The position numbers and the translations under genes were made by a program. Shown in pieces: positions 1 through 64,000 of a stretch of 64,000 bases of DNA. Position 1 is the first letter of the stretch, and each line of letters opens with the position of its first letter. Origin of the DNA: Pseudomonadota bacterium (GTDB taxonomy: Bacteria; Myxococcota_A; UBA796; GCA-2862545); NCBI GenBank assembly GCA_023954855.1, contig JAGSGY010000005.1, forward strand, positions 1-64,000. Direction: 5' to 3'. A model generated the notes under the pieces. The model saw only the letters and a program-made list of their open reading frames with translations, was not told the DNA's origin and made no database searches.

Positions 1-71
1 CAGGCAACAACGTCGTGCTCTGCAGCAGTGTGGACTTCGACCGGACCAACGCACCATCGGGTGGCTGCTAG
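1..71 (+). CDS. 3' end of an unidentified protein (truncated by the window)
   Basis: An open frame enters from the left edge (frame starting at base 3) and ends at a TAG at 69-71. The visible 22 residues end in SGGC. They include a Cys and look like the end of an exported protein, but nothing in them identifies a family. The stop overlaps the stop of the convergent minus-strand metalloprotease by 3 bp, the tight packing usual in this genome. It could also be a chance open frame. Confidence 0.4.
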   Translation, partial: GNNVVLCSSVDFDRTNAPSGGC

Positions 72-1387
72 CGGCGCCCTCGCTCTCGGCGAATCAGCAA
101 CAGCGTGAGCCATGGGGCCCATACGAGGGCTCCGGTTGAGCTGTCACAGCCGCAGGCTTCGGGCTCGGGTTCGGGCTCTGGAAACTCGGTGGCTTCCACA
201 CGAGTGAGGGTGCACTCCACGACGGCGGGCACCTCGCCAACGCTGACGACGACTGCCCGCACTTCGCCTTGGGGATCGAGCGGCCTCGCGAGTTGAGCGG
301 CCAGTGTCGCCCCAAACGCCGTGGTCGACTCGCCTCCCAACCCATCGGCGTCGACGGCAACGAGCCCAATGCCGGCTTCGCCTTCGGTCACCTCGCAGTC
401 TGCACGAACCGCGAGACTCGAGTCGGCCGCGGCCATGCGGTGAAACGTGGTCGTGTACGGCGTCTCTGAATGAACCGAGTCGAAGCCACCCGTGACAGTC
501 TCGAAGTCCACGGTCGCATCGGTCGTGCACGCGAGGGAGTCGGCCACGTAGTGGTTTCCGTCATCGGCGCCACAGGCGAACGCGTTGTAGACCTGGTGCT
601 CGAGGAACAGCTCGCCAAACGAGCCGAATCCAGCGTTCTCCGCCGCGTCCTTGGCGTGGGTGCGCCAGCCGTCTTCGGGGGTCGCCGCGACGGCATCCCA
701 GAAAACACGCCGGTCGTCCACGGCGTCGGACCAGTACTTGAAGAAGCTGTGGGCGGCGTATTCGTAGCGTCCGGTGGTATCCGAGACAGCGAGCTCGGGT
801 GAGCCCAGTCGCACGCCCCAGAGCACGTTGACGGCGAGCTGCAGCCCCAGGTCACTGACCTGGCTGTACTGCTCGGCGGTGGCCGAGCCTTCGTGAATCC
901 AGCTGGCCGTCAGCCCGTAGCGGTACTGCACGCAGTGGTGAAGCTCGTGCACGGCGACCGACTCGAGAATCAGGCCGGCCGTGGTCAACGACGGGTCGAT
1001 CTCCATGAAGCAGGCGTAGCCGCCTTCCGCCGCCTCTCCGTCGAGGGCGTAGGCGTAGCCATTGATGTCGACACCGCGCAGGTACACGTCGAGCGCCGTG
1101 GAGCCGCCCTCGCCGAGGTCGCGAACTGGCGGTCGCCACCCGTCTGCCTCATAGATGGCCCGCGCCGACTCGAGGGCTGCGAGGACCCGCTCTGGGTAGT
1201 CGGCGGTTCCGGAGCCATCCTTGTCGGGGGCGGGGACGGCGTCGATGCCTTCGTGGGTGTAGTGCAGCCGAAAGAAGCCATCCGACGCATCGAGCAGCTG
1301 CTCGGGTCCCGAGAGAGCGGGGCGTGAAAAGGTGGCTCCGCGGGGCGGAACACCGGCTTGCACTGCGAGGGCGAGGAAGATCAGCAT
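68..1387 (-). CDS. Putative secreted zinc metalloprotease (MXAN_6640-like) with a MYXO-CTERM-like tail
   Basis: A 439-residue exported protein. The chosen ATG gives a hydrophobic signal peptide (MLIFLALAVQAG). An in-frame ATG at 1441 is possible, but it collides with the divergent hydrolase and puts extra residues before the signal. The likely catalytic motif is HELHH (about residues 147-151), followed 15-20 residues later by WIHEG, whose Glu could be the third zinc ligand. The layout resembles the MXAN_6640 group of putative metalloproteases known from Myxococcus; this is recognised by eye. A proline/glutamate linker then leads to a C-terminal Cys-Gly-Cys, a hydrophobic stretch and RRERGRR. 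That pattern matches MYXO-CTERM sorting signals, which in that phylum are processed and anchor proteins at the cell surface. The substrate is unknown. Confidence 0.75.
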   Translation of the reverse strand: MLIFLALAVQAGVPPRGATFSRPALSGPEQLLDASDGFFRLHYTHEGIDAVPAPDKDGSGTADYPERVLAALESARAIYEADGWRPPVRDLGEGGSTALDVYLRGVDINGYAYALDGEAAEGGYACFMEIDPSLTTAGLILESVAVHELHHCVQYRYGLTASWIHEGSATAEQYSQVSDLGLQLAVNVLWGVRLGSPELAVSDTTGRYEYAAHSFFKYWSDAVDDRRVFWDAVAATPEDGWRTHAKDAAENAGFGSFGELFLEHQVYNAFACGADDGNHYVADSLACTTDATVDFETVTGGFDSVHSETPYTTTFHRMAAADSSLAVRADCEVTEGEAGIGLVAVDADGLGGESTTAFGATLAAQLARPLDPQGEVRAVVVSVGEVPAVVECTLTRVEATEFPEPEPEPEACGCDSSTGALVWAPWLTLLLIRRERGRR

Positions 1388-1439
1388 GCCGCAGCCTACC
1401 CCGTTCGAGACGAGTAGGATTCCTGCGTTATGCAGCGAC

Positions 1440-2372
1440 ATGCGTGAACTGAAGCCCTTCGAGCAGCTCCCTTTCGAGGACCTTCCGCTGCGCCCCCGCG
1501 TACCCCATGGCTGGGCAGGGGTGAAGCATGAGACCGTCACGCTTCGCACCGACGCCTTTGGCGAGCATCAGGTGCACTACGTGGAAGCGGGTGAGGGGGA
1601 GCCGCTTCTGCTGGTTCATGGCTTGATGTGGCGTGCGTTCTCTTGGCGCTACGTCGTCGAGCCCCTCTCTAAGCGCTACCGCGTCATCATTCCCGACCTG
1701 GTCGGAGCGGGTCTGAGCGACGCCCCCGATGTGGCCTACACGCCCGAGGCCATGGCCGCCTGGCTCGCGGCCTTTGTCGATGCGCTGGATCTGCGCGGAT
1801 GCCGCTGCGTGGGCAACTCGCTCGGCGGGTACTTGTGCATGCAGGCCGCGCTCTCCGATCCGTCCTTGTTTCGCTGCCTGGTGAACCTGCATTCTCCGGG
1901 TATCCCCGAGCCTCGTCTCTACGCCCTGTGGTTCGCGATCCGCATTCCAGGCCTTCGCGCGCTGTTCGAGGCCTTTGTCGCGCGCGACCCCATGCGCTGG
2001 TCCCACAAGAACGTGCACTACTACGACGAGAGCCTGAAGAGCGTCGAGGAGGTTCGGCAGGTCGCCGAGCCCCTTCGCACGGCTGCTGGCAGACGGGCCT
2101 TCTCGCACTACCTGGCCGACACCGTGTCCCCGTTCGCCATGCGCCAGTTCGTTCGCACGCTTCAACAGCGGCGGGAACGCAATCTCGGCTTCCCGATCCC
2201 GCTCCAGTTGGTCTATGCCTCCTCGGATCCGATGGTGCCGCCGCACGTCGGCAGAGCTCTTGCTGAGCTCCTTCCCGACGCCGAGGTGGCCTGGTTGGAC
2301 GAGGCCTCCCACTTCGCCCACGTCGACGCCGTCGAGCCTTTCCTCGACGCCGTCGCGGAGTTCCTCTCATGA
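1440..2372 (+). CDS. Alpha/beta hydrolase
   Basis: A 310-residue cytoplasmic alpha/beta-hydrolase-fold enzyme. The oxyanion segment LVHGLMW is near residues 58-64. The nucleophile elbow GNSLGG puts the catalytic Ser near residue 127, and the C-terminal SHFAHVD supplies the His. The ATG at 1440 is chosen because the upstream extension of the open frame runs back over the divergent gene and is rich in Arg/Thr/Pro. The stop overlaps the next gene (ATGA), so it is probably co-transcribed with the Nudix and HIT genes. Substrate specificity cannot be read from the sequence; esters, epoxides and C-C hydrolase substrates are all possible. Confidence 0.85.
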   Translation: MRELKPFEQLPFEDLPLRPRVPHGWAGVKHETVTLRTDAFGEHQVHYVEAGEGEPLLLVHGLMWRAFSWRYVVEPLSKRYRVIIPDLVGAGLSDAPDVAYTPEAMAAWLAAFVDALDLRGCRCVGNSLGGYLCMQAALSDPSLFRCLVNLHSPGIPEPRLYALWFAIRIPGLRALFEAFVARDPMRWSHKNVHYYDESLKSVEEVRQVAEPLRTAAGRRAFSHYLADTVSPFAMRQFVRTLQQRRERNLGFPIPLQLVYASSDPMVPPHVGRALAELLPDAEVAWLDEASHFAHVDAVEPFLDAVAEFLS

Positions 2373-2920
2373 ATCGACGTGCCCACCTCTCCAAGCTGCT
2401 CGAGCGTCACGCGCCGTTCACCGAGCTCGAAGCGGCCCATCTCGCTGGCATGCGAGACCTCTGCGCGGTACCCGGCGACCCCTTCGACCGCGCCCACTGG
2501 GAGCCTGGCCACTTCACGGCGTCGGCCTTCGTGCTCTCGCCGGACGAGCAATCGGTGCTGCTGATCTTGCACGGCAAGCTCAAGCGCTGGCTTCAGCCGG
2601 GCGGGCACGTCGACCCAGAAGATGCGGACATCGTTGCTGCGGCCATGCGCGAGGTGGCCGAGGAGACCGGCGTGACCGAGGTGGACGTCGTCGGCGATGG
2701 ACTCTTCGACGTCGATGTACACGTGCTTCCGGCGCGAAAGGGCGACCCTGAGCACCGCCACTTTGACGCTCGCATTCTTCTGCGTGCGCGGACGCTCGAC
2801 TTCGCGGCTGGCTCCGACGCGGAAGCCGGAAAGTGGGTGCCGCTCGACGACGTCTCTGCGGTGGAGTCGGATGACAGTGTGATGCGCGCGGTCGACAAGA
2901 TCAGGAGCCTCCGTGGCTGA
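2369..2920 (+). CDS. NUDIX hydrolase
   Basis: A 183-residue Nudix enzyme predicted to cleave a nucleoside diphosphate linked to another moiety. The Nudix segment runs from GGHVDPEDAD to REVAEETGV (about residues 78-102). The EE pair and preceding Arg of the metal-binding helix are intact. The spacing is the slightly variant type seen in Nudix proteins beginning with WLQPGGH. It overlaps the hydrolase by 4 bp upstream and the HIT gene by 8 bp downstream. Pairing with a HIT nucleotide hydrolase suggests clean-up of nucleotide by-products, but the substrate is unknown. Confidence 0.85.
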   Translation: MNRRAHLSKLLERHAPFTELEAAHLAGMRDLCAVPGDPFDRAHWEPGHFTASAFVLSPDEQSVLLILHGKLKRWLQPGGHVDPEDADIVAAAMREVAEETGVTEVDVVGDGLFDVDVHVLPARKGDPEHRHFDARILLRARTLDFAAGSDAEAGKWVPLDDVSAVESDDSVMRAVDKIRSLRG

Positions 2921-3350
2921 CTGCATCTTCTGTGCGATCTGCGCCGGCAAGGCCGAGGCCAGCGTGGTCATCGACGACGACTACCTCGCGTTCATGGACA
3001 TTGCGCCCTTCGCGACGGGACACACGCTCATCATCCCGCGTCGCCACGTGCAGCGCGTGGCCGAGCTGACCTCCGACGAGCGCGCCGGGCTCTTTGAAGT
3101 GGGAAACCGCATCGGTACGGCACTCCGGGAGGCCGGACTGGCGGAGGACGTACACTTCGTCCTCAACGACGGGGACAAGGCCTCGCAGACCGTCTACCAC
3201 GTGCACCTCCACGTGGTTCCACGGCGGTCCAAGGACCTCCGACGCCTGCTTCCTCGTGTGCTCACGGCCTTCGCGCCGCCGCTCTGGCGTCGCCGACGGA
3301 CCCAGCTCGATGCTGTCGCCGAACGGATTCGAGCGAAGCTAGACGGGTAG
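2913..3350 (+). CDS. HIT family nucleotide hydrolase/transferase
   Basis: A 145-residue histidine-triad protein of the bacterial HinT type. The triad HVHLHVV carries His at about 96, 98 and 100. The N-terminal CIFCAI motif supplies the zinc-binding cysteines common in this family. Such proteins hydrolyse adenosine phosphoramidates or related nucleotides. It starts at GTG with an AGGAG ribosome site at 2903-2907. The C-terminal basic tail is longer than in minimal HinT proteins. Third gene of the hydrolase-Nudix-HIT operon; its end overlaps the convergent cyclase by 12 bp. Confidence 0.9.
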   Translation: MADCIFCAICAGKAEASVVIDDDYLAFMDIAPFATGHTLIIPRRHVQRVAELTSDERAGLFEVGNRIGTALREAGLAEDVHFVLNDGDKASQTVYHVHLHVVPRRSKDLRRLLPRVLTAFAPPLWRRRRTQLDAVAERIRAKLDG

Positions 3351-4754
3351 GGTTCGGTCCGCGGGCACGTGACCGTCGGCCATAGCGTCGAGGTAGATCT
3401 GCGAGGGACCGTCACTGCCTCGGCTGGCGATGACGGCTTCGAAGGCCGTAGTGGCCGCCGCAGCGTCGCCTTGCATCCATGCGTCGCGCCCGGTCTCCCA
3501 GGCATCGAGCCACGAGGCTCGTCCCCGCAAGGGCTCGTGAACCGGCTCGGGATCCGCTTTTCCCCGCACACGAAGCAAGCCGACGCAGCGCCAGGTGACC
3601 TCGTTCGCGACCATGGCGCGGGTTCGGTTGCAGAAGAGCACGTTGACACCGAGCTTGTTGCAGCTGCTCTCGAGGCGGGCCGCCAGGTTCACACGGTCGC
3701 CGAGGATGGTGTACGAAAGGCGCTGCGACGTCCCGAAGGTGCCGATCAGGCCCCGCTCCATCGTGGCGCCGCCGACCTTGACCTCGCAAAAGTAGGGCAG
3801 GTGCTTGACCGAATCCACGGTATCGAGCGCGGCCTGAACGCAGCGTCTGGCGTGCTCGACGGGGTCTCCGCTCACCAGGGGTCCTCCGCGAAAACTCATC
3901 ACTGCATCGCCGATGAACTTGTCGACGATGAGGTCGTGCTTCATGTGCGCGCCGACGATGGCGTCGATGGCGTTCTCGAGGTGCGACTTGAGGGTCTCGA
4001 GGTCGCCGTGGAGCTCCTCGACGGTTGCCGTGAAGCCGCGCACATCGCAGAAGATGACGCTCGCCGGCATGGCGTGGGTCTCGTCGTAGCGCTCGGGATG
4101 CTTCAGGAAGTGGTTCGCGACCTGGCGTGGGAGCGCCACGTTGAGGAGCTGTCGGACCTGAGTCTCGGCGACCTCGGGCACATGCACGCGCATCAAGCCG
4201 AGCACCAGCAACATGCCGAGCGTGGAGCCGAGAACCAGGAAGAACTCGGCGCGAGCTGGCTCCGCGGAGGTCGCGTGGACCCACTGCACCAGCCCAAGAA
4301 ACAGCGCGGTGTAGGTGATGACACCGAGCGAGAGCGCGAGGTCAAAGCGGGTGCCTCGGCGCTCTTCATCGGTCTCGGCGAGGCGTACACCGCGAAGCAC
4401 GCGAAGGGCCCGAAGCACGCGTAGGGTCCGCAGAATGCGAAACACGCGGAAGGCCCGAACGAAGCGAAGCGAGCGGGCCACGGAAGGAATGCTCTGCAGA
4501 AGCGCCAGCGCGGGGAGTGCCGAGATGAAGTCGATGAGGAACCACGGCGAGCGAAGGTAGGGGCCGCGCAGGAGCGCGCTCTTCACGACGAGGTCGAGCA
4601 CGAACACCACGTCGAGCACGCGGGCAAGCAGGGTCGCCATCTCGGAGTCGAGGCCGAGCAGCTCGGCGAGGTACAGCCCGACGGCGACCGCCGCCAGCAG
4701 GAGCAGCGGGATCTCAGTGCGGTCAAGCCAAGTCTCGGAGCGCTCCGCTCGCAC
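3339..4754 (-). CDS. Class III adenylate cyclase fused to a voltage-sensor-like membrane domain
   Basis: A 471-residue membrane protein. The N-terminal half looks like an ion-channel voltage sensor: hydrophobic S1 (about 16-32), S2 (46-61) and S3 (71-86, with an internal Asp), then an S4-like helix with Arg at every third position from 94 to 124 (eleven Arg). Two more hydrophobic segments follow (about 139-158 and 170-190), but no TVGYG-type filter is visible. The C-terminal half is a class III cyclase: metal ligands D237 (FCDVRGF) and D283 (IGDAVM), a purine-site Lys at 279 and Asp at 353 favouring ATP, and the transition-state pair N356 and R360 (VNLAARLE). It should make cAMP at the membrane, possibly gated by potential. 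GTG start with GGGGGATG upstream. Confidence 0.88.
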   Translation of the reverse strand: MRAERSETWLDRTEIPLLLLAAVAVGLYLAELLGLDSEMATLLARVLDVVFVLDLVVKSALLRGPYLRSPWFLIDFISALPALALLQSIPSVARSLRFVRAFRVFRILRTLRVLRALRVLRGVRLAETDEERRGTRFDLALSLGVITYTALFLGLVQWVHATSAEPARAEFFLVLGSTLGMLLVLGLMRVHVPEVAETQVRQLLNVALPRQVANHFLKHPERYDETHAMPASVIFCDVRGFTATVEELHGDLETLKSHLENAIDAIVGAHMKHDLIVDKFIGDAVMSFRGGPLVSGDPVEHARRCVQAALDTVDSVKHLPYFCEVKVGGATMERGLIGTFGTSQRLSYTILGDRVNLAARLESSCNKLGVNVLFCNRTRAMVANEVTWRCVGLLRVRGKADPEPVHEPLRGRASWLDAWETGRDAWMQGDAAAATTAFEAVIASRGSDGPSQIYLDAMADGHVPADRTLPV

Positions 4755-4840
4755 CCATCATCCCCCTGCGGGGAGTGTACGCTGCGAGACTCAGAAGTCG
4801 TTGGGATGCGCCAAATCGCCTGCGAAGCAGCAGTGAGACG

Positions 4841-5830
4841 CTATCGAGCGTAGGACGCCATGCGAATGAGGCCACCGCTCGGAGCGCGCGTCGCCACGCT
4901 GACCGTGTGCTCGCCTTCGAAGCGCTCGGTGGGCTCCATCGCGTGTACGGCATCTCGAAGGAACGCGGCCGCAATCTGCGGTGGAGGGGACTCGCCGCGC
5001 AGAGGACGGGAAGTGGCTTCGAGTGCGACGGCGGCGACGGCACCGTTGCGATGCCGCGCAAACTGCGCCGGGTGGCTGTAGATTTCGGAGGCGACTACGC
5101 GTCCGCCGTAGGCCACAACCACACCGACCACGCGCTCGCGCTTCGCCAACTCGAGCATCAGCGCCCGCGCGGTGGCGTGGGCTTCGGGAAGGGCCGTCAG
5201 CGAGGCGCGGTAGGTCTCGGTCGATGGGGAGAGCTTGCTCGCGTCACCGCCGCGGCTCGAGACATAGGCGGCCTTTCCGGCGTTCAGCTTCGAGACGGTG
5301 GCCCAGGTCACATCTTGCGACGCGGCAGTCTGCACGGCCTTGGACAGGGTCAGCTCGGCGCGGCCGCCATAGGCGAAGTCACCGCCAGCCTCCCAGCGCC
5401 CTCGCTCCACGCAGTGCACGGCCAGCGGCACACTCTGCGAGTGCGGTGGAATGATCACATCGTGGGCGATCATCCGGTCTTGGTTGCCGCCGAAGAACAC
5501 GTCGCCGGCGAGCGCGAGGATCGGCTCATCGCCGTAGTTGTCGACCACCAGCTGGTTGACCGTGCCGCCATCCTGTTCGTCGACCTTGAGTGCGCCGCGC
5601 TCCATGGCCTCGCCGACCGTTGCGAAAGCCGCGTCGATCTCGGACGCGCGCTGGTCCACCACCGGGTAGAGCGCCAGGCCGCCGACCTGAATCGGCGCAT
5701 CGACTGCGAGGCGTCCGTCGACGTCTGCCATGCCCTGAGTGGCCTTGCCCCACGGATCCGGCTTGGCCGAAGCCGCGGTAACGAGCGTCAGCATGCCGAT
5801 GGCGAGTGTCGAGCGAAGGGCGATGTGCAT
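4841..5830 (-). CDS. Secreted ARPP-1-like domain protein
   Basis: A 329-residue exported protein. The ATG at 5830 opens a clear signal peptide (HIALRSTLAIGMLTLV, ending TAASA). The open frame continues further upstream, but that part contains a hairpin and lacks coding character. The central segment (NYGDEPILALAGDVFFGGNQ, then HDVIIPPHSQ and HCVERGRW) matches the conserved core of the ARPP-1 domain family as I remember it. That family's biochemical role is undefined. It lies 10 bp from the end of the preceding intergenic region and is transcribed toward the cyclase gene, so the two may share a transcript. A periplasmic location is inferred from the signal peptide. Confidence 0.75.
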   Translation of the reverse strand: MHIALRSTLAIGMLTLVTAASAKPDPWGKATQGMADVDGRLAVDAPIQVGGLALYPVVDQRASEIDAAFATVGEAMERGALKVDEQDGGTVNQLVVDNYGDEPILALAGDVFFGGNQDRMIAHDVIIPPHSQSVPLAVHCVERGRWEAGGDFAYGGRAELTLSKAVQTAASQDVTWATVSKLNAGKAAYVSSRGGDASKLSPSTETYRASLTALPEAHATARALMLELAKRERVVGVVVAYGGRVVASEIYSHPAQFARHRNGAVAAVALEATSRPLRGESPPPQIAAAFLRDAVHAMEPTERFEGEHTVSVATRAPSGGLIRMASYAR

Positions 5831-5869
5831 AGGGCCTCCCAGGCGATGAGACAGCGGAAGAACCTGTCG

Positions 5870-5892
5870 GTTCCCGCATTCAGTGCGGGAAC
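5870..5892 (-). terminator. Perfect 9-bp inverted repeat between rtcR and the ARPP-1 gene
   Basis: Arms 5870-5878 and 5884-5892 (GTTCCCGCA and TGCGGGAAC) pair perfectly around a 5-base loop. It lies after the rtcR stop in the direction of rtcR transcription. The following minus-strand sequence has only a weak T tract, so it is a plausible but imperfect intrinsic terminator. An operator for the downstream gene is the alternative. Confidence 0.45.
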
Positions 5893-5962
5893 GCGTGGGC
5901 TTGTTCATCGCTTACAGCTTCGCGGATCTTTCTGCGCATTGCTGTGGAATCTCGCCGGAATC

Positions 5963-7543
<1,581 letters not shown>

Positions 7544-7579
7544 GATAAAATCCTAGCTATGACGATAGTAAAACGTCCT

Positions 7580-7642
7580 CTCGCTCATGGCGAGTTCTAG
7601 CAGTCATTTGTGCGATGATATCGATGACAGCGGGCTCATCGC
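7580..7642. promoter_or_regulatory. Candidate RtcR upstream activating sites
   Basis: Two inverted repeats lie between rtcR and the rtcB promoter: CTCGC-TCATG-GCGAG at 7580-7594, and GCGATGA (7612-7618) with TCATCGC (7636-7642). They sit about 20-90 bases upstream of the -24 element, a usual place for enhancer sites of sigma-54 activators. Assignment to RtcR is inference from position. Either could be chance. Confidence 0.4.
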
Positions 7643-7658
7643 GGCGGCCGCTCGAACT

Positions 7659-7674
7659 TGGCACGGCATCTGCT
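7659..7674 (+). promoter_or_regulatory. Sigma-54 (-24/-12) promoter of rtcB
   Basis: TGGCACG, four bases, then CTGCT. The invariant GG (7660-7661) and GC (7672-7673) are 12 bases apart, as required for sigma-54 promoters, and the -24 half is a perfect consensus. The predicted start is near 7685, giving a leader of about 19 nt with ribosome site GGGAGGA at 7693-7699 before the ATG at 7704. The promoter lies inside the longer open frame, which rules out the upstream start at 7587. Confidence 0.9.
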
Positions 7675-7703
7675 TTGTGTTTGAGCAGTCCAGGGAGGAC
7701 GAC

Positions 7704-8936
7704 ATGGCACATCAGCGAATCGAGACCGGCAGTGGCGGCGTCATCAAGGCGTGGGTCAACGGCGTCTCCATCGAAGACCAGGCGCAGAAGCAGCTCGAGA
7801 ACATCGCCTCGCTCCCCATCGTGCATGGGTGGGTCGCGGCGATGCCCGACGTCCATCTCGGCATGGGTGCAACCATCGGCAGTGTCATCCCGACGCTCTC
7901 GGCGGTCATTCCCGCGGCCGTTGGTGTGGACATCGGCTGTGGAATGATTGCGCGGCGCACCAGCTTGAGCGCGAGCGACCTCCCGGATTCCCTCCGTGAG
8001 CTTCGCTTCGCCATCGAGGCTGCGGTTCCGCACGGTCGCACCAGCGGTTTTCGCGGACGCCATGGCAAGAAGCGCGACAAGGGCTCGTGGGGCACCGTCC
8101 CCGACGCCAACGGTCGTGCTTGGAGCGAGGGCTTGTCCGACCGCTTCGACGTGATCTGCGACAAGCATCCCAAGATCGCGAAGTCCAACCACGTCGTGCA
8201 CCTCGGTACCCTCGGCACGGGCAACCACTTCATCGAGATCTGTCTCGACGAGGCGGACCGGGTCTGGGTCATGCTTCACTCGGGCTCGCGAGGGGTCGGA
8301 AACCGCATTGGTTCCTACTTCATCGAGCTCGCAAAGAAGGACATGGGCGTGCACCTGCAGAACCTCCCGGACCACAACTTGGCCTACCTCGAGGAAGGCA
8401 CCGAGCACTTCGGTGACTACGTCGAGGCGGTCGGCTGGGCCCAGGAGTTCGCACGCACCAACCGCGCGCTCATGATGAGTCAAGTGCTTCGTGCCATGCA
8501 CCAGGTGCTGGGCGACTTCGAGAGCGACGAGGCGGCGGTCAACTGCCACCACAACTACGTCAACCAGGAACACCACTACGGAAAGGACGTCTTCGTCACC
8601 CGAAAGGGTGCGGTGAGCGCGCGGGAAGGGGAGCTCGGCATCATTCCGGGATCGATGGGTGCAAAGTCATTCATCGTTCGCGGAAAGGGCAACGCCGAGT
8701 CCTTCCACTCGTGCTCGCACGGGGCTGGCCGCGTCATGTCGCGAACCGCTGCAAAGCGACGCTTCAGCGTGGCCGACCACGAGCGTCAGACCGAGGGAGT
8801 CGAGTGCCGAAAGGACGCAGGCGTGATCGATGAGATCCCGTCAGCGTACAAGGACATCGATGCCGTCATGGCCGCCCAGGCGGACCTGGTCGACATCGTG
8901 CACACGCTCAAGCAGGTCGTCTGTGTGAAGGGCTAG
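7704..8936 (+). CDS. rtcB: RtcB RNA-splicing ligase
   Basis: A 410-residue GTP- and Mn-dependent RNA ligase that joins 2',3'-cyclic phosphate (or 3'-phosphate) and 5'-hydroxyl RNA ends. Visible family motifs include MPDVHLGMG, AVGVDIGCGM (metal-binding Asp and Cys), GTLGTGNHF, HSGSRGVG, NYVNQEHHYG, and SHGAGR near the C-terminus. The His of SHGAGR, about residue 339, is the guanylated one by analogy with His337 of E. coli RtcB. The ATG at 7704 is chosen from the GGGAGGA ribosome site and the sigma-54 promoter just upstream. First gene of a run that continues with the MJ1316 gene and rtcA. Confidence 0.97.
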   Translation: MAHQRIETGSGGVIKAWVNGVSIEDQAQKQLENIASLPIVHGWVAAMPDVHLGMGATIGSVIPTLSAVIPAAVGVDIGCGMIARRTSLSASDLPDSLRELRFAIEAAVPHGRTSGFRGRHGKKRDKGSWGTVPDANGRAWSEGLSDRFDVICDKHPKIAKSNHVVHLGTLGTGNHFIEICLDEADRVWVMLHSGSRGVGNRIGSYFIELAKKDMGVHLQNLPDHNLAYLEEGTEHFGDYVEAVGWAQEFARTNRALMMSQVLRAMHQVLGDFESDEAAVNCHHNYVNQEHHYGKDVFVTRKGAVSAREGELGIIPGSMGAKSFIVRGKGNAESFHSCSHGAGRVMSRTAAKRRFSVADHERQTEGVECRKDAGVIDEIPSAYKDIDAVMAAQADLVDIVHTLKQVVCVKG

Positions 8937-8963
8937 CGCCCACCATTCTTGAAGGAGGCCGTC

Positions 8964-9230
8964 ATGTTGCGTGACGTGCTCAATCGACATCGCTGGCGGG
9001 ACGGGGATCTCTCCGAGCTCGAGCTCTCGGTGCGCCATCGCGGCGCTCCGGGAGACGTTCGGGTGATTCCGGGCCTCGCCATCGCAGACATCGTGTCCAC
9101 CGGGGTGCATCTCATTCGTGAGGATGATCAGCCCGAGGGCGCATTCATTCCTTTCCATCGCGTTCTTCGCGTAGACGGTCCAGATGGGATCGTCTGGGTC
9201 CGGGAGGGCCCGCGCAATGTTGACCCTTGA
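8964..9230 (+). CDS. MJ1316/DUF504 RNA-end recognition domain protein
   Basis: An 88-residue stand-alone protein with the pattern of the MJ1316 (DUF504) domain: LRDVLNRHRW at the N-terminus, then RHRGAPGD, IPGLAIADI and AFIPFHRVLRV. The family has been proposed, mainly from genome context, to recognise cyclic phosphate RNA ends. Its position between rtcB and rtcA supports a part in RNA end repair. The ATG at 8964 has a near-perfect AAGGAGG site at 8952-8958; a TTG at 8949 is less likely. The gene overlaps rtcA by 14 bp, so translation is probably coupled. Biochemical activity is not demonstrated as far as I know. Confidence 0.85.
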   Translation: MLRDVLNRHRWRDGDLSELELSVRHRGAPGDVRVIPGLAIADIVSTGVHLIREDDQPEGAFIPFHRVLRVDGPDGIVWVREGPRNVDP

Positions 9231-10224
9231 TGGTTGCATGGGGGAGGGCGGAGGCCAGGTTCTCCGCTCCTCCCTCTCTTTGTCGGCTCGTACGGGCCAG
9301 GCGTTTCGCATCGACAACATCCGTGCGGGACGTCGCAAGCCAGGTCTGCTTCGGCAGCACCTGACCTGTGTGCGTGCGGTGGCCGAGGTGTGCGGCGCCG
9401 AGGTCGAAGGCGCTTCGCTCGGCTCGACGCGACTGGTCTTTCGCCCGGGACCGATCCGCGCGGGCACGTACCATTTCGCGATCGGCAGTGCCGGGAGTGC
9501 GCACCTGGTTCTTCAGACGCTGTTGCCTGTGCTCTGGGCCGCGGACGGCGAGTCCGAGGTGGTGGTCGAGGGGGGCACCCACAATGACTGGGCACCGCCG
9601 TTTCCCTTCTTGGACCGCGCCTTCGCACCCGCGGTGTCGAGCATGGGAGCGGTGCTGGACCTCGCCCTCGAGGCGCATGGCTTCTACCCGGCGGGTGGGG
9701 GTCGCGTTCGCGCATTGGTCGCTCCCTCCAGGTTTCAGCCGCTTGAGTGGGTCGAGCGTGGCGCCATCGCCCAGGTTCGTCCTGAGGCGGTGGTGAGCGG
9801 CATTCCCACGCGCATCGCCGTCGACGAGATCCGGGTCATGGCCTCGGCCCTGAACGTGCCGGTGAGTCGGCCGCGAACGGTGGAGGACCCGATGGGACCG
9901 GGCAACCTGTGCTGGCTCGACGTCGAGTTCGAGACCGGAAGCGCGGTGTTCTGCGGCTTCGGCAAGAAGGGCGTGTCCTCGCATCGCGTCGCCAAGCAGG
10001 CGGTGAAGGCGTTCAAGCAGTGGCGTGCCGTAGATGTTCCCGTGGACGAGTTTCTCGCGGATCAGCTTCTGTTGCCGCTGTCCTTCGCGGGTTCGGGCAC
10101 GTTTCGAACCACCGAGCCTTCGCTTCACACGCGCACCAATGCCGAGGTGATTCAGGCCTTCACCGGGCAGCAGTTTCGCTTCGAGGACGAGGGGACTGGG
10201 GCATTCAGGGTCACCCTGGGCTGA
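9217..10224 (+). CDS. rtcA: RtcA RNA 3'-terminal phosphate cyclase
   Basis: A 335-residue ATP-dependent enzyme that converts RNA 3'-phosphate to a 2',3'-cyclic phosphate, regenerating the RtcB substrate. The N-terminus DGCMGEGGGQVLRSSL and RRKPGLLRQHL match the family, as do AGSAHLVLQTLLP and FPFLDRAFAP. Near the C-terminus, FLADQLLLPL is followed by SLHTRTNAEV, whose His is the expected adenylylated residue. The ATG at 9217, preceded by GGGAGGG at 9202-9208, places the family N-terminus correctly; the longer frame does not. Third gene of the RtcR-controlled run. Confidence 0.95.
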   Translation: MLTLDGCMGEGGGQVLRSSLSLSARTGQAFRIDNIRAGRRKPGLLRQHLTCVRAVAEVCGAEVEGASLGSTRLVFRPGPIRAGTYHFAIGSAGSAHLVLQTLLPVLWAADGESEVVVEGGTHNDWAPPFPFLDRAFAPAVSSMGAVLDLALEAHGFYPAGGGRVRALVAPSRFQPLEWVERGAIAQVRPEAVVSGIPTRIAVDEIRVMASALNVPVSRPRTVEDPMGPGNLCWLDVEFETGSAVFCGFGKKGVSSHRVAKQAVKAFKQWRAVDVPVDEFLADQLLLPLSFAGSGTFRTTEPSLHTRTNAEVIQAFTGQQFRFEDEGTGAFRVTLG

Positions 10225-10242
10225 GGGCGTTATCGACGCATC

Positions 10243-10620
10243 ATGGATGCTTCACTCAACGTTATCGGCACTCCCCTAAAGCCCTGCTCGCGTCGCCCGC
10301 TCACCGGGTGGTTTCGCGACGGTTGCTGCAACACCGACGCAAGTGACCGCGGGTCGCACACCGTCTGCGCGCGGGTGACCGCGGACTTCCTCGAAGTCTT
10401 GCGTGAGCAGGGGAATGACCTTGTCACGCCCGCGCCGCAGCACGGCTTCCCCGGGCTCAAGCCGGGTGACAGCTGGTGCGTGTGTGCCGGCAGCTGGTAT
10501 GCGGCGTTTCAGATCGGCCGGGCCTGCCCCGTCGATCTCGAGCGCACCCACGCGGTCGCGCTGCGCACCGTGCCTCTCGAAGCGCTGATGCTGCACGCCG
10601 AGGGCGGCGCAGAGGCCTAG
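10243..10620 (+). CDS. DUF2237 family protein
   Basis: A 125-residue protein matching DUF2237 across its length: NVIGTPLKPCS, LTGWFRDGCCNT, DRGSHTVCA, GNDLVTPAPQHGFPGLKPGD, WCVCAGSW and a C-terminal ALRTVPLEAL. The conserved cysteines (CS, CC, VCA and WCVC) suggest metal or thiol chemistry, but the family function is not established. It starts 18 bp after rtcA and ends 8 bp before the next gene, so it is probably part of the same transcript, although this gene is often found away from rtc loci. Confidence 0.85.
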   Translation: MDASLNVIGTPLKPCSRRPLTGWFRDGCCNTDASDRGSHTVCARVTADFLEVLREQGNDLVTPAPQHGFPGLKPGDSWCVCAGSWYAAFQIGRACPVDLERTHAVALRTVPLEALMLHAEGGAEA

Positions 10621-10628
10621 GAGGCATC

Positions 10629-11603
10629 GTGAAGATCGGCGTACTTGGCGCGGGTGCGATTGGCTGCTGGCTCGGCGGAAAGCTCGAAGCCGCAGGCCAT
10701 GACGTGGTGCTCGTCGGCCGGGACTGGCTTCGCGAGGCCGTTGCCAAGGATGGGCTGAGTCTCGAGGATCTCGATGGCCCTCCGGTGGTCGTTCGGCCTC
10801 GGGTCGAGACGTCTCCGTCAGTGCTCGGAACCTGCGACGCCGTGCTCGTTGCGGTGAAAGGGAAAGACACGGTGGCCGCGGCTGAGCAGGCTCGCGTGCA
10901 CCTCAGCGCCGGCGCTGTCGTGATGAGCTGCCAGAACGGCCTCGACAACGCCGCACGCCTTCGCGAGACGCTGCCCAAGCAGCGGGTGCTCGCCGGAATG
11001 GTGTCGTTCAATGTGGTTCGGCAGGGACCCTCGTCGTTCAAGAGAGGCACGAGTGGCCCGCTCGCGATCGAGGCCTGTCCCGAGTCGGTTCCCCTCGCCG
11101 CCGCGCTGAGGGATGCGGGCTTTGACACCCTCGAGCGTCCGGACATGGACAACGTGCTCTCGGCCAAGCTCGTGTTCAACCTCAACAATGCCATCAACGC
11201 GCTGTCGGACATGCCACTGCAGGAAGAGCTGCTCGAGCCCGAGTACCGGCGCCAGCTCGCCGATGCCATGGACGAGGCGAAGGCGGTGCTCGCGGCTGCG
11301 GGACGTCCGGCCGTTCGGGTTGGCAAGCTGCTTCCGGGACTCGCGCCCATGGTCCTGCGGCTGCCCACACCCTTGTTTCGGCTGGTCGCGCGTCAGATGC
11401 TTCGCGTGGACCCCCAGGCCAGGTCTTCGATGTGGGAGGACCTCTCCCGCGGACGGACCACCGAGATCGACGATCTGAACGGCACGGTCTCGCGACTTGG
11501 GCGCGTGCACGGCATCGTGACGCCGGTCAATGATGACCTTGTAGAGCGCATTCGCCAGGCAGAGGCGGCCAACGAAGCGGAGCGCTCGGCAGATTCGGCC
11601 TAG
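10629..11603 (+). CDS. 2-dehydropantoate 2-reductase (ketopantoate reductase family)
   Basis: A 324-residue NADPH-dependent reductase of the ApbA/PanE family. In pantothenate synthesis it converts 2-dehydropantoate to pantoate. The N-terminal Rossmann motif is GVLGAGAIGCWLGG (about residues 4-17). MSCQNGLDN and the later KLVFNLNNAINAL contain the Lys and Asn positions typical of the family's active site. The start is GTG at 10629; the longer upstream frame overlaps the DUF2237 gene with Arg-rich nonsense and is rejected. Because this family contains several reductases with other substrates, the PanE function is probable rather than certain. Confidence 0.8.
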   Translation: MKIGVLGAGAIGCWLGGKLEAAGHDVVLVGRDWLREAVAKDGLSLEDLDGPPVVVRPRVETSPSVLGTCDAVLVAVKGKDTVAAAEQARVHLSAGAVVMSCQNGLDNAARLRETLPKQRVLAGMVSFNVVRQGPSSFKRGTSGPLAIEACPESVPLAAALRDAGFDTLERPDMDNVLSAKLVFNLNNAINALSDMPLQEELLEPEYRRQLADAMDEAKAVLAAAGRPAVRVGKLLPGLAPMVLRLPTPLFRLVARQMLRVDPQARSSMWEDLSRGRTTEIDDLNGTVSRLGRVHGIVTPVNDDLVERIRQAEAANEAERSADSA

Positions 11604-11645
11604 GCATCGGCACGCATCCTGTACCCTGGCCGGCCAGGAGGCTCG

Positions 11646-13565
11646 ATGTCCCGACCCGTGCACTTTGTGATTGGCTGCGGCCGCAGTGGAACCACACTTC
11701 TTCGTGTGATGCTCGCAGGGCATCCAGAGTTGTTCTCGCCGCCAGAGATGGTGCTCTCGCCCTACGACACCATGGCCGAGCGCACCAAGCACATGGAGGC
11801 GCGCTTCTGGGAGAAGGGGGGATTGCGCCGGGCGGTGCTCGAACTCACCGGTTGCTCGGTCGATGAGGCGAAGGCCCATGTCGCCGGGCTGGCCGAACTC
11901 ACTGTGCCCGAAGTCTACGACCACCTCCAGGAGCTGGTTGGCGAGCGCTTCATCGTCGACAAGTGCCCCCACCTGGCGCTACAGCCCGAGCGACTGGCCA
12001 AGGTGCTCGAGTGGTACCCCGAGGCTCGCTTCATCTGGATTGTGCGCCACCCTGGCTCGGTGATCCGCTCGTTCGAGAACATGCCGATGGCCGAGGTCAT
12101 GCTCGCGGGGATTCCCGGGGGCGCCGAGGCCTTCTGGCGCACGTCGAACGAGAACTGCGAGGCCTTCCTCGCCGGCGTGCCCGAGGACCGGTGGACCCGG
12201 GTCAGCTACGAGGAACTCGTCGAGTCGCCCGAGGCCCGCGAGGCCGCGCTGCAACGCATTTCGTCCGCGCTGGGCGTCGACTACGACCCGCGTATGGCCA
12301 ATCCCTATGAGGGCGACCGCATGCGGTCAGGGCCCAAGGGAGCGCGCGCGATTGGCGACCCAAACATGGCCGGCCGCAAGAAGATCGACCCGTCGCTCGC
12401 GACCAAGTGGCTGAAGGGCTTCGACCCACGCTCGGTGAACGCCGACACCAAGGCCCTCGCCGCCAAGCTCGGCTACGATCTCGACGCGCTCGAGCTCCCG
12501 CCGATTGCCCGCCTCTCGGACGGCATGCAGTCGCTCTTTGACCTCGCCAAGAAGCTCGAGTCCGAGATCAAGCTGCCCATGGACCTCGACGCCATCGAGG
12601 GACGGCGTTTCCTACTTCGCATGCTCGCCGAGTCGGTCGACACCTTCGTCGAGCACTCCACGGTCGACGCTCCGGAGTTCCGCCACGCCGAAGGGCCGCA
12701 CCGCAAGATGTTCGCCGACAACCCGGACACCGACTACCTGCGCGCGCCGATTCGCCTCGACGATGGACGGGTCTACGCGCTGCGGGGTCGCATCCCCGAG
12801 AGCACGGCTTACGCCGGGATTCTCTACTACGGAAAGGGCGGGCGCGTCGGCAACCGGCTGGTCGACCAGGAGATTCCCACCGACGCTGGAGGCAACTTCG
12901 AGATTCGTCTCGCGACGTCCGAGATCGAGGGCTTCACGACCCTCGTCGGCGACGGCGACGAGACGGCGGTGATGGTGCGGCAGTACTTCACCAGCCGAAC
13001 GCGTGAGGCCCCGCTCAAGGTGTCGATTGAGTTGGTCGGTGAGACCCCCGAGCCGGTTCCTCTCGATGCCACTTGGATGGCGCGGCGTATCTACCTGTCG
13101 GAGCGTATGCTCAAGGCTGTGTTCGAGCGCACGATTCAGACCTACAAGATGGCTGGAAAGGCTGCGCTGAACCAGTTCATCCAGATTCCCGGTGGGGCGC
13201 TGTTCCCGACGCCTGACAACACCTACCAGGTCTGCTGGTACCGCTTCGGGCGCGACCAGTGCATGCGGGTTCGCGGCAAGCTTCCGAAGAGCCGCTACTT
13301 CTCGTTGGTGCTCTACAACGCGTGGATGGAGTCGCTCGACTACACCCGGCACACCATCTCGCTCAACCACACCGAGATCGAGACCGACGCCGACGGCAAC
13401 TTCGAGATTGTCCTGTCACATCGCGACCTCGGACAGGCGAACCGCCTCGACGTGGCCGGGCACCATGCGGGCTACCTGCTCGCGCGCAACCTGCTTCTCG
13501 AGGGTGAGGCGCCGGAGCTCTCGATCATGGTCCAGTACGAGCACGAGTACCTCGCGGATGCCTGA
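11646..13565 (+). CDS. Sulfotransferase fused to a DUF1214-like C-terminal domain
   Basis: A 639-residue two-part protein. Residues 1-290 are a PAPS-dependent sulfotransferase. The 5'-phosphosulfate loop is GCGRSGTTLLR near the N-terminus, followed by FIVDKCP and the 3'-phosphate segment WIVRHPGSVIRSF. Residues about 320-639 are beta-rich; GGALFPTPDNTY, then YFSLVLYNAW and a DADGNFEIVLSHR repeat resemble DUF1214 proteins. A similar DAGGNFEIRL unit occurs earlier, so the C-terminal part may be duplicated. No signal peptide is visible. It overlaps the next Nudix gene by 8 bp. The acceptor is unknown. Confidence 0.8.
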   Translation: MSRPVHFVIGCGRSGTTLLRVMLAGHPELFSPPEMVLSPYDTMAERTKHMEARFWEKGGLRRAVLELTGCSVDEAKAHVAGLAELTVPEVYDHLQELVGERFIVDKCPHLALQPERLAKVLEWYPEARFIWIVRHPGSVIRSFENMPMAEVMLAGIPGGAEAFWRTSNENCEAFLAGVPEDRWTRVSYEELVESPEAREAALQRISSALGVDYDPRMANPYEGDRMRSGPKGARAIGDPNMAGRKKIDPSLATKWLKGFDPRSVNADTKALAAKLGYDLDALELPPIARLSDGMQSLFDLAKKLESEIKLPMDLDAIEGRRFLLRMLAESVDTFVEHSTVDAPEFRHAEGPHRKMFADNPDTDYLRAPIRLDDGRVYALRGRIPESTAYAGILYYGKGGRVGNRLVDQEIPTDAGGNFEIRLATSEIEGFTTLVGDGDETAVMVRQYFTSRTREAPLKVSIELVGETPEPVPLDATWMARRIYLSERMLKAVFERTIQTYKMAGKAALNQFIQIPGGALFPTPDNTYQVCWYRFGRDQCMRVRGKLPKSRYFSLVLYNAWMESLDYTRHTISLNHTEIETDADGNFEIVLSHRDLGQANRLDVAGHHAGYLLARNLLLEGEAPELSIMVQYEHEYLADA

Positions 13566-14202
13566 GCGCGACGCGGTGGTGCGTGCCTTTGGGGCCTTCG
13601 AAGGTCACACCTGGCCCGCGCTGCCGGGGCGCACGAATCACCTTCACGCCGGCGTTCTCGTGCCCGTGGTCTGGGACCAGGCCCCCCGCATCTTGGCCAT
13701 CGTGCGGGCCGCGCATCTGCGGCGGCACGCGCGTGAGGTCGGGTTTCCGGGTGGAAAGCCCGAGGCCGAGGATGCCGACATCACCGCCACCGCGCTGCGT
13801 GAGGCCCGCGAAGAGCTCGGCTTCGAGCACATCGAGGTGCTCGGCAGGCTGTCTTCCTTTCCGCTGTACACCTCGGACTACCGGCTCGAGCCCACGGTCG
13901 GACTGGTCTCGGACCAGCAGCTGATTCCCGAGCCCGCTGAGGTCGCAGAGGTCCTGAGCGTCGATATTCGCGCTTGGCTCGCTCGGGAGCAGTGGGAGGG
14001 CGTGCCCTTCGAGCACGAAGGGGGAGTGGCCGTGTCTCCGGTGTTCGAGATCGACGGGCACCTGATGTACGGCGGCACCGCTCATGTGCTCTACGAGGCC
14101 TTCACCGTGCTTGCAGCAGCGATGGACACACCGCTCCCCGCGCTGTCGGGACGTCGCTATACGCCGACGGACATTCTCACCCGGGCGCTGCGCAACGCCT
14201 AA
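13558..14202 (+). CDS. CoA-type NUDIX hydrolase (NudL-like)
   Basis: A 214-residue Nudix protein. The Nudix box VGFPGGKPEAEDADITATAL-REAREELG is complete (written here in two parts). It is preceded by VRAAHLRRHARE, resembling the upstream signature that marks the coenzyme A pyrophosphatase branch. Family members cleave CoA or acyl-CoA to 3',5'-ADP and 4'-phosphopantetheine. The chosen ATG lies inside the end of the sulfotransferase gene; the longer frame starting at 13192 only shadows that gene. Whether the link to a sulfotransferase, which releases 3',5'-ADP, is meaningful is speculative. Confidence 0.85.
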   Translation: MPERDAVVRAFGAFEGHTWPALPGRTNHLHAGVLVPVVWDQAPRILAIVRAAHLRRHAREVGFPGGKPEAEDADITATALREAREELGFEHIEVLGRLSSFPLYTSDYRLEPTVGLVSDQQLIPEPAEVAEVLSVDIRAWLAREQWEGVPFEHEGGVAVSPVFEIDGHLMYGGTAHVLYEAFTVLAAAMDTPLPALSGRRYTPTDILTRALRNA

Positions 14203-14211
14203 GGCGCGTAT

Positions 14212-15387
14212 CTACTCAAGCCAGTGCTCCCCGGCCTTGAGGTCGCTTCCTTGCACCAGGGCTCGGCATCGTCCGTCGACGTCGGTGACGTAGAACCAGC
14301 TCTCGAGTCGCACCGTGACCTCGTCGCCGGAGTCTGGCGCGATGGGACCGTCGGAGAGCGGCGTGATGCCGTCGGCGAAGAGCTCGTGGAACAGCAGGTC
14401 TTCGCCGAGTCCGTTGCGCACCCGGGTCTCCTTGGCGCTGTTCGAGAGGGCCACGCTCCAGTCGATGTTGTAGCGCCGGTCACAGCCGAGGTCCCCCTCG
14501 AGGTCGGAGGCTTGGTCCTGCTCGGGGCCAAACGGCGCGATGCTGCGGTACAGCGTGGTCTCGTCGTGCACGTAGAGCACGCCGCCGCCGTCTGCACCCA
14601 CGACTTCCAACGGCACGCGCTCAGGGCTGAGGTCGATGTTGGCGGCGTGCGTCCATGTCCATCCGTCGGACTCGGTCGGCGTCCAGCTCTCGGTCCACCC
14701 AGCGGGGACGGCGTCGAACTGCTGGCGGTCATCTTCGAGGGTGGTGGCCCAGCCGTCGGGGAGGGCGGCGGCCGGGTAGGTGAGAAACGAGCCCTCCTCC
14801 CACTCCTCGGCGCCGGACCCGGTGACCTTCCAGGTCGTGGACGAGCCAGAGTCGGTGTCGGTGGCCAGTACGACAACCACACCTCCGAGGGTGCTGCGAA
14901 GCTCGAGGGTCTCGGGCACAGCGCTCCCCGCGAGCAGGCTGTCGGCGCGCATCGTCCAGGTCACGCCGGCGTCGATACTCGAGGCCAAGGCACCGCCGTT
15001 GCTGGCCTCGCCGAGGATCCACAGCTCGCCGCCGTCACCGCGCCGAAGATCGATGGGGGTGCCGAGCTCGGTGGGCAGTGTCAGCGGTAGACCACCCGCC
15101 CCGGCCTCGGAGCGAAGCACGAGCCCGTTCGAGAGCCATACGCCGACGTCGAGCACCGCACCCACGGCCTGCACGGCGCCAATGCGCATGGTTTGCGTCC
15201 ACTCCATGTCGTAGGCGGTGAGCTCGTCGTTGACGACCACCCACACGGCGTCGTCGCCAAACGATAGGCGCATATCCGGCGAGGCGTCACCGACCTCTTC
15301 GTAGCGCATCGAGAACGCGCCGAGAGGACCGTCGACGGTGGAGCTGCCGCCGCAGCCGGCAAGGAAAACGAGAAGGAGTGCGCGCAT
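14212..15387 (-). CDS. Lipoprotein of unknown function
   Basis: A 391-residue exported lipoprotein. The signal MRALLLVFLAGCGG carries a good lipobox (LAGC). The mature part is acidic and rich in short beta-strand-like units with Ser, Gly and Trp: FGDDAVWVVV, DGGELWILGE, SSIDAGVTWTMRA and GGGVLYVHDE. These resemble BNR/propeller-type repeats, so a beta-propeller is a reasonable guess. It is convergent with the Nudix gene, 9 bp away. No enzyme motif was found. An outer-membrane lipoprotein is likely, since no Asp follows the Cys. Confidence 0.7.
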   Translation of the reverse strand: MRALLLVFLAGCGGSSTVDGPLGAFSMRYEEVGDASPDMRLSFGDDAVWVVVNDELTAYDMEWTQTMRIGAVQAVGAVLDVGVWLSNGLVLRSEAGAGGLPLTLPTELGTPIDLRRGDGGELWILGEASNGGALASSIDAGVTWTMRADSLLAGSAVPETLELRSTLGGVVVVLATDTDSGSSTTWKVTGSGAEEWEEGSFLTYPAAALPDGWATTLEDDRQQFDAVPAGWTESWTPTESDGWTWTHAANIDLSPERVPLEVVGADGGGVLYVHDETTLYRSIAPFGPEQDQASDLEGDLGCDRRYNIDWSVALSNSAKETRVRNGLGEDLLFHELFADGITPLSDGPIAPDSGDEVTVRLESWFYVTDVDGRCRALVQGSDLKAGEHWLE

Positions 15388-15406
15388 GGGCGACAGTGTA
15401 GGCCAG

Positions 15407-15646
15407 TCAGCTCCAGCTTGGGGTGCGATGCAGCACCGCAGGACCCTTGTAGTGCGCGCGCAGTGTGGCCTCGATGACGCCCTTCGCCCGCGTCCAGGTC
15501 TTCAGTTTGGGGTTTCGAATGAACAGGTCCAGTCCAGGGGCGTCGAGCATCCAGCCACCGCGCACGCGCCAGGCGGTCACGCAGCCACCGCCCCAGTGTG
15601 TGGGCAAGGTGGAGATGCGCGCATCGTTGTCGCGGTGCCAGTCCAT
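15407..15646 (-). CDS. Small hypothetical protein
   Basis: A 79-residue frame starting MDWHRDNDARIS. It has a plausible amino acid mix with several Trp and Gly and a basic C-terminal half (NPKLKTWTRAKG), and no signal or membrane segment. It lies just upstream of the BNR-like lipoprotein on the same strand, 19 bp away. I do not recognise a family. An overlapping frame on the same strand is longer but Arg/Pro-rich and unlikely. Confidence 0.45.
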   Translation of the reverse strand: MDWHRDNDARISTLPTHWGGGCVTAWRVRGGWMLDAPGLDLFIRNPKLKTWTRAKGVIEATLRAHYKGPAVLHRTPSWS

Positions 15647-15702
15647 GCTCAGCTTGTAGCGGAGGAGGGAGCCAGGAACTGTCCGGCCGGATAGACCGAC
15701 CC

Positions 15703-16068
15703 ATGGCTTCTCTACGGCAACGCTACGAATCGATGGTCTCCCAGTACGGCGGGGTCGCCATCACCCTCTGGTTCAGCTTGTTCTTCACGACCTGGTTCGT
15801 GTGTTGGCTGGGACTCAAGGGCGGGCTCTGGCCAGAGGCTTGGCTTCCCGCAGCGGGCGAAGAGCCGACTGGGCTTCTCTCCGGTTTTGTCTCGGGGATG
15901 GGCCCACAGGTCATCGTTGCCTATCTGATGACCCAGCTCACCAAGCCGGTGCGCTTCATTCTCGTGTTGGCCGGTACGCCCAAGATCGCGCAGCTTCTCG
16001 GTCGCGAACCCGCTCCGATCGAGGCCGTGGACGACGTCGCTGAGCCCGCTGAACAGCCGGGCGTGTGA
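15703..16068 (+). CDS. DUF1279 (FAM210-like) membrane protein
   Basis: A 121-residue protein with the DUF1279 layout: a short N-terminal helix (RQRYESMVSQYGGVAI), a first membrane segment (LWFSLFFTTWFVCWLGL), and a second hydrophobic region ending AYLMTQLTKPVRFILVLAGTP. The family is shared with eukaryotic FAM210 proteins; its molecular role is not settled. The C-terminal tail is acidic and low-complexity. The ATG at 15703 is chosen because the frame upstream (from 15598) is Cys/Arg-rich and overlaps the small minus-strand gene. Confidence 0.75.
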   Translation: MASLRQRYESMVSQYGGVAITLWFSLFFTTWFVCWLGLKGGLWPEAWLPAAGEEPTGLLSGFVSGMGPQVIVAYLMTQLTKPVRFILVLAGTPKIAQLLGREPAPIEAVDDVAEPAEQPGV

Positions 16069-16144
16069 GTCTTTTCGAGTCGCTGACCTGACCGCTTCCC
16101 TCGACGCTTCTCCGGCCGTAGGATGAGCCTCCACGGAGCCCGCG

Positions 16145-17860
16145 TTGACCTACAACCGCACAGATCTTTATGGTGACCCGCTCCGTCGCCGCATTCGCGC
16201 GCGGTACGGCACGCTTCGGTACCGCCACGCCGACCCCGTCGCCGATCTCGCGTTTGCGCTCGACGGTCGAATGGTGGCGACGGCGACGTTCAAGGGTCAT
16301 GTTCACGTCTGGAAGGCCGCTACCGGCATGGAGCTGCTCTCGGTCGATGCGGGCGTGGAGCTGCACACCGTCGCGCTCTCTGCCAAGGGCTCTGCGCTCG
16401 CCGCCAGTGGCTCCGACGGCGTCATTCGCGTCTGGGACACAGCGAACGGCAAGGAACTCCACGCGCTCGAGGGGCACGCCTACGAGGTCTTCGCGCTTGC
16501 GATCAGCCCCGACGGTCGATGGCTGGCCTCGGGTGGTGGCATGCGCGATGCCGAGAGCCAGGAGCGGCACGTGCGCGTGTGGCGTCTCGAGGCTGGCAAG
16601 GCGAGCAAGGTCCTCGCCGGCAGCCAGTCAGCCGTTCGCGGCGTCGCCTTTAGCCCCGATGGCTGGCGGCTGGCCGCAGTTGGAGACGAGAGTGTTCGGG
16701 TCTGGCGACTCGACGGTTGGGAGCGCGAGCACACCCTAGACGGACACAAAGGGCGCGTGCTCGCGGCAAGCTTCTCGGCGGATGGCGAGGTTGTGGTCAG
16801 CGGCGGATCCGACGGTGACGTGCGCATCTGGGATCTCGCGGATGGCGCCTGCCGAAGAGTGGTCTCACTCGGCCGGGAGATTGTGAAGCTCGATGTCTCA
16901 CCCAAGGGACGTATTGTCGCTGGCGACACCGAGGGCGGCATTACCGTCTTCGCCCTCGACGGCGAGCCGGAGCGCTTTCAGGCGCATGACGTCTCACTCC
17001 GCGGTGTCGCATGGGCACCCGATGGCGAGGTCGTGCTCTCGGCCAGCGAAGCCGACCGCGCGGTTCGGCTCTGGCACGCAGACGGCCGTCCGATCATCAA
17101 GGGCGAGGGTCACTTCGATGCCGTCGTCGGTGTGGGATTCGCGGGCGATGAACTGGTGTCCCTCTCGGCAGACGGCGAGCTGCGGCGCTGGGAACGCGCT
17201 TCCGCAAAGCCCGTCAGTGCCGAACAACTGGCCAGCGATGCGAGCTGTCTCGCGGTGTGTGGCGATGCGGTAGCCATTGGAACCACGGCCGGCGTGCTCT
17301 GGAATGGCGAGCTCGGGGCCACCGACCACCCGGTGAGCGCGGTGGCTTGTGCGGGCGCGCGGCTTGCCGTTGGCACCAAGACCACGGTTCGCTACTCAGA
17401 CGACGAGGGTGCGGGCACCGTCACGGTGAAGCCGGCGACGGCGGTGCACATCGACGCGGACAGCGTGCGCATGGCCGGGCCTCAAGGCGTCGCGGGTTGT
17501 GAAGGACCGGGCGAGCTGCCGGATGGGCCCATGGCCTTCTCACAGGACGGTGTGCTGCTCGGGGTCGGGGACGGCCCCTCCGTACGCGTCTGGGACACCC
17601 GCGAAGGGGTCGAGCTCCCCTCGATGACCCTCGCGAGCGCAGATGTCACGGTGATTGCCTTCGATCGCAGGCGGCGAGTCGCTGCGGTCGGCGATGCGGC
17701 CGGCAACGTCTGGCTCTTCGTAGTCGAGACGGGAAACACGCTCGGTGCGCTCTCGGGGCACACCGGCGCGGTTCGCTCGCTCGCGTTCGACCCCAAGGGT
17801 CAGTCGCTGATCAGCGGCGGGGACGACACCACCGTGCTCGCCTGGGAGCTCGGCGGCTAG
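16145..17860 (+). CDS. WD40 repeat protein
   Basis: A 571-residue protein made almost wholly of WD40 repeats. About ten units can be seen, recognisable by GHx..V..LAFSPDG..LASGG.DG.VRVWD-type cores: GHVHVWKAAT, DGVIRVWDTAN, ESVRVWRLDG, DGDVRIWDLAD, AVRLWHADG, SVRVWDTRE and DTTVLAWELGG. It should fold into one or two beta-propellers acting as a protein-interaction platform. There is no signal peptide or kinase domain. The start is TTG with GGAG eight bases before; no ATG in the region precedes the first repeat. The middle repeats (about residues 340-470) are degenerate. Confidence 0.9.
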   Translation: MTYNRTDLYGDPLRRRIRARYGTLRYRHADPVADLAFALDGRMVATATFKGHVHVWKAATGMELLSVDAGVELHTVALSAKGSALAASGSDGVIRVWDTANGKELHALEGHAYEVFALAISPDGRWLASGGGMRDAESQERHVRVWRLEAGKASKVLAGSQSAVRGVAFSPDGWRLAAVGDESVRVWRLDGWEREHTLDGHKGRVLAASFSADGEVVVSGGSDGDVRIWDLADGACRRVVSLGREIVKLDVSPKGRIVAGDTEGGITVFALDGEPERFQAHDVSLRGVAWAPDGEVVLSASEADRAVRLWHADGRPIIKGEGHFDAVVGVGFAGDELVSLSADGELRRWERASAKPVSAEQLASDASCLAVCGDAVAIGTTAGVLWNGELGATDHPVSAVACAGARLAVGTKTTVRYSDDEGAGTVTVKPATAVHIDADSVRMAGPQGVAGCEGPGELPDGPMAFSQDGVLLGVGDGPSVRVWDTREGVELPSMTLASADVTVIAFDRRRRVAAVGDAAGNVWLFVVETGNTLGALSGHTGAVRSLAFDPKGQSLISGGDDTTVLAWELGG

Positions 17861-17866
17861 CCTCGA

Positions 17867-18703
17867 CTACTCGCGGTCGTACGCGCGGTCGCGGTCGTTG
17901 TTGCAGACGTCGGTCGTGGTGCCGCTGAGGAAGGCGTCGCCGTAGACGTAGCCCTCGTCGATGCCGGCACGAACGAGGTTGCCGTAGATGTCATCGCCGA
18001 TGGCGCTCAGCGTCACCGAAGACCAGAAGGCGTAGAAGCGCTGGGTCTCGGTGCCGTCCTCGGTGGGAATCCACGCCTCGAAGCCGTAGAGCTCGTCCCA
18101 GGAGTTGTTTCCGCCGTCGGCCATGAACTGGTCTTCCATCCACGAGCGAGCGACCATCACGTCGCGGCCGTCCTCGAGGGTGATCATGCGGAAGTCCTTG
18201 TAGACGTCGAACCAGACCTGCGCGAGGGTGTTCTCCTTGCGGATCTCGTTGAAGGTCTCGAGGCGGTCACAGTTGTCGGGCCAGCAGTCGTCGCCCGACA
18301 AGAAGCTGCGCCCGGCGTACTTGGTCGTGTCGGACTCGATGCAGATGTGGTTCGTCTCGAGCGCAAGCCCTGCGTTCGCTGCGAGGTCGTGCGACGAGAT
18401 GCCGGAGACGGCCCGGGGGACCTGCTCGGTGCCGTCGTAGTCGGAGTTGACCGTGATACCGCCGAAGTTCTCGGAGGTCAGCGCGGTCAGGCCGACGGTG
18501 CGGTCCTCGACGTCGCCATCGAGCTCGAGGGTGTTCAGGTACTCCTCGATGTTCACCGAGCCCGAAGCGAGCTCATCGCCCTCGGTGTCGAAGTTCGCGA
18601 ACATGAATGCCGCGAGGGCGTCGAGGTCGTCGGGGGCCTCCTCGGCGGGCTTGGCACAGGCGACGAGCAGAACGGGCACGGACAGAAGAGCGAAACGGCG
18701 CAT
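17867..18703 (-). CDS. Lipoprotein of unknown function
   Basis: A 278-residue lipoprotein. The signal peptide MRRFALLSVPVLLVACAK has the lipobox LVAC. The mature protein is acidic and contains four cysteines in two pairs (HICIE, then DDCWPDNCDR), possibly disulfides, plus several Trp-rich segments. No family is recognised. It is convergent with the WD40 gene, 6 bp away. Its amino acid style (Asp/Glu/Gly-rich, short motifs) matches the other lipoproteins of this window. Confidence 0.7.
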   Translation of the reverse strand: MRRFALLSVPVLLVACAKPAEEAPDDLDALAAFMFANFDTEGDELASGSVNIEEYLNTLELDGDVEDRTVGLTALTSENFGGITVNSDYDGTEQVPRAVSGISSHDLAANAGLALETNHICIESDTTKYAGRSFLSGDDCWPDNCDRLETFNEIRKENTLAQVWFDVYKDFRMITLEDGRDVMVARSWMEDQFMADGGNNSWDELYGFEAWIPTEDGTETQRFYAFWSSVTLSAIGDDIYGNLVRAGIDEGYVYGDAFLSGTTTDVCNNDRDRAYDRE

Positions 18704-18790
18704 AAAGAACTCCTTGGGCGCCGCCCATAGCCCAGGTTTGCCGGTGCGTCACATGGAGCACCGGTCTCGATTGCGACTCTGCTCTTGGGC

Positions 18791-19228
18791 TTAGCCCAGG
18801 AAGCGCTTGCGCACGTCCGTCTGAAGTAGGCCGAAGAGCACGATGGCACCGACCGGGAAGCACAGACTGGGTACGTAGATCGCGCCGAGGACGACGCCCG
18901 CGAACCACGACCACTTCTTCGCGCTCGACAGGTTGCTTGCAGTCACGAAGTGGAAGAGCGCAAACGGAAGCGCACAGCAGCTTCCGGCCACGCCGTAGGC
19001 GATTCGCATCGGCAGCATGCTCTCGGCGAGCTGGGCATCGAGCGCCGCATCGCCGGTGGCAGGGGCACTCATGAGGGCAGCGCCGGCGATCATCGCGAGA
19101 ACGCCGAGCATCTGCAGGGCACCCATCAGGTTGATGACCATTGCCGCTCTTCGGACCCAAGGCAGGTCGCCCGCGTAGCCCTCGATTGTCGGGTCATCGA
19201 GCTCGGGGATGTCGCCGATCGTGTCCAA
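18791..19228 (-). CDS. Small membrane protein
   Basis: A 145-residue protein with a soluble acidic N-terminus (about 25 residues) followed by four likely membrane segments: VINLMGALQMLGVLAMIAGA, IAYGVAGSCCALPFALFHFV, WFAGVVLGAIYVP and FPVGAIVLFGLLQ. It ends in a basic KRFLG. I recognise no family. It is the first of a set of minus-strand genes; the neighbouring lipoprotein stands 87 bp downstream. Confidence 0.65.
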   Translation of the reverse strand: MDTIGDIPELDDPTIEGYAGDLPWVRRAAMVINLMGALQMLGVLAMIAGAALMSAPATGDAALDAQLAESMLPMRIAYGVAGSCCALPFALFHFVTASNLSSAKKWSWFAGVVLGAIYVPSLCFPVGAIVLFGLLQTDVRKRFLG

Positions 19229-19328
19229 AGAACCTCCTCGAAGTGCAGCCTACAACGGGATGGTGCCCAATGGGCAAGTGCTGGCCACGACTTGGCCGCT
19301 TAGGCGACTCGAAGGCGTCGGCGCTGAC

Positions 19329-19955
19329 CTACGTCAACCCGATGGCGTACACCTGGGAGCGCACGCTGGTGTGCCCCTTGCTTCGCCAGCGGTCATCGAG
19401 GACATCGACATCATCGAGCAGCTCGGACGAGGCAAAGAGCGCGTCGACGTGTTGCGCGCTGACCGAGAACGGCGGGCCGTCCGAGATCGACTGGTCGTAG
19501 GCGAGGGCGTTCAAGAGCAGGGTTCCGGAGCACACGGCTCGGAGCACGGTCACATAGGCTTCGCGGCGGTTGGGCTGGATCGCCACCATCGCCGCGCGAT
19601 CCCAGATGCCGCTCACTGGCCCGGTCCACTCTGGCGTGAGCGCGAAAAAGTCGCCGACCAAGATGGTGATCCGCCCAGCACGCCAGCGCTCGTAGGGACC
19701 ATGGGTGTCGCGCGTCGGGGTGAGCCCGGCCTCTTCGAAGAGTTCGGCGGTGGCGATCGGCGAGAGCTCGACGCCAATCACGTCGGTCTTCTCGGCGAGC
19801 CAAGCCACGTCGCGCGTCTTGCCACAAAGCGGGACCAGGACGGCGCCTGACGTCGCTAGCAGGCGTTCGTGCTGTGCCATCAGGTTGGGATGAACATCGG
19901 CGCGGTGCCACCCGATCTGGCCGGTCTCCCAGCGGTCGAGCCAAAACTTCGACAT
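19329..19955 (-). CDS. Thiopurine S-methyltransferase family protein
   Basis: A 208-residue SAM-dependent methyltransferase of the TPMT family. The N-terminal FWLDRWETGQIGWHRADVHP is the hallmark of bacterial TPMT proteins. The SAM site follows as VLVPLCGKTRDVAWLAE and VIGVELSP. GDFFAL and IWDRAAMVAI are further family blocks. Bacterial members methylate thiols or oxidised selenium and tellurium compounds. Two cysteines are kept. It lies 3 bp downstream of the small lipoprotein gene, in a minus-strand run that also includes the thioesterase and the sulfur transporter pair. Confidence 0.9.
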   Translation of the reverse strand: MSKFWLDRWETGQIGWHRADVHPNLMAQHERLLATSGAVLVPLCGKTRDVAWLAEKTDVIGVELSPIATAELFEEAGLTPTRDTHGPYERWRAGRITILVGDFFALTPEWTGPVSGIWDRAAMVAIQPNRREAYVTVLRAVCSGTLLLNALAYDQSISDGPPFSVSAQHVDALFASSELLDDVDVLDDRWRSKGHTSVRSQVYAIGLT

Positions 19956-19958
19956 GTC

Positions 19959-20429
19959 CTACTCCGGGACCGCGATTTCGTGAGCAATCTCGGTGATCTC
20001 GGACGGGGGCCGGGCGATCGACACGACGCTGTATGGGCGAACGGGGTCGGTGGTGCCGTCGCCTTCGTCGGTCACGAGCATGTAGGTCACCGTAGCGACG
20101 CCGGTCTCGTCGTCGATGCGCAGATCAATCGCGGTCAGGCTGGCGGCTTCGCCTGGGCAGCTCGAGGTGAACGCGATGACGCCCGTCTCGTCGAGGTAGT
20201 TCACCGGGGCTCGCCCGACGCCCGCGAGGTCGTTCTCGGAGACGTCGAAGTGGGCGGCGGCATCGGACAGGCGCACCACGGTGATGTCGTCGCAGCACTG
20301 GATGGCGGGCTCGATCATGCACTCATCTTCTTGAGGCACGTTGGTGAGGCCCTCTTCGAGGACGACAAGAGCGCGTTCGTCCGCGGCGTCACCGCAAGCG
20401 AACAAGACCAGGAGGGGAAGAAATCGCAT
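19959..20429 (-). CDS. Small lipoprotein of unknown function
   Basis: A 156-residue protein with signal MRFLPLLVLFACGD, whose lipobox LFAC is acceptable; Asp at +3 rather than +2 does not clearly indicate inner-membrane retention. The mature part is acidic and contains a QCCDD motif and two further Cys (ECMI, SSCPG), which could form disulfides. No family recognised. It sits between the thioesterase (8 bp) and the methyltransferase (3 bp), so it is probably co-transcribed with both. Confidence 0.65.
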   Translation of the reverse strand: MRFLPLLVLFACGDAADERALVVLEEGLTNVPQEDECMIEPAIQCCDDITVVRLSDAAAHFDVSENDLAGVGRAPVNYLDETGVIAFTSSCPGEAASLTAIDLRIDDETGVATVTYMLVTDEGDGTTDPVRPYSVVSIARPPSEITEIAHEIAVPE

Positions 20430-20437
20430 GCGGCAGT

Positions 20438-20875
20438 CTACTCGTTCGATGGGTCGGTGAAGTGAGCAAGTGCTTTGGCCAGCGCTGGCGGCGGGTCAAT
20501 CGATCGCAGATGCGTCGCGGATTGGGGGTCGAGATCGACGATCACGACCGTGGTCTGGCCGGTTGCGCGAAGCACGCCGTCTTCACCGTGAATGCGGTAG
20601 GCCAGATCGAGACTCCGGGTGCCGAGCCGAGGCACGGTGAGCTCGATGCGAAGCGAGTCGCCGAGGGCACAGGGCACCTTGAACTCGGCTTCGCTCTTCA
20701 CGGCGGGAAAGCCCAGCTTCCACTCGCGGATCGCCACGTCGTAAGGCGTGCCGAGGTGCTCGGCGAACCAGGTCTCCATCGCCTGATGGAACCAGTCATA
20801 GATCCGGGGAAAGTAGGCGATGCCGGCGGGGTCACAGTCCCCGAAGCGCACCGTCAGTCGATGGATGTGCCGCAT
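20438..20875 (-). CDS. Acyl-CoA thioesterase (4-hydroxybenzoyl-CoA thioesterase type)
   Basis: A 145-residue hot-dog-fold thioesterase. The signature VRFGDCDPAGIAYFPRIYDW near the N-terminus contains the catalytic Asp of the 4-hydroxybenzoyl-CoA thioesterase group. Hot-dog helix and strands follow, including the acidic segment VVIVDLDPQ. Members hydrolyse aromatic or short-chain acyl-CoA. Its 5' end overlaps the 3' end of the downstream half of the sulfur transporter by 44 bp on the same strand, which suggests translational coupling. Confidence 0.9.
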   Translation of the reverse strand: MRHIHRLTVRFGDCDPAGIAYFPRIYDWFHQAMETWFAEHLGTPYDVAIREWKLGFPAVKSEAEFKVPCALGDSLRIELTVPRLGTRSLDLAYRIHGEDGVLRATGQTTVVIVDLDPQSATHLRSIDPPPALAKALAHFTDPSNE

Positions 20876-21311
20876 GGGCCTTCTTGACTCGCCGCGCGGC
20901 GGGCGACCAGCGTCGCACCCCCTGAACTGACGCCATTCCGACGAACATGGACCCGACCAGGAGCAGTGCCTGTTCGCTTCCCGATGCTGCGGAGACCAGC
21001 GCCGGGCCTGGGCAGTACCCGGCGAGCCCCCAACCGATGCCGAAGAGCACGGCGCCGCCGATGAGCGGGGCGTCTAGGGCCGTCGCTGTCGGCAGGTGAA
21101 GTTCGTCGTCGAGAAGCGGGCGGCCCCGGCGTAGCGCCCACCACGTCGGCAGAGCGTGGGTGGCGACGGCGCCGATCATCACGAAGATCAGGGTGGGGTT
21201 GAAGTTGGCGAGGTCGAGGAACCCGAGCACTACCTCGGGCTGGGTCATCTGCGACAGCCCGAGCCCCAGCGCAAACAGCAGCCCGGCGGCAAAGGCGAGC
21301 AGCGCTCTCAC
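20832..21311 (-). CDS. YeeE/YedE-type sulfur transporter, second half
   Basis: A 159-residue membrane protein equivalent to one half of YeeE (TsuA)-type thiosulfate permeases. Hydrophobic segments include ALLAFAAGLLFALGLGLSQM and PLIGGAVLFGIGWGLAGYC. The conserved Cys lies in GWGLAGYCPGPALVS, a position that in characterised YeeE relays thiosulfate. The start is GTG, overlapping the first half-gene by 4 bp (GTGA). The upstream extension of the frame is His/Arg-rich shadow and is dropped. Pairs of half-size genes like this are known for PmpA/PmpB-type proteins. Substrate (thiosulfate, sulfide or selenium compound) is not settled by sequence. Confidence 0.88.
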   Translation of the reverse strand: MRALLAFAAGLLFALGLGLSQMTQPEVVLGFLDLANFNPTLIFVMIGAVATHALPTWWALRRGRPLLDDELHLPTATALDAPLIGGAVLFGIGWGLAGYCPGPALVSAASGSEQALLLVGSMFVGMASVQGVRRWSPAARRVKKAHAAHPSTDGALRGL

Positions 21312-21730
21312 GACAGACCGCCCAGGGCGCGCATGACGCCGACGGTGAGCATGCCGACTCCGATGAAGGTGAGAGTGGCCGTCAGGCTTCGGCGCGAGCC
21401 ACGGGGGATTCCACAGACGCCGTGCCCGCTCGTGCACCCGTTTCCGATTCGGGTACCGGCGCCGACGAGAAGACCTGCGGCGACCATCCAGATCGGGGAG
21501 GTGTCGGGAAGGGTCGTGATGCGTTCCGGTGCGAACCAACCCAGCGCGACGCCACCTGTGAGCAGACCCGTGAGGAAGGCCACGCGCCAGCTCACTCCGT
21601 CTGGCTTGCGGGTGAACAGCTCACCGACAATGCCGCTGATGCCCGCGATCCGCCCGTGGAACACCCACAGGATTGACGCGGAGGCGCCAATCATCGCGCC
21701 GCCGGCGAGAGCTTGAAGGTAGGGGTGCAT
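21308..21730 (-). CDS. YeeE/YedE-type sulfur transporter, first half
   Basis: A 140-residue membrane protein, the N-terminal half of a split YeeE/YedE transporter. The conserved block GNGCTSGHGVCGIPRGSRRS carries two cysteines expected in the substrate path. Membrane segments include LAGGAMIGASASILWVF and VAFLTGLLTGGVALGWF. The ATG has an AAGGA ribosome site at 21737-21741. Directly upstream lie two hairpins and a poly-cysteine leader peptide (21807-21908), which suggests that expression answers to cysteine or sulfur supply. Confidence 0.9.
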   Translation of the reverse strand: MHPYLQALAGGAMIGASASILWVFHGRIAGISGIVGELFTRKPDGVSWRVAFLTGLLTGGVALGWFAPERITTLPDTSPIWMVAAGLLVGAGTRIGNGCTSGHGVCGIPRGSRRSLTATLTFIGVGMLTVGVMRALGGLS

Positions 21731-21742
21731 TGTGAGTCCTTA

Positions 21743-21786
21743 GGTGGGCCCACCACGACGAGCGCCGACCCGGCGCGACAGCCGGG
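21743..21786 (-). promoter_or_regulatory. Two hairpins between the poly-Cys leader and the transporter start
   Basis: Arms 21769-21774 and 21781-21786 (CCCGGC/GCCGGG, 6-base loop) pair perfectly. A 12-base palindrome GGTGGGCCCACC (21743-21754) lies directly before the AAGGA ribosome site of the transporter gene. There is no U tract, so translational or Rho-linked attenuation is more likely than an intrinsic terminator. Function is inferred from position after the leader peptide. Confidence 0.5.
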
Positions 21787-21806
21787 TGCGCGTGAACGAG
21801 GGGTCG

Positions 21807-21908
21807 TCAGCGCAGCCCGGTCGAGGCACAACAACAGCATCCGCAGCAGCGGCAGATGGTGGTGTGGGCTCGGGGGCTGGTGAACAGGGCGACCTCTCGT
21901 GCAGTCAT
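21807..21908 (-). CDS. Poly-cysteine leader peptide
   Basis: A 33-codon frame, ATG to TGA. It begins MTAREVALF and carries the run CRCCGCCCC at residues 19-27, that is seven Cys in nine codons, three of them TGC and four TGC/TGT mixed in tandem. It ends 76 bp before the first YeeE/YedE half-gene on the same strand. This is the arrangement of the cysteine-responsive poly-Cys leader ORFs described in mycobacteria upstream of sulfur genes, where ribosome stalling at Cys codons controls the operon. Here it is an inference from composition and position. There is no strong ribosome site, so it may be weakly translated or start on a nearly leaderless transcript. Confidence 0.65.
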   Translation of the reverse strand: MTAREVALFTSPRAHTTICRCCGCCCCASTGLR

Positions 21909-22015
21909 CCTAGCCAACCCTCATGCGGGTGAGCGGGAACAGTCCGTTCAGGGTCGATGCAACGATGCGCCTTTCGCCAGTTGGGATACGCTTCGTCGCC
22001 AACCAGGAGAGCCTC

Positions 22016-22843
22016 ATGCTCTATGTCTCCACCGCGAGCGGCGCTCGCATTCCCGCGCTCGGCTACGGCACGTGGCGCCTCTCTGGCACCGAGGCGTACG
22101 ACGGAGTCCGCACGGCGCTCGACGTCGGCTATCGCCAGATCGACACGGCACAGCTCTATGCCAACGAGGCCGATGTGGGGCGTGCTATCCGCGAGTCCTC
22201 GGTCGACCGGGACGATGTCTTCGTGACCACCAAGGTCTGGCGTGACTTCCTCGATCGCGACGGAATCCTCCGCACGACGGACGAGAGCCTCGCCAAGCTC
22301 GACGTCGGTCCGGTCGACCTCTTGCTGATTCACTGGCCCAACGCGGACTTTCCGCTCGAGCCTGCGCTCGACGCCCTAAGGGAGGTCCAGCAGGCCGGAA
22401 AGGCCAAGTACATCGGCGTCAGCAACTACCCCTCGGCGCTACTCGCCAAGGCGGCCAACCACGTCGAGCTCACGACGAACCAGGTCGAGTACCACTGCCT
22501 GCTCGGGCAGGGCGCGCTGCTGTCCGAGGCACGAGCCCGCGGCATCGCACTGACGGCGTATTGTCCGCTCGCGCAGGGAGGCATCATTGCCGACCCCACC
22601 CTTCAAGAGATGGCGGCGGCACGTGGGGTGACAGCGGCGCAGATCGCGCTTGCGTGGTTGCTTGGCCAAGAGGGAGTGATGGCGATTCCGAAGTCGCGCA
22701 ATGCCGGTCGAATCGCCGAGAACTTCGCCGCGCAGGACATCGAGCTGACGGCGGACGAGCGCGCGCGGATCGACGCGCTCCCGAAGGACGGACGAACCGT
22801 GGACCCGCCGTTCAACATTCCGTGGGATGCTCCGGCGCTGTAG
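22016..22843 (+). CDS. Aldo/keto reductase
   Basis: A 275-residue NADPH-dependent oxidoreductase of the AKR family, in the 2,5-diketo-D-gluconate reductase group. The catalytic tetrad is visible: Asp and Tyr in RQIDTAQLYANE, Lys in TTKVWRD and His in LLIHWPN. The family signatures VSNYPSALL and IPKSRNAGRIAENF are present. The ATG at 22016 follows AGGAGAG at 22005-22010; the longer frame (from 21923) is rejected. It diverges from the poly-Cys leader. The physiological carbonyl substrate is unknown. Confidence 0.93.
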   Translation: MLYVSTASGARIPALGYGTWRLSGTEAYDGVRTALDVGYRQIDTAQLYANEADVGRAIRESSVDRDDVFVTTKVWRDFLDRDGILRTTDESLAKLDVGPVDLLLIHWPNADFPLEPALDALREVQQAGKAKYIGVSNYPSALLAKAANHVELTTNQVEYHCLLGQGALLSEARARGIALTAYCPLAQGGIIADPTLQEMAAARGVTAAQIALAWLLGQEGVMAIPKSRNAGRIAENFAAQDIELTADERARIDALPKDGRTVDPPFNIPWDAPAL

Positions 22844-22853
22844 GGGAGGACGC

Positions 22854-23525
22854 ATGCGAAGCTTCGACGAGATCTACGACTTTGCGGTGGACCGGCATGG
22901 CGAGGACTCAGTCGAGGCCCGCGCGGATGTGGAAGTGCGTGCAGGCGTGGAGCTCGCGGCCATTCCCGATCATCGGTGGCTGTCGCAGATGGCGCAGCGC
23001 ATCTTCTCTGCGGGCTTCGTTTGGAGCGTGGTCGAGAAGAAGTGGCCGGGCTTCGAAGAGGCCTTCGAGGGCTTCGAGCCCGATGTACTGGTGACCTACG
23101 GCACCGAGGAGCTCGCGCGACTTCAGCAGGACACCCGCATCATTCGCAATGGCCAGAAGATCCAGGCCACCCTCGCCAACGCCCACTTTGTGCAAGAGAT
23201 TGCCGCAGAGCATGGCAGCTTCGGCCGATGGGTCGCGGAGTGGCCCGAGCACGACATGGTGGGCCTATGGGCGGCACTCGCCAAGCGTGGCTCGCGGCTC
23301 GGCGGCATGAGCGGTCCAATGATGCTGCGCTTTCTCGGCCGAGACACCTTCATCCTCTCCGGCGACGTTGTCGCGCGGCTCGTGGCCGAGGGCATCGTGA
23401 GCAAGAAGCCGACGTCGAAGCGCGATCTCCAGCGGGTCCAAGAGGCCTTTTCCCACTGGCGCGCCGAGTCTGGGCGGTCGTTTGGCGCGATCTCTCGCGT
23501 TCTCGCCGCCTCGATCGACGCATGA
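22854..23525 (+). CDS. DNA-3-methyladenine glycosylase I family protein
   Basis: A 223-residue protein of the Tag glycosylase superfamily, base-excision enzymes that remove 3-methyladenine. Recognised from the N-terminal SFDEIYDFAVDRHG, the FSAGFVWSVVEKKWPGF block (the family's F.aGf.W..i.kk...), and the helix-hairpin-helix region around RIIRNGQKIQATLANA. It is longer than E. coli Tag and lacks the obvious zinc-binding Cys/His at the ends, so it belongs to a divergent branch. Begins 10 bp after the aldo/keto reductase; ATG with GGGAGGA upstream. Confidence 0.82.
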   Translation: MRSFDEIYDFAVDRHGEDSVEARADVEVRAGVELAAIPDHRWLSQMAQRIFSAGFVWSVVEKKWPGFEEAFEGFEPDVLVTYGTEELARLQQDTRIIRNGQKIQATLANAHFVQEIAAEHGSFGRWVAEWPEHDMVGLWAALAKRGSRLGGMSGPMMLRFLGRDTFILSGDVVARLVAEGIVSKKPTSKRDLQRVQEAFSHWRAESGRSFGAISRVLAASIDA

Positions 23526-23545
23526 CACCGGGCTAAGCGAACTCC

Positions 23546-24253
23546 ATGGCGAGCATTCGCGATCTCTTTGGTGCGTGGGCAAGTCGGGCGGACAAACGCC
23601 TGGTCGGTCAGCTTGTGGCCGCTGTGTCTGTCGATGCGCCGAGCATGCGCACGCGTCTGCGCGGTGCCAGCCGTCCGTTTCTCGACGTCGATGGCTCCGA
23701 GCGGCCGTCGCTTGCAGAGGTCGAGATGACCGCGCTGCATGTGGTTCGTCAGAGTCGAGTTCGCGTGGGTGCGTTCGGCGGCATGGTGTCCCTGGCGGGC
23801 GCGTTGTCGGTGCCTCCCGAGGTGCTCGCCACCGGAGTCGCGGCGCTTCGCCTCGCACAGCGCTTGGCCGTTGTGTACGGCTTCGATCCCGACACCGACC
23901 GCGGCGAGATGGCCGTCTTTCAGGCCCTTGCCGCAGGCTTTGAGGTTCGCCTTCCCGCTAGGGGAACCGTCGGGGTGCGGGTCAGCGACCTGCCGCGAGT
24001 CATGCTCGACACCGTCGACACCGATGTGCAGAGTGCGGGTGGCAGCCTTGCGACCTCGGTCGTCAAACAGAGCGCGTTGCTGGTCGGACGGCGTGTGACC
24101 CGTCTCGTGCCCGTGGTCTTTTCGGGGTGGGCGGCGGTGGCGGCACGCGATCGGATGGACGACATCGGACGCCGCATGCTCGTCGTGTTTCGCCGTCTCG
24201 CCGAGGCGCCAGCCGTCGATGGCGATGTCGAGGACGCCATCGAGGTCGCGTGA
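23546..24253 (+). CDS. EcsC family protein
   Basis: A 235-residue protein. The segment AFGGMVSLAGALSVPPEVLA, then LRLAQRLAVVYGFDPDTDRG, matches the EcsC family core. Two hydrophobic stretches lie near residues 75-115. EcsC-type proteins are widespread and associated with membranes and secretion, but their biochemical role is unclear. Its stop overlaps the GTG of the FAN1-like nuclease (GTGA), so the two are translationally coupled. Confidence 0.75.
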   Translation: MASIRDLFGAWASRADKRLVGQLVAAVSVDAPSMRTRLRGASRPFLDVDGSERPSLAEVEMTALHVVRQSRVRVGAFGGMVSLAGALSVPPEVLATGVAALRLAQRLAVVYGFDPDTDRGEMAVFQALAAGFEVRLPARGTVGVRVSDLPRVMLDTVDTDVQSAGGSLATSVVKQSALLVGRRVTRLVPVVFSGWAAVAARDRMDDIGRRMLVVFRRLAEAPAVDGDVEDAIEVA

Positions 24254-25905
24254 GCGTCGACTGGGATCTGCCCGTCCACGACTTCTTCGAGATCCTCGAC
24301 TTGGGCCTGGCTCGAGGCGCGAATCTGCTGACGGCCGGTGAGCTGAGCGTCGTCCGCCGCATGCGAGCCCTCGTGGATGAACAGGCTCGGGTCTTCGCCC
24401 GCCTGTCCGGTCGCAAGCGCAAGGTCTTCGCGGTGGATCGCCTCGAATTTGCAGGGGTGGCGGACTGTGGCGTAGCGGTCGATGCGCTCGTGGATGCGGG
24501 CCTACTCACGCGCTTTGTGCCCTGGCCTGGACGCCTCGAAGTGCTGACCGTTGACGAACTGAAGGCCGCATGCCGCCGAGAGAAGCTTCGCGTCGGCGGA
24601 CGGCGGGATGCACTGGTGGAGCGTGTTGAGGGGCTTCGTGTTGGAAGGGAGCGGGAGGTGGTCTCGCTCTGCCACGTTGGGCTGATTCGTCGCCTGGAAC
24701 GCTTTGCCCTCGGGCGGATCTACGCGGACCGGAGTCAATGGGTCGTCGAACGGCTCGGGATGGTGCGGTGGGCCGAGTACAAGCGCACCCTCGGTGTGGC
24801 GCTGTTCCCGACCCGTCGTGACCTTCTGCGGTGGGAGGCGGTGCTGGCGGCAGAGCACCCTGTCGAGGATGCGCTTGCCTTGCTCGAGGATCCCACGCGC
24901 GTCTGGCCGCCGGGACGGTTGGACCCTCGCCGTCGCCTGCGAAGGTCGATCTTCGAGGCCATTCGTACGATCGAGCGAGAGGGGGCCTTCGGCCGTGCCG
25001 AGGCCCTGTACAAGCGCTTGGCTCTCTGGCTTCCGGCGGGCAGCGCCGCAGTACGGCTGTCCCGCGTCATCGAGCATCAGGGCCGGGGCACAGAGGCGCT
25101 GTGGGTGCTGCAGGAGGCCAGGTCCGAGGCGCGTCTGGGGGACCGCATCGCCTCTGAGCGCGCGGGTCGGCGAGTCGCCAAGTCTCTGGGTTTGGCGTGG
25201 GCGCCGTCCCGGCCTCTCCTGGTGCCCAAGGAAAGACGACTCCGGCTCAGCCCAGCACCTGCGGAAGGGGGCCGGCCGCGTTGGGAAGGAGGGCTCGCCG
25301 TCGAGGAGGCGGTCGCGTCTCGCCTCATCGCTTCAGGTCGCCGCGTGCTGACCGCGGAGGGACCACTGTGGCGCACACTGTTCGCTCTGCTCTTCGCCGA
25401 GACCTACTTCCTCCCCGTACCCGGCCAGCTGCCGGTGCCCTTTCTGTCCGGACCCCTCGACCTTGCCACCCCGCAGTTCCGGGAGCGCAGAGCCGATGCG
25501 GTGGCCACCGTTCTTGCGGGCGTCCGAGCGGGGGAGGCTGGCGATCGGCTCGGCGTCGCGGTGCAGCACTGGTGGGGGGTTCGCCTGTCCGGAGCGCGTT
25601 GGGACTTGGCGACACCTGAAGAGCTGATTGCACTGGGAAGTGGATTCAAGCCGGCTGCTCTCGCGGCGTTGCTCGAGCACCTGCTCGATGAAGGCCTCCG
25701 AGCCGCTGCAGGGCTTCCCGACCTTGTCGTCCTCGCAGGCGATGCCGTTCGCCTTGGCGATGCCCACCCGTCACGCGTCGGGCAAGGCGTCCTGCTGGTC
25801 GAGGTGAAGGGACCGAGTGACAGCCTTCGCGATGAACAGCGCGCGTGGAATCATCGTCTGCTCAGCGCCGGAGCCACTGTCGAAGTGTGGAACGTCCGAA
25901 GCTAG
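24250..25905 (+). CDS. FAN1-like VRR-NUC nuclease
   Basis: A 551-residue nuclease. A SAP-like DNA-binding motif (VDELKAACRREKLRVGGRRD) is near residues 100-125. A helical TPR-like middle (about 210-330) follows, then a C-terminal VRR-NUC domain whose PD-(D/E)xK residues are D491 (GLPDLVV), E518 and K520 (LVEVKG), with the QRAWN helix after them. This order is that of FAN1, a structure-specific nuclease that repairs DNA interstrand crosslinks. The bacterial role is inferred. GTG start; the Gly/Arg-rich upstream extension of the frame lies inside the EcsC gene and is not used. Confidence 0.87.
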   Translation: MSVDWDLPVHDFFEILDLGLARGANLLTAGELSVVRRMRALVDEQARVFARLSGRKRKVFAVDRLEFAGVADCGVAVDALVDAGLLTRFVPWPGRLEVLTVDELKAACRREKLRVGGRRDALVERVEGLRVGREREVVSLCHVGLIRRLERFALGRIYADRSQWVVERLGMVRWAEYKRTLGVALFPTRRDLLRWEAVLAAEHPVEDALALLEDPTRVWPPGRLDPRRRLRRSIFEAIRTIEREGAFGRAEALYKRLALWLPAGSAAVRLSRVIEHQGRGTEALWVLQEARSEARLGDRIASERAGRRVAKSLGLAWAPSRPLLVPKERRLRLSPAPAEGGRPRWEGGLAVEEAVASRLIASGRRVLTAEGPLWRTLFALLFAETYFLPVPGQLPVPFLSGPLDLATPQFRERRADAVATVLAGVRAGEAGDRLGVAVQHWWGVRLSGARWDLATPEELIALGSGFKPAALAALLEHLLDEGLRAAAGLPDLVVLAGDAVRLGDAHPSRVGQGVLLVEVKGPSDSLRDEQRAWNHRLLSAGATVEVWNVRS

Positions 25906-25921
25906 ACGGCAGATCGCAGGC

Positions 25922-25948
25922 AAAAAAACTCCCCACCGAGGTGAGGAG
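25922..25948 (-). terminator. Intrinsic terminator of the structured RNA
   Basis: On the minus strand an 8-bp stem (arms 25929-25936 and 25941-25948, one G-U pair) closes a 4-base loop and is followed at once by seven T residues (25922-25928). The direction fits only minus-strand transcription, that is the RNA starting near 26223. It does not terminate the FAN1 gene. Confidence 0.9.
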
Positions 25949-26223
25949 CTCCGGGTTCGAAACGTCTACGAGGACGGATTCTTGGAGGTTGCTGCGTAGG
26001 GAACTCGTCCCAGTCCGCGCGGTACATTCGCGATGGACAGGGGTGATGCAACGAACCCGGAGCGATTGGAGTGGAGGAGAATCGCTCGACTTGGCGTCTG
26101 CACGTTTGGTGCTTCCAGAGCCACCTGGCTCACCCCCAGGAGTCTGGGGCACCGGGATGTTTCCATCCGGTCCGCGACGATGCCGTATCGGGCGATTTCT
26201 TCCATCCCCTCACCTCTCGGTGT
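25922..26223 (-). ncRNA. Candidate structured non-coding RNA, about 300 nt, class not recognised
   Basis: A transcript bounded by a strong promoter and an intrinsic terminator. Minus-strand hairpins in order, plus-strand coordinates: 26152-26159/26164-26170 with GAAA tetraloop (one bulge); 26134-26139/26144-26149; 26118-26122/26127-26131; 26100-26103/26109-26112; 26060-26067/26080-26087, a perfect 8-bp stem with the 12-base loop CUCCUCCACUCC; 26013-26021/26029-26038; 25999-26002/26008-26011. The 5' end (26208-26222) can pair with the 3' end (25934-25946) over about 13 bp with a two-base bulge. None of RNase P, tmRNA, SRP or 6S RNA signatures was found. An overlapping 79-codon frame has poor codon bias and is rejected. 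The C-rich loop could pair with Shine-Dalgarno sites. Confidence 0.7.
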
Positions 26224-26229
26224 GAACAC

Positions 26230-26283
26230 AGTATAGCAACGCGGTTCATGAATTCAAGGCTATTTGGACTTTTTTCATTTCTG
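26230..26283 (-). promoter_or_regulatory. Strong sigma-70-type promoter with UP-like element
   Basis: Minus strand: -10 TATACT at 26230-26235 and -35 TTGAAT at 26252-26257, 16-base spacer. An A/T-rich stretch (GAAAAAAGTCC and flanks, 26258-26283) sits directly upstream, as in stable-RNA promoters. Such A/T richness stands out in this GC-rich window. Predicted start near 26223. No protein gene follows before the terminator. Confidence 0.8.
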
Positions 26284-26383
26284 GGATGCTCGATCGCGAA
26301 GGTGGGCCGATCCACCTGAGATCCCACGATCTAAGCGCTCTCTCACCCGTGTGGGGCGCGTCGTAGCCTATGTGCGATTTTGG

Positions 26384-27016
26384 CTATTCGCGGATGGTGA
26401 CGCGTGTTCCGTGTGGCGCAAGGTCCCAGAGCTCTTCGATGTGGGGGTTGTCGAGAGCAATGCAACCCAGTGTCCAATCCGCGCTGCTTCCGCCACCGTG
26501 GATGCCGATGGCGCCTCCGAGAGTGGTGTTCCAAGGGGGCTTTGTCTCATTTGCCTCGGACTCCGCAATCGCGTCGGATTGGGTCTCGGTGAGCCAGCCT
26601 CGCTCCATTCCCCGTTCGGCGTCGGCGGCGTCCGGGTACGAAATCCCGAGGAACAAGTGGTAGAGCGACTTCGGATTGCGCGTCACAATCCTAAAAGTCC
26701 CATTTGGTGTCTTTTGATCACCCTGCCGAATCTTGTCTCCGGCCGGTGCTCCGCCCAGTCCGATGGGCCAATTCACGAGAGTCGTGTCGCTGGACAGGAC
26801 GCTGAGCACCCGGTCCGACTTGTCGATTTGGATCCACAAGTCCGGTGGGGGCCAGGCGAGTCCGTGCTGGTCGGCGCCTTCGCGAATCGTCGTCGGCGCT
26901 GGCGGTTCTGCCTCCTCCGCCTCGGGCGCCAGCGCATGCGGCTCCGGAGTCAGAGCGGGTGTCTCCACCTCGGTGGGTTCGGCGGCACATGCGATCAGAA
27001 AGGGCAAAATGAGCAT
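26384..27016 (-). CDS. L,D-transpeptidase (YkuD) lipoprotein
   Basis: A 210-residue lipoprotein: signal MLILPFLIACAAE with lipobox LIAC. A proline/glutamate-rich linker (about 20-50) leads to a YkuD domain (IQIDKSDRVLSV, then QKTPNGTFRI). The catalytic motif is IHGGGSSADWTLGCIALDN, giving His and the Cys nucleophile. The family makes 3-3 peptidoglycan crosslinks or attaches proteins to the wall, in the periplasm. The ATG at 27016 is chosen for the signal; the longer frame is Ser/Arg-rich and overlaps the adjacent gene. The intact Cys and His argue for an active enzyme. Confidence 0.88.
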   Translation of the reverse strand: MLILPFLIACAAEPTEVETPALTPEPHALAPEAEEAEPPAPTTIREGADQHGLAWPPPDLWIQIDKSDRVLSVLSSDTTLVNWPIGLGGAPAGDKIRQGDQKTPNGTFRIVTRNPKSLYHLFLGISYPDAADAERGMERGWLTETQSDAIAESEANETKPPWNTTLGGAIGIHGGGSSADWTLGCIALDNPHIEELWDLAPHGTRVTIRE

Positions 27017-27053
27017 GTCTGGACAGACCCCCGCGGCGGCCCGAGGTTCCAGA

Positions 27054-27476
27054 CTAGGCTCCGCGTGTGGCGTACCAGAGCTTGGCCTGCTCGAATCCCG
27101 CGACGAGCGAGCGCCAGACCTCTTCATCCAGCTGCCAGTAGGCGGCGTAGCACCAGAACAACACGGCGAAGACCAGGGTGTGCACGAAGACCATTGGGGT
27201 CGGCAACGGCAGGCGCTGCACGGCCTTGTGCGTGGTCGTGAGACTCCAGCGGACCTGTTCCTGCACGTAGAACACCAGCCCGCCGAACAGGCCGAGAATC
27301 AGGGCCATGCCGAAGAGGACGCGCAGTGGGGCCGGCAGGTTCGCGTCCGTCAGGACGAAGTCGCGCGCAAACATCTGCACGAGGCCAAGGACCAGCACGG
27401 TCTCGGAGAGCAGGAGGCGTCGGTGGGAGAGGAGAGGGCGGCGCTTGGGGGTGCTCCGCGCGGAGGAAGAGGCCAT
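27054..27476 (-). CDS. Small membrane protein
   Basis: A 140-residue protein with a basic N-terminus and three likely membrane helices: LLLSETVLVLGLVQMF, VLFGMALILGLFGGLVFYV and MVFVHTLVFAVLFWCYAAYW. It ends in a short soluble part (EVWRSLVAGFEQ). Family not recognised. It is 37 bp upstream of the L,D-transpeptidase gene on the same strand and could be co-transcribed with it. Confidence 0.6.
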   Translation of the reverse strand: MASSSARSTPKRRPLLSHRRLLLSETVLVLGLVQMFARDFVLTDANLPAPLRVLFGMALILGLFGGLVFYVQEQVRWSLTTTHKAVQRLPLPTPMVFVHTLVFAVLFWCYAAYWQLDEEVWRSLVAGFEQAKLWYATRGA

Positions 27477-27505
27477 GCGCCGATCATAGCAGTCTTGGCG
27501 GCGCT

Positions 27506-29293
27506 CTACAGGTCGTATGCGCAGCGCACGCCCGCGAGCGTGGGTGGGACTTGTTCCTCGGTGGGTTCAATGCGTCCGCGTCGACCGAGTTCCGAGCTAC
27601 CGGAGTCTGCGGACCCTCCGAGCAGAAGCCCCTCAGAGCTCCACTCCCAGGCATTTCCAGCGAGATCGAGCACGCCTTCTTCGCTGGTGCCGAGCGGCGT
27701 GCTGCCCACAGGGGCCAATCCGTCGCAGCCGAGGGCGATAGCGTGCGCACATGTCGGGCTGTCCTGGCCCCATGGCCATGGTCCTCCGGCGGTGGCGGCT
27801 CGGTATTCGGCCTCGCTCGGTAGGCGGCCGCCCGCCCAGGTGCAGAAGGTCGAGGCTTCGTCGAAGCTGAGGCCGGTGACCGGAAGCTCGCCGGTCTCGC
27901 CTTTGTCCTCGCACTGCTCTGAGGTGACGCACTCGGCCCACCGGCGCAGCGTGACCTCGTTGCGGTCGAGCATAAACGAGGGGACCGAGACGTTGTCCCC
28001 CGCGAGAGTGACGATGCGGCCCGGGATGGTGATCTGTCCGTCGGTGCCAAGAAGACCAGCCTGCCGCACGGCGCCCTCGATCTCGGCGCGGAACATCCAG
28101 CCGCCCGCCGCGGCGCCGACGACCGCCGTCAGGGCAATCCACAGTCCCCATCGCGGCCCGTCACTCACGAGCGACGCCAGCTCACCACGGTCTGTAAGTG
28201 CATCGAGCTCCATCGTGCTGCCGACCAGTGAGCGGAGGCGGTCCTGTCGCTGGGACGAGGTGGTGGCCTGCACAATGGACTGGAGGTCCTCGAGTTGCTC
28301 GGCCAGCTCTTCGGCGTCGCGGTAACGGTTTGGCGGCGAGGGGTGGGACGCGGGTGAGAGCCCACGCACGAGCAGGTTCCAGCAACCCCGCTGGAGCATT
28401 TGAATCCGCCGTGGGTCGAGCCCCGCGAGCCCAGCCAGCTGGGCGATGCCGCCGTCGAGGGCCTTTCGGTCGCCTTTCGTCAGCGCACTGCGTCCTGTGA
28501 AGTCGACCAAGTCGGCCGCGCTCGCACCCTTTCGCTTGGTGTGGAATGCCGCTCGCAGCGTGCGGGACTCGGCGGCCTCGGTGCTGGTCGCCTTGCGCGC
28601 CGTCTCCCAGAGCTCGCGGCCGCGTGACGTGAGCAACCCACGAGGATCGGCCTGGTATGCGGGGCGGGCCTTGGTCAGTCCGGCGAACAAGATCACGCAC
28701 AATGCGTAGGTATCCCAGGTCGGATCCGGCATGGCGCGACCGGGGAGGATCTGGTCGAAGGGCGCCCACATCGGCGTGCCGAACACGGCCAGTTCCACCG
28801 CGCGCAGGCCGTCGATGCCCATCGCACCGCCGAAGTCGCCGAGCACCAGCTGGCCGTCGTGATCGAGGAACACGTTCTCGGGCTTCACATCGCGATGCAG
28901 CATGGCCGCCCCACCATGTCTGACCCGGTGCACCGCCGAGAGAATGCGTGCGAGCTGGCCGCACTTTTCGAGGATCTCTCCGAGAGAGTCGGCGGTGGGG
29001 GCGTCGAGCACGCCCTGGAGCCACTCGCCCAGGTGGCGGGGGTAGCGAGGCATCACCAGCGCCGGCCGTCCCTGAATGCGTACGAAGTCTAGGACCTCGA
29101 CCACACCAATCACATCGGCCTTGGCGCAGGCCTTGAGCATCTCAACTTCCGAAGCGAGGGCGGCCGCGGCGCTCGGGTGCTCCGAGGCCACCTTGACCGC
29201 GACCTCGTGACCATCACTGCGGGTCGCGAAGTACACCTCGCCCTGCGCGCCACGGGCGTGGGGTTTGGCTGGGAGGGTGTAGGTGTAGGACAC
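27506..29293 (-). CDS. Ser/Thr protein kinase fused to a formylglycine-generating-enzyme-like domain
   Basis: A 595-residue membrane protein. A Hanks-type kinase occupies about 1-260: GAQGEVYF loop (15-22), Lys34 in VAVKV, catalytic HRDVKPEN (133-140) and DFG (153-155). A linker of about 150 residues is followed by one membrane helix (WIALTAVVGAAAGGWMF) and an FGE-sulfatase domain (SFMLDRNEVTLRRWAECV, GGRLPSEAEYRAA, DLAGNAWEW) that would lie outside the membrane. The FGE part is probably a sensor or binding module rather than an active oxygenase, since the two catalytic cysteines of true FGE are not evident. GTG start chosen because coaB diverges from 29343. Confidence 0.85.
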   Translation of the reverse strand: MSYTYTLPAKPHARGAQGEVYFATRSDGHEVAVKVASEHPSAAAALASEVEMLKACAKADVIGVVEVLDFVRIQGRPALVMPRYPRHLGEWLQGVLDAPTADSLGEILEKCGQLARILSAVHRVRHGGAAMLHRDVKPENVFLDHDGQLVLGDFGGAMGIDGLRAVELAVFGTPMWAPFDQILPGRAMPDPTWDTYALCVILFAGLTKARPAYQADPRGLLTSRGRELWETARKATSTEAAESRTLRAAFHTKRKGASAADLVDFTGRSALTKGDRKALDGGIAQLAGLAGLDPRRIQMLQRGCWNLLVRGLSPASHPSPPNRYRDAEELAEQLEDLQSIVQATTSSQRQDRLRSLVGSTMELDALTDRGELASLVSDGPRWGLWIALTAVVGAAAGGWMFRAEIEGAVRQAGLLGTDGQITIPGRIVTLAGDNVSVPSFMLDRNEVTLRRWAECVTSEQCEDKGETGELPVTGLSFDEASTFCTWAGGRLPSEAEYRAATAGGPWPWGQDSPTCAHAIALGCDGLAPVGSTPLGTSEEGVLDLAGNAWEWSSEGLLLGGSADSGSSELGRRGRIEPTEEQVPPTLAGVRCAYDL

Positions 29294-29342
29294 AGATTCG
29301 CTCTTGGGTGACGGCGAGATAATCTCATGCCCTGGAGGCGAG

Positions 29343-29960
29343 ATGGATGTCCTGGTAACCGCAGGTGCGACGCGCAACCCGATCGATGCGATGCGCCACG
29401 TGTCCGCGAACTCCTCCGGACGCACCGGAGTGGGGCTTGCCAGGGCTTGGGCGGCCACGGGCTGCTCGGTCCACGTGCTCGGCTCGCCAGAGGCTGCGCT
29501 ACGCGCGGAAGGGCTTTCCACCGAGGTCTTTGGCTCCACCCGCGACTTGATGGCGCGGATGCATCAGTGGGTGCAGCGGCATCCAGAGGGTGCGGTGGTC
29601 CATGCGGCGGCGGTCGGCGACTACGAGGTCGCAGACTCTGAGGGAGGCAAGATTCCGTCCGGACAAGACGAGGTGGTCATTCGCCTTCAGCCCACGCCCA
29701 AGATCGCCGATGCGGTGCGCGGCTGGGGGCTGACCGGTCTGCTGGTCACCTTCAAGGCGGCCGGTCCAGGCACGACGTCAGAGGGCTTGGTTCTCCTCGC
29801 CAGCAAACAGGCCAAGCGCACGGGCTCGAATCTCGTGTTCGCGAATGTGCTGGGGCGGTTGGCAAGCGACGTGGCGCTGGTCGGCGATGAGGTTCGCTGG
29901 TTCGAGCACCGGGCCGATGCCCTCGAGGCGCTCGTGGGCTGGCTCACCAGCGCGCGGTGA
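29343..29960 (+). CDS. CoaB-like phosphopantothenate-cysteine ligase domain protein
   Basis: A 205-residue protein of the CoaB (C-terminal Dfp) family. In coenzyme A synthesis it joins 4'-phosphopantothenate and cysteine, with CTP in most bacteria. Visible motifs: VLVTAGATRNPIDAMRHVSA, AAAVGDYEVAD, GGKIPS, LQPTPKIAD, VTFKAAGP and NLVFANVLG. It lacks the N-terminal flavin decarboxylase (CoaC), so it is a stand-alone ligase of the short type; a separate CoaC gene is expected elsewhere. The ATG at 29343 is preceded by GGAGG. It overlaps the end of the next minus-strand gene by 17 bp. Confidence 0.85.
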   Translation: MDVLVTAGATRNPIDAMRHVSANSSGRTGVGLARAWAATGCSVHVLGSPEAALRAEGLSTEVFGSTRDLMARMHQWVQRHPEGAVVHAAAVGDYEVADSEGGKIPSGQDEVVIRLQPTPKIADAVRGWGLTGLLVTFKAAGPGTTSEGLVLLASKQAKRTGSNLVFANVLGRLASDVALVGDEVRWFEHRADALEALVGWLTSAR

Positions 29961-30549
29961 GCGCCAGTCCGGCTCCCTTAGGTACGTGAATCGGAGCGAT
30001 TGCGATCTGCTTGGTCAACGCGTCGCTGTTGATGCGGTACTGAACCGCGCTGAGTGCGTACACCCCACTCGCCAACAGGCCGCCAGCAAAGGCCAACTCG
30101 AGGCTTCCCACCGAGAAGAATAGGGTGGCTACGGGCAAAGCGGCGATGGCTCCGAGTAGGCTCCAGGCGGCGATCCCCGGGATGTGGGGCACGATGATGC
30201 CGTCCATGCGCATCGCGCGTCTCATTCGCATGTTGCCAGCAGTCATCGAGGGCAAGCCTGCGAGCAGGAAGGGGGCGCCCGCGAGGGCAATTGCGGCGCC
30301 GGGACGCATCGCACCGCGGGAAGGACCGTTCTCGAGTGTCTCAGCGAGGCTGAGGCCCGCACCGATCATCACCGCGGATCCGCCGATCAGAGTCAACACC
30401 CGACCCTGCTCATAGCGCCGGGAGCCGTCTCGAATCAGGAAGTCGATCCACGCACGCCGCTGAGCTTCGGCAAGCTCCGGCCGATCGAAGGGCCCGGCCT
30501 GGGCGACGGGCGCGAGTAGGCAGAGCAGCAGTGGAATGAGGGCGCGCAT
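29944..30549 (-). CDS. Membrane protein of unknown function
   Basis: A 201-residue protein with a cleavable signal (MRALIPLLLCLLAPVAQAG) and several hydrophobic segments (VLTLIGGSAVMIGAGLSLA, AIALAGAPFLLAGLPSM, AAWSLLGAIAALPVATLFF and LAFAGGLLASGVYALS). The N-terminal part has a basic amphipathic stretch. No known family. It is convergent with coaB and lies just downstream of rodA (52 bp). A start at 30564 is possible but adds only five residues before the signal. Confidence 0.6.
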   Translation of the reverse strand: MRALIPLLLCLLAPVAQAGPFDRPELAEAQRRAWIDFLIRDGSRRYEQGRVLTLIGGSAVMIGAGLSLAETLENGPSRGAMRPGAAIALAGAPFLLAGLPSMTAGNMRMRRAMRMDGIIVPHIPGIAAWSLLGAIAALPVATLFFSVGSLELAFAGGLLASGVYALSAVQYRINSDALTKQIAIAPIHVPKGAGLALTARW

Positions 30550-30600
30550 CGAGCCTCCGAACAAGCAGTGCCGAGCGCGGCCGTGCTGTTCACGTCTGGC

Positions 30601-31719
30601 TCAAGATGCCAGATCTGTCCGGGCTTTGCGCGAAACAAGCCAAGGCTGCTTCACGACCGGCATCTCGGCGGTCTCCGCTTCCCGTCTTGCGGCGACGGAG
30701 CTCAGCAGACCTGCGGTCACCCACACAACGATCAGGGAACTGCCGCCGTAGGACACGAAGGGGAGGGTGACGCCCGTGAGCGGAAGCAGTCCGAGCACTC
30801 CACCGGCGTTGACGAGCACCTGGGCCGTCAGCTGCAGCGAGAGTCCGGCGGCGAGCATGGCCTCGAAGCGGGTGCGGCTGCGCTCAGCAATCCACATTCC
30901 ACAAGCGATGAGGGCAAACACCGCGGCGAGCACGGCGATGGCCCCGAAGACACCGGCATCTTCCGCGACGGATGCGAGGATGAAGTCGGTCTCGTGTTCG
31001 GGCAGAAAACCGAGACGCCCCTGCACACCCGCGCCAAATCCAGCGCCCGTCCAGCCGCCTGCCGACGTGGTGTACAGCGACTGCAGGGTCTGGTAGCCCG
31101 CTCCGGAGGGGTCGCGGGTGGGGTCGAGGAAGGTGAGAATGCGGCCCTGCTGGTAAGGCTCCAGAAGGGTCCAGCCAATCGGCGTCGCGAGTGCGCCCAG
31201 GGCTGCGATGGCGACCATGAGACGCCGCGGGATGCCGGCGAGCCACACTATGGCCCCGGCTCCAAGAAGCAGCAGACCCACAGCACCCATGTCGGGCTGC
31301 TTGGCGATCAATGCCACCGGCACCAAGATCAGCGCGGCGACGCGAGCCCAGCGTACGGCGGGCCGGAGGGCGTCTCGCGTGAGCTCCGCGGCGAGCACTA
31401 GCGGGAGCAGCACCTTCATCAGCTCGGAGGGCTGCAACGCCATGGGGCCGAGCGGAAGCCAGCTGCGTGCGCCGCCCGCGACCTTTCCGGCGACGAGCAC
31501 GGCGACCAGCAACAGTACGCCCGCGAGCCACCCAGCGTGGGCAAGATCGGGAAGGCGCCGACTGTCGATGCGGCGCACCGCGGAGAAGGCGAGCAGGCCG
31601 AGGATGGCGTGGACGCACTGCGCGGTGGCCTGGCTTCCGGTGCCGCTCGTGGCGCTGAACAGAGCTGCCAGACCGAGTCCTGTGGCGAGTGCCGCGAGAG
31701 CGAGAGGCAGGCGACTCAT
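30601..31719 (-). CDS. rodA: RodA peptidoglycan glycosyltransferase (SEDS)
   Basis: A 372-residue polytopic SEDS-family enzyme that polymerises lipid II for lateral wall growth with its partner PBP2. The signatures WLPLGPMALQPSELMKVLL, KQPDMGAVGLLLL, GAGVQGRLGFLPEHETDFI and PLTGVTLPFVSYGGSS are intact; PEHETDFI includes the conserved Asp-containing loop. Assigned to RodA rather than FtsW because it follows the PBP2 gene and the mre genes. It overlaps the mrdA stop by 4 bp (ATGA). Last gene of the five-gene cell-shape operon. Confidence 0.92.
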   Translation of the reverse strand: MSRLPLALAALATGLGLAALFSATSGTGSQATAQCVHAILGLLAFSAVRRIDSRRLPDLAHAGWLAGVLLLVAVLVAGKVAGGARSWLPLGPMALQPSELMKVLLPLVLAAELTRDALRPAVRWARVAALILVPVALIAKQPDMGAVGLLLLGAGAIVWLAGIPRRLMVAIAALGALATPIGWTLLEPYQQGRILTFLDPTRDPSGAGYQTLQSLYTTSAGGWTGAGFGAGVQGRLGFLPEHETDFILASVAEDAGVFGAIAVLAAVFALIACGMWIAERSRTRFEAMLAAGLSLQLTAQVLVNAGGVLGLLPLTGVTLPFVSYGGSSLIVVWVTAGLLSSVAARREAETAEMPVVKQPWLVSRKARTDLAS

Positions 31720-33545
31720 GGCGCCTCCTCTGAGAGAGTGAGTGCGCCGGATTTCACGGCCCAGGCCTCGATCAGGTCGCGTGCGACGGGGCCCGCGTGC
31801 GTACTTCCTCCGCCGGCGTGTTCGAGCACGACGGCGACGGCCACCTCTGGGTTCGTCGCGGGCGCGTACCCTACAAAGAGGGCGTGGTCCTCGGTGTGCC
31901 GGCCGGGGTGGGCGGCCTTGGTGCGGGCGCTGACCACCTGGGCGGTTCCGGTCTTGCCGGCGTACTCGAAGCCTTCGATCTGCAGCCGAGAGCCGGTGCC
32001 GCCATCCTGCATCACCGCGCGCATGCCCGAGCGCACGGCGCCGAGCGCGAGGTCAGAGGTCTGCACGGCAATCGGTTCCGTGGGCGCGCCGAGCTTGCGC
32101 ACGCGGCCGTCCGGGTCGCTGACCTCCGCGACGACCCATGGCGTGGGGCGCTCACCTGTGGCGACAGCGGCGGTCATGACTGCGAGTTGAATGGGTGTGA
32201 CCAGGTTCATGCCTTGGCCGATCGACGCCGACGCGCTGTCCCCGTCGCCCCAGGGCCGGTCGTGGCGGTCGACGTGCCAGGCCTCGTCGGGGACCAACCC
32301 CGTACGTTCGTCGCCGAGGTCGAACCCCGTCGCAGTTCCGAGGCCGAGGTCACGCGCAGCGGTCCCCAGTCCGTCGGGTCCGAGTTGTTGGCCAGTGGCG
32401 TAGAACCAAATGTCACAGCTGTTCTTCAGCGCCCCTTCGAGGTCGACGATGCCGTGGCCCGAACGCTTCCAGCAGTGGAAGGTGCGTCGTCCAATGCGCG
32501 TGCCGCCCGTGCAGTTCACCGTGGTTGCGGGGTCGACACCGGCATCGACCGCGGCACTTCCCGAGACGAGCTTGAAGGTCGATGCGGGGGGATAGAGCCC
32601 GCGACTTGCTCGGTCGAGTAATGGGCGATCTTCGTCGGCGCGAAGGGCGCTCCAGCGCGCTCGGTCCACGCCGTGAACCAGCTCGTCGGGGTCGAACCCG
32701 GGAGCTGAGGCATAGGCGAGAAGCTCGCCGGTTCGCACATCAATGAGGACGGCGCTGCCGGGGCGGTCACCGAGGGCCTCGGTGGCGACGGACTGGAGGT
32801 CCAGGTCGAGCGTGAGCCGCACGTCGGCTCCGGGTCTGGCGAGCGCACGTCGTGCGGTCTGTTCAGCCGTGAGCCGCTCGCCCCATGCCTGACTCGCCTC
32901 GACCGGTCGGCCGAGTGCGTCGACGAGGGTCACGGCGTTGCCCGTTTCGCCGCGAAGCTCGCGCTCGAGCGCGGACTCGACGCCTCGCCGCCCGACTTGG
33001 TCGCCGGCCCGATAGCGGCTCCTGTCCCGGCGAAGCAGGTCGTTGGCGTTCACCTCGCCCACGGTGCCGACGAGGTGTGGTGCCGCGACGCCTTCCGGGT
33101 AGGTGCGCTGGTGCCCGGCCGCGAGGGCCACTCCGGGGAGCTTGTGCAGGCGAGCGGCAATCCGGGCCTGCACGTCCTCGTCGAGGTCACGGGCGATGAT
33201 GCGGCTCGCGTGGCGGGCGTAGCCCTTGGCGTCGAGGGACTCGCCGAGCTGCTCGATGGCTCGCTCGTCCAGGTAGGGGACCAGGGTCTCGACCACCGCG
33301 TCCGGATCGATGACTTCAGCCGCCACCAGGGTGAGGTCGACCGAGGGACGGGCGTCGGCGAGCAGTCGTCCCTCTCGATCGAGGATGCGCCCACGTGGAG
33401 GCAAGACCCGCTGCTCGCGAAGCGCATTGTCCAAGGCGACATCGGCGTGCGCGTCGGCGAGGCCCACCAGGCGGGCGCCGAGGACGGCGAAGCCCGCGAG
33501 GGCCAGGGTCGACGCGATACGAATGCGGTGGCGGAGGTCGTGCAT
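31716..33545 (-). CDS. mrdA: Penicillin-binding protein 2, transpeptidase
   Basis: A 609-residue class B PBP anchored by an N-terminal helix (ASTLALAGFAVLGARLVGL). Residues about 40-220 form the pedestal with LPPRGRILDREGRLLA, typical of PBP2. The transpeptidase has YPPASTFKL (SxxK Ser), NSCDIWFY (SxN-type motif) and YAGKTGTAQV (KTG). It crosslinks the glycan made by RodA. ATG at 33545; the longer upstream frame is out of context. Overlaps rodA by 4 bp and lies 2 bp after mreD. Confidence 0.93.
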   Translation of the reverse strand: MHDLRHRIRIASTLALAGFAVLGARLVGLADAHADVALDNALREQRVLPPRGRILDREGRLLADARPSVDLTLVAAEVIDPDAVVETLVPYLDERAIEQLGESLDAKGYARHASRIIARDLDEDVQARIAARLHKLPGVALAAGHQRTYPEGVAAPHLVGTVGEVNANDLLRRDRSRYRAGDQVGRRGVESALERELRGETGNAVTLVDALGRPVEASQAWGERLTAEQTARRALARPGADVRLTLDLDLQSVATEALGDRPGSAVLIDVRTGELLAYASAPGFDPDELVHGVDRARWSALRADEDRPLLDRASRGLYPPASTFKLVSGSAAVDAGVDPATTVNCTGGTRIGRRTFHCWKRSGHGIVDLEGALKNSCDIWFYATGQQLGPDGLGTAARDLGLGTATGFDLGDERTGLVPDEAWHVDRHDRPWGDGDSASASIGQGMNLVTPIQLAVMTAAVATGERPTPWVVAEVSDPDGRVRKLGAPTEPIAVQTSDLALGAVRSGMRAVMQDGGTGSRLQIEGFEYAGKTGTAQVVSARTKAAHPGRHTEDHALFVGYAPATNPEVAVAVVLEHAGGGSTHAGPVARDLIEAWAVKSGALTLSEEAP

Positions 33546-33547
33546 GG

Positions 33548-33949
33548 CTAGGTCGTGCGGAGGCTTGCGTATAGAGCGGACCACGCCAGCGTCGGCAAAA
33601 CAGGGGCCGCCGCCATCGGGGTACCGGCGAGGGTGGCAAGCCATGCGGTGGCCGCAGCCCCGAGAACCCCCGCAGTGACCAGCAGCAGGACAGACTTCGG
33701 TCCGGGCGCCAGCGAGTCGTGTAGTGCTGTGCCCACGCCGACGGCGATGGCGTAGCTTGCGAGTGTCGTCTCGGCCGGGAGCCCGGCGATGGCCGCGGCA
33801 ATGGGCGCAAGTGCCAGTGCACTCGCCCGGCCGAGCCAGCGGTCTTCGGCGAGGGCCAGTGTGGCCGCCAGCGGCACGAACGGGTCGATTGCAATGCCAA
33901 GCACACCTGAGGCGAGCCAGGCGATGAGCACCAGGGGCACCGACCTCAT
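33548..33949 (-). CDS. mreD: MreD-like rod shape membrane protein
   Basis: A 133-residue hydrophobic protein with about four membrane segments (VLIAWLASGVLGIAI, FVPLAATLALAE, SALALAPIAAAIAGLP and VLLLVTAGVLGAAATAWLA). Sequence alone is poorly conserved; the call rests on size, topology and its position between mreC and mrdA, the standard place of mreD. It overlaps mreC by 4 bp. Confidence 0.8.
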   Translation of the reverse strand: MRSVPLVLIAWLASGVLGIAIDPFVPLAATLALAEDRWLGRASALALAPIAAAIAGLPAETTLASYAIAVGVGTALHDSLAPGPKSVLLLVTAGVLGAAATAWLATLAGTPMAAAPVLPTLAWSALYASLRTT

Positions 33950-34803
33950 CGAGTGAGCACCATCACCTCGGAGAGGGCCTCGACGGATGCAGTGGGTCGC
34001 AGCTGAACCTGGAGGAAGGGGCCGTCAGGGCTCTGGGCGATGGACTCGACCACGCCCACGGGAAGGTCCGCGGGGAAAACACCGCCGACGCCGGTCGAGA
34101 AGACGAGTGCGTCGACTTCGATGGGTGCGGTCGCCAGCAGGTGCGGCAGGGTCAGCGCGTCGCCGGTTCCGGTGGCGGTGGTCGCTTTTGCAACGCCTTC
34201 GATGCGCACCTGAAGGGCGTGCCGCCGGTCGGCAATCGGCAGCAGCTCTGAATGGCTCGGCCCGACTGCGGTGATCTGCCCGACGATGCCATCGCCGGTG
34301 ATGGCGGTGCTTCCGACGGTGACGCCGTCGGCCTCGCCGCGGTCGAGACGCAGCGTAGCTCCGTGACCGATGACGCGTGCCGTGGTTCCGGTGAGACCTT
34401 CAGTCCGGGCCAGCGCTACCGCGCCCGCGACGCGGTCTGCCTCTGCGAGGGCGGCACGGGTGGCCATCAAGTCGAGCTGGAGCTGCTCTCGCTCGCTGCG
34501 CAGGACCTGGACCTCGTCGATAAGCGCCGCGGTTCGCGTGTGGGCCTGCCAGGCGACGGCGACCGTGCTGGCGGCCTGGCCCACGCCGAACTGGGCCTGC
34601 GACGCGACATCCGTCACCGGCGCCCGCAGCATGGGGGATGCGGTTCCGGCGATGGCGAACGCAAGGAGCGTACCGGCGACGAGGACACGGCCGATGGCTT
34701 TGGAGCGGCTGCGCGTGGTCGACGGCGCTGTCGCTTCCGCTCTGCGACGCAGCGGCGCGGGGGTGTAGGTCCAGGCCGAGCGGTCTCCTCCGGTGCTCAG
34801 CAC
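33946..34803 (-). CDS. mreC: MreC rod shape-determining protein
   Basis: A 285-residue inner-membrane protein. A basic N-terminal tail and membrane helix (VLVAGTLLAFAIAGTA) precede a coiled-coil (about 90-125, EVQVLRSEREQLQLDLMATRAAL) and the two beta-barrel domains (GHGATLRLDRGEADGVTVGS, DGIVGQITAVG and so on). MreC tethers the wall synthases to MreB. Overlaps mreB by 7 bp at its 5' end. Confidence 0.9.
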   Translation of the reverse strand: MLSTGGDRSAWTYTPAPLRRRAEATAPSTTRSRSKAIGRVLVAGTLLAFAIAGTASPMLRAPVTDVASQAQFGVGQAASTVAVAWQAHTRTAALIDEVQVLRSEREQLQLDLMATRAALAEADRVAGAVALARTEGLTGTTARVIGHGATLRLDRGEADGVTVGSTAITGDGIVGQITAVGPSHSELLPIADRRHALQVRIEGVAKATTATGTGDALTLPHLLATAPIEVDALVFSTGVGGVFPADLPVGVVESIAQSPDGPFLQVQLRPTASVEALSEVMVLTR

Positions 34804-35825
34804 GCGACGGCCTCGAGGAGTGCAAGTTCTTCGAGCGCCAGGCCCGTGCCTTCGATGATGGCCCTCTCGGCGTTGTCGACGGCCACGACCGGGAGTCCCG
34901 TGCGGTCGCGAAGGGCGGTGGCAATCTCGGGTAGGCGTGCGCCGCCGCCGGTGAGGACGACGCCGTGGTCTGCAATGTCGCCAGCGAGCTCTGGCGGACA
35001 GGCCTCCATCACGGCGCGGATACCGGCTGCAATGGCGTCGATGGCGGGAACGAGGGCCTGGTGCACGTCGTGGCCGTCGACCTCGATGGCTCGGGGAAGG
35101 CCGCGGCGTAAGCAGCGTCCGCGCACGATGGCGGTGTCGGGTCGCCGCGGGGGCAAGGCCGAACCGAGCGCGTGCTTCAGTCCCGAAGCACTCTGCGCGC
35201 CGACCAAGAGCTGGTGGGTCTCGTTCAGCCAGGCGCTAAGCGCACGGTCCATGCCATTTCCGCCGCCGGGCACGATGGTGCCGTGGACTACGCCGAGCAG
35301 GCTGACGACGCCGATCTCACTGGCGCCAGCGCCAATGTCGACGACCATGTGGCCGCTTGCCCGGCGAACGGGAAGTCCGGCACCGAGAGCGGCGGCGACA
35401 GGGCGAGGGACCAGGTGTACGTGGCGCGCTCCCGCGGCCTCGCAGCTCTCGCGGATGGCGCGGCGCTCCATGTCGGTGGCGTCGTGGGCGATGGCAATGG
35501 CCATGCGTGGGTGCACCCAGCCATTCCGGCCGTGAACGCGGCGGACGAGGTGCATCAGGAGGGCTTCAGCAACCTCGAAGTCGCTGATGCGCCCGTCGCG
35601 AACGGGCTCTACGGCGAGGATGTCGGTGGGTGTGCGGCCGAGCATCGGTCGCGCGTCCGAACCGACCGCCAAGACGCGACGGCGTCCACGGCGATCGGTT
35701 TGAACGGCGACAACGGTGGGCTCGCTGACCACGACGCCGGAGCCTCGCTGGTAAAGGCGAGTCTCCGACGAACCGAGATCCACGGCGAGATCCTGACTGA
35801 ACAGACCGAGGACGGCACTGAACAT
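34797..35825 (-). CDS. mreB: MreB-like actin cytoskeletal protein
   Basis: A 342-residue protein of the MreB family. The N-terminal DLAVDLGSSETRLY is the phosphate-1 loop, VDIGAGASEIGVVSL is phosphate-2, and VVLTGGGARLPEIA the adenosine loop. The blocks differ from typical MreB (DLGTANT and GGGTTE), so it is a divergent copy. Length and operon place it firmly. First gene of mreB-mreC-mreD-mrdA-rodA. ATG at 35825 has no clear Shine-Dalgarno; the leader is C-rich. The longer frame (to 35909) is Pro-rich and arises from that leader. Confidence 0.88.
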   Translation of the reverse strand: MFSAVLGLFSQDLAVDLGSSETRLYQRGSGVVVSEPTVVAVQTDRRGRRRVLAVGSDARPMLGRTPTDILAVEPVRDGRISDFEVAEALLMHLVRRVHGRNGWVHPRMAIAIAHDATDMERRAIRESCEAAGARHVHLVPRPVAAALGAGLPVRRASGHMVVDIGAGASEIGVVSLLGVVHGTIVPGGGNGMDRALSAWLNETHQLLVGAQSASGLKHALGSALPPRRPDTAIVRGRCLRRGLPRAIEVDGHDVHQALVPAIDAIAAGIRAVMEACPPELAGDIADHGVVLTGGGARLPEIATALRDRTGLPVVAVDNAERAIIEGTGLALEELALLEAVAC

Positions 35826-35833
35826 GGCGGACC

Positions 35834-35917
35834 GGGGGAGGGGGGTGTTTGGGGGTGGCCGAAGCCAAGGGGGGAGGGGTGGCCGGGGAGGCCGGAGGGG
35901 ATGCATCAAGAGGGGGG
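35834..35917 (+). repeat. G-run cluster upstream of mreB
   Basis: The plus strand carries runs of 4-6 G at 35834, 35840, 35851, 35869, 35876, 35885 and 35912, separated by short spacers, enough for one or more intramolecular G-quadruplexes on the template strand of mreB. The mreB leader RNA is correspondingly C-rich. It directly abuts the mreB start (35825). Function is inference. Confidence 0.55.
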
Positions 35918-35931
35918 CTCAATGCACGGTT

Positions 35932-35961
35932 CTGATAGCACGTCCGAATCGGTGTGCACAA
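35932..35961 (-). promoter_or_regulatory. Candidate mreB promoter
   Basis: Minus strand: -35 TTGTGC (35956-35961), 18-base spacer, -10 TATCAG (35932-35937) with an extended TGC before it. Start would be near 35925, giving a leader of about 100 nt containing the C-rich (G-run complement) tract. The match is moderate. Confidence 0.45.
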
Positions 35962-36205
35962 GGAAAACAGGCGGATCCACAAGGAAGCTGTCTGTCGATC
36001 CGCACCAGTGGATCATCCAGGGTTTTTTGGCTCTTTTTCGAGGGGTTTTCAGGTGCGTATTCACCGGCGTGCGCGCGACGATTTTGGCTTCAACTTGGGG
36101 CGCGCCTGGGGGTGCTGGCGCGAGCTCGTTTGCGGCTTCTCGAATGCTTTCCGGGCCCCGGGCGTCTCCCTCGATATGCTCTCGCTCGTGCCCCTTGGAG
36201 TTCGT

Positions 36206-37048
36206 ATGCACCCCCGTCGTGTTCTCGCCATCGTTGCTGCGCTCGGCCTCGCCGTCGCCTGCGCCAAGGTGCCCATCACGAACCGCATTCAGCTGAACAT
36301 GATTCCCGAGCCCATCGTCAACACGATCGGCAAGGTCTCGTACAACCAGATGCTCTCGGGCGTGAATGTCCGTCGCGGCGGTGCAGATGCCGACGTGCTG
36401 CGCAAGGTCGGTCGACGCATTTCGCGCGTCGCGAACAAGAAGAAGTACAACTGGCAGTACAAGCTGATTGTCGATGACAGCATCAACGCCTGGGCCCTAC
36501 CTGGCGGCTACATCGGCTTCTACACCGGCATTCTGCCCGTTCTCAGAAACGAGGCAGGCATGGCCTTCGTGATGGGTCACGAGGTCGGCCACGCCACTGC
36601 CCGTCATGGTGCTGAGCGGTTGAGCCAACAGCTGACGTTGATCGGCGGCTTGGTTGGGCTCGAGCTCTTGCTCGCCCGCGAGACGCAGTGGACCCCCGAG
36701 CAGCGGGCGATCGTTCTCGGTGCGCTGGGTGTGGGTGCCGAATTCGGAATTATGCTTCCGTTTTCGAGGATGCACGAGTCCGAGGCGGATGTCATTGGCC
36801 TCATGTACATGGCCAAGGCCGGCTACCCGCCCGCCGAGTCGATCAAGGTGTGGGACCGTATGAATGCGGCTGCTGGGACGGGTCTTCCCAGCTTTCTCTC
36901 GACCCATCCGTCCCATAAGAAGCGCAAGAAGAACCTACGCGAGTGGATGTCGAAGGCCCGCAAACGCTACGAACGTAACAAGCTCGACCGAGACACACGT
37001 CGGGTGCTGTGGTCCGGCTCAGCGACCGGTCGCGGAAGGCGACTGTAG
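36206..37048 (+). CDS. M48 family metalloprotease lipoprotein
   Basis: A 280-residue lipoprotein (signal ending LGLAVACAK, lipobox VAC). Peptidase motifs: HEVGHATARHGAER (zinc His pair and catalytic Glu) and, later, HESEADVIGLMYM, the third ligand Glu plus Asp. SINAWALPGGYIGFY is the usual strand before the active site. It resembles the BepA/LoiP outer-membrane-quality-control proteases but has no TPR domain. ATG at 36206 with TTGGAG upstream; longer frame rejected. The basic C-terminus (KARKRYERNKLD) is unusual. Confidence 0.9.
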   Translation: MHPRRVLAIVAALGLAVACAKVPITNRIQLNMIPEPIVNTIGKVSYNQMLSGVNVRRGGADADVLRKVGRRISRVANKKKYNWQYKLIVDDSINAWALPGGYIGFYTGILPVLRNEAGMAFVMGHEVGHATARHGAERLSQQLTLIGGLVGLELLLARETQWTPEQRAIVLGALGVGAEFGIMLPFSRMHESEADVIGLMYMAKAGYPPAESIKVWDRMNAAAGTGLPSFLSTHPSHKKRKKNLREWMSKARKRYERNKLDRDTRRVLWSGSATGRGRRL

Positions 37049-37108
37049 TCTGAGGTTGATGGAGACGGCGCTTCCCGATAGACCGGGTCGTTCGGAGGCG
37101 TAGACCCT

Positions 37109-38557
37109 ATGTCGCTCCTAGAGAGGATGCGCTCGAGTACTGACTCGAGCGGAATGCAGCTAGTTTTCGTGGCCGTCGTGGCGACGTTCATCTTGGCCTA
37201 TGGTCAGACGAGCGGTGATCAGGCTGGAACCGTGGCTATGGTCAACGGCGTGCCGATCCGGCCGACGGACTTCAGCCGTGAGCTCCGCATCGAAGAGGGC
37301 CAAGCTGGCTCGCTCGACGAAGCCGGACGCGAGCGTCTCAAGGATCAGGTGCGTGCACGCATGATTCGATCCGAGGTCTCCCTCCAGGAGGCCGAGGCGC
37401 TCGGTCTTCAGGTGTCGAGCCGAGAGATTGCGCAGTCGCTGCTCGACACGCCTTACTTCAGCGAAGAGGGCAAGTTCAGCGAGAAGCGCTACGAAGCCAT
37501 CATTCGCCAGCAGGGCTTCACGCGGGCCGAGTACGAGGACCGGGTTCGTAAGAGCCTGCTTCGCAGCAAGCTCGACATGCTTCTCTGGATGGGCACCTCG
37601 GTGGCCGAGCCCGAGGTCAAGGCCGCGTACGTCAACGACGCCACGCGCATCGATCTCGAGTACGTCCGCGTGCGTCCGTCGCTGTTCCAGGACGACATGA
37701 CCTTCACGGATGAAGAGGTCGCGACCTGGCTCGCCGACAACGAAGCGCGCGTCAAAGAGACGTACGATCGCGACTTCGAGAGGCTCTACGACGTCCCCGA
37801 CAAGTTCCATGCTCGCCTTCTTCGCTTCGAAATCCGCGAGGATGGCGTCGAGGTCAACGCTCTCGAAGAGCGCATGAAGGGCTTGCTCGCCGAGCTCGAG
37901 GCCGGTGCAGACTTCGACACGCTCGCGCGTCGTTGGTCTGAGGACCCGTCTGCATCCGAAGGCGGAGACCTCGGGCTACTCACTGAGGCGCAGCTCGGTA
38001 GCAAGGTCGTCTCGGCCCTGACCGGCGTCGAAGTTGGCGCCTACTCGAAGGTGCTCGCCGATGAGCGCCAGGTCCGGCTGTACCGCTTCGAGGCCAAGGA
38101 AGCGGCGCACGTGATCTCCATGGACGACGTGAAGAACGACATCGCGCGCGCCATCATGGTCGAAGACGCTGCCCCCGCCGAAGCCGCTGCCTACGCCGAG
38201 AAGCTGCTCGGCAGCTGGACGGGCGATGCCGCCGCACGGACGGCGATGCTCGACGAACAAGAGCTTACTGTGCTCACCACGGGCCCCATCCCGCTGTCCG
38301 GTGACTCGGTCATCGGTGGCGTTCCGGCGCCGATTCTCGGTGCGGCCCGCGACCTCGCCGCTGGCGACACGCTCCCCGAGGTTCAAGAAATCAGCGGTGT
38401 GTACTGGGTCGGAGCGCTTCGCTCACGGACCGAGGCCGACATGACCCGCTACGAGACCGAGCAAGAGAACGTGCGCGAGCAGGTCCTGTTTGGCAAGCGT
38501 CGCGAGTTCCGCGAGATGTGGCTCGACGCTGCCGTGGCCGACGCGACCGTTCGCTAG
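37109..38557 (+). CDS. PpiD-like periplasmic chaperone/peptidyl-prolyl isomerase
   Basis: A 482-residue protein with an N-terminal membrane anchor (MQLVFVAVVATFILAYG) and large periplasmic part. An N-terminal SurA-like chaperone region (about 45-170) precedes a parvulin domain (HARLLRFEI, FDTLARRWSEDPSASEGGDLG, PILGAARDLAAG). The parvulin core is recognisable but short, so isomerase activity is uncertain. Function: helps secreted proteins fold. It follows the M48 protease by 60 bp on the same strand, a plausible envelope quality-control pair. Confidence 0.85.
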   Translation: MSLLERMRSSTDSSGMQLVFVAVVATFILAYGQTSGDQAGTVAMVNGVPIRPTDFSRELRIEEGQAGSLDEAGRERLKDQVRARMIRSEVSLQEAEALGLQVSSREIAQSLLDTPYFSEEGKFSEKRYEAIIRQQGFTRAEYEDRVRKSLLRSKLDMLLWMGTSVAEPEVKAAYVNDATRIDLEYVRVRPSLFQDDMTFTDEEVATWLADNEARVKETYDRDFERLYDVPDKFHARLLRFEIREDGVEVNALEERMKGLLAELEAGADFDTLARRWSEDPSASEGGDLGLLTEAQLGSKVVSALTGVEVGAYSKVLADERQVRLYRFEAKEAAHVISMDDVKNDIARAIMVEDAAPAEAAAYAEKLLGSWTGDAAARTAMLDEQELTVLTTGPIPLSGDSVIGGVPAPILGAARDLAAGDTLPEVQEISGVYWVGALRSRTEADMTRYETEQENVREQVLFGKRREFREMWLDAAVADATVR

Positions 38558-38564
38558 AGTAGGC

Positions 38565-39650
38565 TTACCAGGCTCGGCGCCGTACGGAGTCGAGCCAGGT
38601 CACGACCGGCGCAAACACTTCGGTGTCTGCGTCTTTGCCGAGCAGCGCGTCCAGACGGGCGAGGTGGCCCGGTAGGTCTGTGCGACTGCTAGGACCGGCC
38701 CAGCGGTCGAGTACGACCTCTGGGGACCCAGGGTGACCCAAGCTGTCGCCGGGAGCGTGCACGAGGTGCAGCGGGCCATGCGCCTCGACGAGGGCCTCCA
38801 CGTAGTCCAGTCCTGACGCGTGCATGAGGCTGTCGCTGTCGATCCAGTCGCGCAGCTGCTGCAGGATGCCGAGTGCGAGGTCGTCACTGGTGTGGTGGAC
38901 GGCGCCGCGAACCCGGGAGGGTTCGGTGCTGCCTGGGTGCAGGCGGTCACGCATCGTGGCCTGTTCGTCCAGCCAGGGGGCCGCGAGGCGCGCGAGGGTG
39001 GCAGTCGGCAGGTGCCAGTGCGATGGGAGCTGCGCGAGTGCACGGTGCAAGCGGAGCGTCTCGGAGCGCGGGCGGGTGAAGCGCACCGGCGCCGCTATGA
39101 CCGTGGTCGACGCCAGATTCTCGCGTGATGCCAGCGCGAGAGCAAGCTGGCCACCCAGGCCGTGACCGACGATGTGTGGGCGTCGGTAGCCGCAGTCGGT
39201 GAGGGCAGCCTTGATGGCGGCGGGGAGGTCTCGTTCCACGACCGCGTCGAGGTTGATGGCACCCCCGGTGGGGCCTTGTGCGTCGCGGTCACCACGATGG
39301 CTGACGCAGTACACGGTGTACCCGGCGCGAGCGAGTGCCGACGCGAGGGTAGGGCCTGCGCCGTAGCGCAGTGAGTGTGCGCCGAGAGCGAGACCGTGAA
39401 GGAGCAGAACAGGCTCTCCGGAGCCGCCGGGCGCCGGGTCGAGCCTGAACAGGGGAGCACGCCATCCGTCGGCGGTGCGGTAGTGCACTCGGCTCAAGGG
39501 CGCCGGGGCTTCGGTCTCGTGAAAGTGTCCTCTCGATGAGGGATGGAGGCTTCGCCATGCAGTCGCGAGCGCCATCCGAGCGAGGGACTTCGCCAGGGTC
39601 CGTCCAGGGGGGACGAGGTTGGATCTCTTCCGATCTGGAAGGGGGGACAT
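38565..39650 (-). CDS. Alpha/beta hydrolase family protein
   Basis: A 361-residue protein. LLLHGLALGA is the oxyanion strand; HIVGHGLGGQLALAL carries the nucleophile position as GHGLGG, where Gly replaces the usual Ser of GxSxG. A true nucleophile Ser is therefore not visible there, so this may be an inactive or unusual member. The start is uncertain: the ATG at 39650 lacks a ribosome site, and the longer frame runs through a G-run cluster (translated as Pro-rich). Convergent with ppiD, 7 bp away. Confidence 0.65.
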   Translation of the reverse strand: MSPLPDRKRSNLVPPGRTLAKSLARMALATAWRSLHPSSRGHFHETEAPAPLSRVHYRTADGWRAPLFRLDPAPGGSGEPVLLLHGLALGAHSLRYGAGPTLASALARAGYTVYCVSHRGDRDAQGPTGGAINLDAVVERDLPAAIKAALTDCGYRRPHIVGHGLGGQLALALASRENLASTTVIAAPVRFTRPRSETLRLHRALAQLPSHWHLPTATLARLAAPWLDEQATMRDRLHPGSTEPSRVRGAVHHTSDDLALGILQQLRDWIDSDSLMHASGLDYVEALVEAHGPLHLVHAPGDSLGHPGSPEVVLDRWAGPSSRTDLPGHLARLDALLGKDADTEVFAPVVTWLDSVRRRAW

Positions 39651-39692
39651 GATTTGGGGGGTGGGAAATGGGGGGGGGTTGGGGATTGGGGG
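39641..39692 (+). repeat. G-run cluster with a G9 tract
   Basis: Plus-strand G runs at 39641-39646, 39656-39661, 39663-39665, 39670-39678 (nine G), 39681-39684 and 39688-39692 could form a G-quadruplex on the template strand of the minus-strand hydrolase gene, just at its start. The G9 tract is a candidate for slippage. The same arrangement occurs upstream of mreB. Confidence 0.55.
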
Positions 39693-39730
39693 TCCAACCT
39701 CACTGAACGGACCCTGGCGGGGCCAAAAGG

Positions 39731-39759
39731 ACGATATCTCGACACCCCGATCATGTAAA
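39731..39759 (-). promoter_or_regulatory. Candidate promoter of the hydrolase gene
   Basis: Minus strand: -35 TTTACA (39754-39759), 17-base spacer, -10 TATCGT (39731-39736). Predicted start near 39724, upstream of the G-run cluster, so the leader would be about 75 nt. Confidence 0.5.
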
Positions 39760-39808
39760 CGCCATGCGGGTGATCGCACTCAGAACTCAGGTAATTTCGA
39801 GGAAATTA

Positions 39809-39822
39809 GTTGACGCGTCAAC
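39809..39822. promoter_or_regulatory. Distal 14-bp palindrome GTTGACGCGTCAAC
   Basis: A perfect palindrome, GTTGACGCGTCAAC. It shares the form GTTGACNNGTCAAC with the second site at 40045-40058. It is a probable binding site for a dimeric regulator acting on the hydrolase promoter, on the HTH gene, or on both by looping. Confidence 0.7.
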
Positions 39823-39843
39823 AGCGCGAATTCTGACCGACCG

Positions 39844-39920
39844 GATCAAAATGCAGATCGGATCGGCATTTTGATCGACTGGGCTCGTGATCGGGGTTTG
39901 CGCCCGATCATCCGTCGATC
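39844..39920. repeat. Cluster of seven GATC sites with two long inverted repeats
   Basis: GATC occurs at 39844, 39856, 39861, 39873, 39889, 39906 and 39917. Arms 39844-39854 and 39866-39876 (GATCAAAATGC and its complement) pair perfectly over 11 bp. Arms 39888-39895 and 39903-39910 (TGATCGGG/CCCGATCA) pair perfectly over 8 bp. No gene is supported in this stretch. It may be a regulatory or methylation-sensitive element. Confidence 0.55.
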
Positions 39921-40034
39921 GTCGGAAAAAACTCTCGAGCTTTGGGCGTTGTTCGATTTCGAGTGGCGCGCGCGTCGATTTTGCTCGTGAAGCGTGGTTC
40001 TCCCACGCCGGACTCTTCCGCCAGTTTGGTGACA

Positions 40035-40073
40035 CCCGTTGGTGGTTGACATGTCAACGGGTTCTGGTAGGGT
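40035..40073 (+). promoter_or_regulatory. Promoter of the HTH gene overlapped by palindromic operator
   Basis: -35 TTGACA (40046-40051), 16-base spacer, -10 TAGGGT (40068-40073). The -35 lies inside the perfect palindrome GTTGACATGTCAAC (40045-40058), which sits inside a wider repeat, CCCGTTG (40035-40041) and CAACGGG (40055-40061). An operator over the -35 is the classic layout for a repressor. Autoregulation by the 77-residue HTH protein is the simplest guess. Confidence 0.7.
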
Positions 40074-40148
40074 GGACTCGCGCTGCGGGTCCGATACCCG
40101 TCTTCGGTCGACCGGGGGGTCGAGGCGCGACATACACGGGGGACTCTA

Positions 40149-40382
40149 ATGACCAGCCGCACACGCGTGGCCCGCAACTTCATCAACCGCTACGGCGAGC
40201 AGAAGCTGCGATGGTTGCTTCAGGCGCTAGACGAGGGGCAGTCGGGTCAGGTCATCGCCGACGAGTTCGACGTGAGCCGCGAACGGGTACGGCAGTGGAA
40301 GAACGCCTTCGGGCGTAGCCTGACCCTCTACCAAGTACACCCCGACGTGCAGGGTGTCCTCGAGACCCTCGAGCCCGCCTAG
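40149..40382 (+). CDS. Small helix-turn-helix DNA-binding protein
   Basis: A 77-residue protein. The middle (about 30-55) reads as a helix-turn-helix: QVIADEFDVSRERVRQWKNAFG. It begins with a short basic helix (RTRVARNFINRYG) and ends in an acidic C-terminus. Such size suggests a dimeric repressor. A 5' leader of about 69 nt and a promoter covered by a palindrome lie upstream. Family not recognised. Its stop overlaps the RNase D gene by 4 bp, tail to tail. Confidence 0.75.
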   Translation: MTSRTRVARNFINRYGEQKLRWLLQALDEGQSGQVIADEFDVSRERVRQWKNAFGRSLTLYQVHPDVQGVLETLEPA

Positions 40383-41635
40383 CGACGGCGACGGCGTCGG
40401 CGGCCTTCGCCACGCGCCTGAAACACCGGGGCTCCATCCTCGTCTTCGCTGATCGGCGGTGCGACTTCGTCGAGCACCGCGATGATGGCCTCGCCGTGGT
40501 CGCGGACCTGCCAGTTGCGCACATCGGGTAGTGCGCCGAGCTCTTCGAGCGTGGTGGGCCGGGTGGCCGCGATGCTCTTGAGTTGTCCGTTCGAGACGAT
40601 GGTCACCGACGTCAGGGATGGATCCTTGCGAATCAGGCCGTTGCGCCAGTCCTTGAGCGCCGTCGCGGTCCGGTCGAGGAGACCACCCCAGATGCGCGCC
40701 GGCGGCAGGTCCTGAGGCTCGTTGTTCTTCTTCTTGGACGGAACCGAGGTCGGGACCTCGAAGTCATCCTCGAGTCCAGCGAGCACGGCTTCGACCAATG
40801 CGGCACCGTAGCGGCGCTTCATGGCCGTCTTGCGCGAGAACATGCGCTCGAGAGCGTCACGGCTCTCCGGCTGCTTGCGTGCCAGCTCGACGAGCACTGG
40901 GTCGGGGACGACCTTGTAGGGCGGGCGGTTGGCGGCTTTGGCCACTCCATCGCGCCACTCATAGAGGCGGAAGAGCACGCGCTTTGCGGTGTCGTTCAGG
41001 TCCCGGGTGCCCTTGACGCGCAGGTAGGAGTTCGGGTCGCGCTTGCGCTCCCTCCACACGCGCTTCTCGAGAATGGCGCACTCTTCTTCGAGGTGGGCCA
41101 TGCGATTCGCGGCGGTCAGCTTCCAGAGCATCAGCTCGCGAATGGCGAGGAGCCAGTGGGTGTCGCCGCGCGCGTAGTCGAGGTGCTCGGGCAAGAGCGG
41201 CCGGCGTGACCAATCGTGGCGCTGGAACTTCTTCTCGATGTGATGACCGAAGTTCCGTTCGATGAGGTCGGCAAGGCCGAGACGGCTGAAGGCGAGAAAC
41301 TGCGCCGCCACCATCGTGTCGAACAAGTTCACGACCTTGAAGCCGTAGTCGCGGTTCATGCAGACCACGTCGTAGTCGGCGCCGTGAAAGATCTTCACGA
41401 TGTCGGGATTCGACATGACAGCGCCGAGCGGGGACATGTCTTTGATCTTCAGTGGATCGACGATGTAGTCGCGCTCGGAATCCGAGAACTGGAGAAGGCA
41501 TACCTTCTCTTGGTACGAGTACATCGAGTCTGATTCGGTGTCGACGCCGATGACCGGCGCTTCGGAAAGTGTCGCGACCAGCTTCGCGAGGGCCTCGTCG
41601 TCTTCCACCATGACGAGGGGGGTATCGTCGAACAT
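40379..41635 (-). CDS. rnd: Ribonuclease D-like exonuclease
   Basis: A 418-residue 3'-5' exoribonuclease of the RNase D type with a DEDDy domain. The first Asp-Glu is VIGVDTESD, the next conserved block is IFHGADYDV, and the third is HLDYARGDTHWLL, where the final Asp and Tyr belong to the motif. One or two HRDC-like helical segments follow, and a basic Arg-rich tail (GRRRRRRR) closes the protein. Role: tRNA and other RNA 3' trimming. ATG at 41635 used; upstream 16 residues are unlikely. Confidence 0.9.
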   Translation of the reverse strand: MFDDTPLVMVEDDEALAKLVATLSEAPVIGVDTESDSMYSYQEKVCLLQFSDSERDYIVDPLKIKDMSPLGAVMSNPDIVKIFHGADYDVVCMNRDYGFKVVNLFDTMVAAQFLAFSRLGLADLIERNFGHHIEKKFQRHDWSRRPLLPEHLDYARGDTHWLLAIRELMLWKLTAANRMAHLEEECAILEKRVWRERKRDPNSYLRVKGTRDLNDTAKRVLFRLYEWRDGVAKAANRPPYKVVPDPVLVELARKQPESRDALERMFSRKTAMKRRYGAALVEAVLAGLEDDFEVPTSVPSKKKNNEPQDLPPARIWGGLLDRTATALKDWRNGLIRKDPSLTSVTIVSNGQLKSIAATRPTTLEELGALPDVRNWQVRDHGEAIIAVLDEVAPPISEDEDGAPVFQARGEGRRRRRRR

Positions 41636-41699
41636 GCGTCTCCTAGGTTGCCCGCCTATCACACAGGCTAGCCCTGCCGGCAACCGCCACCACTACGCC

Positions 41700-42125
41700 T
41701 CAGTTCGGCGTCGGAGGCTCTGGCATCCACTTGAACGACTCTGGCAGCAACTCGGCCAGATCAAACACCTGGGTGCGTCCGTCTTCGTGGGCGACGATGA
41801 CGCGCCGAATGCCCCAATGGTCGAGCGTCTGCCGACAGGAGCCGCAGGGGGTGGCTGGAGGGTCGTTGTGGCTCACTACGGCCACCGCCTCGAAGTTGCG
41901 ATGGCCCTCGGCGACAGCGTGGTACAGCGCCACCTTCTCGGCGCAGCTGCCTTCGTGCGGCACCGGGTGCTCGACATTGCAGCCCGCAAAGACCAACCCA
42001 TCTGCCGTGCGCACCGCAGCGCCAACTCGAAACCCCGTGACCGGAACCCAAGCGTTCTCGCGTGCCTGGCGCGCTGCTTCGGCCAACGCGAGGTCGGCAT
42101 CGGTCACGGCACTAGAAGCGGGCAA
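41700..42125 (-). CDS. cdd: Cytidine deaminase
   Basis: A 141-residue zinc deaminase that turns cytidine/deoxycytidine into uridine/deoxyuridine. Zinc and catalytic residues are visible: FAGCNVEHPVPHEGSCAEKVAL (CAE: Cys, Glu) and TPCGSCRQTL (PCxxC). The TTG start at 42125 has GAGG upstream and overlaps the nucleoside phosphorylase gene by 14 bp; a GTG at 42107 is also possible. Its pairing with pnp places it in nucleoside salvage. Confidence 0.93.
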   Translation of the reverse strand: MPASSAVTDADLALAEAARQARENAWVPVTGFRVGAAVRTADGLVFAGCNVEHPVPHEGSCAEKVALYHAVAEGHRNFEAVAVVSHNDPPATPCGSCRQTLDHWGIRRVIVAHEDGRTQVFDLAELLPESFKWMPEPPTPN

Positions 42126-42927
42126 TCGAGGCCTCGATCAGCGCCGCAAAGTGGCCCGCCGCCGCTTGCGCGGTCTCGGTGACCTCCTCGTGGGTGAGCG
42201 GGTTGCCGGTGATGCCAGCGGCCTTGTTGGACACCATTGCGATGGCCACCGCGGGGAAGCCGCAGCCGGCCGCAGCGAGAATCTCGGGAACGGTGGACAT
42301 GCCGACGAGGCTGGCGCCCACGGTCTTCAGCATCTGGATTTCCGCCGGGGTCTCGTAGGCCGGGCCCATCATCGCGGCGTAGATTCCGGACTCGAGGTTC
42401 AGGTCGAGCGATGCAGCGGCTTCGCGCACAGCGTTCCGCAGGCGGGGGTCGTAGGCGGTGCTCATGTCAGGAAAGCGTACGTCGCCGTAGGTTGGCCCCA
42501 AGAGCGGGCTGGTGCCCTGGAAGTTGAGGTGATCTGAGATGAGCGCGAGGGTTCCCGGCTCCATTTCCTCGGTGATGCCACCCGCGCTGCAGGTGAACAC
42601 GATTTGGCCCACGCCCCACTTGGAGAGTGCGCGAACGCCGCGAACGAGCTCGGCCGGCTCCCATCCTTCGTAGAAGTGGACGCGTCCGGCCATGGCGAGC
42701 ATGCGCGTGTCCCCCAAGGTGCCGAGCACGGCCTCGCCTGCGTGACCGATGACCGCCGAGCCAGGCAAGGCCAGGTCAGGGTACGGCACGCGCTTTTCAA
42801 TCGTCATCTTGTCGAGTAGTAGCGACAGCCCCGAGCCGAGCACCACGGCGGTGTCGGGTGGGGTTCCAAAGTGCTGCTCGAGCCGCTTGACGACCTCGCC
42901 TACTGGGCCGTCTTCCGGGTGTGCCAT
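42112..42927 (-). CDS. Purine nucleoside phosphorylase
   Basis: A 271-residue trimeric-type PNP (PunA/DeoD-II family) that splits inosine and guanosine with phosphate. Motifs: VVLGSGLSLLL, GHAGEAVLGTL, AGRVHFYEG, SAGGITEEMEPG, GPAYETPAEI and VGMSTVPEI. The C-terminal SNKAAGIT contains the Asn that reads the purine. Operon with cytidine deaminase and, 40 bp upstream, ridA. Confidence 0.93.
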   Translation of the reverse strand: MAHPEDGPVGEVVKRLEQHFGTPPDTAVVLGSGLSLLLDKMTIEKRVPYPDLALPGSAVIGHAGEAVLGTLGDTRMLAMAGRVHFYEGWEPAELVRGVRALSKWGVGQIVFTCSAGGITEEMEPGTLALISDHLNFQGTSPLLGPTYGDVRFPDMSTAYDPRLRNAVREAAASLDLNLESGIYAAMMGPAYETPAEIQMLKTVGASLVGMSTVPEILAAAGCGFPAVAIAMVSNKAAGITGNPLTHEEVTETAQAAAGHFAALIEASIARF

Positions 42928-42967
42928 CTAGCCTCCGCGTCCGGCCAGTGTACGGGGAGCGGGGCGT

Positions 42968-43345
42968 TCAGTCGAGCAGGGCGATGGCTTCGATCTCGAC
43001 GTCGACGTCCTTGGGAAGTCGTGCCGCCTCGACAGCGGCCCTCGCAGGCCGGTGATCGCCGAAGGCCTCGGCGTAGACGGTGTTCATCGCGGCAAAGCTG
43101 TCCATGTCCTTCAGAAAGACAGAGGTCTTCACGACGGAGCCCAGGGAGCTGCCGGCCGCCTCGAGGACAGCGGCGAGGTTGCGCAGCGCGAGGCGGGTCT
43201 GCGCCGCGACATCGCCGTCGAGCACAGTGCCGGTCTCGGGGTCCATCGCAATCTGCCCGGAACAAAAGACCATGCCGTTGGCGACGACAGCTTGCGAGTA
43301 GGGGCCAATGGCGGCCGGAGCCGCGTCGGTAGAGATGAGCTTCAT
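42968..43345 (-). CDS. ridA: RidA family reactive intermediate deaminase
   Basis: A 125-residue RidA protein that hydrolyses reactive enamine/imine by-products of PLP enzymes. Family motifs: IGPYSQAV near the N-terminus, FCSGQIAMDP, and RPARAAVEAARLP with the essential Arg (about 105). Length is normal. It lies 33 bp downstream of the helical lipoprotein and 40 bp upstream of the phosphorylase, so the run reads as one transcript. Confidence 0.92.
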   Translation of the reverse strand: MKLISTDAAPAAIGPYSQAVVANGMVFCSGQIAMDPETGTVLDGDVAAQTRLALRNLAAVLEAAGSSLGSVVKTSVFLKDMDSFAAMNTVYAEAFGDHRPARAAVEAARLPKDVDVEIEAIALLD

Positions 43346-43378
43346 CGAAGCCTCCAGAGGAATGCGGGGACCTCGGGG

Positions 43379-45346
43379 CTAGAGCTCGTCGAAGCTCAGC
43401 AGTGCGAGGTCCACCATGTGAAGCAGGTCGTCCAGGGTTCCCTTGACGATGAGTCTGCCGAGGAAGGCGAGCGGCACTTCGCTCTGCCCCTCCACGGTCT
43501 CGGTCGCAAGAAGAGCGTCAGCGACGCCGGGACTCTCGAGTATCTCGAGTAGGCTGCCAGCTGCCTCGGGGTCCTTGAGGAGCGGCGCGAGTGCCGCGAG
43601 GGTCTCGAGCTCCGGATCGGCGTCGAGGAGTGGCGGCACGATGTCGAGGGCGTGGGCGAGCTGGCTGTTCTCGTCAGCCATGACCGCCGAGGCATGGTGC
43701 AAGGCGGTGTACGTCTCGTCCAGCTCGAACACCGGTCGCAGCAGAGGCGCGATCTGGTCGTACCCAGTCTCACCGTTGTCGGGACGGAACATCCACCCGA
43801 GCAGGTCCAGGCCATCCTGCAGGGTTGCGGCGGGCTCTGCGCCGGCGGTCACGTTGTAGCGGACCGGGTCCGAGAGCACCGGGATCAGCGCGATGATGTC
43901 CAGGAGGATCTTCTCTTTCGCCAGGTCGACGACCAGCTCCTCGATGGGTGAGATCGCGCCCGTCGAGTGCAGGTCCGATGCGAGGTCCGCAAGCTCGCCA
44001 ATACGGTCTTGCTCCCCGTCGCGCATCGCCTTGAGAATGTCGATGAAGACGATGAGCAGGTTCTCGCTCTCGTCGCCCGAGATGACGTCGATGACCTGAA
44101 GGTCCTCGATGACGGTCGGGGTGATGGCCGGGCACAGGTTGCTGTCTGCGAGCTCATCCATCATGAACTCGGAGAGGCTCGTGTCGAGGATGCCTCCGAG
44201 CAAGCCAGCACCGCCTTGCACCAAGCCGGGGTCCATGCCCGCGAGGGTGCGCAGGATGGTCTCCGCGAGATTGCCGAGGTTCACATCGATCGAGGTGATC
44301 CACAGGTCGATGCCGCAGACCATCGGCCGGTTGGTGTCGTGCAGGAGCCGCACGAGGTGAGAGAGCGCCGACATCTCGCCGCGCTGCAGCGGGTTCCCGT
44401 CAATGTCGACGGTCGCCAGCCATACGAGCTCGGTGGGCACCTGCTGCAGCACACCGTCGGCTTCGCGGGCGACCAGCGCTTGCTCGAGCAGGGTGCGCAC
44501 GATGGGGTCCGAGAGTACGGCGTCGGTCTCGGGGGCGATAGCGGGAATCAGGGGCCGTGGGCCAAGCACCATCACGTCGACGGCGTCGCGCAGGCTGTCG
44601 CCCGTTGCGCCGGTCCAGTGGTCGTTGGCGGGGGTTCGCGTCGCGAGGACGGCTGAGCCGAGGTCCATGACGAGTCGGTCGACCGCGGGCTGCACATCGG
44701 CGTGCGGAGAGGTCGCGAGGCTCCCAAAGGTGCGGATCCATCGGGCCGTCTCGGGGTGTTCGAGCAGCTCCCCTGCCCAGATGGCGGTCTCGAGGTCGTC
44801 GTCGAGCATCGCAGTTGCAGCGGCGGGGAGCACCGTCACGAGGGGCGCGATGGCGCCGTTCTCGAGGGCCACCGGGCTTGACAAGTCTACGCCCTGGCGG
44901 ACGACATCGGCACGGACCCCGTATTCGAGCTCGAGGACTAGGTCCATGACCTCGTCAACGGGGCGATCTTCGGCCCGAATAAGCTCGACGGCGACGCCAG
45001 CGAGGGCGAACACGTCCACGCCGGCATCGGGAAGCGTGTTGATGGCATGGGCCGCTTCAAGAGCGGCCAGTCGATCGCCACGGGTGGTCGACGTCTCGAG
45101 CGTCGCCACGGTCGGCTCGAGGGACTCGAAGTGGCCATTGTGGTTCAGGCAATCGAAGAGATTGCGGAACTCGGCGACATCTTCCTCGTCCAGCCCGTCC
45201 ATCAGGTCGACGCGGTAGCAGGGGGAGTCAGCCTGAAGCTGGTCCGTCCAGCTCGGCGAGTCTCCCGGCGGAGTGAGACCGCAAGATGCACCAAGCCCCA
45301 CCAGTGCAGCGACTGCAGTGAGAGCAATCGCACGGGTGGGGCTCAT
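43379..45346 (-). CDS. Large helical exported protein of unknown function
   Basis: A 655-residue exported protein. ATG at 45346 gives a signal (AIALTAVAALVGLGASCG); the cysteine could be lipidated, although the lipobox is imperfect. The rest is acidic and almost wholly alpha-helical, with repeated Leu/Ala-rich units and several Pro-separated blocks (LEHPETARW, DPIVRTLLEQ, PELETLAALAPLLKDPEAAG), suggesting a helical-repeat solenoid. No known family recognised. It stands 7 bp after the barrel gene, and is likely co-transcribed with it. Confidence 0.65.
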   Translation of the reverse strand: MSPTRAIALTAVAALVGLGASCGLTPPGDSPSWTDQLQADSPCYRVDLMDGLDEEDVAEFRNLFDCLNHNGHFESLEPTVATLETSTTRGDRLAALEAAHAINTLPDAGVDVFALAGVAVELIRAEDRPVDEVMDLVLELEYGVRADVVRQGVDLSSPVALENGAIAPLVTVLPAAATAMLDDDLETAIWAGELLEHPETARWIRTFGSLATSPHADVQPAVDRLVMDLGSAVLATRTPANDHWTGATGDSLRDAVDVMVLGPRPLIPAIAPETDAVLSDPIVRTLLEQALVAREADGVLQQVPTELVWLATVDIDGNPLQRGEMSALSHLVRLLHDTNRPMVCGIDLWITSIDVNLGNLAETILRTLAGMDPGLVQGGAGLLGGILDTSLSEFMMDELADSNLCPAITPTVIEDLQVIDVISGDESENLLIVFIDILKAMRDGEQDRIGELADLASDLHSTGAISPIEELVVDLAKEKILLDIIALIPVLSDPVRYNVTAGAEPAATLQDGLDLLGWMFRPDNGETGYDQIAPLLRPVFELDETYTALHHASAVMADENSQLAHALDIVPPLLDADPELETLAALAPLLKDPEAAGSLLEILESPGVADALLATETVEGQSEVPLAFLGRLIVKGTLDDLLHMVDLALLSFDEL

Positions 45347-45353
45347 GAGGACC

Positions 45354-45947
45354 TCAGTCGAAAAGGTAGCGGACGCCAGCGTACGCGATGGGACCGTGCT
45401 GCGCACCCTTGCGCCAACGCATCGTGTACATCACGTTACCAAAGACCTGCATCGACCGTGCAAACTGATAGTGCGCGCCCACGCCGCCCTCAAGGAAGAG
45501 GAACTCGGTGTGGTCGTTGGTCAGGAAGCCGGAGCCAAGACCGCCAACGGCGTTGAACTGGAACAAGTCCGGGGAGCCGATGATGCCCCACTGCAGACCG
45601 ACCGAAGCCATGCCCACGTTGCGGGGAGTGTCGCGGAAGGCGGAGACGACATTGCTCGGGTTCACCGTCTGGGTGATCGAAGCCGGGTCGCGCTGTGCGC
45701 TGTCCTGGACCCAGTAGCCGCGGAGCGTACCGAGAATCCGGTCATCGCGGTCACCGAGGACGAGCTCGATGCCCGTGCCGTAGTTCGCGATCGTCTCGCT
45801 GAGCTTGTACTGAGCCAGGTTGTTCGAGCTGTCATAGAAGTAGACGGGCTCGTTATGCACGCCGAACGTGCCTAGAACGCCGAGTCCACCCGCGAGTGCG
45901 GGGGAGGTGAAGGCCAGGCTCGCGAGCAGTGCCGCAAGGATGCGCAT
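45354..45947 (-). CDS. Outer-membrane beta-barrel protein
   Basis: A 197-residue exported protein (signal MRILAALLASLAFTSPALA). It consists of alternating hydrophobic/polar strands (GTGIELVLGDRDDRILGTLRG, VGMASVGLQWGIIG, QFNAVGGLGSG, VGAHYQFARSM, YAGVRYLFD), ending near a terminal aromatic, the usual barrel insertion signal. Eight to ten strands could be drawn. Function unknown. First gene of the run barrel, helical protein, ridA, phosphorylase, deaminase. Confidence 0.7.
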   Translation of the reverse strand: MRILAALLASLAFTSPALAGGLGVLGTFGVHNEPVYFYDSSNNLAQYKLSETIANYGTGIELVLGDRDDRILGTLRGYWVQDSAQRDPASITQTVNPSNVVSAFRDTPRNVGMASVGLQWGIIGSPDLFQFNAVGGLGSGFLTNDHTEFLFLEGGVGAHYQFARSMQVFGNVMYTMRWRKGAQHGPIAYAGVRYLFD

Positions 45948-46032
45948 GGGATCTCCGTGTACGAGACGGTGTCATTACACCAGCGGGCGGGGTCGATCAA
46001 GTCGAGAACCCGTCTAGACGCTGCGTGAGTGT

Positions 46033-46545
46033 TCAGTCTCGCCGTTCTGTAAATGGGGTTCGGAAGCCGCGGGACCGGCTGCGACGGCGTGCGCCGCTGT
46101 ATCCGGTGTCTCCGCTGTCTCCGTCGAGGATGACAAAGTCGATGGGGTCAGTCGATCCGAAGTGGTTCAGAAGGACGATTTCGGTCGGACCCGCTGCGAT
46201 CGCGGGAAGCTCGAAGCTGACCGTCTCGGTGCAATCGGCGCACAGCGCGTTGCATTCCGTGCACGAGGTCTCGCAGCCGGTGCACCCGACTTCATCGACA
46301 CACGTGTCGCAGAGCAAGCACTCGCTGCTTCGCTCGGCGCTGATGACGTCGGCATCGACACCTCCGACACGCACAATGGTGTCGGCGCGGGTCGAGAACG
46401 GCCTACCCGTCGCGGTGATGGTGTCGCCAGCCACGCCCTCGGCGGCGTTGAGCTCGGCTTCGACCGTACAGAGGTCGGAGACCGGGGTGGATCCGGTGCC
46501 GCAGGCGCTGAGCGCAAGGGCGAAGAAGCAATGAGAGACGCGCAC
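46033..46545 (-). CDS. Cys-rich lipoprotein with TIG-like fold
   Basis: A 170-residue lipoprotein (signal MRVSHCFFALALSACG; lipobox LSAC). AAEGVAGDTITATGRPFSTRADTIVRVGGVDADVISA reads as an IPT/TIG immunoglobulin-like start. A cysteine-rich insert with ten Cys (CLLCDTCVDEVGCTGCETSC and beyond) follows, then the fold resumes with VSFELPAIAAGPTEIVLLN. The C-terminus is basic (RRRSRSRGF). The Cys spacing could bind metal or form a disulfide knot. It lies just downstream of the PBP1A gene (3 bp). Confidence 0.7.
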   Translation of the reverse strand: MRVSHCFFALALSACGTGSTPVSDLCTVEAELNAAEGVAGDTITATGRPFSTRADTIVRVGGVDADVISAERSSECLLCDTCVDEVGCTGCETSCTECNALCADCTETVSFELPAIAAGPTEIVLLNHFGSTDPIDFVILDGDSGDTGYSGARRRSRSRGFRTPFTERRD

Positions 46546-46548
46546 GAG

Positions 46549-49500
46549 CTAGAGCTCCGTAATGAGGTCTTCTGCCGTGACTTGGCCGGCCGAGGCGCCA
46601 GTGGCGTCGGGCAGCGTTTCGGGCAGGAAGGGGTAGCGGCGACCGCCGGACGAGACGCGACGTCCCGTGTCCTGGTCGATTTGAGCCCACTCGACGTCGC
46701 CGCGCATCACGAAGGATGGCGTGTCCTTGCGGGCTGCGTCCTCCATGTAGTCCATCCAGATGGGAAGCGAGGTACGGCCACCGGTAGAGCTGACGCCCAG
46801 GCTGCGGGGCGTGTCGTAGCCCACCCAGACGGCGGTGATGATCTCGGGGGTGAAGCCGACGAACCACGCGTCCTTTTCGTCGTTCGTCGTGCCGGTCTTC
46901 CCGGCGACCGGGATACCGAGACGGCTAGCGCGCGCAGCGGTGCCTTCGGTGGCGACACCTTGCAGCAACCAAGTGGTGATGGACGCGACTTCGGGAGACA
47001 TGACTCGCTCGGACTGGGGCTTCTCGTGTTTCTCGAGCACCTCACCCTTCACATCGCGCACTTCTTCGATGTAGTAGGGCTCGATCAGCTCACCGCCGGA
47101 CGCGAACGCCGAGTACGCGCGAGCGAGCTCCTCCATGGTCAACGATGCAGAGCCTAGGCCCATCGACAGGTCGCACGAGCGGCACATGTAGACGTCGTCC
47201 GGGCCCATCAGCTTGCGGTGCCGCGTGTTGCTGATCTCGGGATCCTTCGGGGGATTCCGGTCCATGCAGATGGTGGAGTCGGGGGTCTCGCGGACCCACG
47301 GGCAGAGGTGGTCGTTGTCCTTGGAGGAGACGTGGTCCTCGGGCAGCATGTGCGCTGGGGTGCCGCCGATGCCGAGGCGCCGCGCGAACTCGTAGACGAC
47401 ATCGTCGTTCATGCCGGGGTCGATGGCCTCGAGCACGCGCACCGTACAGGTGTTGCGCGACATCGCCAGGGCCTTGCGGAGCGTGATGTTGCCGAGGAAG
47501 TCGTTGCCGTAGTTGGCCGGCTTCCAGATGAAGTCCTGGTCGGTGGCAAAGGCGAGGGGGCCGTCGACGATCATGGTGGCCGTCGTCACGCGCTCGGATT
47601 CGATGGCTGCGGCGTACACAATCGGCTTGAAGGTCGAGCCGACCTGACGCTTGGACTGCACGGCGCGGTTGAACTCGCTCTTTTCCCAGAAGGCGCCGCC
47701 AACCATGGAGCGGACCGCCCCGCTGTCGACGTCGTATGAGAGCAGCGCGCCCTCGACTTCGGGCTCCTGCCACAGGCGAGCAGCGGCGAAGGCGGTGCTC
47801 TCTCCCGGCGTCTTCTTGAAGGCCTTCGCGACCGCTTCGTCTTTGGTGGACAGCGCTTCGAGCTGCACCCAGACGACGTCGCCGGTCTGGAGAACCGAGC
47901 CCTCGGTCATGTCCGTCGCGGTCCGGTAGCGCCAGGACTTGCGCGGATTCGGCTTGTACAGCCACTCGGTCCACGCCAGGGGAATGATGGCCTCGACCTT
48001 GCCGATGCCGACCTTCGCGTAGCGCTTCTTCACGTCGAGCACGATGGCGTCGTAGCGCTTGCCGGCGACAAGCTCGGTCTCTTCTGCGGCCGGGGTACGT
48101 CCGGCGGGGTCGAGCTCGAGGGCGCGGGCCTCGCGGATGGCGAGATCGATCTCGGCTTGCTTCGCGGCAATGCCATCTGTGCCGACGTTCTCGACGCCTT
48201 CGCGACGGAAGCCCATGCGCTGGTCGACGGAGTACACACCGTCGATGACGGCCTGTTGGGCAATGTCCTGGAGCTCGAGGTCACAGGTCGTGGTGACCTG
48301 CAGCCCCTCGTTGTAGACGCGGTCGTGGCCGTAGGTATCGACCAGGTAGCGGCGCACGTACTCGGTGAAGTGCGGAGCCTTGGTGCCGAAGTCGTCGGTC
48401 TTCGGTGCGACGACGACGTCCTCGGCGAGGGCGGCAGCCTTTTCGGCCTCGGTGATGAACTCGTTGCGCACCATCTGGGTGAGCACGTACTCCTGGCGAC
48501 CCTGGGCTTTGTCCCAGTGGCGGTGCGGGGAGTAGTCGCTGGGGCGCTGGGGCAGACCCGCGAGGATGGCGGCCTCGGCGAGTGTGAGGTCCTTGGCGGA
48601 CTTCTCGAAGTAGACACGGCTCGCGGCCTCGACTCCGTAGGCGCCGGAGCCCAGGTAGATCTCGTTTAGGTAGAGAAAGAGGATGTGCTCCTTCTCGTAG
48701 GCCTTCTCGATGCGCCACGACAGCAGCACTTCCTTGATCTTGCGCTCGAGCTTCTTGTCCCGGGTGAGCAGGAAGTTGCGGGTCACCTGCTGGGTGATGG
48801 TCGAAGCGCCCTGGGCCATGCGTCCTTGGGCAGCGTTGCGCAGGATGGCCCGCACGATGCCCATGTAGTCGACGCCGTCATGGTTGTAGAAGTTCGCGTC
48901 TTCGGCGGCGAGGAAGGCCTGCTTGAGGTGCTCGGGCATCTCCTCGAGCTCGATGACGTAGCGGCGCTGCTCGAACAGCTCGCCAAGGACCTCGCCGTTC
49001 TTGTCGTAGACCACCGTGACGGTCGGTGGCGAGTACGCGCGGAGCGCCTCGATCGTGGGCAGGTCTTTGCCGTAGTAGCTGCTGACACCGAGGTAGCCGA
49101 CGCCGGCGCTGATCACGCCGAGGATGGCGAGCACGGCTCCGAACTTGAGCATGCGGCCCATGCAGCCGCCCTTCTTCTTGGGGCCGGCGGGAGACTTCGG
49201 GGTCTTGGCCGGTGGTGCGGCGCTCGCGGATGGCGGTGGTGGAGCCATGGGGCGGGCCTCCTGGCGGTCGATCTCGGTGGGTTCGTAGTGAGGCTCGGTG
49301 GGCGGCGGAGGGGCCGCCGGGGACATGGCCTCGGGCTCGGGTGTGCCTGCAGGCAACTGGCCGTATGGACTGCGCAGCGACGGAACGGTTCGGTCGAAGT
49401 GCTCTTCGTCCGGTGCGGGCGGCGGACTTGCCGTTGGCGGGCCGATCTGGGTGGCGTCGACGGTCGTGCGGTCCACGTTCGTCGGGGCCGACGTGGGGAA

Positions 49501-49824
49501 GAACTGAGACGGGGAGAGAATCCGTTGGTCGTGGATGCCGGTCGGCTCCTCTTCGGCGCGTGTAGCCATCGCACGCCCCGCGGCGGTCGGCGCCTCGGGT
49601 GATGCTTCCGGAATTTTCACCGGCACTGCGTTGTGCCGATGGGCTGTCGGCTCAGGCCGGAAGGTCTTGCCTCGCGACTTGAGCTGCTCCATGACCCCGG
49701 GGGGGTAGGTGACAGCCATGGATGTGGTGCATTCACGGCACGGAATCGTCTGTCCGGGTAGCGGCAGAGGTTCCGTGAGGCGGTTCTTTTGCCCGCAGGT
49801 CGGGCACGTGAGCTTCAGCGACAT
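46549..49824 (-). CDS. Penicillin-binding protein 1A with N-terminal zinc ribbon
   Basis: A 1091-residue bifunctional PBP. Residues 1-38 contain CPTCGQ and CREC, a zinc ribbon. A 180-residue Pro/Thr-rich linker follows, then a membrane helix (about 226-247). The transglycosylase has EDANFYNHDG (Glu308) and GASTITQQVTRN. The transpeptidase has STFK (Ser730), SRNTCTV and KTGTTNDEKDAW. The zinc ribbon must be cytoplasmic given the usual N-in topology, so it may be a regulatory input. It has no strong ribosome site; the leader is pyrimidine-rich. Confidence 0.92.
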   Translation of the reverse strand: MSLKLTCPTCGQKNRLTEPLPLPGQTIPCRECTTSMAVTYPPGVMEQLKSRGKTFRPEPTAHRHNAVPVKIPEASPEAPTAAGRAMATRAEEEPTGIHDQRILSPSQFFPTSAPTNVDRTTVDATQIGPPTASPPPAPDEEHFDRTVPSLRSPYGQLPAGTPEPEAMSPAAPPPPTEPHYEPTEIDRQEARPMAPPPPSASAAPPAKTPKSPAGPKKKGGCMGRMLKFGAVLAILGVISAGVGYLGVSSYYGKDLPTIEALRAYSPPTVTVVYDKNGEVLGELFEQRRYVIELEEMPEHLKQAFLAAEDANFYNHDGVDYMGIVRAILRNAAQGRMAQGASTITQQVTRNFLLTRDKKLERKIKEVLLSWRIEKAYEKEHILFLYLNEIYLGSGAYGVEAASRVYFEKSAKDLTLAEAAILAGLPQRPSDYSPHRHWDKAQGRQEYVLTQMVRNEFITEAEKAAALAEDVVVAPKTDDFGTKAPHFTEYVRRYLVDTYGHDRVYNEGLQVTTTCDLELQDIAQQAVIDGVYSVDQRMGFRREGVENVGTDGIAAKQAEIDLAIREARALELDPAGRTPAAEETELVAGKRYDAIVLDVKKRYAKVGIGKVEAIIPLAWTEWLYKPNPRKSWRYRTATDMTEGSVLQTGDVVWVQLEALSTKDEAVAKAFKKTPGESTAFAAARLWQEPEVEGALLSYDVDSGAVRSMVGGAFWEKSEFNRAVQSKRQVGSTFKPIVYAAAIESERVTTATMIVDGPLAFATDQDFIWKPANYGNDFLGNITLRKALAMSRNTCTVRVLEAIDPGMNDDVVYEFARRLGIGGTPAHMLPEDHVSSKDNDHLCPWVRETPDSTICMDRNPPKDPEISNTRHRKLMGPDDVYMCRSCDLSMGLGSASLTMEELARAYSAFASGGELIEPYYIEEVRDVKGEVLEKHEKPQSERVMSPEVASITTWLLQGVATEGTAARASRLGIPVAGKTGTTNDEKDAWFVGFTPEIITAVWVGYDTPRSLGVSSTGGRTSLPIWMDYMEDAARKDTPSFVMRGDVEWAQIDQDTGRRVSSGGRRYPFLPETLPDATGASAGQVTAEDLITEL

Positions 49825-50060
49825 CGAAGGAGGGCTCGCGGGGCGCGGGGGAGGGACTTGCGGGTCCCTGTCTTGTACCTCGAACGGATCCGCCCGTCCA
49901 CGCCGTGTTTTGCCGGGTGTACCGCCACTCAGCGGCTAGGTGCAGTTCCGGCATGTTCCGTAGGCAATCGTCTCGGTGTGTCAGTGCGGTTGACGGGCTC
50001 TGAGGCGCTTCCTACGATGGTGCATGAGAGGCGTTCGCGTCTCACCCATGGGGGAAACAC

Positions 50061-53024
50061 ATGCTTCCGGTCCTTCGCCCGCTCGCCGTCCTCGGCGCAG
50101 CGAGCACGATGAGCCTGCTGGCCTTCCACTACAGCGGTGGAGCCGTCGGCAGCGAGCTTCCCGGACTTACGTCGGGCATCGAGGCTTTCGCCCTCGGGCG
50201 CGGCTACTCCCTCTCGGAGCTCGAGATCCTCGAGTCCACGCTCTACTACGTCGAAGAGTCCTACGTAGAGCCCGAGCGCGTCGACTGGGAGTCGATGTAC
50301 GAGGCGGCCCTGCTCTCGGTCGAGCGGCGCATTCCCGCCGCCATGTTCCGCCGCGAGTCCGGCGGTTCCATGTTGTTCGTCGAGGTGGGCGACCATCGCG
50401 CCGTCATCGAAGTAGGACCCATCGAGACCCGCGCCGAGCTCCACGACGCCTTGGCCGAGGTCGCCTCGGTCCTCCAAGAAGAGCTCGATCCGGCTGACGT
50501 CCCTCAAGCCGACGATGCGCTCGCAGAGCCGCTCGCCGAGGTCGAGTACGCGCTCGTCAACGGTGTGCTCTCCACGCTCGACCCGCACTCCGCACTGCTT
50601 CCGCCGAAGGCTTCGAAGCAGATGGACACCGAGAACGAAGGCAAGTTCGGCGGCCTCGGCATCACCATCATCCTGCGTGAGGGCAAGCTCACCGTCGAGT
50701 ACCCGCTGCACGACACGCCGGCGATGAAGTCGGGCCTCCAGGCCGATGACCACATCGCGCGAATCGATGGCGAGTCGACCATCAACATGTCCCTCGACGA
50801 GGCCGTGTCGCTTCTGCGCGGCAAGGTCGGCGACCCCGTGTTGCTCGAGATCATGCGCGACGGACTCAGCGAGCCGATCGAGGTCTCGGTGACCCGCGCT
50901 GAGATCCGCCTGAACCCGGTCAAGTCCACGCTCCTCGATGGCGACGTCGGCTATGTCCAGGTCTCCGCATTCCACGCCGACGTGGCCGCCCAACTCCGCG
51001 AAGAGCTCGGCACGCTGCAGCGTCAGAGCCAGAGCCGGCGTCTCAAGGGCCTTGTCATCGACTTGCGCGGAAACCCTGGTGGCTACCTGACCCAAGCGAT
51101 CGAGATGTCGGACCTGTTCCTCGATGGCGGGGACATCGTCTCGACCGTCGAGGCCGATGGGCGTAAGCGCGACAGCAGTCGGGCCCGCAGCCTCGGTACC
51201 CAAGACGACTACCCGATCGCCGTGCTCGTGAACGCGAACAGCGCCTCCGCCTCCGAGATCGTCGCTGGAGCGCTCCGCAACAACGACCGCGCCGTCGTCA
51301 TCGGTGAGCGCAGCTTCGGCAAGGGCTCGGTACAGAACCTGCACCCCTTCGCGGACGAGTCCAAGCTCAAGCTGACCATCGCCAAGTACCTGACCCCCGG
51401 AGACAAGAGCATCCAGTCGGTCGGCATTCCCGCCGACATCGCGTTGGTGCCGATCATTGTCGAGACCCGCGAGGTCAAGGGCGTCGATGAGCCCAACGTG
51501 GCCATGTTCTGGCGCGAGCGCGTGCGTCGCGAGGCCGACCTCGACAAGCACCTCAACTACGCCGACCTCGTCTTTGGCGAGCCCTCCTACACCCTCGAAT
51601 ACCGCCGTCGCCCGCGCGACCGCGCCCGGTCGGATGAGCTCGATTTGTCGGCGGACTGGGAAGTGCAGTTTGCTCGCGATGTGCTCATCGCCGCGCCCAA
51701 CAGCCGACGTGCCGAGATTCTCCAGAGCGCATCCAACGTGGTCACCAGCCACAGCCGCTCCGCGGAGCGCGAGTTGATCAAGCAGCTCGCTGAGCAGGGG
51801 CTCGACTGGGCCGCCGGGAAGGATGTGGACAGCGCATCACTCGAGGTGGCTGTCACGCTGGGCGAGGACGCTGCGCTCACAGCCGGTGAGCTCGACCGCG
51901 TCGAGGTCAGCGTGACCAACACCGGCTCCGAGACGCTCTACCGACTCGGTGCGGTGTCGGACTCCGAGCACGAGCTGCTCGAGGGACTCGAGTTCTTCTT
52001 CGGCAAGCTCGCTCCCGGCGAGACGGCCAGCTGGAGCCAGCCCTTGGCCGTGGCTGACGGCTACCCGAGTGAGCAGGCACCGTTTGCCCTCGAGTTCCGC
52101 GACGGCGGCGGCGAAGTGGCGGCGCACGACCAGACCATCCCTGTGAAGGGACGCGATCTGCCGCGTCTGCACTGGAACTGGACGCTCTCGGACGCTGTGG
52201 GTGGCAACGGCAACGGCATCGCCGAGGTCGGTGAGACGCTCGCGGTCGAGATCCATGTCCAGAACATCGGCGATGGGGCAACGGGCGATGCCTACGCGCG
52301 TATCCGCAACAAGTCCGGCAAGGCGCTCGACATTCGCGAGGGCACGCTCGAGCCAGGCGCGATGCGCACCGAAGCGGGTGATGCCTGTGGGGTCGAGAAG
52401 GCTGGAGTCGAGGGCGGCAACGTCGTCGGCGCCGAAGACGACCCACGCATCGCCGCTGGTGAACGGCCCGTGTACGCCAAGGGCTGCGACCGCACACTCC
52501 GCGCTGGCGACGAGTGGACCGGCACCATGCAGGTCGAGATTCGCGAGGGCTCCGACGAGCCCCTCGTCCTCGAACTCTCGATTGGTGATGGCAGCGCGTA
52601 CGACCACGCCTCCATCGTTCGTGCCGGCTTCTACGGCTACTTCGGACAGAGCGAGAAGATCGAGATTCCGGTCGGCGCGAAGCTGCCCGTCGGTCCCGAG
52701 CGCGAGCCGCCCGTCGTGCATGTCACCCAGACCGCACCCGACCTTCTCGACGTCTCGACGGTGAGCATCAGCGGCTTCGTCAGCGACGACGCGGGCCTCG
52801 ACAACGTCATGGTCTTCCACAACGAGGACAAGGTCTTCTACGAGGGCGGCGCCGGTGCATCCGGGCTCACACGACTGCCGTTCACGGTGGACGTCACCCT
52901 CGACAGTGGGCCGAACACCATCACGGTGCTCGCCAAGGATGAGGCGGGGCTGACGGCGACCCAGTCCGTGGTGACCTTCTACCGCGAGCCCGAGAAGTCG
53001 GCGTCCGGTCCCGAGACCAAGTGA
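50061..53024 (+). CDS. Large S41 C-terminal processing protease with Ig-like extension
   Basis: A 987-residue exported protease. An N-terminal region (to about 130) and a PDZ domain (190-270, GGLGITIILRE) lead to the S41 core with VIDLRGNPGGYL, the serine at about 396 (NANSASASE) and the lysine at about 421 (SFGKGSVQ), a Ser-Lys dyad. Residues 590-980 are an extension with CARDB/Ig-like strands (EVSVTNTGSETLYRL, EVGETLAVEIHVQN, SGFVSDDAGLDNVMVF). It resembles the S41 peptidases seen in Myxococcus. ATG follows GGGGGAAA. Likely periplasmic. Confidence 0.9.
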   Translation: MLPVLRPLAVLGAASTMSLLAFHYSGGAVGSELPGLTSGIEAFALGRGYSLSELEILESTLYYVEESYVEPERVDWESMYEAALLSVERRIPAAMFRRESGGSMLFVEVGDHRAVIEVGPIETRAELHDALAEVASVLQEELDPADVPQADDALAEPLAEVEYALVNGVLSTLDPHSALLPPKASKQMDTENEGKFGGLGITIILREGKLTVEYPLHDTPAMKSGLQADDHIARIDGESTINMSLDEAVSLLRGKVGDPVLLEIMRDGLSEPIEVSVTRAEIRLNPVKSTLLDGDVGYVQVSAFHADVAAQLREELGTLQRQSQSRRLKGLVIDLRGNPGGYLTQAIEMSDLFLDGGDIVSTVEADGRKRDSSRARSLGTQDDYPIAVLVNANSASASEIVAGALRNNDRAVVIGERSFGKGSVQNLHPFADESKLKLTIAKYLTPGDKSIQSVGIPADIALVPIIVETREVKGVDEPNVAMFWRERVRREADLDKHLNYADLVFGEPSYTLEYRRRPRDRARSDELDLSADWEVQFARDVLIAAPNSRRAEILQSASNVVTSHSRSAERELIKQLAEQGLDWAAGKDVDSASLEVAVTLGEDAALTAGELDRVEVSVTNTGSETLYRLGAVSDSEHELLEGLEFFFGKLAPGETASWSQPLAVADGYPSEQAPFALEFRDGGGEVAAHDQTIPVKGRDLPRLHWNWTLSDAVGGNGNGIAEVGETLAVEIHVQNIGDGATGDAYARIRNKSGKALDIREGTLEPGAMRTEAGDACGVEKAGVEGGNVVGAEDDPRIAAGERPVYAKGCDRTLRAGDEWTGTMQVEIREGSDEPLVLELSIGDGSAYDHASIVRAGFYGYFGQSEKIEIPVGAKLPVGPEREPPVVHVTQTAPDLLDVSTVSISGFVSDDAGLDNVMVFHNEDKVFYEGGAGASGLTRLPFTVDVTLDSGPNTITVLAKDEAGLTATQSVVTFYREPEKSASGPETK

Positions 53025-53025
53025 T

Positions 53026-54018
53026 CTAGCTGCGGAGGTAGCCGGCGACCTCTTCGCGGAGTGCGTCGACCTGCCGTTGGTAGCCGGGTGCGAGGCGCGA
53101 ACCGCGGGCGTTGAGCTGGCGATGCTGGCTCTTGCGGAGCGCGAGGGTCGTGGTGGCATGGATGTAGGCACTCGTGAACACCTCGCCCTCCGTCCACCAT
53201 CTGGCGATGCGCCTCCAGTAGGAGGACAGGACCTTCGCGTGCCCGTCGGGCAGCAGGCCGCTCGCCACCTCTTCGGCCAGCTCGCGGCGGATCATGCGTG
53301 ACTCGAGCCACAGACAACCCTGAAAGACGCTGAAGATGACGAGGAACTCGAGCGGAAAGAGGAAGAAGTTCGAGAGCGCCAGCAGCCCGCCTGCGTTTGC
53401 GATGCCCTCGAGGGTGAGCAGGCCGTTCCACGCCATGTGAATGGCCATCGCAATGGCAAGCCCGATGGTGGTCGCGAGGGCGACCCAGGCCACGCCGCGG
53501 AACTTCACCGCGCCAATGCAGGCCCCCACGACCGAGCTCGCGGTGGCGTGCATGACGGCCGAGTAGAGGGTACGGACCACGACTGTGCCCGCCCACATGC
53601 CCACGTGGCCCTCAGCGGCGACCGACGAGAAGTACATGAAGTTCTCGGTCATGCCGAAGCCGAGCCCCGCTGCGGCGCCGTAGACGAAGCCGTCAGTGGC
53701 GTTGTCGAAGTGGGGAGTCAGGGCCACGATCAGCAGCACTACGGCCTTCGCGGGCTCTTCGACCAACGGTGCGATGAACACGGCACCAATGGCATCGGCC
53801 ATCCACAGCGGCGGCGAGAGCACGCCGACGGAGTCCATCATGGTGGCGGACCCGTCGAGGGCGGTGGCGATCGCGCCGAGGGCTCCCCACGCGAAGGTCA
53901 GCAGCAGAAGCCACACGGGCTCGCGCTCATAGCGATCCATCCACCACACCACCGCGAGGAAGGTGAACATGGGAATGGTGGCAAAGGCGGCGGAGAGGGC
54001 GATCAGGATCAGGGGCAC
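53026..54018 (-). CDS. PrsW-like intramembrane metalloprotease
   Basis: A 330-residue polytopic protein of the PrsW family (site-1 anti-sigma protease in Bacillus). The motifs APLVEEPAKAVVLLI and TDGFVYGAAAGLGFGMTEN hold the glutamates, and MHATASSVVG and IHMAWN the histidines of the metal site. Convergent, 1 bp away, with the S41 protease. A linked cleavage cascade is possible but unproven. Confidence 0.85.
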   Translation of the reverse strand: MPLILIALSAAFATIPMFTFLAVVWWMDRYEREPVWLLLLTFAWGALGAIATALDGSATMMDSVGVLSPPLWMADAIGAVFIAPLVEEPAKAVVLLIVALTPHFDNATDGFVYGAAAGLGFGMTENFMYFSSVAAEGHVGMWAGTVVVRTLYSAVMHATASSVVGACIGAVKFRGVAWVALATTIGLAIAMAIHMAWNGLLTLEGIANAGGLLALSNFFLFPLEFLVIFSVFQGCLWLESRMIRRELAEEVASGLLPDGHAKVLSSYWRRIARWWTEGEVFTSAYIHATTTLALRKSQHRQLNARGSRLAPGYQRQVDALREEVAGYLRS

Positions 54019-54046
54019 AGCGACTCCTGCGCCATCCTACATGCCG

Positions 54047-55387
54047 CTACAGCTCGAGCTTCGCCCAGGCCCCACGCCAGACGAACCAGCTCTTCACTGC
54101 GGCCTTCGCGACCGTCGTGATGTTGATGGCCCACCACACGCCCGCGGCCCCCATGCCGAGCGGGAAGGCCATGGCCCAAGCAAGGGGGACCCGGGCCAGG
54201 TTGAATGGGACGGTTCCGAGGAACAGCTTGCGCGTGTCACCCGCGCCGCCGAGTACCCCTTCGGTGAGCGCTTCGGTCGCGACGAAGGGCTGCGACCAGG
54301 CGAGCACGCTCGCGTAGAGAATTGCTTCGCGCGCGGCGTCGGGGTCGTCGGTGAAGACGTTGACGAGAAACGGCCCCGCAAAGGCAAAGACGAGTCCCGC
54401 GATGGTTCCGAGGGCGAGCGACGGGCCCGTCATCCATCGAATCACGCGCCAGGCTTCTTCGGGTTGACCGGCACCGAGTCGACGCCCGACCACCGATGAA
54501 ACGGCGACAGACGCTCCCACGTAGACCGGCCAGCTCAAGGCCTCGAGAGCCGAGAAGCCGATGCCGAGCCCCGCGGTGACGTCATCGCCGAGGGGGGCAA
54601 TCGAGGTGCGAAGAATCGCCCAGTACACGATGGCATAGGCGGCAGTCGAGAGCCCCACGGGCGTCCCGACCTCGAGGATTCGCCAGATCTCCGGCGAGAA
54701 GCGCAGGTCCTCGCGCTTCAGGCCAATCTCACGGGCCAGGACGGTGAGGCCGACGAGCACCACCGCCGTCTGAGCCAGGGTGGTCGCCAGGGCGGCTCCA
54801 GCCGTTCCGAGCCCCGCTGTGTAGATCAGCAGCGGATTGAGCACTGCGTTCAGAGCGAGTCCGGCGGCTTGCAGCAGCATGGGAAGGCGGGTGTTGCCCA
54901 TCGCGTTGAAGCAGCCGTCAATCAGCGGGGCCACGACCAGGGCGCCACCGGTGAGAAAGAGCCAGCGCAAGTAGGTGGCCGCATACTCGGCCGTCAGCCC
55001 CGAGAGTCCAAGCCAGCCCGGGATGTGGTCCGCGACGAACACTCCGCCAAACACGAGCGCGGCGGCGATGACGGCGCAGGCCATCAGGCCTTGTCCGACG
55101 ACCTGGCGGCGGCGCAGAGGGTCTGCTGCTCCAGTGGCCCGGGCGACCAGCGGAGCCACGCCCGTGCTCACCATCGCGAACGAGGCCCACACCAAGATCA
55201 GGACGAAGGTGCTCGCCCCGAGCGCGCCCTGGGCTTCCTTGCCGAGCCCTTGCACGAAGAACTGGTCGAGCGGGCGATAGGCGTGGTGAACGACCGCCGC
55301 GGCGGTGGCAGGCAGCGCGAGGCGGAGCACCTCACGAGGCGTGAGTGGAGGGAGCTTCTCGGGTGCGGCCGCGGTGGCTGAGGTCAC
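54047..55387 (-). CDS. MATE family efflux transporter
   Basis: A 446-residue, 12-helix MATE-type exporter. It carries FVQGLGKEAQGALGAST, LFLTGGALVVAPLIDGCFNAMGNTRLPM, and the second-half repeat (VYVGASVAVSSVVGRRLGAGQPEEA). Exports drugs or cationic compounds in exchange for Na+ or H+. Overlaps the GATase gene by 4 bp on the same strand. Confidence 0.9.
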   Translation of the reverse strand: MTSATAAAPEKLPPLTPREVLRLALPATAAAVVHHAYRPLDQFFVQGLGKEAQGALGASTFVLILVWASFAMVSTGVAPLVARATGAADPLRRRQVVGQGLMACAVIAAALVFGGVFVADHIPGWLGLSGLTAEYAATYLRWLFLTGGALVVAPLIDGCFNAMGNTRLPMLLQAAGLALNAVLNPLLIYTAGLGTAGAALATTLAQTAVVLVGLTVLAREIGLKREDLRFSPEIWRILEVGTPVGLSTAAYAIVYWAILRTSIAPLGDDVTAGLGIGFSALEALSWPVYVGASVAVSSVVGRRLGAGQPEEAWRVIRWMTGPSLALGTIAGLVFAFAGPFLVNVFTDDPDAAREAILYASVLAWSQPFVATEALTEGVLGGAGDTRKLFLGTVPFNLARVPLAWAMAFPLGMGAAGVWWAINITTVAKAAVKSWFVWRGAWAKLEL

Positions 55388-56106
55388 GACCGCTCGGCGA
55401 GGAAATCACGGAAGTGCAGCAGGAGCTCGTTGGACTCGACGCTCGGGCGCATCGACTCGAGCTTGCGACGGGCTAGCTCTTCGCCGAACACGCTCTTGTA
55501 CAGATCGAAGTAGCGACCGAAGCGCTGGGCATTCTCGGCGCCGGACAGCTCCGGGTGAAACTGCGTGGCCCAGACCGGGCGCCCTTCGACGCGGACCGCC
55601 TGGTAGGGGCATCGCTCTGATCGAACCAGGTGCTTCAGCCCCGTCGGGAGCGTGATGGCGCGGTCCTTGTGGCCTTCTTGTGCGGTGAACGCGGTCGGAA
55701 GCCGCGAGAAGAGGGGGTCTGCCGCTCCGTGTTCGGTCACCGCCAACTCGTAGCTTCCGACTTCGCTGCCCTCGGGATCGGTGATCACGGTTCCGCCGTA
55801 GGCGACGACCAGGCCCTGAAAACCAAAGCACGACGCGAACATGGGAAAGCCGCTGTCGGCGATGGTGCCGAGTGCATCGAAGAAGGCGGGGAGCCAGGGC
55901 GCCCCGTCGGTCACGCCGAACTCGCCGCTTCCGCCGACGAGCACGGCATCCACGCCATCCACGATGGCGTTTGCGTCGGCACCTTCGATGAGGTCCCACG
56001 GGACGACATCCTCGAGGGGCACATTGAGCTTCTCGGCGAACGAGGCCCGCTCTTCCGAGCGAACGAGGTCGGTGGGTAGGCGGGCTTGAAGCAGGCGAAA
56101 CTTCAC
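55384..56106 (-). CDS. Class I glutamine amidotransferase-like protein
   Basis: A 240-residue GATase1 domain. Nucleophile Cys in PMFASCFGFQ, histidine in QFHPEL and the following Glu of the triad can all be seen. The N-terminal FRLLQARLPTD differs from GMP synthase. It may be a stand-alone hydrolase or a subunit whose partner is not in the window. Lies between the MATE and CPBP genes, overlapping both by 4 bp. Confidence 0.88.
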   Translation of the reverse strand: MKFRLLQARLPTDLVRSEERASFAEKLNVPLEDVVPWDLIEGADANAIVDGVDAVLVGGSGEFGVTDGAPWLPAFFDALGTIADSGFPMFASCFGFQGLVVAYGGTVITDPEGSEVGSYELAVTEHGAADPLFSRLPTAFTAQEGHKDRAITLPTGLKHLVRSERCPYQAVRVEGRPVWATQFHPELSGAENAQRFGRYFDLYKSVFGEELARRKLESMRPSVESNELLLHFRDFLAERS

Positions 56107-57023
56107 GCGGTCTCCCGTTCGCGCAGCATCCAGGCGATGGCGCAGAACATCAAAGTGAGCAGAAGCGAGAGCAGAGCCGCCCAGAGCGGAGTGCTCTCGG
56201 ACGGGTCTTGGGGCAGGTGCGAGAGCACGGCAGCGAGGCCGTTGTTCGCGAAGTGGGCGACGATGCCCGGATAGACCGAATTGCTGACGAGGCGTAGCCA
56301 GCCGAGCAGAAAGGCCGTCGGCAGAAGGCTCAGGACGTGGATCGGGTCCAGGTGGTAGGCGGCGAAGGCGAATGAGGTCGCCACGAAGGCGGCCATGCGC
56401 GCGGCCTGCAGTCGCTCGGGCTTGTCGCCAAGCATCAGATGGGCGGCGCGTTCAGTGACGGCCCACAGACCCCCACGAAAAGCCAGCTCCTCGAAGATGG
56501 GGGCGATGATGACGACGGCGATCAGCATCAGGGCGCGTCCGAGCGGAGGGCCGCTGGTCAGCCACTCGATGATCTGCTCGTTCATCGCCATGTCGAAGTC
56601 CTCGGGAATCAGCTTGAGCAGCTGCTCGCTAATCCATCCCGGGAAGAAGCCGACGGCGAGACCCGAGACGCCTGCGATACCGAGCAGCGACGCCTTGCTC
56701 TTTCGGGCCGCGAAGCCCTCGCCCAGGTTCCAGCCCACCATGCGCAGGCAGAAGGCAATGACCAGCACCATCCCGATCAGCTGCACGGCGGTGCCCACCG
56801 CGACGGCATCAGCGCGAAGAATCGACTCTGGACTCTCGGCGAGCTGTGCTGCGGACACGCCGCTCAACAGGGCTCCCACAGCGGTCAGCAGACCCAGCGT
56901 GCACTCCACCGTGACCCGCCAGGCAAACATGCACATCAGCATGAAGAGCAGGGCGGTGAGCGGGTTCCACGACGGCAAGACGCTCGGTGGCTGCGCTTCA
57001 GGTGGGTCGAACTGGCGGTCCAT
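56103..57023 (-). CDS. CPBP family intramembrane protease
   Basis: A 306-residue polytopic protein. The Abi/CPBP (CAAX protease-like) motif FEELAFRGGLWAV supplies the paired Glu and Arg; a later FAAYHLDP gives the first His, and VSNSVYPGIVAHFANNGL the second. Such proteases act inside the membrane. Runs upstream of the GATase and MATE genes as one operon. Confidence 0.88.
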   Translation of the reverse strand: MDRQFDPPEAQPPSVLPSWNPLTALLFMLMCMFAWRVTVECTLGLLTAVGALLSGVSAAQLAESPESILRADAVAVGTAVQLIGMVLVIAFCLRMVGWNLGEGFAARKSKASLLGIAGVSGLAVGFFPGWISEQLLKLIPEDFDMAMNEQIIEWLTSGPPLGRALMLIAVVIIAPIFEELAFRGGLWAVTERAAHLMLGDKPERLQAARMAAFVATSFAFAAYHLDPIHVLSLLPTAFLLGWLRLVSNSVYPGIVAHFANNGLAAVLSHLPQDPSESTPLWAALLSLLLTLMFCAIAWMLRERETA

Positions 57024-57044
57024 GGGGGGCGTCTAACGCGATAC

Positions 57045-59297
57045 ATGCCGGTCATGATCCGCATCCGTGGCGCGCGAGAGAACAACCTGCGAGGCATCGA
57101 CCTCGATCTTCGACTCGGCGAGCTGACCGTCTTGGTGGGGCCCTCGGGCTCGGGCAAGTCGTCGCTTGCGTTCGATACCCTGCATGCCGAGGGGCAACGC
57201 CGCTATCTTGAGGCGCTGGTCGGGAGGGACCGCGCGGCGGGAAGTCTTCGCCGCCCGAACGTCGATGCGGTCGAGGGGCTTCCACCCACCATCGGCCTCG
57301 ACCAGCGCGGGGCTGGCCCGTCCGCGCGGAGCACCGTGGCGACCGCAGCCGACCTCGCTCCCTTGTTGCGGGTGTGGTTCGCTCGTGCCGGCACCCTTCA
57401 CTGTCCAGAGTGCATGAGGGCCATCGAGCCGCGTGGGCACGACGAGATCGTGGCGGAGCTGCTGGAGCTCGGCGGGCGGCTCGAGCTCGACGGACCGGTG
57501 ATTCGCCGGGGCACCGCCGACCCTGAAGCCTTCCTCGAGGAGGTAGTCGGCTCAGGGTTCTCACGCGTCCGCCTCGATGGGGAGGTGCGCCGCATCGAGG
57601 AAATTAAGGCCCACCAGCTCGGCGACCGCGTGCGCATCGTGGTCGACCGTATTCGCCTCAGCAACGACAAGCGTGCGCGCCTGCAGGACGCGGTGCGGAC
57701 GACGGCACGCGTGGGACGGGGCGTCGTGATTGCCCGTGTCGGTGAACAGGAACGGACCTACGTCGATCGGCCCTACTGCGCCGACTGCGACCGGACGCTC
57801 TCGGCGCTCGAGCCCGAGCTGCTGTCCTGGTTTGGGGCGGGCGCCTGTCGGCTCTGTCAGGGACGAGGCGTCGATGCCGAGGGAGCGACGTGCTCCGACT
57901 GTGATGGCGAGCGCCTCAGCGAGGATGCTCGGGCCGTCCGGTACCAAGGGATCGGCTTCGTCGACCTGCTGCGCCGGCGCGTCGCCGCGCTGTCGGCATT
58001 CTCAGGTGCGGCCGAGCGAACCCATGTCACCACTCCCATCCTCGATGAGCTGGACCGACGTCTGGCGATACTCGGGGAAGTGGGCCTGTCACATCTCGCA
58101 CTCGATCAGGCAGCAGGACAACTCTCGGCCGGTGAGCGTCAGCGACTTCGGCTAGCTCGGCATGCGGGTGGCGCGCTTGCGGGGGTGGTCTACGTGGTGG
58201 ACGAGCCTGCCGCCTCTCTCGATGATGCCGAGGTGCAGCGCGTCATCCGACTTCTGCGTCGGCTGGTCGAGGCGGGAAACACCGTGGTGGTGGTCGAGCA
58301 TCATCCGGCGGTGATTCGTGCGGCGGACCGTGTGATCGAGTTTGGACCTGGCGCCGGGCAGCGGGGTGGCGAGGTCATCTTCGATGGCTCCGTCGATGCA
58401 CTCTTGGCGGCTGACACGTCCACGGCCCTGTGGACCTCGGGCAGAAGCCGTCTGCCGGAGAGCAAGGGGCGCTCCGCCGACGGGCTGGTGAAGGTCGATG
58501 GGCATGGCCTGCCCCTCGGATGCGTGCTTGTGGCGACCGGACCGAACGGCTCTGGTAAGTCCAGGCTCCTGGAGCTCGCGGTTGCGGTGGCCAAGGAAGA
58601 CACGCGGATCTCGCGGGTCGTGCACGCGGACCAGCGCTCGGTTCCCCGCTCACCGCGATCGAATGCGGCGACCTATTCGGGCCTGTGGGACGTGATGCGT
58701 CCGCTGCTTGCCGCTACGCGAGAGGCGCGGATTCGGGGCTTCACCGCTTCGAGTTTCTCGGTCAACGCCAAGGGCGGGCGCTGTGAATCCTGCAAGGGCA
58801 GTGGACTGCGACGTGTGCAGCTCAAGCTGCTTCCCGACGTGTTTCTGCGCTGTCCGGTCTGCGACGGTCGACGGTTCGCTGCAGACGTGCTCGACGTGCG
58901 GTGGAAGGGGCTCTCCGCGGACGAGCTGCTTCAGGGCTGCGCCTCGGACTTGCTTCCCATTCTCGCGGGTCATCCGCACCTCGAGAACCACCTGCGGGCG
59001 CTCGTGGATGTGGGACTCGGCTATCTGCCGCTTGGTCAGCCGGGACACACCTTGTCGGGCGGCGAGGCCCAGAGGCTCAAGCTGGCTCGCGAGCTTGCCC
59101 GCGCCGTGAAGCGCGGTGCAGAGGGCACCCTGCTTGTGCTCGATGACCCCAGCGTCGGCTTGCATCCGGTCGACACCGAAGTGCTCGTGCGACTGCTCGA
59201 TCGGCTCGCCGACTCGGGTGCGACCGTCTGGATGGCATCGCACCACCGGGGGCTCGTCGACTGGGCCGATGTGGAGCTGCCCCTCACCCGACGGTGA
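57045..59297 (+). CDS. Short, divergent UvrA-like ATPase
   Basis: A 750-residue twin-ABC protein, shorter than standard UvrA (about 940). First site: GPSGSGKSSLAFDTLHAEGQ, then zinc-finger cysteines (CPEC, CADC, CRLC, CSDC), then LSAGERQRLRLA with VDEPAASL. Second site: ATGPNGSGKSRLLEL, zinc finger CESCKGSGLR...CPVC, LSGGEAQRLKLA, and LDDPSVGL (Glu replaced by Asp). UvrA alone recognises damage with UvrB; this may be a UvrA2-type paralogue, possibly in resistance or efflux of DNA-binding drugs. ATG at 57045. Confidence 0.85.
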   Translation: MPVMIRIRGARENNLRGIDLDLRLGELTVLVGPSGSGKSSLAFDTLHAEGQRRYLEALVGRDRAAGSLRRPNVDAVEGLPPTIGLDQRGAGPSARSTVATAADLAPLLRVWFARAGTLHCPECMRAIEPRGHDEIVAELLELGGRLELDGPVIRRGTADPEAFLEEVVGSGFSRVRLDGEVRRIEEIKAHQLGDRVRIVVDRIRLSNDKRARLQDAVRTTARVGRGVVIARVGEQERTYVDRPYCADCDRTLSALEPELLSWFGAGACRLCQGRGVDAEGATCSDCDGERLSEDARAVRYQGIGFVDLLRRRVAALSAFSGAAERTHVTTPILDELDRRLAILGEVGLSHLALDQAAGQLSAGERQRLRLARHAGGALAGVVYVVDEPAASLDDAEVQRVIRLLRRLVEAGNTVVVVEHHPAVIRAADRVIEFGPGAGQRGGEVIFDGSVDALLAADTSTALWTSGRSRLPESKGRSADGLVKVDGHGLPLGCVLVATGPNGSGKSRLLELAVAVAKEDTRISRVVHADQRSVPRSPRSNAATYSGLWDVMRPLLAATREARIRGFTASSFSVNAKGGRCESCKGSGLRRVQLKLLPDVFLRCPVCDGRRFAADVLDVRWKGLSADELLQGCASDLLPILAGHPHLENHLRALVDVGLGYLPLGQPGHTLSGGEAQRLKLARELARAVKRGAEGTLLVLDDPSVGLHPVDTEVLVRLLDRLADSGATVWMASHHRGLVDWADVELPLTRR

Positions 59298-59314
59298 CGG
59301 GCGGCGGCCGTTCG

Positions 59315-60694
59315 CTAGATGTGGACGCTGACGCCGAGCGCGTTGGCGACGGCTTCCATCATGGCTTCTGAGTACGTTGGATGCGCGTGCACCGTCTCGA
59401 TCAGGTGGTGTGCGGTCACCTCGGCCGAGCGGGCCAGACCGAACTCAGCGATCATCTCCGTCGCCTCGGCTCCGACGATGTGGGCGCCGAGAATCTCGCC
59501 GTACTGCTCGTCGACGAGCACCTTCACAAAGCCCTCGGCGCTGCCGGCACCCTGGGCCTTGCCATTGGCCATGAACGGGAAGGTACCGACCTTGTAGGTC
59601 TTGCCCGCGGCCTGGGCTTGGGCCTCGGTCATGCCGACGTGGGCGATCTGCGGCTGGCAGTAGGTGCACGCAGGAATGTTGCCGTAGTCGACGTCGGTGA
59701 CGTGCTCGCCGGCGATGCGCTCGACGGCGACATGGGCCTGGCGGGTGGCGGTGTGCGCGAGTCCGCCTTTGGTGGTGAGGTCGCCGACGGCGAGCACACC
59801 GGGCACATTGGTCTGCATTGACGCATTGACGGGCACGAAGCCGCGGTCGGTCGTGACACCAATCTCCTCGAGGCCGATGCCTTGCGAGTTCGGCGTGATG
59901 CCGAGTGCGATGAGAACGTACTGCGACTCGATCAGCGTGCCGTCGGTGAGCTCGACCTCGCAGCCGTCGCCCTTGCGTCGTACTTCCTTCACGAAGCGGC
60001 CGAGCTCGAACGAGACGCCGGACTTCGCGAACGACTTGCGCACGACCGCCGCGCACTCGGGCTCCTCGAGGGGAAGTACCTCGTTCAGGCCCTCGACCAC
60101 GGTGACCTTGGTGCCCATCGCGTTGAAGAAGTAGGCGAACTCGAGGCCGATCGCGCCGGCGCCGAGCACGACCACGCTCTCGGGCTGCGCCTCGGAGACG
60201 ATGGCCTCGCGGTAGGTGAGGATGCGCTCGCCGTCGGGCTCGATGCCCGGGAAGGTCCGAGCACGGGCGCCGGTCGCCACGATGATGTGCTTCGCGGTGA
60301 CCGTCTGCTCGCCGTCCGCCGTCGCGATGACGACGGTGTCGGGGGCGGTCAGGCGTGCGGTGCCGGAGAGCTGCGTGACGCCGTACTTCTTGAACAGGCC
60401 GCGGACACCCTTCTCGAAGCGCGAGGACACCTTGCGGCTGCGCTTGATGACCTTGGGGTAGTCCACGGTCAGCTCGCCCACCGAGAGGCCGAAGCTGTCG
60501 GCCTTGCGGATCTTGTTCGCGAGCTCAGCGCTCTTGATCAGCGCCTTTGAGGGGATGCATCCCCAGTTCAGGCACACGCCGCCGAGCTTTTCGCGCTCGA
60601 CGCATGCCGTGTTGAGGCCCAGCTGTGCTGCGCGAATTGCCGCAGGGTAGCCGCCAGGGCCTGCGCCGATGACCAGAACGTCGTAGTCCGCCAT
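59315..60694 (-). CDS. lpdA: Dihydrolipoyl dehydrogenase (E3)
   Basis: A 459-residue flavoprotein that reoxidises lipoyl groups of the pyruvate dehydrogenase complex. FAD fold VIGAGPGGYPAAIRAAQLG, redox disulfide GGVCLNWGCIPSK, NAD site VVVLGAGAIGLEFAYFF, and the C-terminal HAHPTYSEAMMEA carrying the catalytic His-Glu pair. ATG at 60694. Last gene of pdhA-pdhB-pdhC-lpdA. Confidence 0.95.
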   Translation of the reverse strand: MADYDVLVIGAGPGGYPAAIRAAQLGLNTACVEREKLGGVCLNWGCIPSKALIKSAELANKIRKADSFGLSVGELTVDYPKVIKRSRKVSSRFEKGVRGLFKKYGVTQLSGTARLTAPDTVVIATADGEQTVTAKHIIVATGARARTFPGIEPDGERILTYREAIVSEAQPESVVVLGAGAIGLEFAYFFNAMGTKVTVVEGLNEVLPLEEPECAAVVRKSFAKSGVSFELGRFVKEVRRKGDGCEVELTDGTLIESQYVLIALGITPNSQGIGLEEIGVTTDRGFVPVNASMQTNVPGVLAVGDLTTKGGLAHTATRQAHVAVERIAGEHVTDVDYGNIPACTYCQPQIAHVGMTEAQAQAAGKTYKVGTFPFMANGKAQGAGSAEGFVKVLVDEQYGEILGAHIVGAEATEMIAEFGLARSAEVTAHHLIETVHAHPTYSEAMMEAVANALGVSVHI

Positions 60695-60774
60695 GTCTTC
60701 TCCGAAGGGTCGGGGAGGGTATCGCGGGTTGACGGACGCGTCATCGTGAGCGCCCATTCAGTGGCGCTCAGGCT

Positions 60775-62103
60775 CTACAGAAGCATCAGTGCGGGCGCTT
60801 CGACGTAGTTGCGCAGCGTCTTCAGGAACTCGGCGCCCACCTTGCCATCCACCACGCGGTGGTCGCAGGTCATCGTCACCTTCATGCGGTGTCCGACGGT
60901 GAGCTGGCCGTTCTCGACCACCGGAACTTCCTGAATCGAGCCGACTGCCAAGATGGCGCTCGCGGGCGGGTTGATGATCGCCGTGAACTCGTCGATTGCG
61001 TACATGCCGAGGTTGCTGATCGTGAAGGTGTTGTTGCTGTACTCGTCTTCGGACAGCTTGCCTTCTTTCGCGCGGCCGGCGAGCTCGCGAATCTCGGCGC
61101 CAATCTGGGCGGGATTCTTGAGGTCGGCATCGCGAACGACCGGCGTGATCAACCCATGCGGAAGCGCCACGGCAATGCCGATGTCGATCTGTCCGTGCTG
61201 GGTGATCGCCTTGGCATCCCACGAGGCGTTGACCTGGGGGTGTGCGCGCAGCGCCCGAGCCACACAGGCCGTCAGCATGTCGTTGTAGGACACGCGGACG
61301 TCCGGCAGCGAGGCCTTGATCGCCGTTCGCCATCCGACGAAGGCGCCCATGTCGAAGGTCGCGGTCAGGAAGAAGTTCGGAATGTCGCTGTGCGACTCGA
61401 GCAGGCGCTTCGCGATGGTCTTGCGCATCGGGCTGTTGCGCACGACCTTGGTCTCGCCGCGGGTGAGCCCGGTTCCGCCGGCGGGTGCCGACTTTGCGCT
61501 CTCGACGTCATCCCGGGTGATGCGACCACCATGTCCGGTGCCGGTGACGTGGCGCAGGTCCACGCCCTTGTCGGCGGCGACCGCTCGGGCCAGCGGCGAG
61601 GCGACGATACGCCGCTGTACGCGGCCGTAGCCGATGTCCCCGTGGGGGTCCTGGAAGTCCGCAGACAGCGTCTTGCCCTGCCACATACGGTCCAGCGAGG
61701 GCTTCTCGGCCATGGCAACCGGCGCTTTGGGGGCGGGTGCAGGCTTCGCCGCGACGGGGGCCGGGGTGGGCTCTGGAGTCGGCGCGGCTTCCGGCGCTTC
61801 GTCCGCGGGGGCCTCGGCCTTCTTCGCCTCGAAAGCGGCGAGCAAGGCGGTGATGTCCTCGTCCGCGGCGTTCCCGACGATGGCGATGGGGTAGCCGGGC
61901 GGCACCTCGTCACCTTCCTCGATGAGGTGCTTGATCAGCACGCCCTTGTCGAAGACCTCGGCTTCCATGTTTGCCTTGTCGGTGCCGACTTCGGCGAGCA
62001 CGGTCTGCGGTGTGAAGGCTTCGCCCTCTTTGACGCGCCATTCGACCAGCGTGCCCATCTCCATGGTGGGTGAGATAGCGGGCATTTCGTAGAACTCGGC
62101 CAT
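60775..62103 (-). CDS. pdhC: Dihydrolipoyl acetyltransferase (E2)
   Basis: A 442-residue E2 core enzyme. One lipoyl domain (MPAISPTMEMGTLVEW; lipoyl Lys in GTDKANMEAE, about 43), an Ala/Pro-rich linker, a peripheral-subunit binding region (VASPLARAVAADKGVDL), and the acetyltransferase with CDHRVVDGKVGAEF near the end containing the catalytic His and Asp. It moves acetyl from E1 to CoA. Between pdhB (9 bp) and lpdA. Confidence 0.95.
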   Translation of the reverse strand: MAEFYEMPAISPTMEMGTLVEWRVKEGEAFTPQTVLAEVGTDKANMEAEVFDKGVLIKHLIEEGDEVPPGYPIAIVGNAADEDITALLAAFEAKKAEAPADEAPEAAPTPEPTPAPVAAKPAPAPKAPVAMAEKPSLDRMWQGKTLSADFQDPHGDIGYGRVQRRIVASPLARAVAADKGVDLRHVTGTGHGGRITRDDVESAKSAPAGGTGLTRGETKVVRNSPMRKTIAKRLLESHSDIPNFFLTATFDMGAFVGWRTAIKASLPDVRVSYNDMLTACVARALRAHPQVNASWDAKAITQHGQIDIGIAVALPHGLITPVVRDADLKNPAQIGAEIRELAGRAKEGKLSEDEYSNNTFTISNLGMYAIDEFTAIINPPASAILAVGSIQEVPVVENGQLTVGHRMKVTMTCDHRVVDGKVGAEFLKTLRNYVEAPALMLL

Positions 62104-62112
62104 CGGGTCCTC

Positions 62113-63090
62113 CTAGCGTCCGCAGACGGTGTGAGCGGCAGCGACGATGCGGTCGATGCTCGGCAGCACCATCTTCTCGAGCTCGGGTGCGTAGGGCTGG
62201 TTGAGGTCGCGGTTGGTGATGCGCAGGATGGGCGCGTCGAGGGCATCGAAGCAGGCTTCCTGCACGCGGCTCACCACCTCGGAGGCGACGCCGGCGAAGG
62301 GGAAGCCCTCTTGAACGACCACCATGCGATGGGTCTTGTTGATGCAGTCGAACAGCGCCTGCTCGTCGAGGGGGCGAATCGTGCGCAGGTCGAGGACCTG
62401 GGCGCTGATGCCTTCCTTGGCGAGCTGGTCGGCGGCGCTCAGGCAGTTGTAGACCTGCTTGTTCCAGCTGACCAGCGTCACGTCGGTGCCGTCGCGCTTC
62501 AGGTCGGCCTTGCCGATCGGGATCAGATATTCCTCGTCGGGAACCTCACCCTTGGTGCCGTAGGCGAGCTCGGACTCCATGAAGATCACGGGGCTCGGGT
62601 CGCGAATCGCGCTCTTGAGCAGCCCGTACGCATCCTTCGGCGTCGCGGTCGAGATGACCTTGAGTCCGGGGAAGTGGGCGAAGATCGACTCGAGCGCTTG
62701 GCTGTGCTGGGACCCAAGCCCCTCGGCGGCGCCGTTGGCTCCGCGAATGACCATCGGGACCTGGTACTGGCCAGCGGTCATCTGCACGATCTTGGCGGCG
62801 GAGTTGATGATCTGGTCGTAGGCCACGAGGGCGAAGTTCCAGGTCATGACCTCGACGATGGGACGAAGTCCGGCCATCGCCGCACCAATCGCGATGCCCG
62901 TGAAGCCGTTCTCGGCAATCGGCGTGTCGATGATGCGCTTCTCACCGAACTCGGCGAGCATGCCCTGGCTGACCTTGTAGGCGCCGTCGTAGTAGGCGAC
63001 TTCCTCGCCCATGAGAAACACGCGCTCGTCGCGGCGCATCTCTTCCTGCATCGCCCGGCGAAGGGCCTCTCGAAGCTGAAGCTGTGCCAT
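62113..63090 (-). CDS. pdhB: Pyruvate dehydrogenase E1 beta
   Basis: A 325-residue subunit that, with E1 alpha, uses thiamine diphosphate to decarboxylate pyruvate. Family markers: QLQLREALRRAMQEEMRRDE, FLMGEEVAYYDGAYKVSQG, ENGFTGIAIGAAM and HSQALESIFAHFPGLKV. Starts 2 bp after pdhA; ends 9 bp before pdhC. Confidence 0.95.
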   Translation of the reverse strand: MAQLQLREALRRAMQEEMRRDERVFLMGEEVAYYDGAYKVSQGMLAEFGEKRIIDTPIAENGFTGIAIGAAMAGLRPIVEVMTWNFALVAYDQIINSAAKIVQMTAGQYQVPMVIRGANGAAEGLGSQHSQALESIFAHFPGLKVISTATPKDAYGLLKSAIRDPSPVIFMESELAYGTKGEVPDEEYLIPIGKADLKRDGTDVTLVSWNKQVYNCLSAADQLAKEGISAQVLDLRTIRPLDEQALFDCINKTHRMVVVQEGFPFAGVASEVVSRVQEACFDALDAPILRITNRDLNQPYAPELEKMVLPSIDRIVAAAHTVCGR

Positions 63091-63092
63091 GT

Positions 63093-64000
63093 CTACTGCG
63101 CCTCGGTGGCGTAGGTGAAGTCGTAGAGCTTGCTCGGATCGGCGTCCGGAGCAGCCAGTGCAGCGTCGTAGGCGGCCTGTGCCTGCACATCGACGTCAGC
63201 CTTTATGGCCTCGAGCTCGGCGTCGGACACGCCGTGCTCGCTCTTGAGCCGGTCGATGGCGAGGTCGATGCCGTCGCGCTTCTTCTTCTCTTCGAGCTCG
63301 CCGTCCTTGCGGTACTTGGCGGGGTCGCTCATCGAGTGGCCACGGTAGCGGTAGGTGACCGCCTCGACGATCACCGGGCCCTTGCCCGAGCGGCAGTGCT
63401 CGGCGGCCTTGGCGATGTTGTTGTGCACCTCGACGGCATCGAAGCCCTCGAACTGCCAGCGGGTCATGCCCACACCGTCGCCGCGACGCGACATGTCGGT
63501 CAGGTAGGACTGACGCTCGAGGCTGGTGCCCATCGCGTAGAAGTTGTTCTCGCAGAGGAAGATGCACGGCAGCTTCCAGAGCTGCGCCATCTCGAGGGCC
63601 TCGTAGAACACGCCCTGCTGGGCGGCACCATCGCCGAAGTAGACGAGCGCGATGCTGTCATCGCCCTTGTACTTGGCAGCGAAGGCCGCCCCGGCTGCGA
63701 GCGGAATGTGCCCGCCGACGATGCCGTAGCCGCCCCAGAAGTTGTGCTCGCGCGATGCCATGTGCATCGAGCCGCCAACTCCTTGGGTGGTGCCGGTTCG
63801 CTTGCCGAACAGCTCGCCGAACACGAGCTCGGGATCGACGCCGCGAGCGAGGATCTGGCCGTGCTCTCGGTATGCGGCCACGACGACATCTTCTGGCCGA
63901 AGCGCAGAGGAGGTGCCGACTGCGACGGCCTCCATACCGATGTAGAGGTGGCAGAAACCGATGATTTTACGCTGGGTATAGGCTTTGGCAGCAAGCTCTT
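63093..64000 (-). CDS. pdhA: Pyruvate dehydrogenase E1 alpha (5' end beyond the window)
   Basis: The C-terminal 301 residues are visible and the frame runs off the right edge (FCHLYIGMEAVAVG continues upstream as a plain coding sequence). Thiamine diphosphate motif YFGDGAAQQGVFYEAL ending in CENNFYAMGTS, the RYRGHSMSDPAKYR phosphorylation-loop region, and GVGGSMHMASRE. It is the first gene seen of the pdh operon. Confidence 0.95.
   Translation of the reverse strand, partial: ELAAKAYTQRKIIGFCHLYIGMEAVAVGTSSALRPEDVVVAAYREHGQILARGVDPELVFGELFGKRTGTTQGVGGSMHMASREHNFWGGYGIVGGHIPLAAGAAFAAKYKGDDSIALVYFGDGAAQQGVFYEALEMAQLWKLPCIFLCENNFYAMGTSLERQSYLTDMSRRGDGVGMTRWQFEGFDAVEVHNNIAKAAEHCRSGKGPVIVEAVTYRYRGHSMSDPAKYRKDGELEEKKKRDGIDLAIDRLKSEHGVSDAELEAIKADVDVQAQAAYDAALAAPDADPSKLYDFTYATEAQ

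Follow-up and report, generated by a model that had tools for sequence, protein, structure and literature searches.

The window, a stretch of 64,000 nt, carries on its minus strand a real structured RNA of about 300 nt that is restricted to one genus, lies outside Rfam and probably doubles as the messenger of a small protein; a purely noncoding function is a close rival. A sequence-only reading had proposed here a structured RNA of unrecognised class that carries its own promoter and terminator. The lack of any Rfam match and the presence of compensatory changes in a related genome, well above controls, both favour that proposal. As far as a simply noncoding RNA was meant, it is weakened by an ORF that follows a Shine-Dalgarno (SD) sequence and shows codon-level constraint, and 'noncoding' is not established for this RNA.

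Table 1. Features of the RNA and its promoter, in order of transcription.
Feature	Position	Strand	Description
UP-like A-rich element AAAAAAGTCCAAATAGCC	26258..26275	minus	From alignment; 1 mismatch in relative
Promoter TTGAAT-16-TATACT, TG-extended -10	26230..26257	minus	From promoter scan and alignment
Structured transcript	25922..26223	minus	Predicted start A26223 to end of U run; ~300 nt
Shine-Dalgarno GAGGUGA	26210..26216	minus	4 nt before AUG; GGUGA at equal spacing in relative
Closing helix P1, 5' arm	26208..26215	minus	Covers SD; pairs with 25939-25946 in both genomes
Candidate small ORF	25966..26205	minus	79 codons + TAG; 65 codons then TAG in relative
Central long hairpin	26108..26153	minus	Helix 7; three both-side compensated pairs in well-aligned sequence
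3' structured domain	25948..26063	minus	12-bp closing helix with one U-A to C-G compensated pair; 92% identity
Unchanged 50-nt run	25962..26011	minus	Identical in both genomes; downstream of relative's stop codon
Conserved, predicted single-stranded CAACCUCCAAGAAUCC	25976..25991	minus	Contains CCUCC; from partition function
Closing helix P1, 3' arm	25939..25946	minus	Same bases as first arm of terminator stem
Intrinsic terminator	25922..25948	minus	11-pair hairpin + U run; -17.2 kcal/mol alone

Both ends of the predicted transcript are marked by recognisable signals, as had been read from the letters alone. The promoter is the one sigma70-like site found in the surrounding 4 kb, where 0.3 would be expected, and its -10 element with the TG is identical in the relative, the metagenome-assembled genome Deltaproteobacteria bacterium M1803 (SBGP01000016; filed by NCBI under Myxococcota). 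Either genome contains this promoter pattern a single time, with no further copy in the two genomes at up to 3 mismatches. The scan that returned the promoter did not list the terminator, probably because G-U and A-U pairs extend its stem into the U run; the relative keeps a hairpin of different sequence at this place (-23.1 kcal/mol). The RNA is transcribed towards a gene for a VRR-NUC/SAP/FAN1-HTH protein (24127-25905, plus strand) and has an L,D-transpeptidase (YkuD) gene upstream (26384-27127, minus strand). No same-strand gene follows before the terminator, so the RNA is not a leader. Judged by its promoter and terminator signals, the RNA is independently transcribed.

The boundaries are echoed by the conservation profile. 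Identity to the relative is 87% in the promoter region, 93% from the start to the first codons and 92% in the 3' domain; the flanking orthologous genes show 65–72% DNA identity. Two variable stretches in the 5' domain fall to 44–48%, and the six bases between the -10 element and the start, like the DNA just outside the unit, to 0–47%. On this profile, the unit under selection extends from promoter to terminator.

The RNA is predicted to fold strongly. Its minimum free energy in the window is -137.8 kcal/mol against a mean of -113.8 kcal/mol for shuffled sequences (z = -4.8; 0 of 100 shuffles as low). The consensus of the two sequences (-103.2 kcal/mol) contains 88 pairs, of which 12 differ between the genomes at both positions and 9 at one; no pair is broken. 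Shuffled-partner controls gave 6.0 ± 1.8 both-side changes and reached 12 in 0 of 500 trials; the 12 compensated pairs compare with 4.2 in shuffles, and sliding the partners by 1–3 columns destroyed the pairing. Column shuffles put z near -7, and none of 80 did as well. For comparison, the same scoring was applied as an independent control to 44 windows of 310 columns, drawn from both strands of four genes that are orthologous between these two genomes. The stability z of the RNA was -7.4, whereas the 44 windows had a mean of 0.11, a standard deviation of 1.4 and a minimum of -2.68; the excess of compensated pairs was 3.9 standard deviations against a control maximum of 2.9. These data, which compare two sequences throughout, indicate that the RNA structure is under selection. 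The antisense strand scores z -7.9, so that the structure score is not strand-specific, and the strand was chosen by the promoter and the U run rather than by structure statistics.

The best-aligned covariation falls in the central long hairpin and in the 12-bp helix, a perfect inverted repeat (25948-25959 and 26052-26063) that closes the 3' domain. This domain alone gave a column-shuffle z of -4.5, with 0 of 200 shuffles as good. The long closing helix between the 5' and 3' ends, also noticed by the sequence-only reading, is present, and its pairs comprise 6 invariant ones, 1 with a one-sided change and 1 with a both-side change. Of the hairpins that are perfect in the window, not all persist: the GAGCC/GGCUC hairpin (~26131-26118) is broken in the relative, where a longer conserved hairpin takes its place. 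Partition function calculations leave all 16 nt of CAACCUCCAAGAAUCC unpaired in the relative and AACCUCCAA unpaired in the window RNA. The conserved CAACCUCCAAG that the 3' domain exposes might base-pair with the SD regions of other mRNAs or serve as a protein-binding site.

The RNA does not belong to a class known to Rfam. With cmscan against Rfam 15, neither the window nor the relative reached any gathering threshold, and nothing credible appeared at E up to 10; the top hit, to a vertebrate lncRNA model, scored 13.4 bits where the cut-off is 45 and is meaningless. The RNA shares a size range and an autonomous, structured nature with 6S RNA, RNase P RNA and tmRNA and differs from them in the missing Rfam match. 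RNase P RNA was considered because its own genome has no RF00010 match; the RNA itself does not match that model, and the identity was rejected because the relative carries this RNA together with a separate RNase P RNA (277 bits). The own assembly is 97% complete, and an RF00010 match is present in 11 of the 12 relatives searched, among them the congeneric genome; the gap is probably one of assembly or binning. No RF00013 match was found in the RNA, and the 6S RNA of its own genome lies elsewhere (C40:18956-19140, 67.7 bits). ARAGORN found no tmRNA gene in the window.

In everything searched, the RNA is restricted to one genus, unlike housekeeping RNAs. A DNA search of 94 genomes returned one match besides its own, at about 80% identity over about 320 nt, in M1803, the one further member of the genus in the collection. 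The locus there is syntenic and converges with the same VRR-NUC gene. A covariance model of the 3' domain, run through the family (21 genomes), the order (63) and the phylum (379), matched only these two genomes. The RNA was not found in the 377 other genomes of the phylum or in viral contigs, phages and plasmids; IMG/VR (searched by protein and two exact patterns), phage records and plasmid records gave no match. Additional matches of a 5'-domain covariance model were at chance level, the best lying inside a coding gene (genome G021). The VRR-NUC, SAP and FAN1-HTH protein, a bacterial FAN1-like nuclease, occurs in 58 of the 94 genomes, mainly of the same order and with varying neighbours; no similar RNA lies beside its gene at 28 loci from other genera.

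The sequence-only reading had seen no good gene in this stretch, which is doubtful because an ORF preceded by an SD sequence lies inside the RNA, its AUG only 18 nt downstream of the predicted start. Within the conserved blocks, 11 codons of frame 0 are changed synonymously against 5.0 expected (P 0.004) and 9 non-synonymously against 15.6 expected (P 0.0004); these blocks were picked after the alignment was seen. The synonymous excess is confined to frame 0 among the sense frames and survives dropping one partner of each covarying pair (P ~0.004). The test over the whole ORF is weaker and marginal (P 0.04–0.07). A 3-nt indel between the two genomes keeps the frame, and the spacing of the SD is optimal in both. 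Codon usage is weak: it lies among the lowest 1% of real in-frame segments, with P 0.05 for the window and 0.19 (not significant) for the relative. The predicted peptide is soluble-like with a net charge of +4. It has no relative in Pfam, NCBIfam, PHROGs or PDB, a peptide search found nothing above noise beyond the congeneric genome, and its AlphaFold model (pLDDT 49) is too poor to interpret. On balance, translation of the ORF is judged more likely than its absence.

To the features that were computed (promoter, terminator, conserved and covarying structure, synteny, codon-constraint signal and predicted SD masking), the explanation that we tentatively put first adds translation, a masking switch and a role for the 3' domain. 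It holds that one genus-restricted, autonomously transcribed RNA is at once a structured RNA and the mRNA of a protein of 65–79 amino acids. The closing helix would hold the SD and AUG in its 5' strand and take its 3' strand from the terminator arm. The start site would be fairly accessible during synthesis; completion of the 3' end would let the two ends pair, masking the start site and giving a compact, little-translated RNA, which might open on some signal, processing event or partner. The 3' domain, conserved past the relative's stop codon, would be the part that functions at the RNA level, through a bound protein or the exposed CCUCC segment. In the partition function, the 14 nt before the AUG have a mean unpaired probability of 0.15 in the full-length window RNA and 0.10 in that of the relative, against 0.37 and 0.43 with the 3' end removed. 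This lower value in the presence of the 3' end suggests, as a modest prediction, that the start site is masked once the RNA is complete. What speaks against the dual role is the sample of two sequences, the weak codon usage, the marginal whole-ORF test, the unequal ORF lengths (79 and 65 codons), the poor AlphaFold model and a peptide without relatives. A bolder version, in which about 300 nt encode a protein together with a closed, multi-domain RNA whose 3' domain has its own RNA-level function as scaffold, sensor or trans-regulator, so that the RNA is a new class of one genus, is less likely than not.

It is a serious possibility that the RNA is instead purely noncoding, a lineage-specific trans-acting sRNA or protein-binding scaffold with a fortuitous ORF; its exposed CCUCC segment might act on target mRNAs by pairing with their SD regions, or its fold could bind a protein. 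The strong covariation over the full length and the weak codon usage fit this well, as do the position of the most conserved part, mostly outside the ORF in the relative, and residues 8–22 of the ORF, which are not conserved while the hairpin there is kept. A fortuitous ORF does not, however, account for a synonymous excess in frame 0 only, an in-frame 3-nt indel and an SD correctly placed in both genomes. The codon constraint, together with a promoter, SD, ORF and terminator that are the parts of any normal gene, would suit an ordinary small-protein gene with a conserved 3' UTR, whose GC-rich mRNA folds incidentally. This is improbable: orthologous coding windows of the same two genomes never came near the structure score of the RNA, the unchanged 50-nt run lies beyond the relative's stop, and the compensated pair in the 12-bp helix costs a Ser to Pro change.

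Conservation past that stop would also be explained if programmed frameshifting extended the ORF into a longer protein, and the downstream -1 frame is plausible as protein (SSLRSNLQESVLVDVSNPELLT) and open in both genomes. We give this almost no credence: the -1 frame lacks a stop ahead of the terminator in both genomes, in the window the same holds for the other shifted frame, and the substitution pattern there favours no frame. A cis-acting element, be it a leader or riboswitch, an antisense regulator of the convergent VRR-NUC gene or a retron msr-msd, is very unlikely. In favour of such an element, the locus converges with the VRR-NUC/SAP/FAN1-like gene, whose 3' end is overlapped by the terminator in the relative, but those other members of the family and order that were examined have no such RNA beside this gene. 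A leader would need the same-strand gene that is missing before the terminator, and a scan of eight flanking genes against Pfam showed no reverse transcriptase domain, which speaks against the retron.

Conserved RNA structure, a mark of dual-function small RNAs, is found here, and at least ~10% of bacterial sRNAs are predicted to have a coding ORF (PMC5521070). With SgrS/SgrT and RNAIII/hld the RNA shares its shortness, autonomous transcription, structured domains and a small ORF behind an SD. It showed no homology to that class in sequence or structure, and its ORF lies within the main fold, the SD being covered by the closing helix. In hok-type mRNAs, the start site is masked by fold-back. 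Masking of the SD by the 3' end has been shown experimentally for icaR mRNA (PMC3868564). The RNA resembles both in having a 3' end complementary to its own SD region, and a hok-like fold-back over the start site is predicted in both genomes, with a partial effect. It differs in its far more elaborate fold and its soluble-like peptide, the products of icaR and hok being a repressor and a membrane toxin, respectively. A hok-like type I toxin peptide was rejected, the maximum 19-residue hydropathy being 0.86 in the window and 0.34 in the relative, with no 19-residue window above a KD value of 0.9; no antisense antitoxin was identified for this RNA.

Pipelines for orphan ncRNAs in GC-rich intergenic regions rest on similarity to other bacterial genomes (PMC8632094, PMC11109978). 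The candidates from those studies are likewise GC-rich, covarying and of no known class; the RNA described here differs in having two known examples and a likely ORF. Lineage-restricted RNAs of this size can escape catalogues that need a wide phylogenetic spread, and the present one is a clear example: a complex structured RNA, restricted to a single genus of uncultured bacteria and conserved more strongly than the surrounding genes. Provided that the RNA is translated as well as structurally constrained, it would offer a compact natural test of how one sequence meets protein and RNA constraints, and also a test case for a 5'-3' helix that gates a start codon.

The surroundings of the RNA hold some further features. 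The relative lacks the YkuD gene at the syntenic position, which indicates that it was gained or lost next to the RNA. On the same strand, 27506-29539 encodes a protein kinase domain fused to an FGE-sulfatase (formylglycine-generating-like) domain. In the promoter region (26258-26230, minus strand), the overlapping palindromes TTGAATTCAA and TTCATGAA are partly kept in the relative and are a possible operator.
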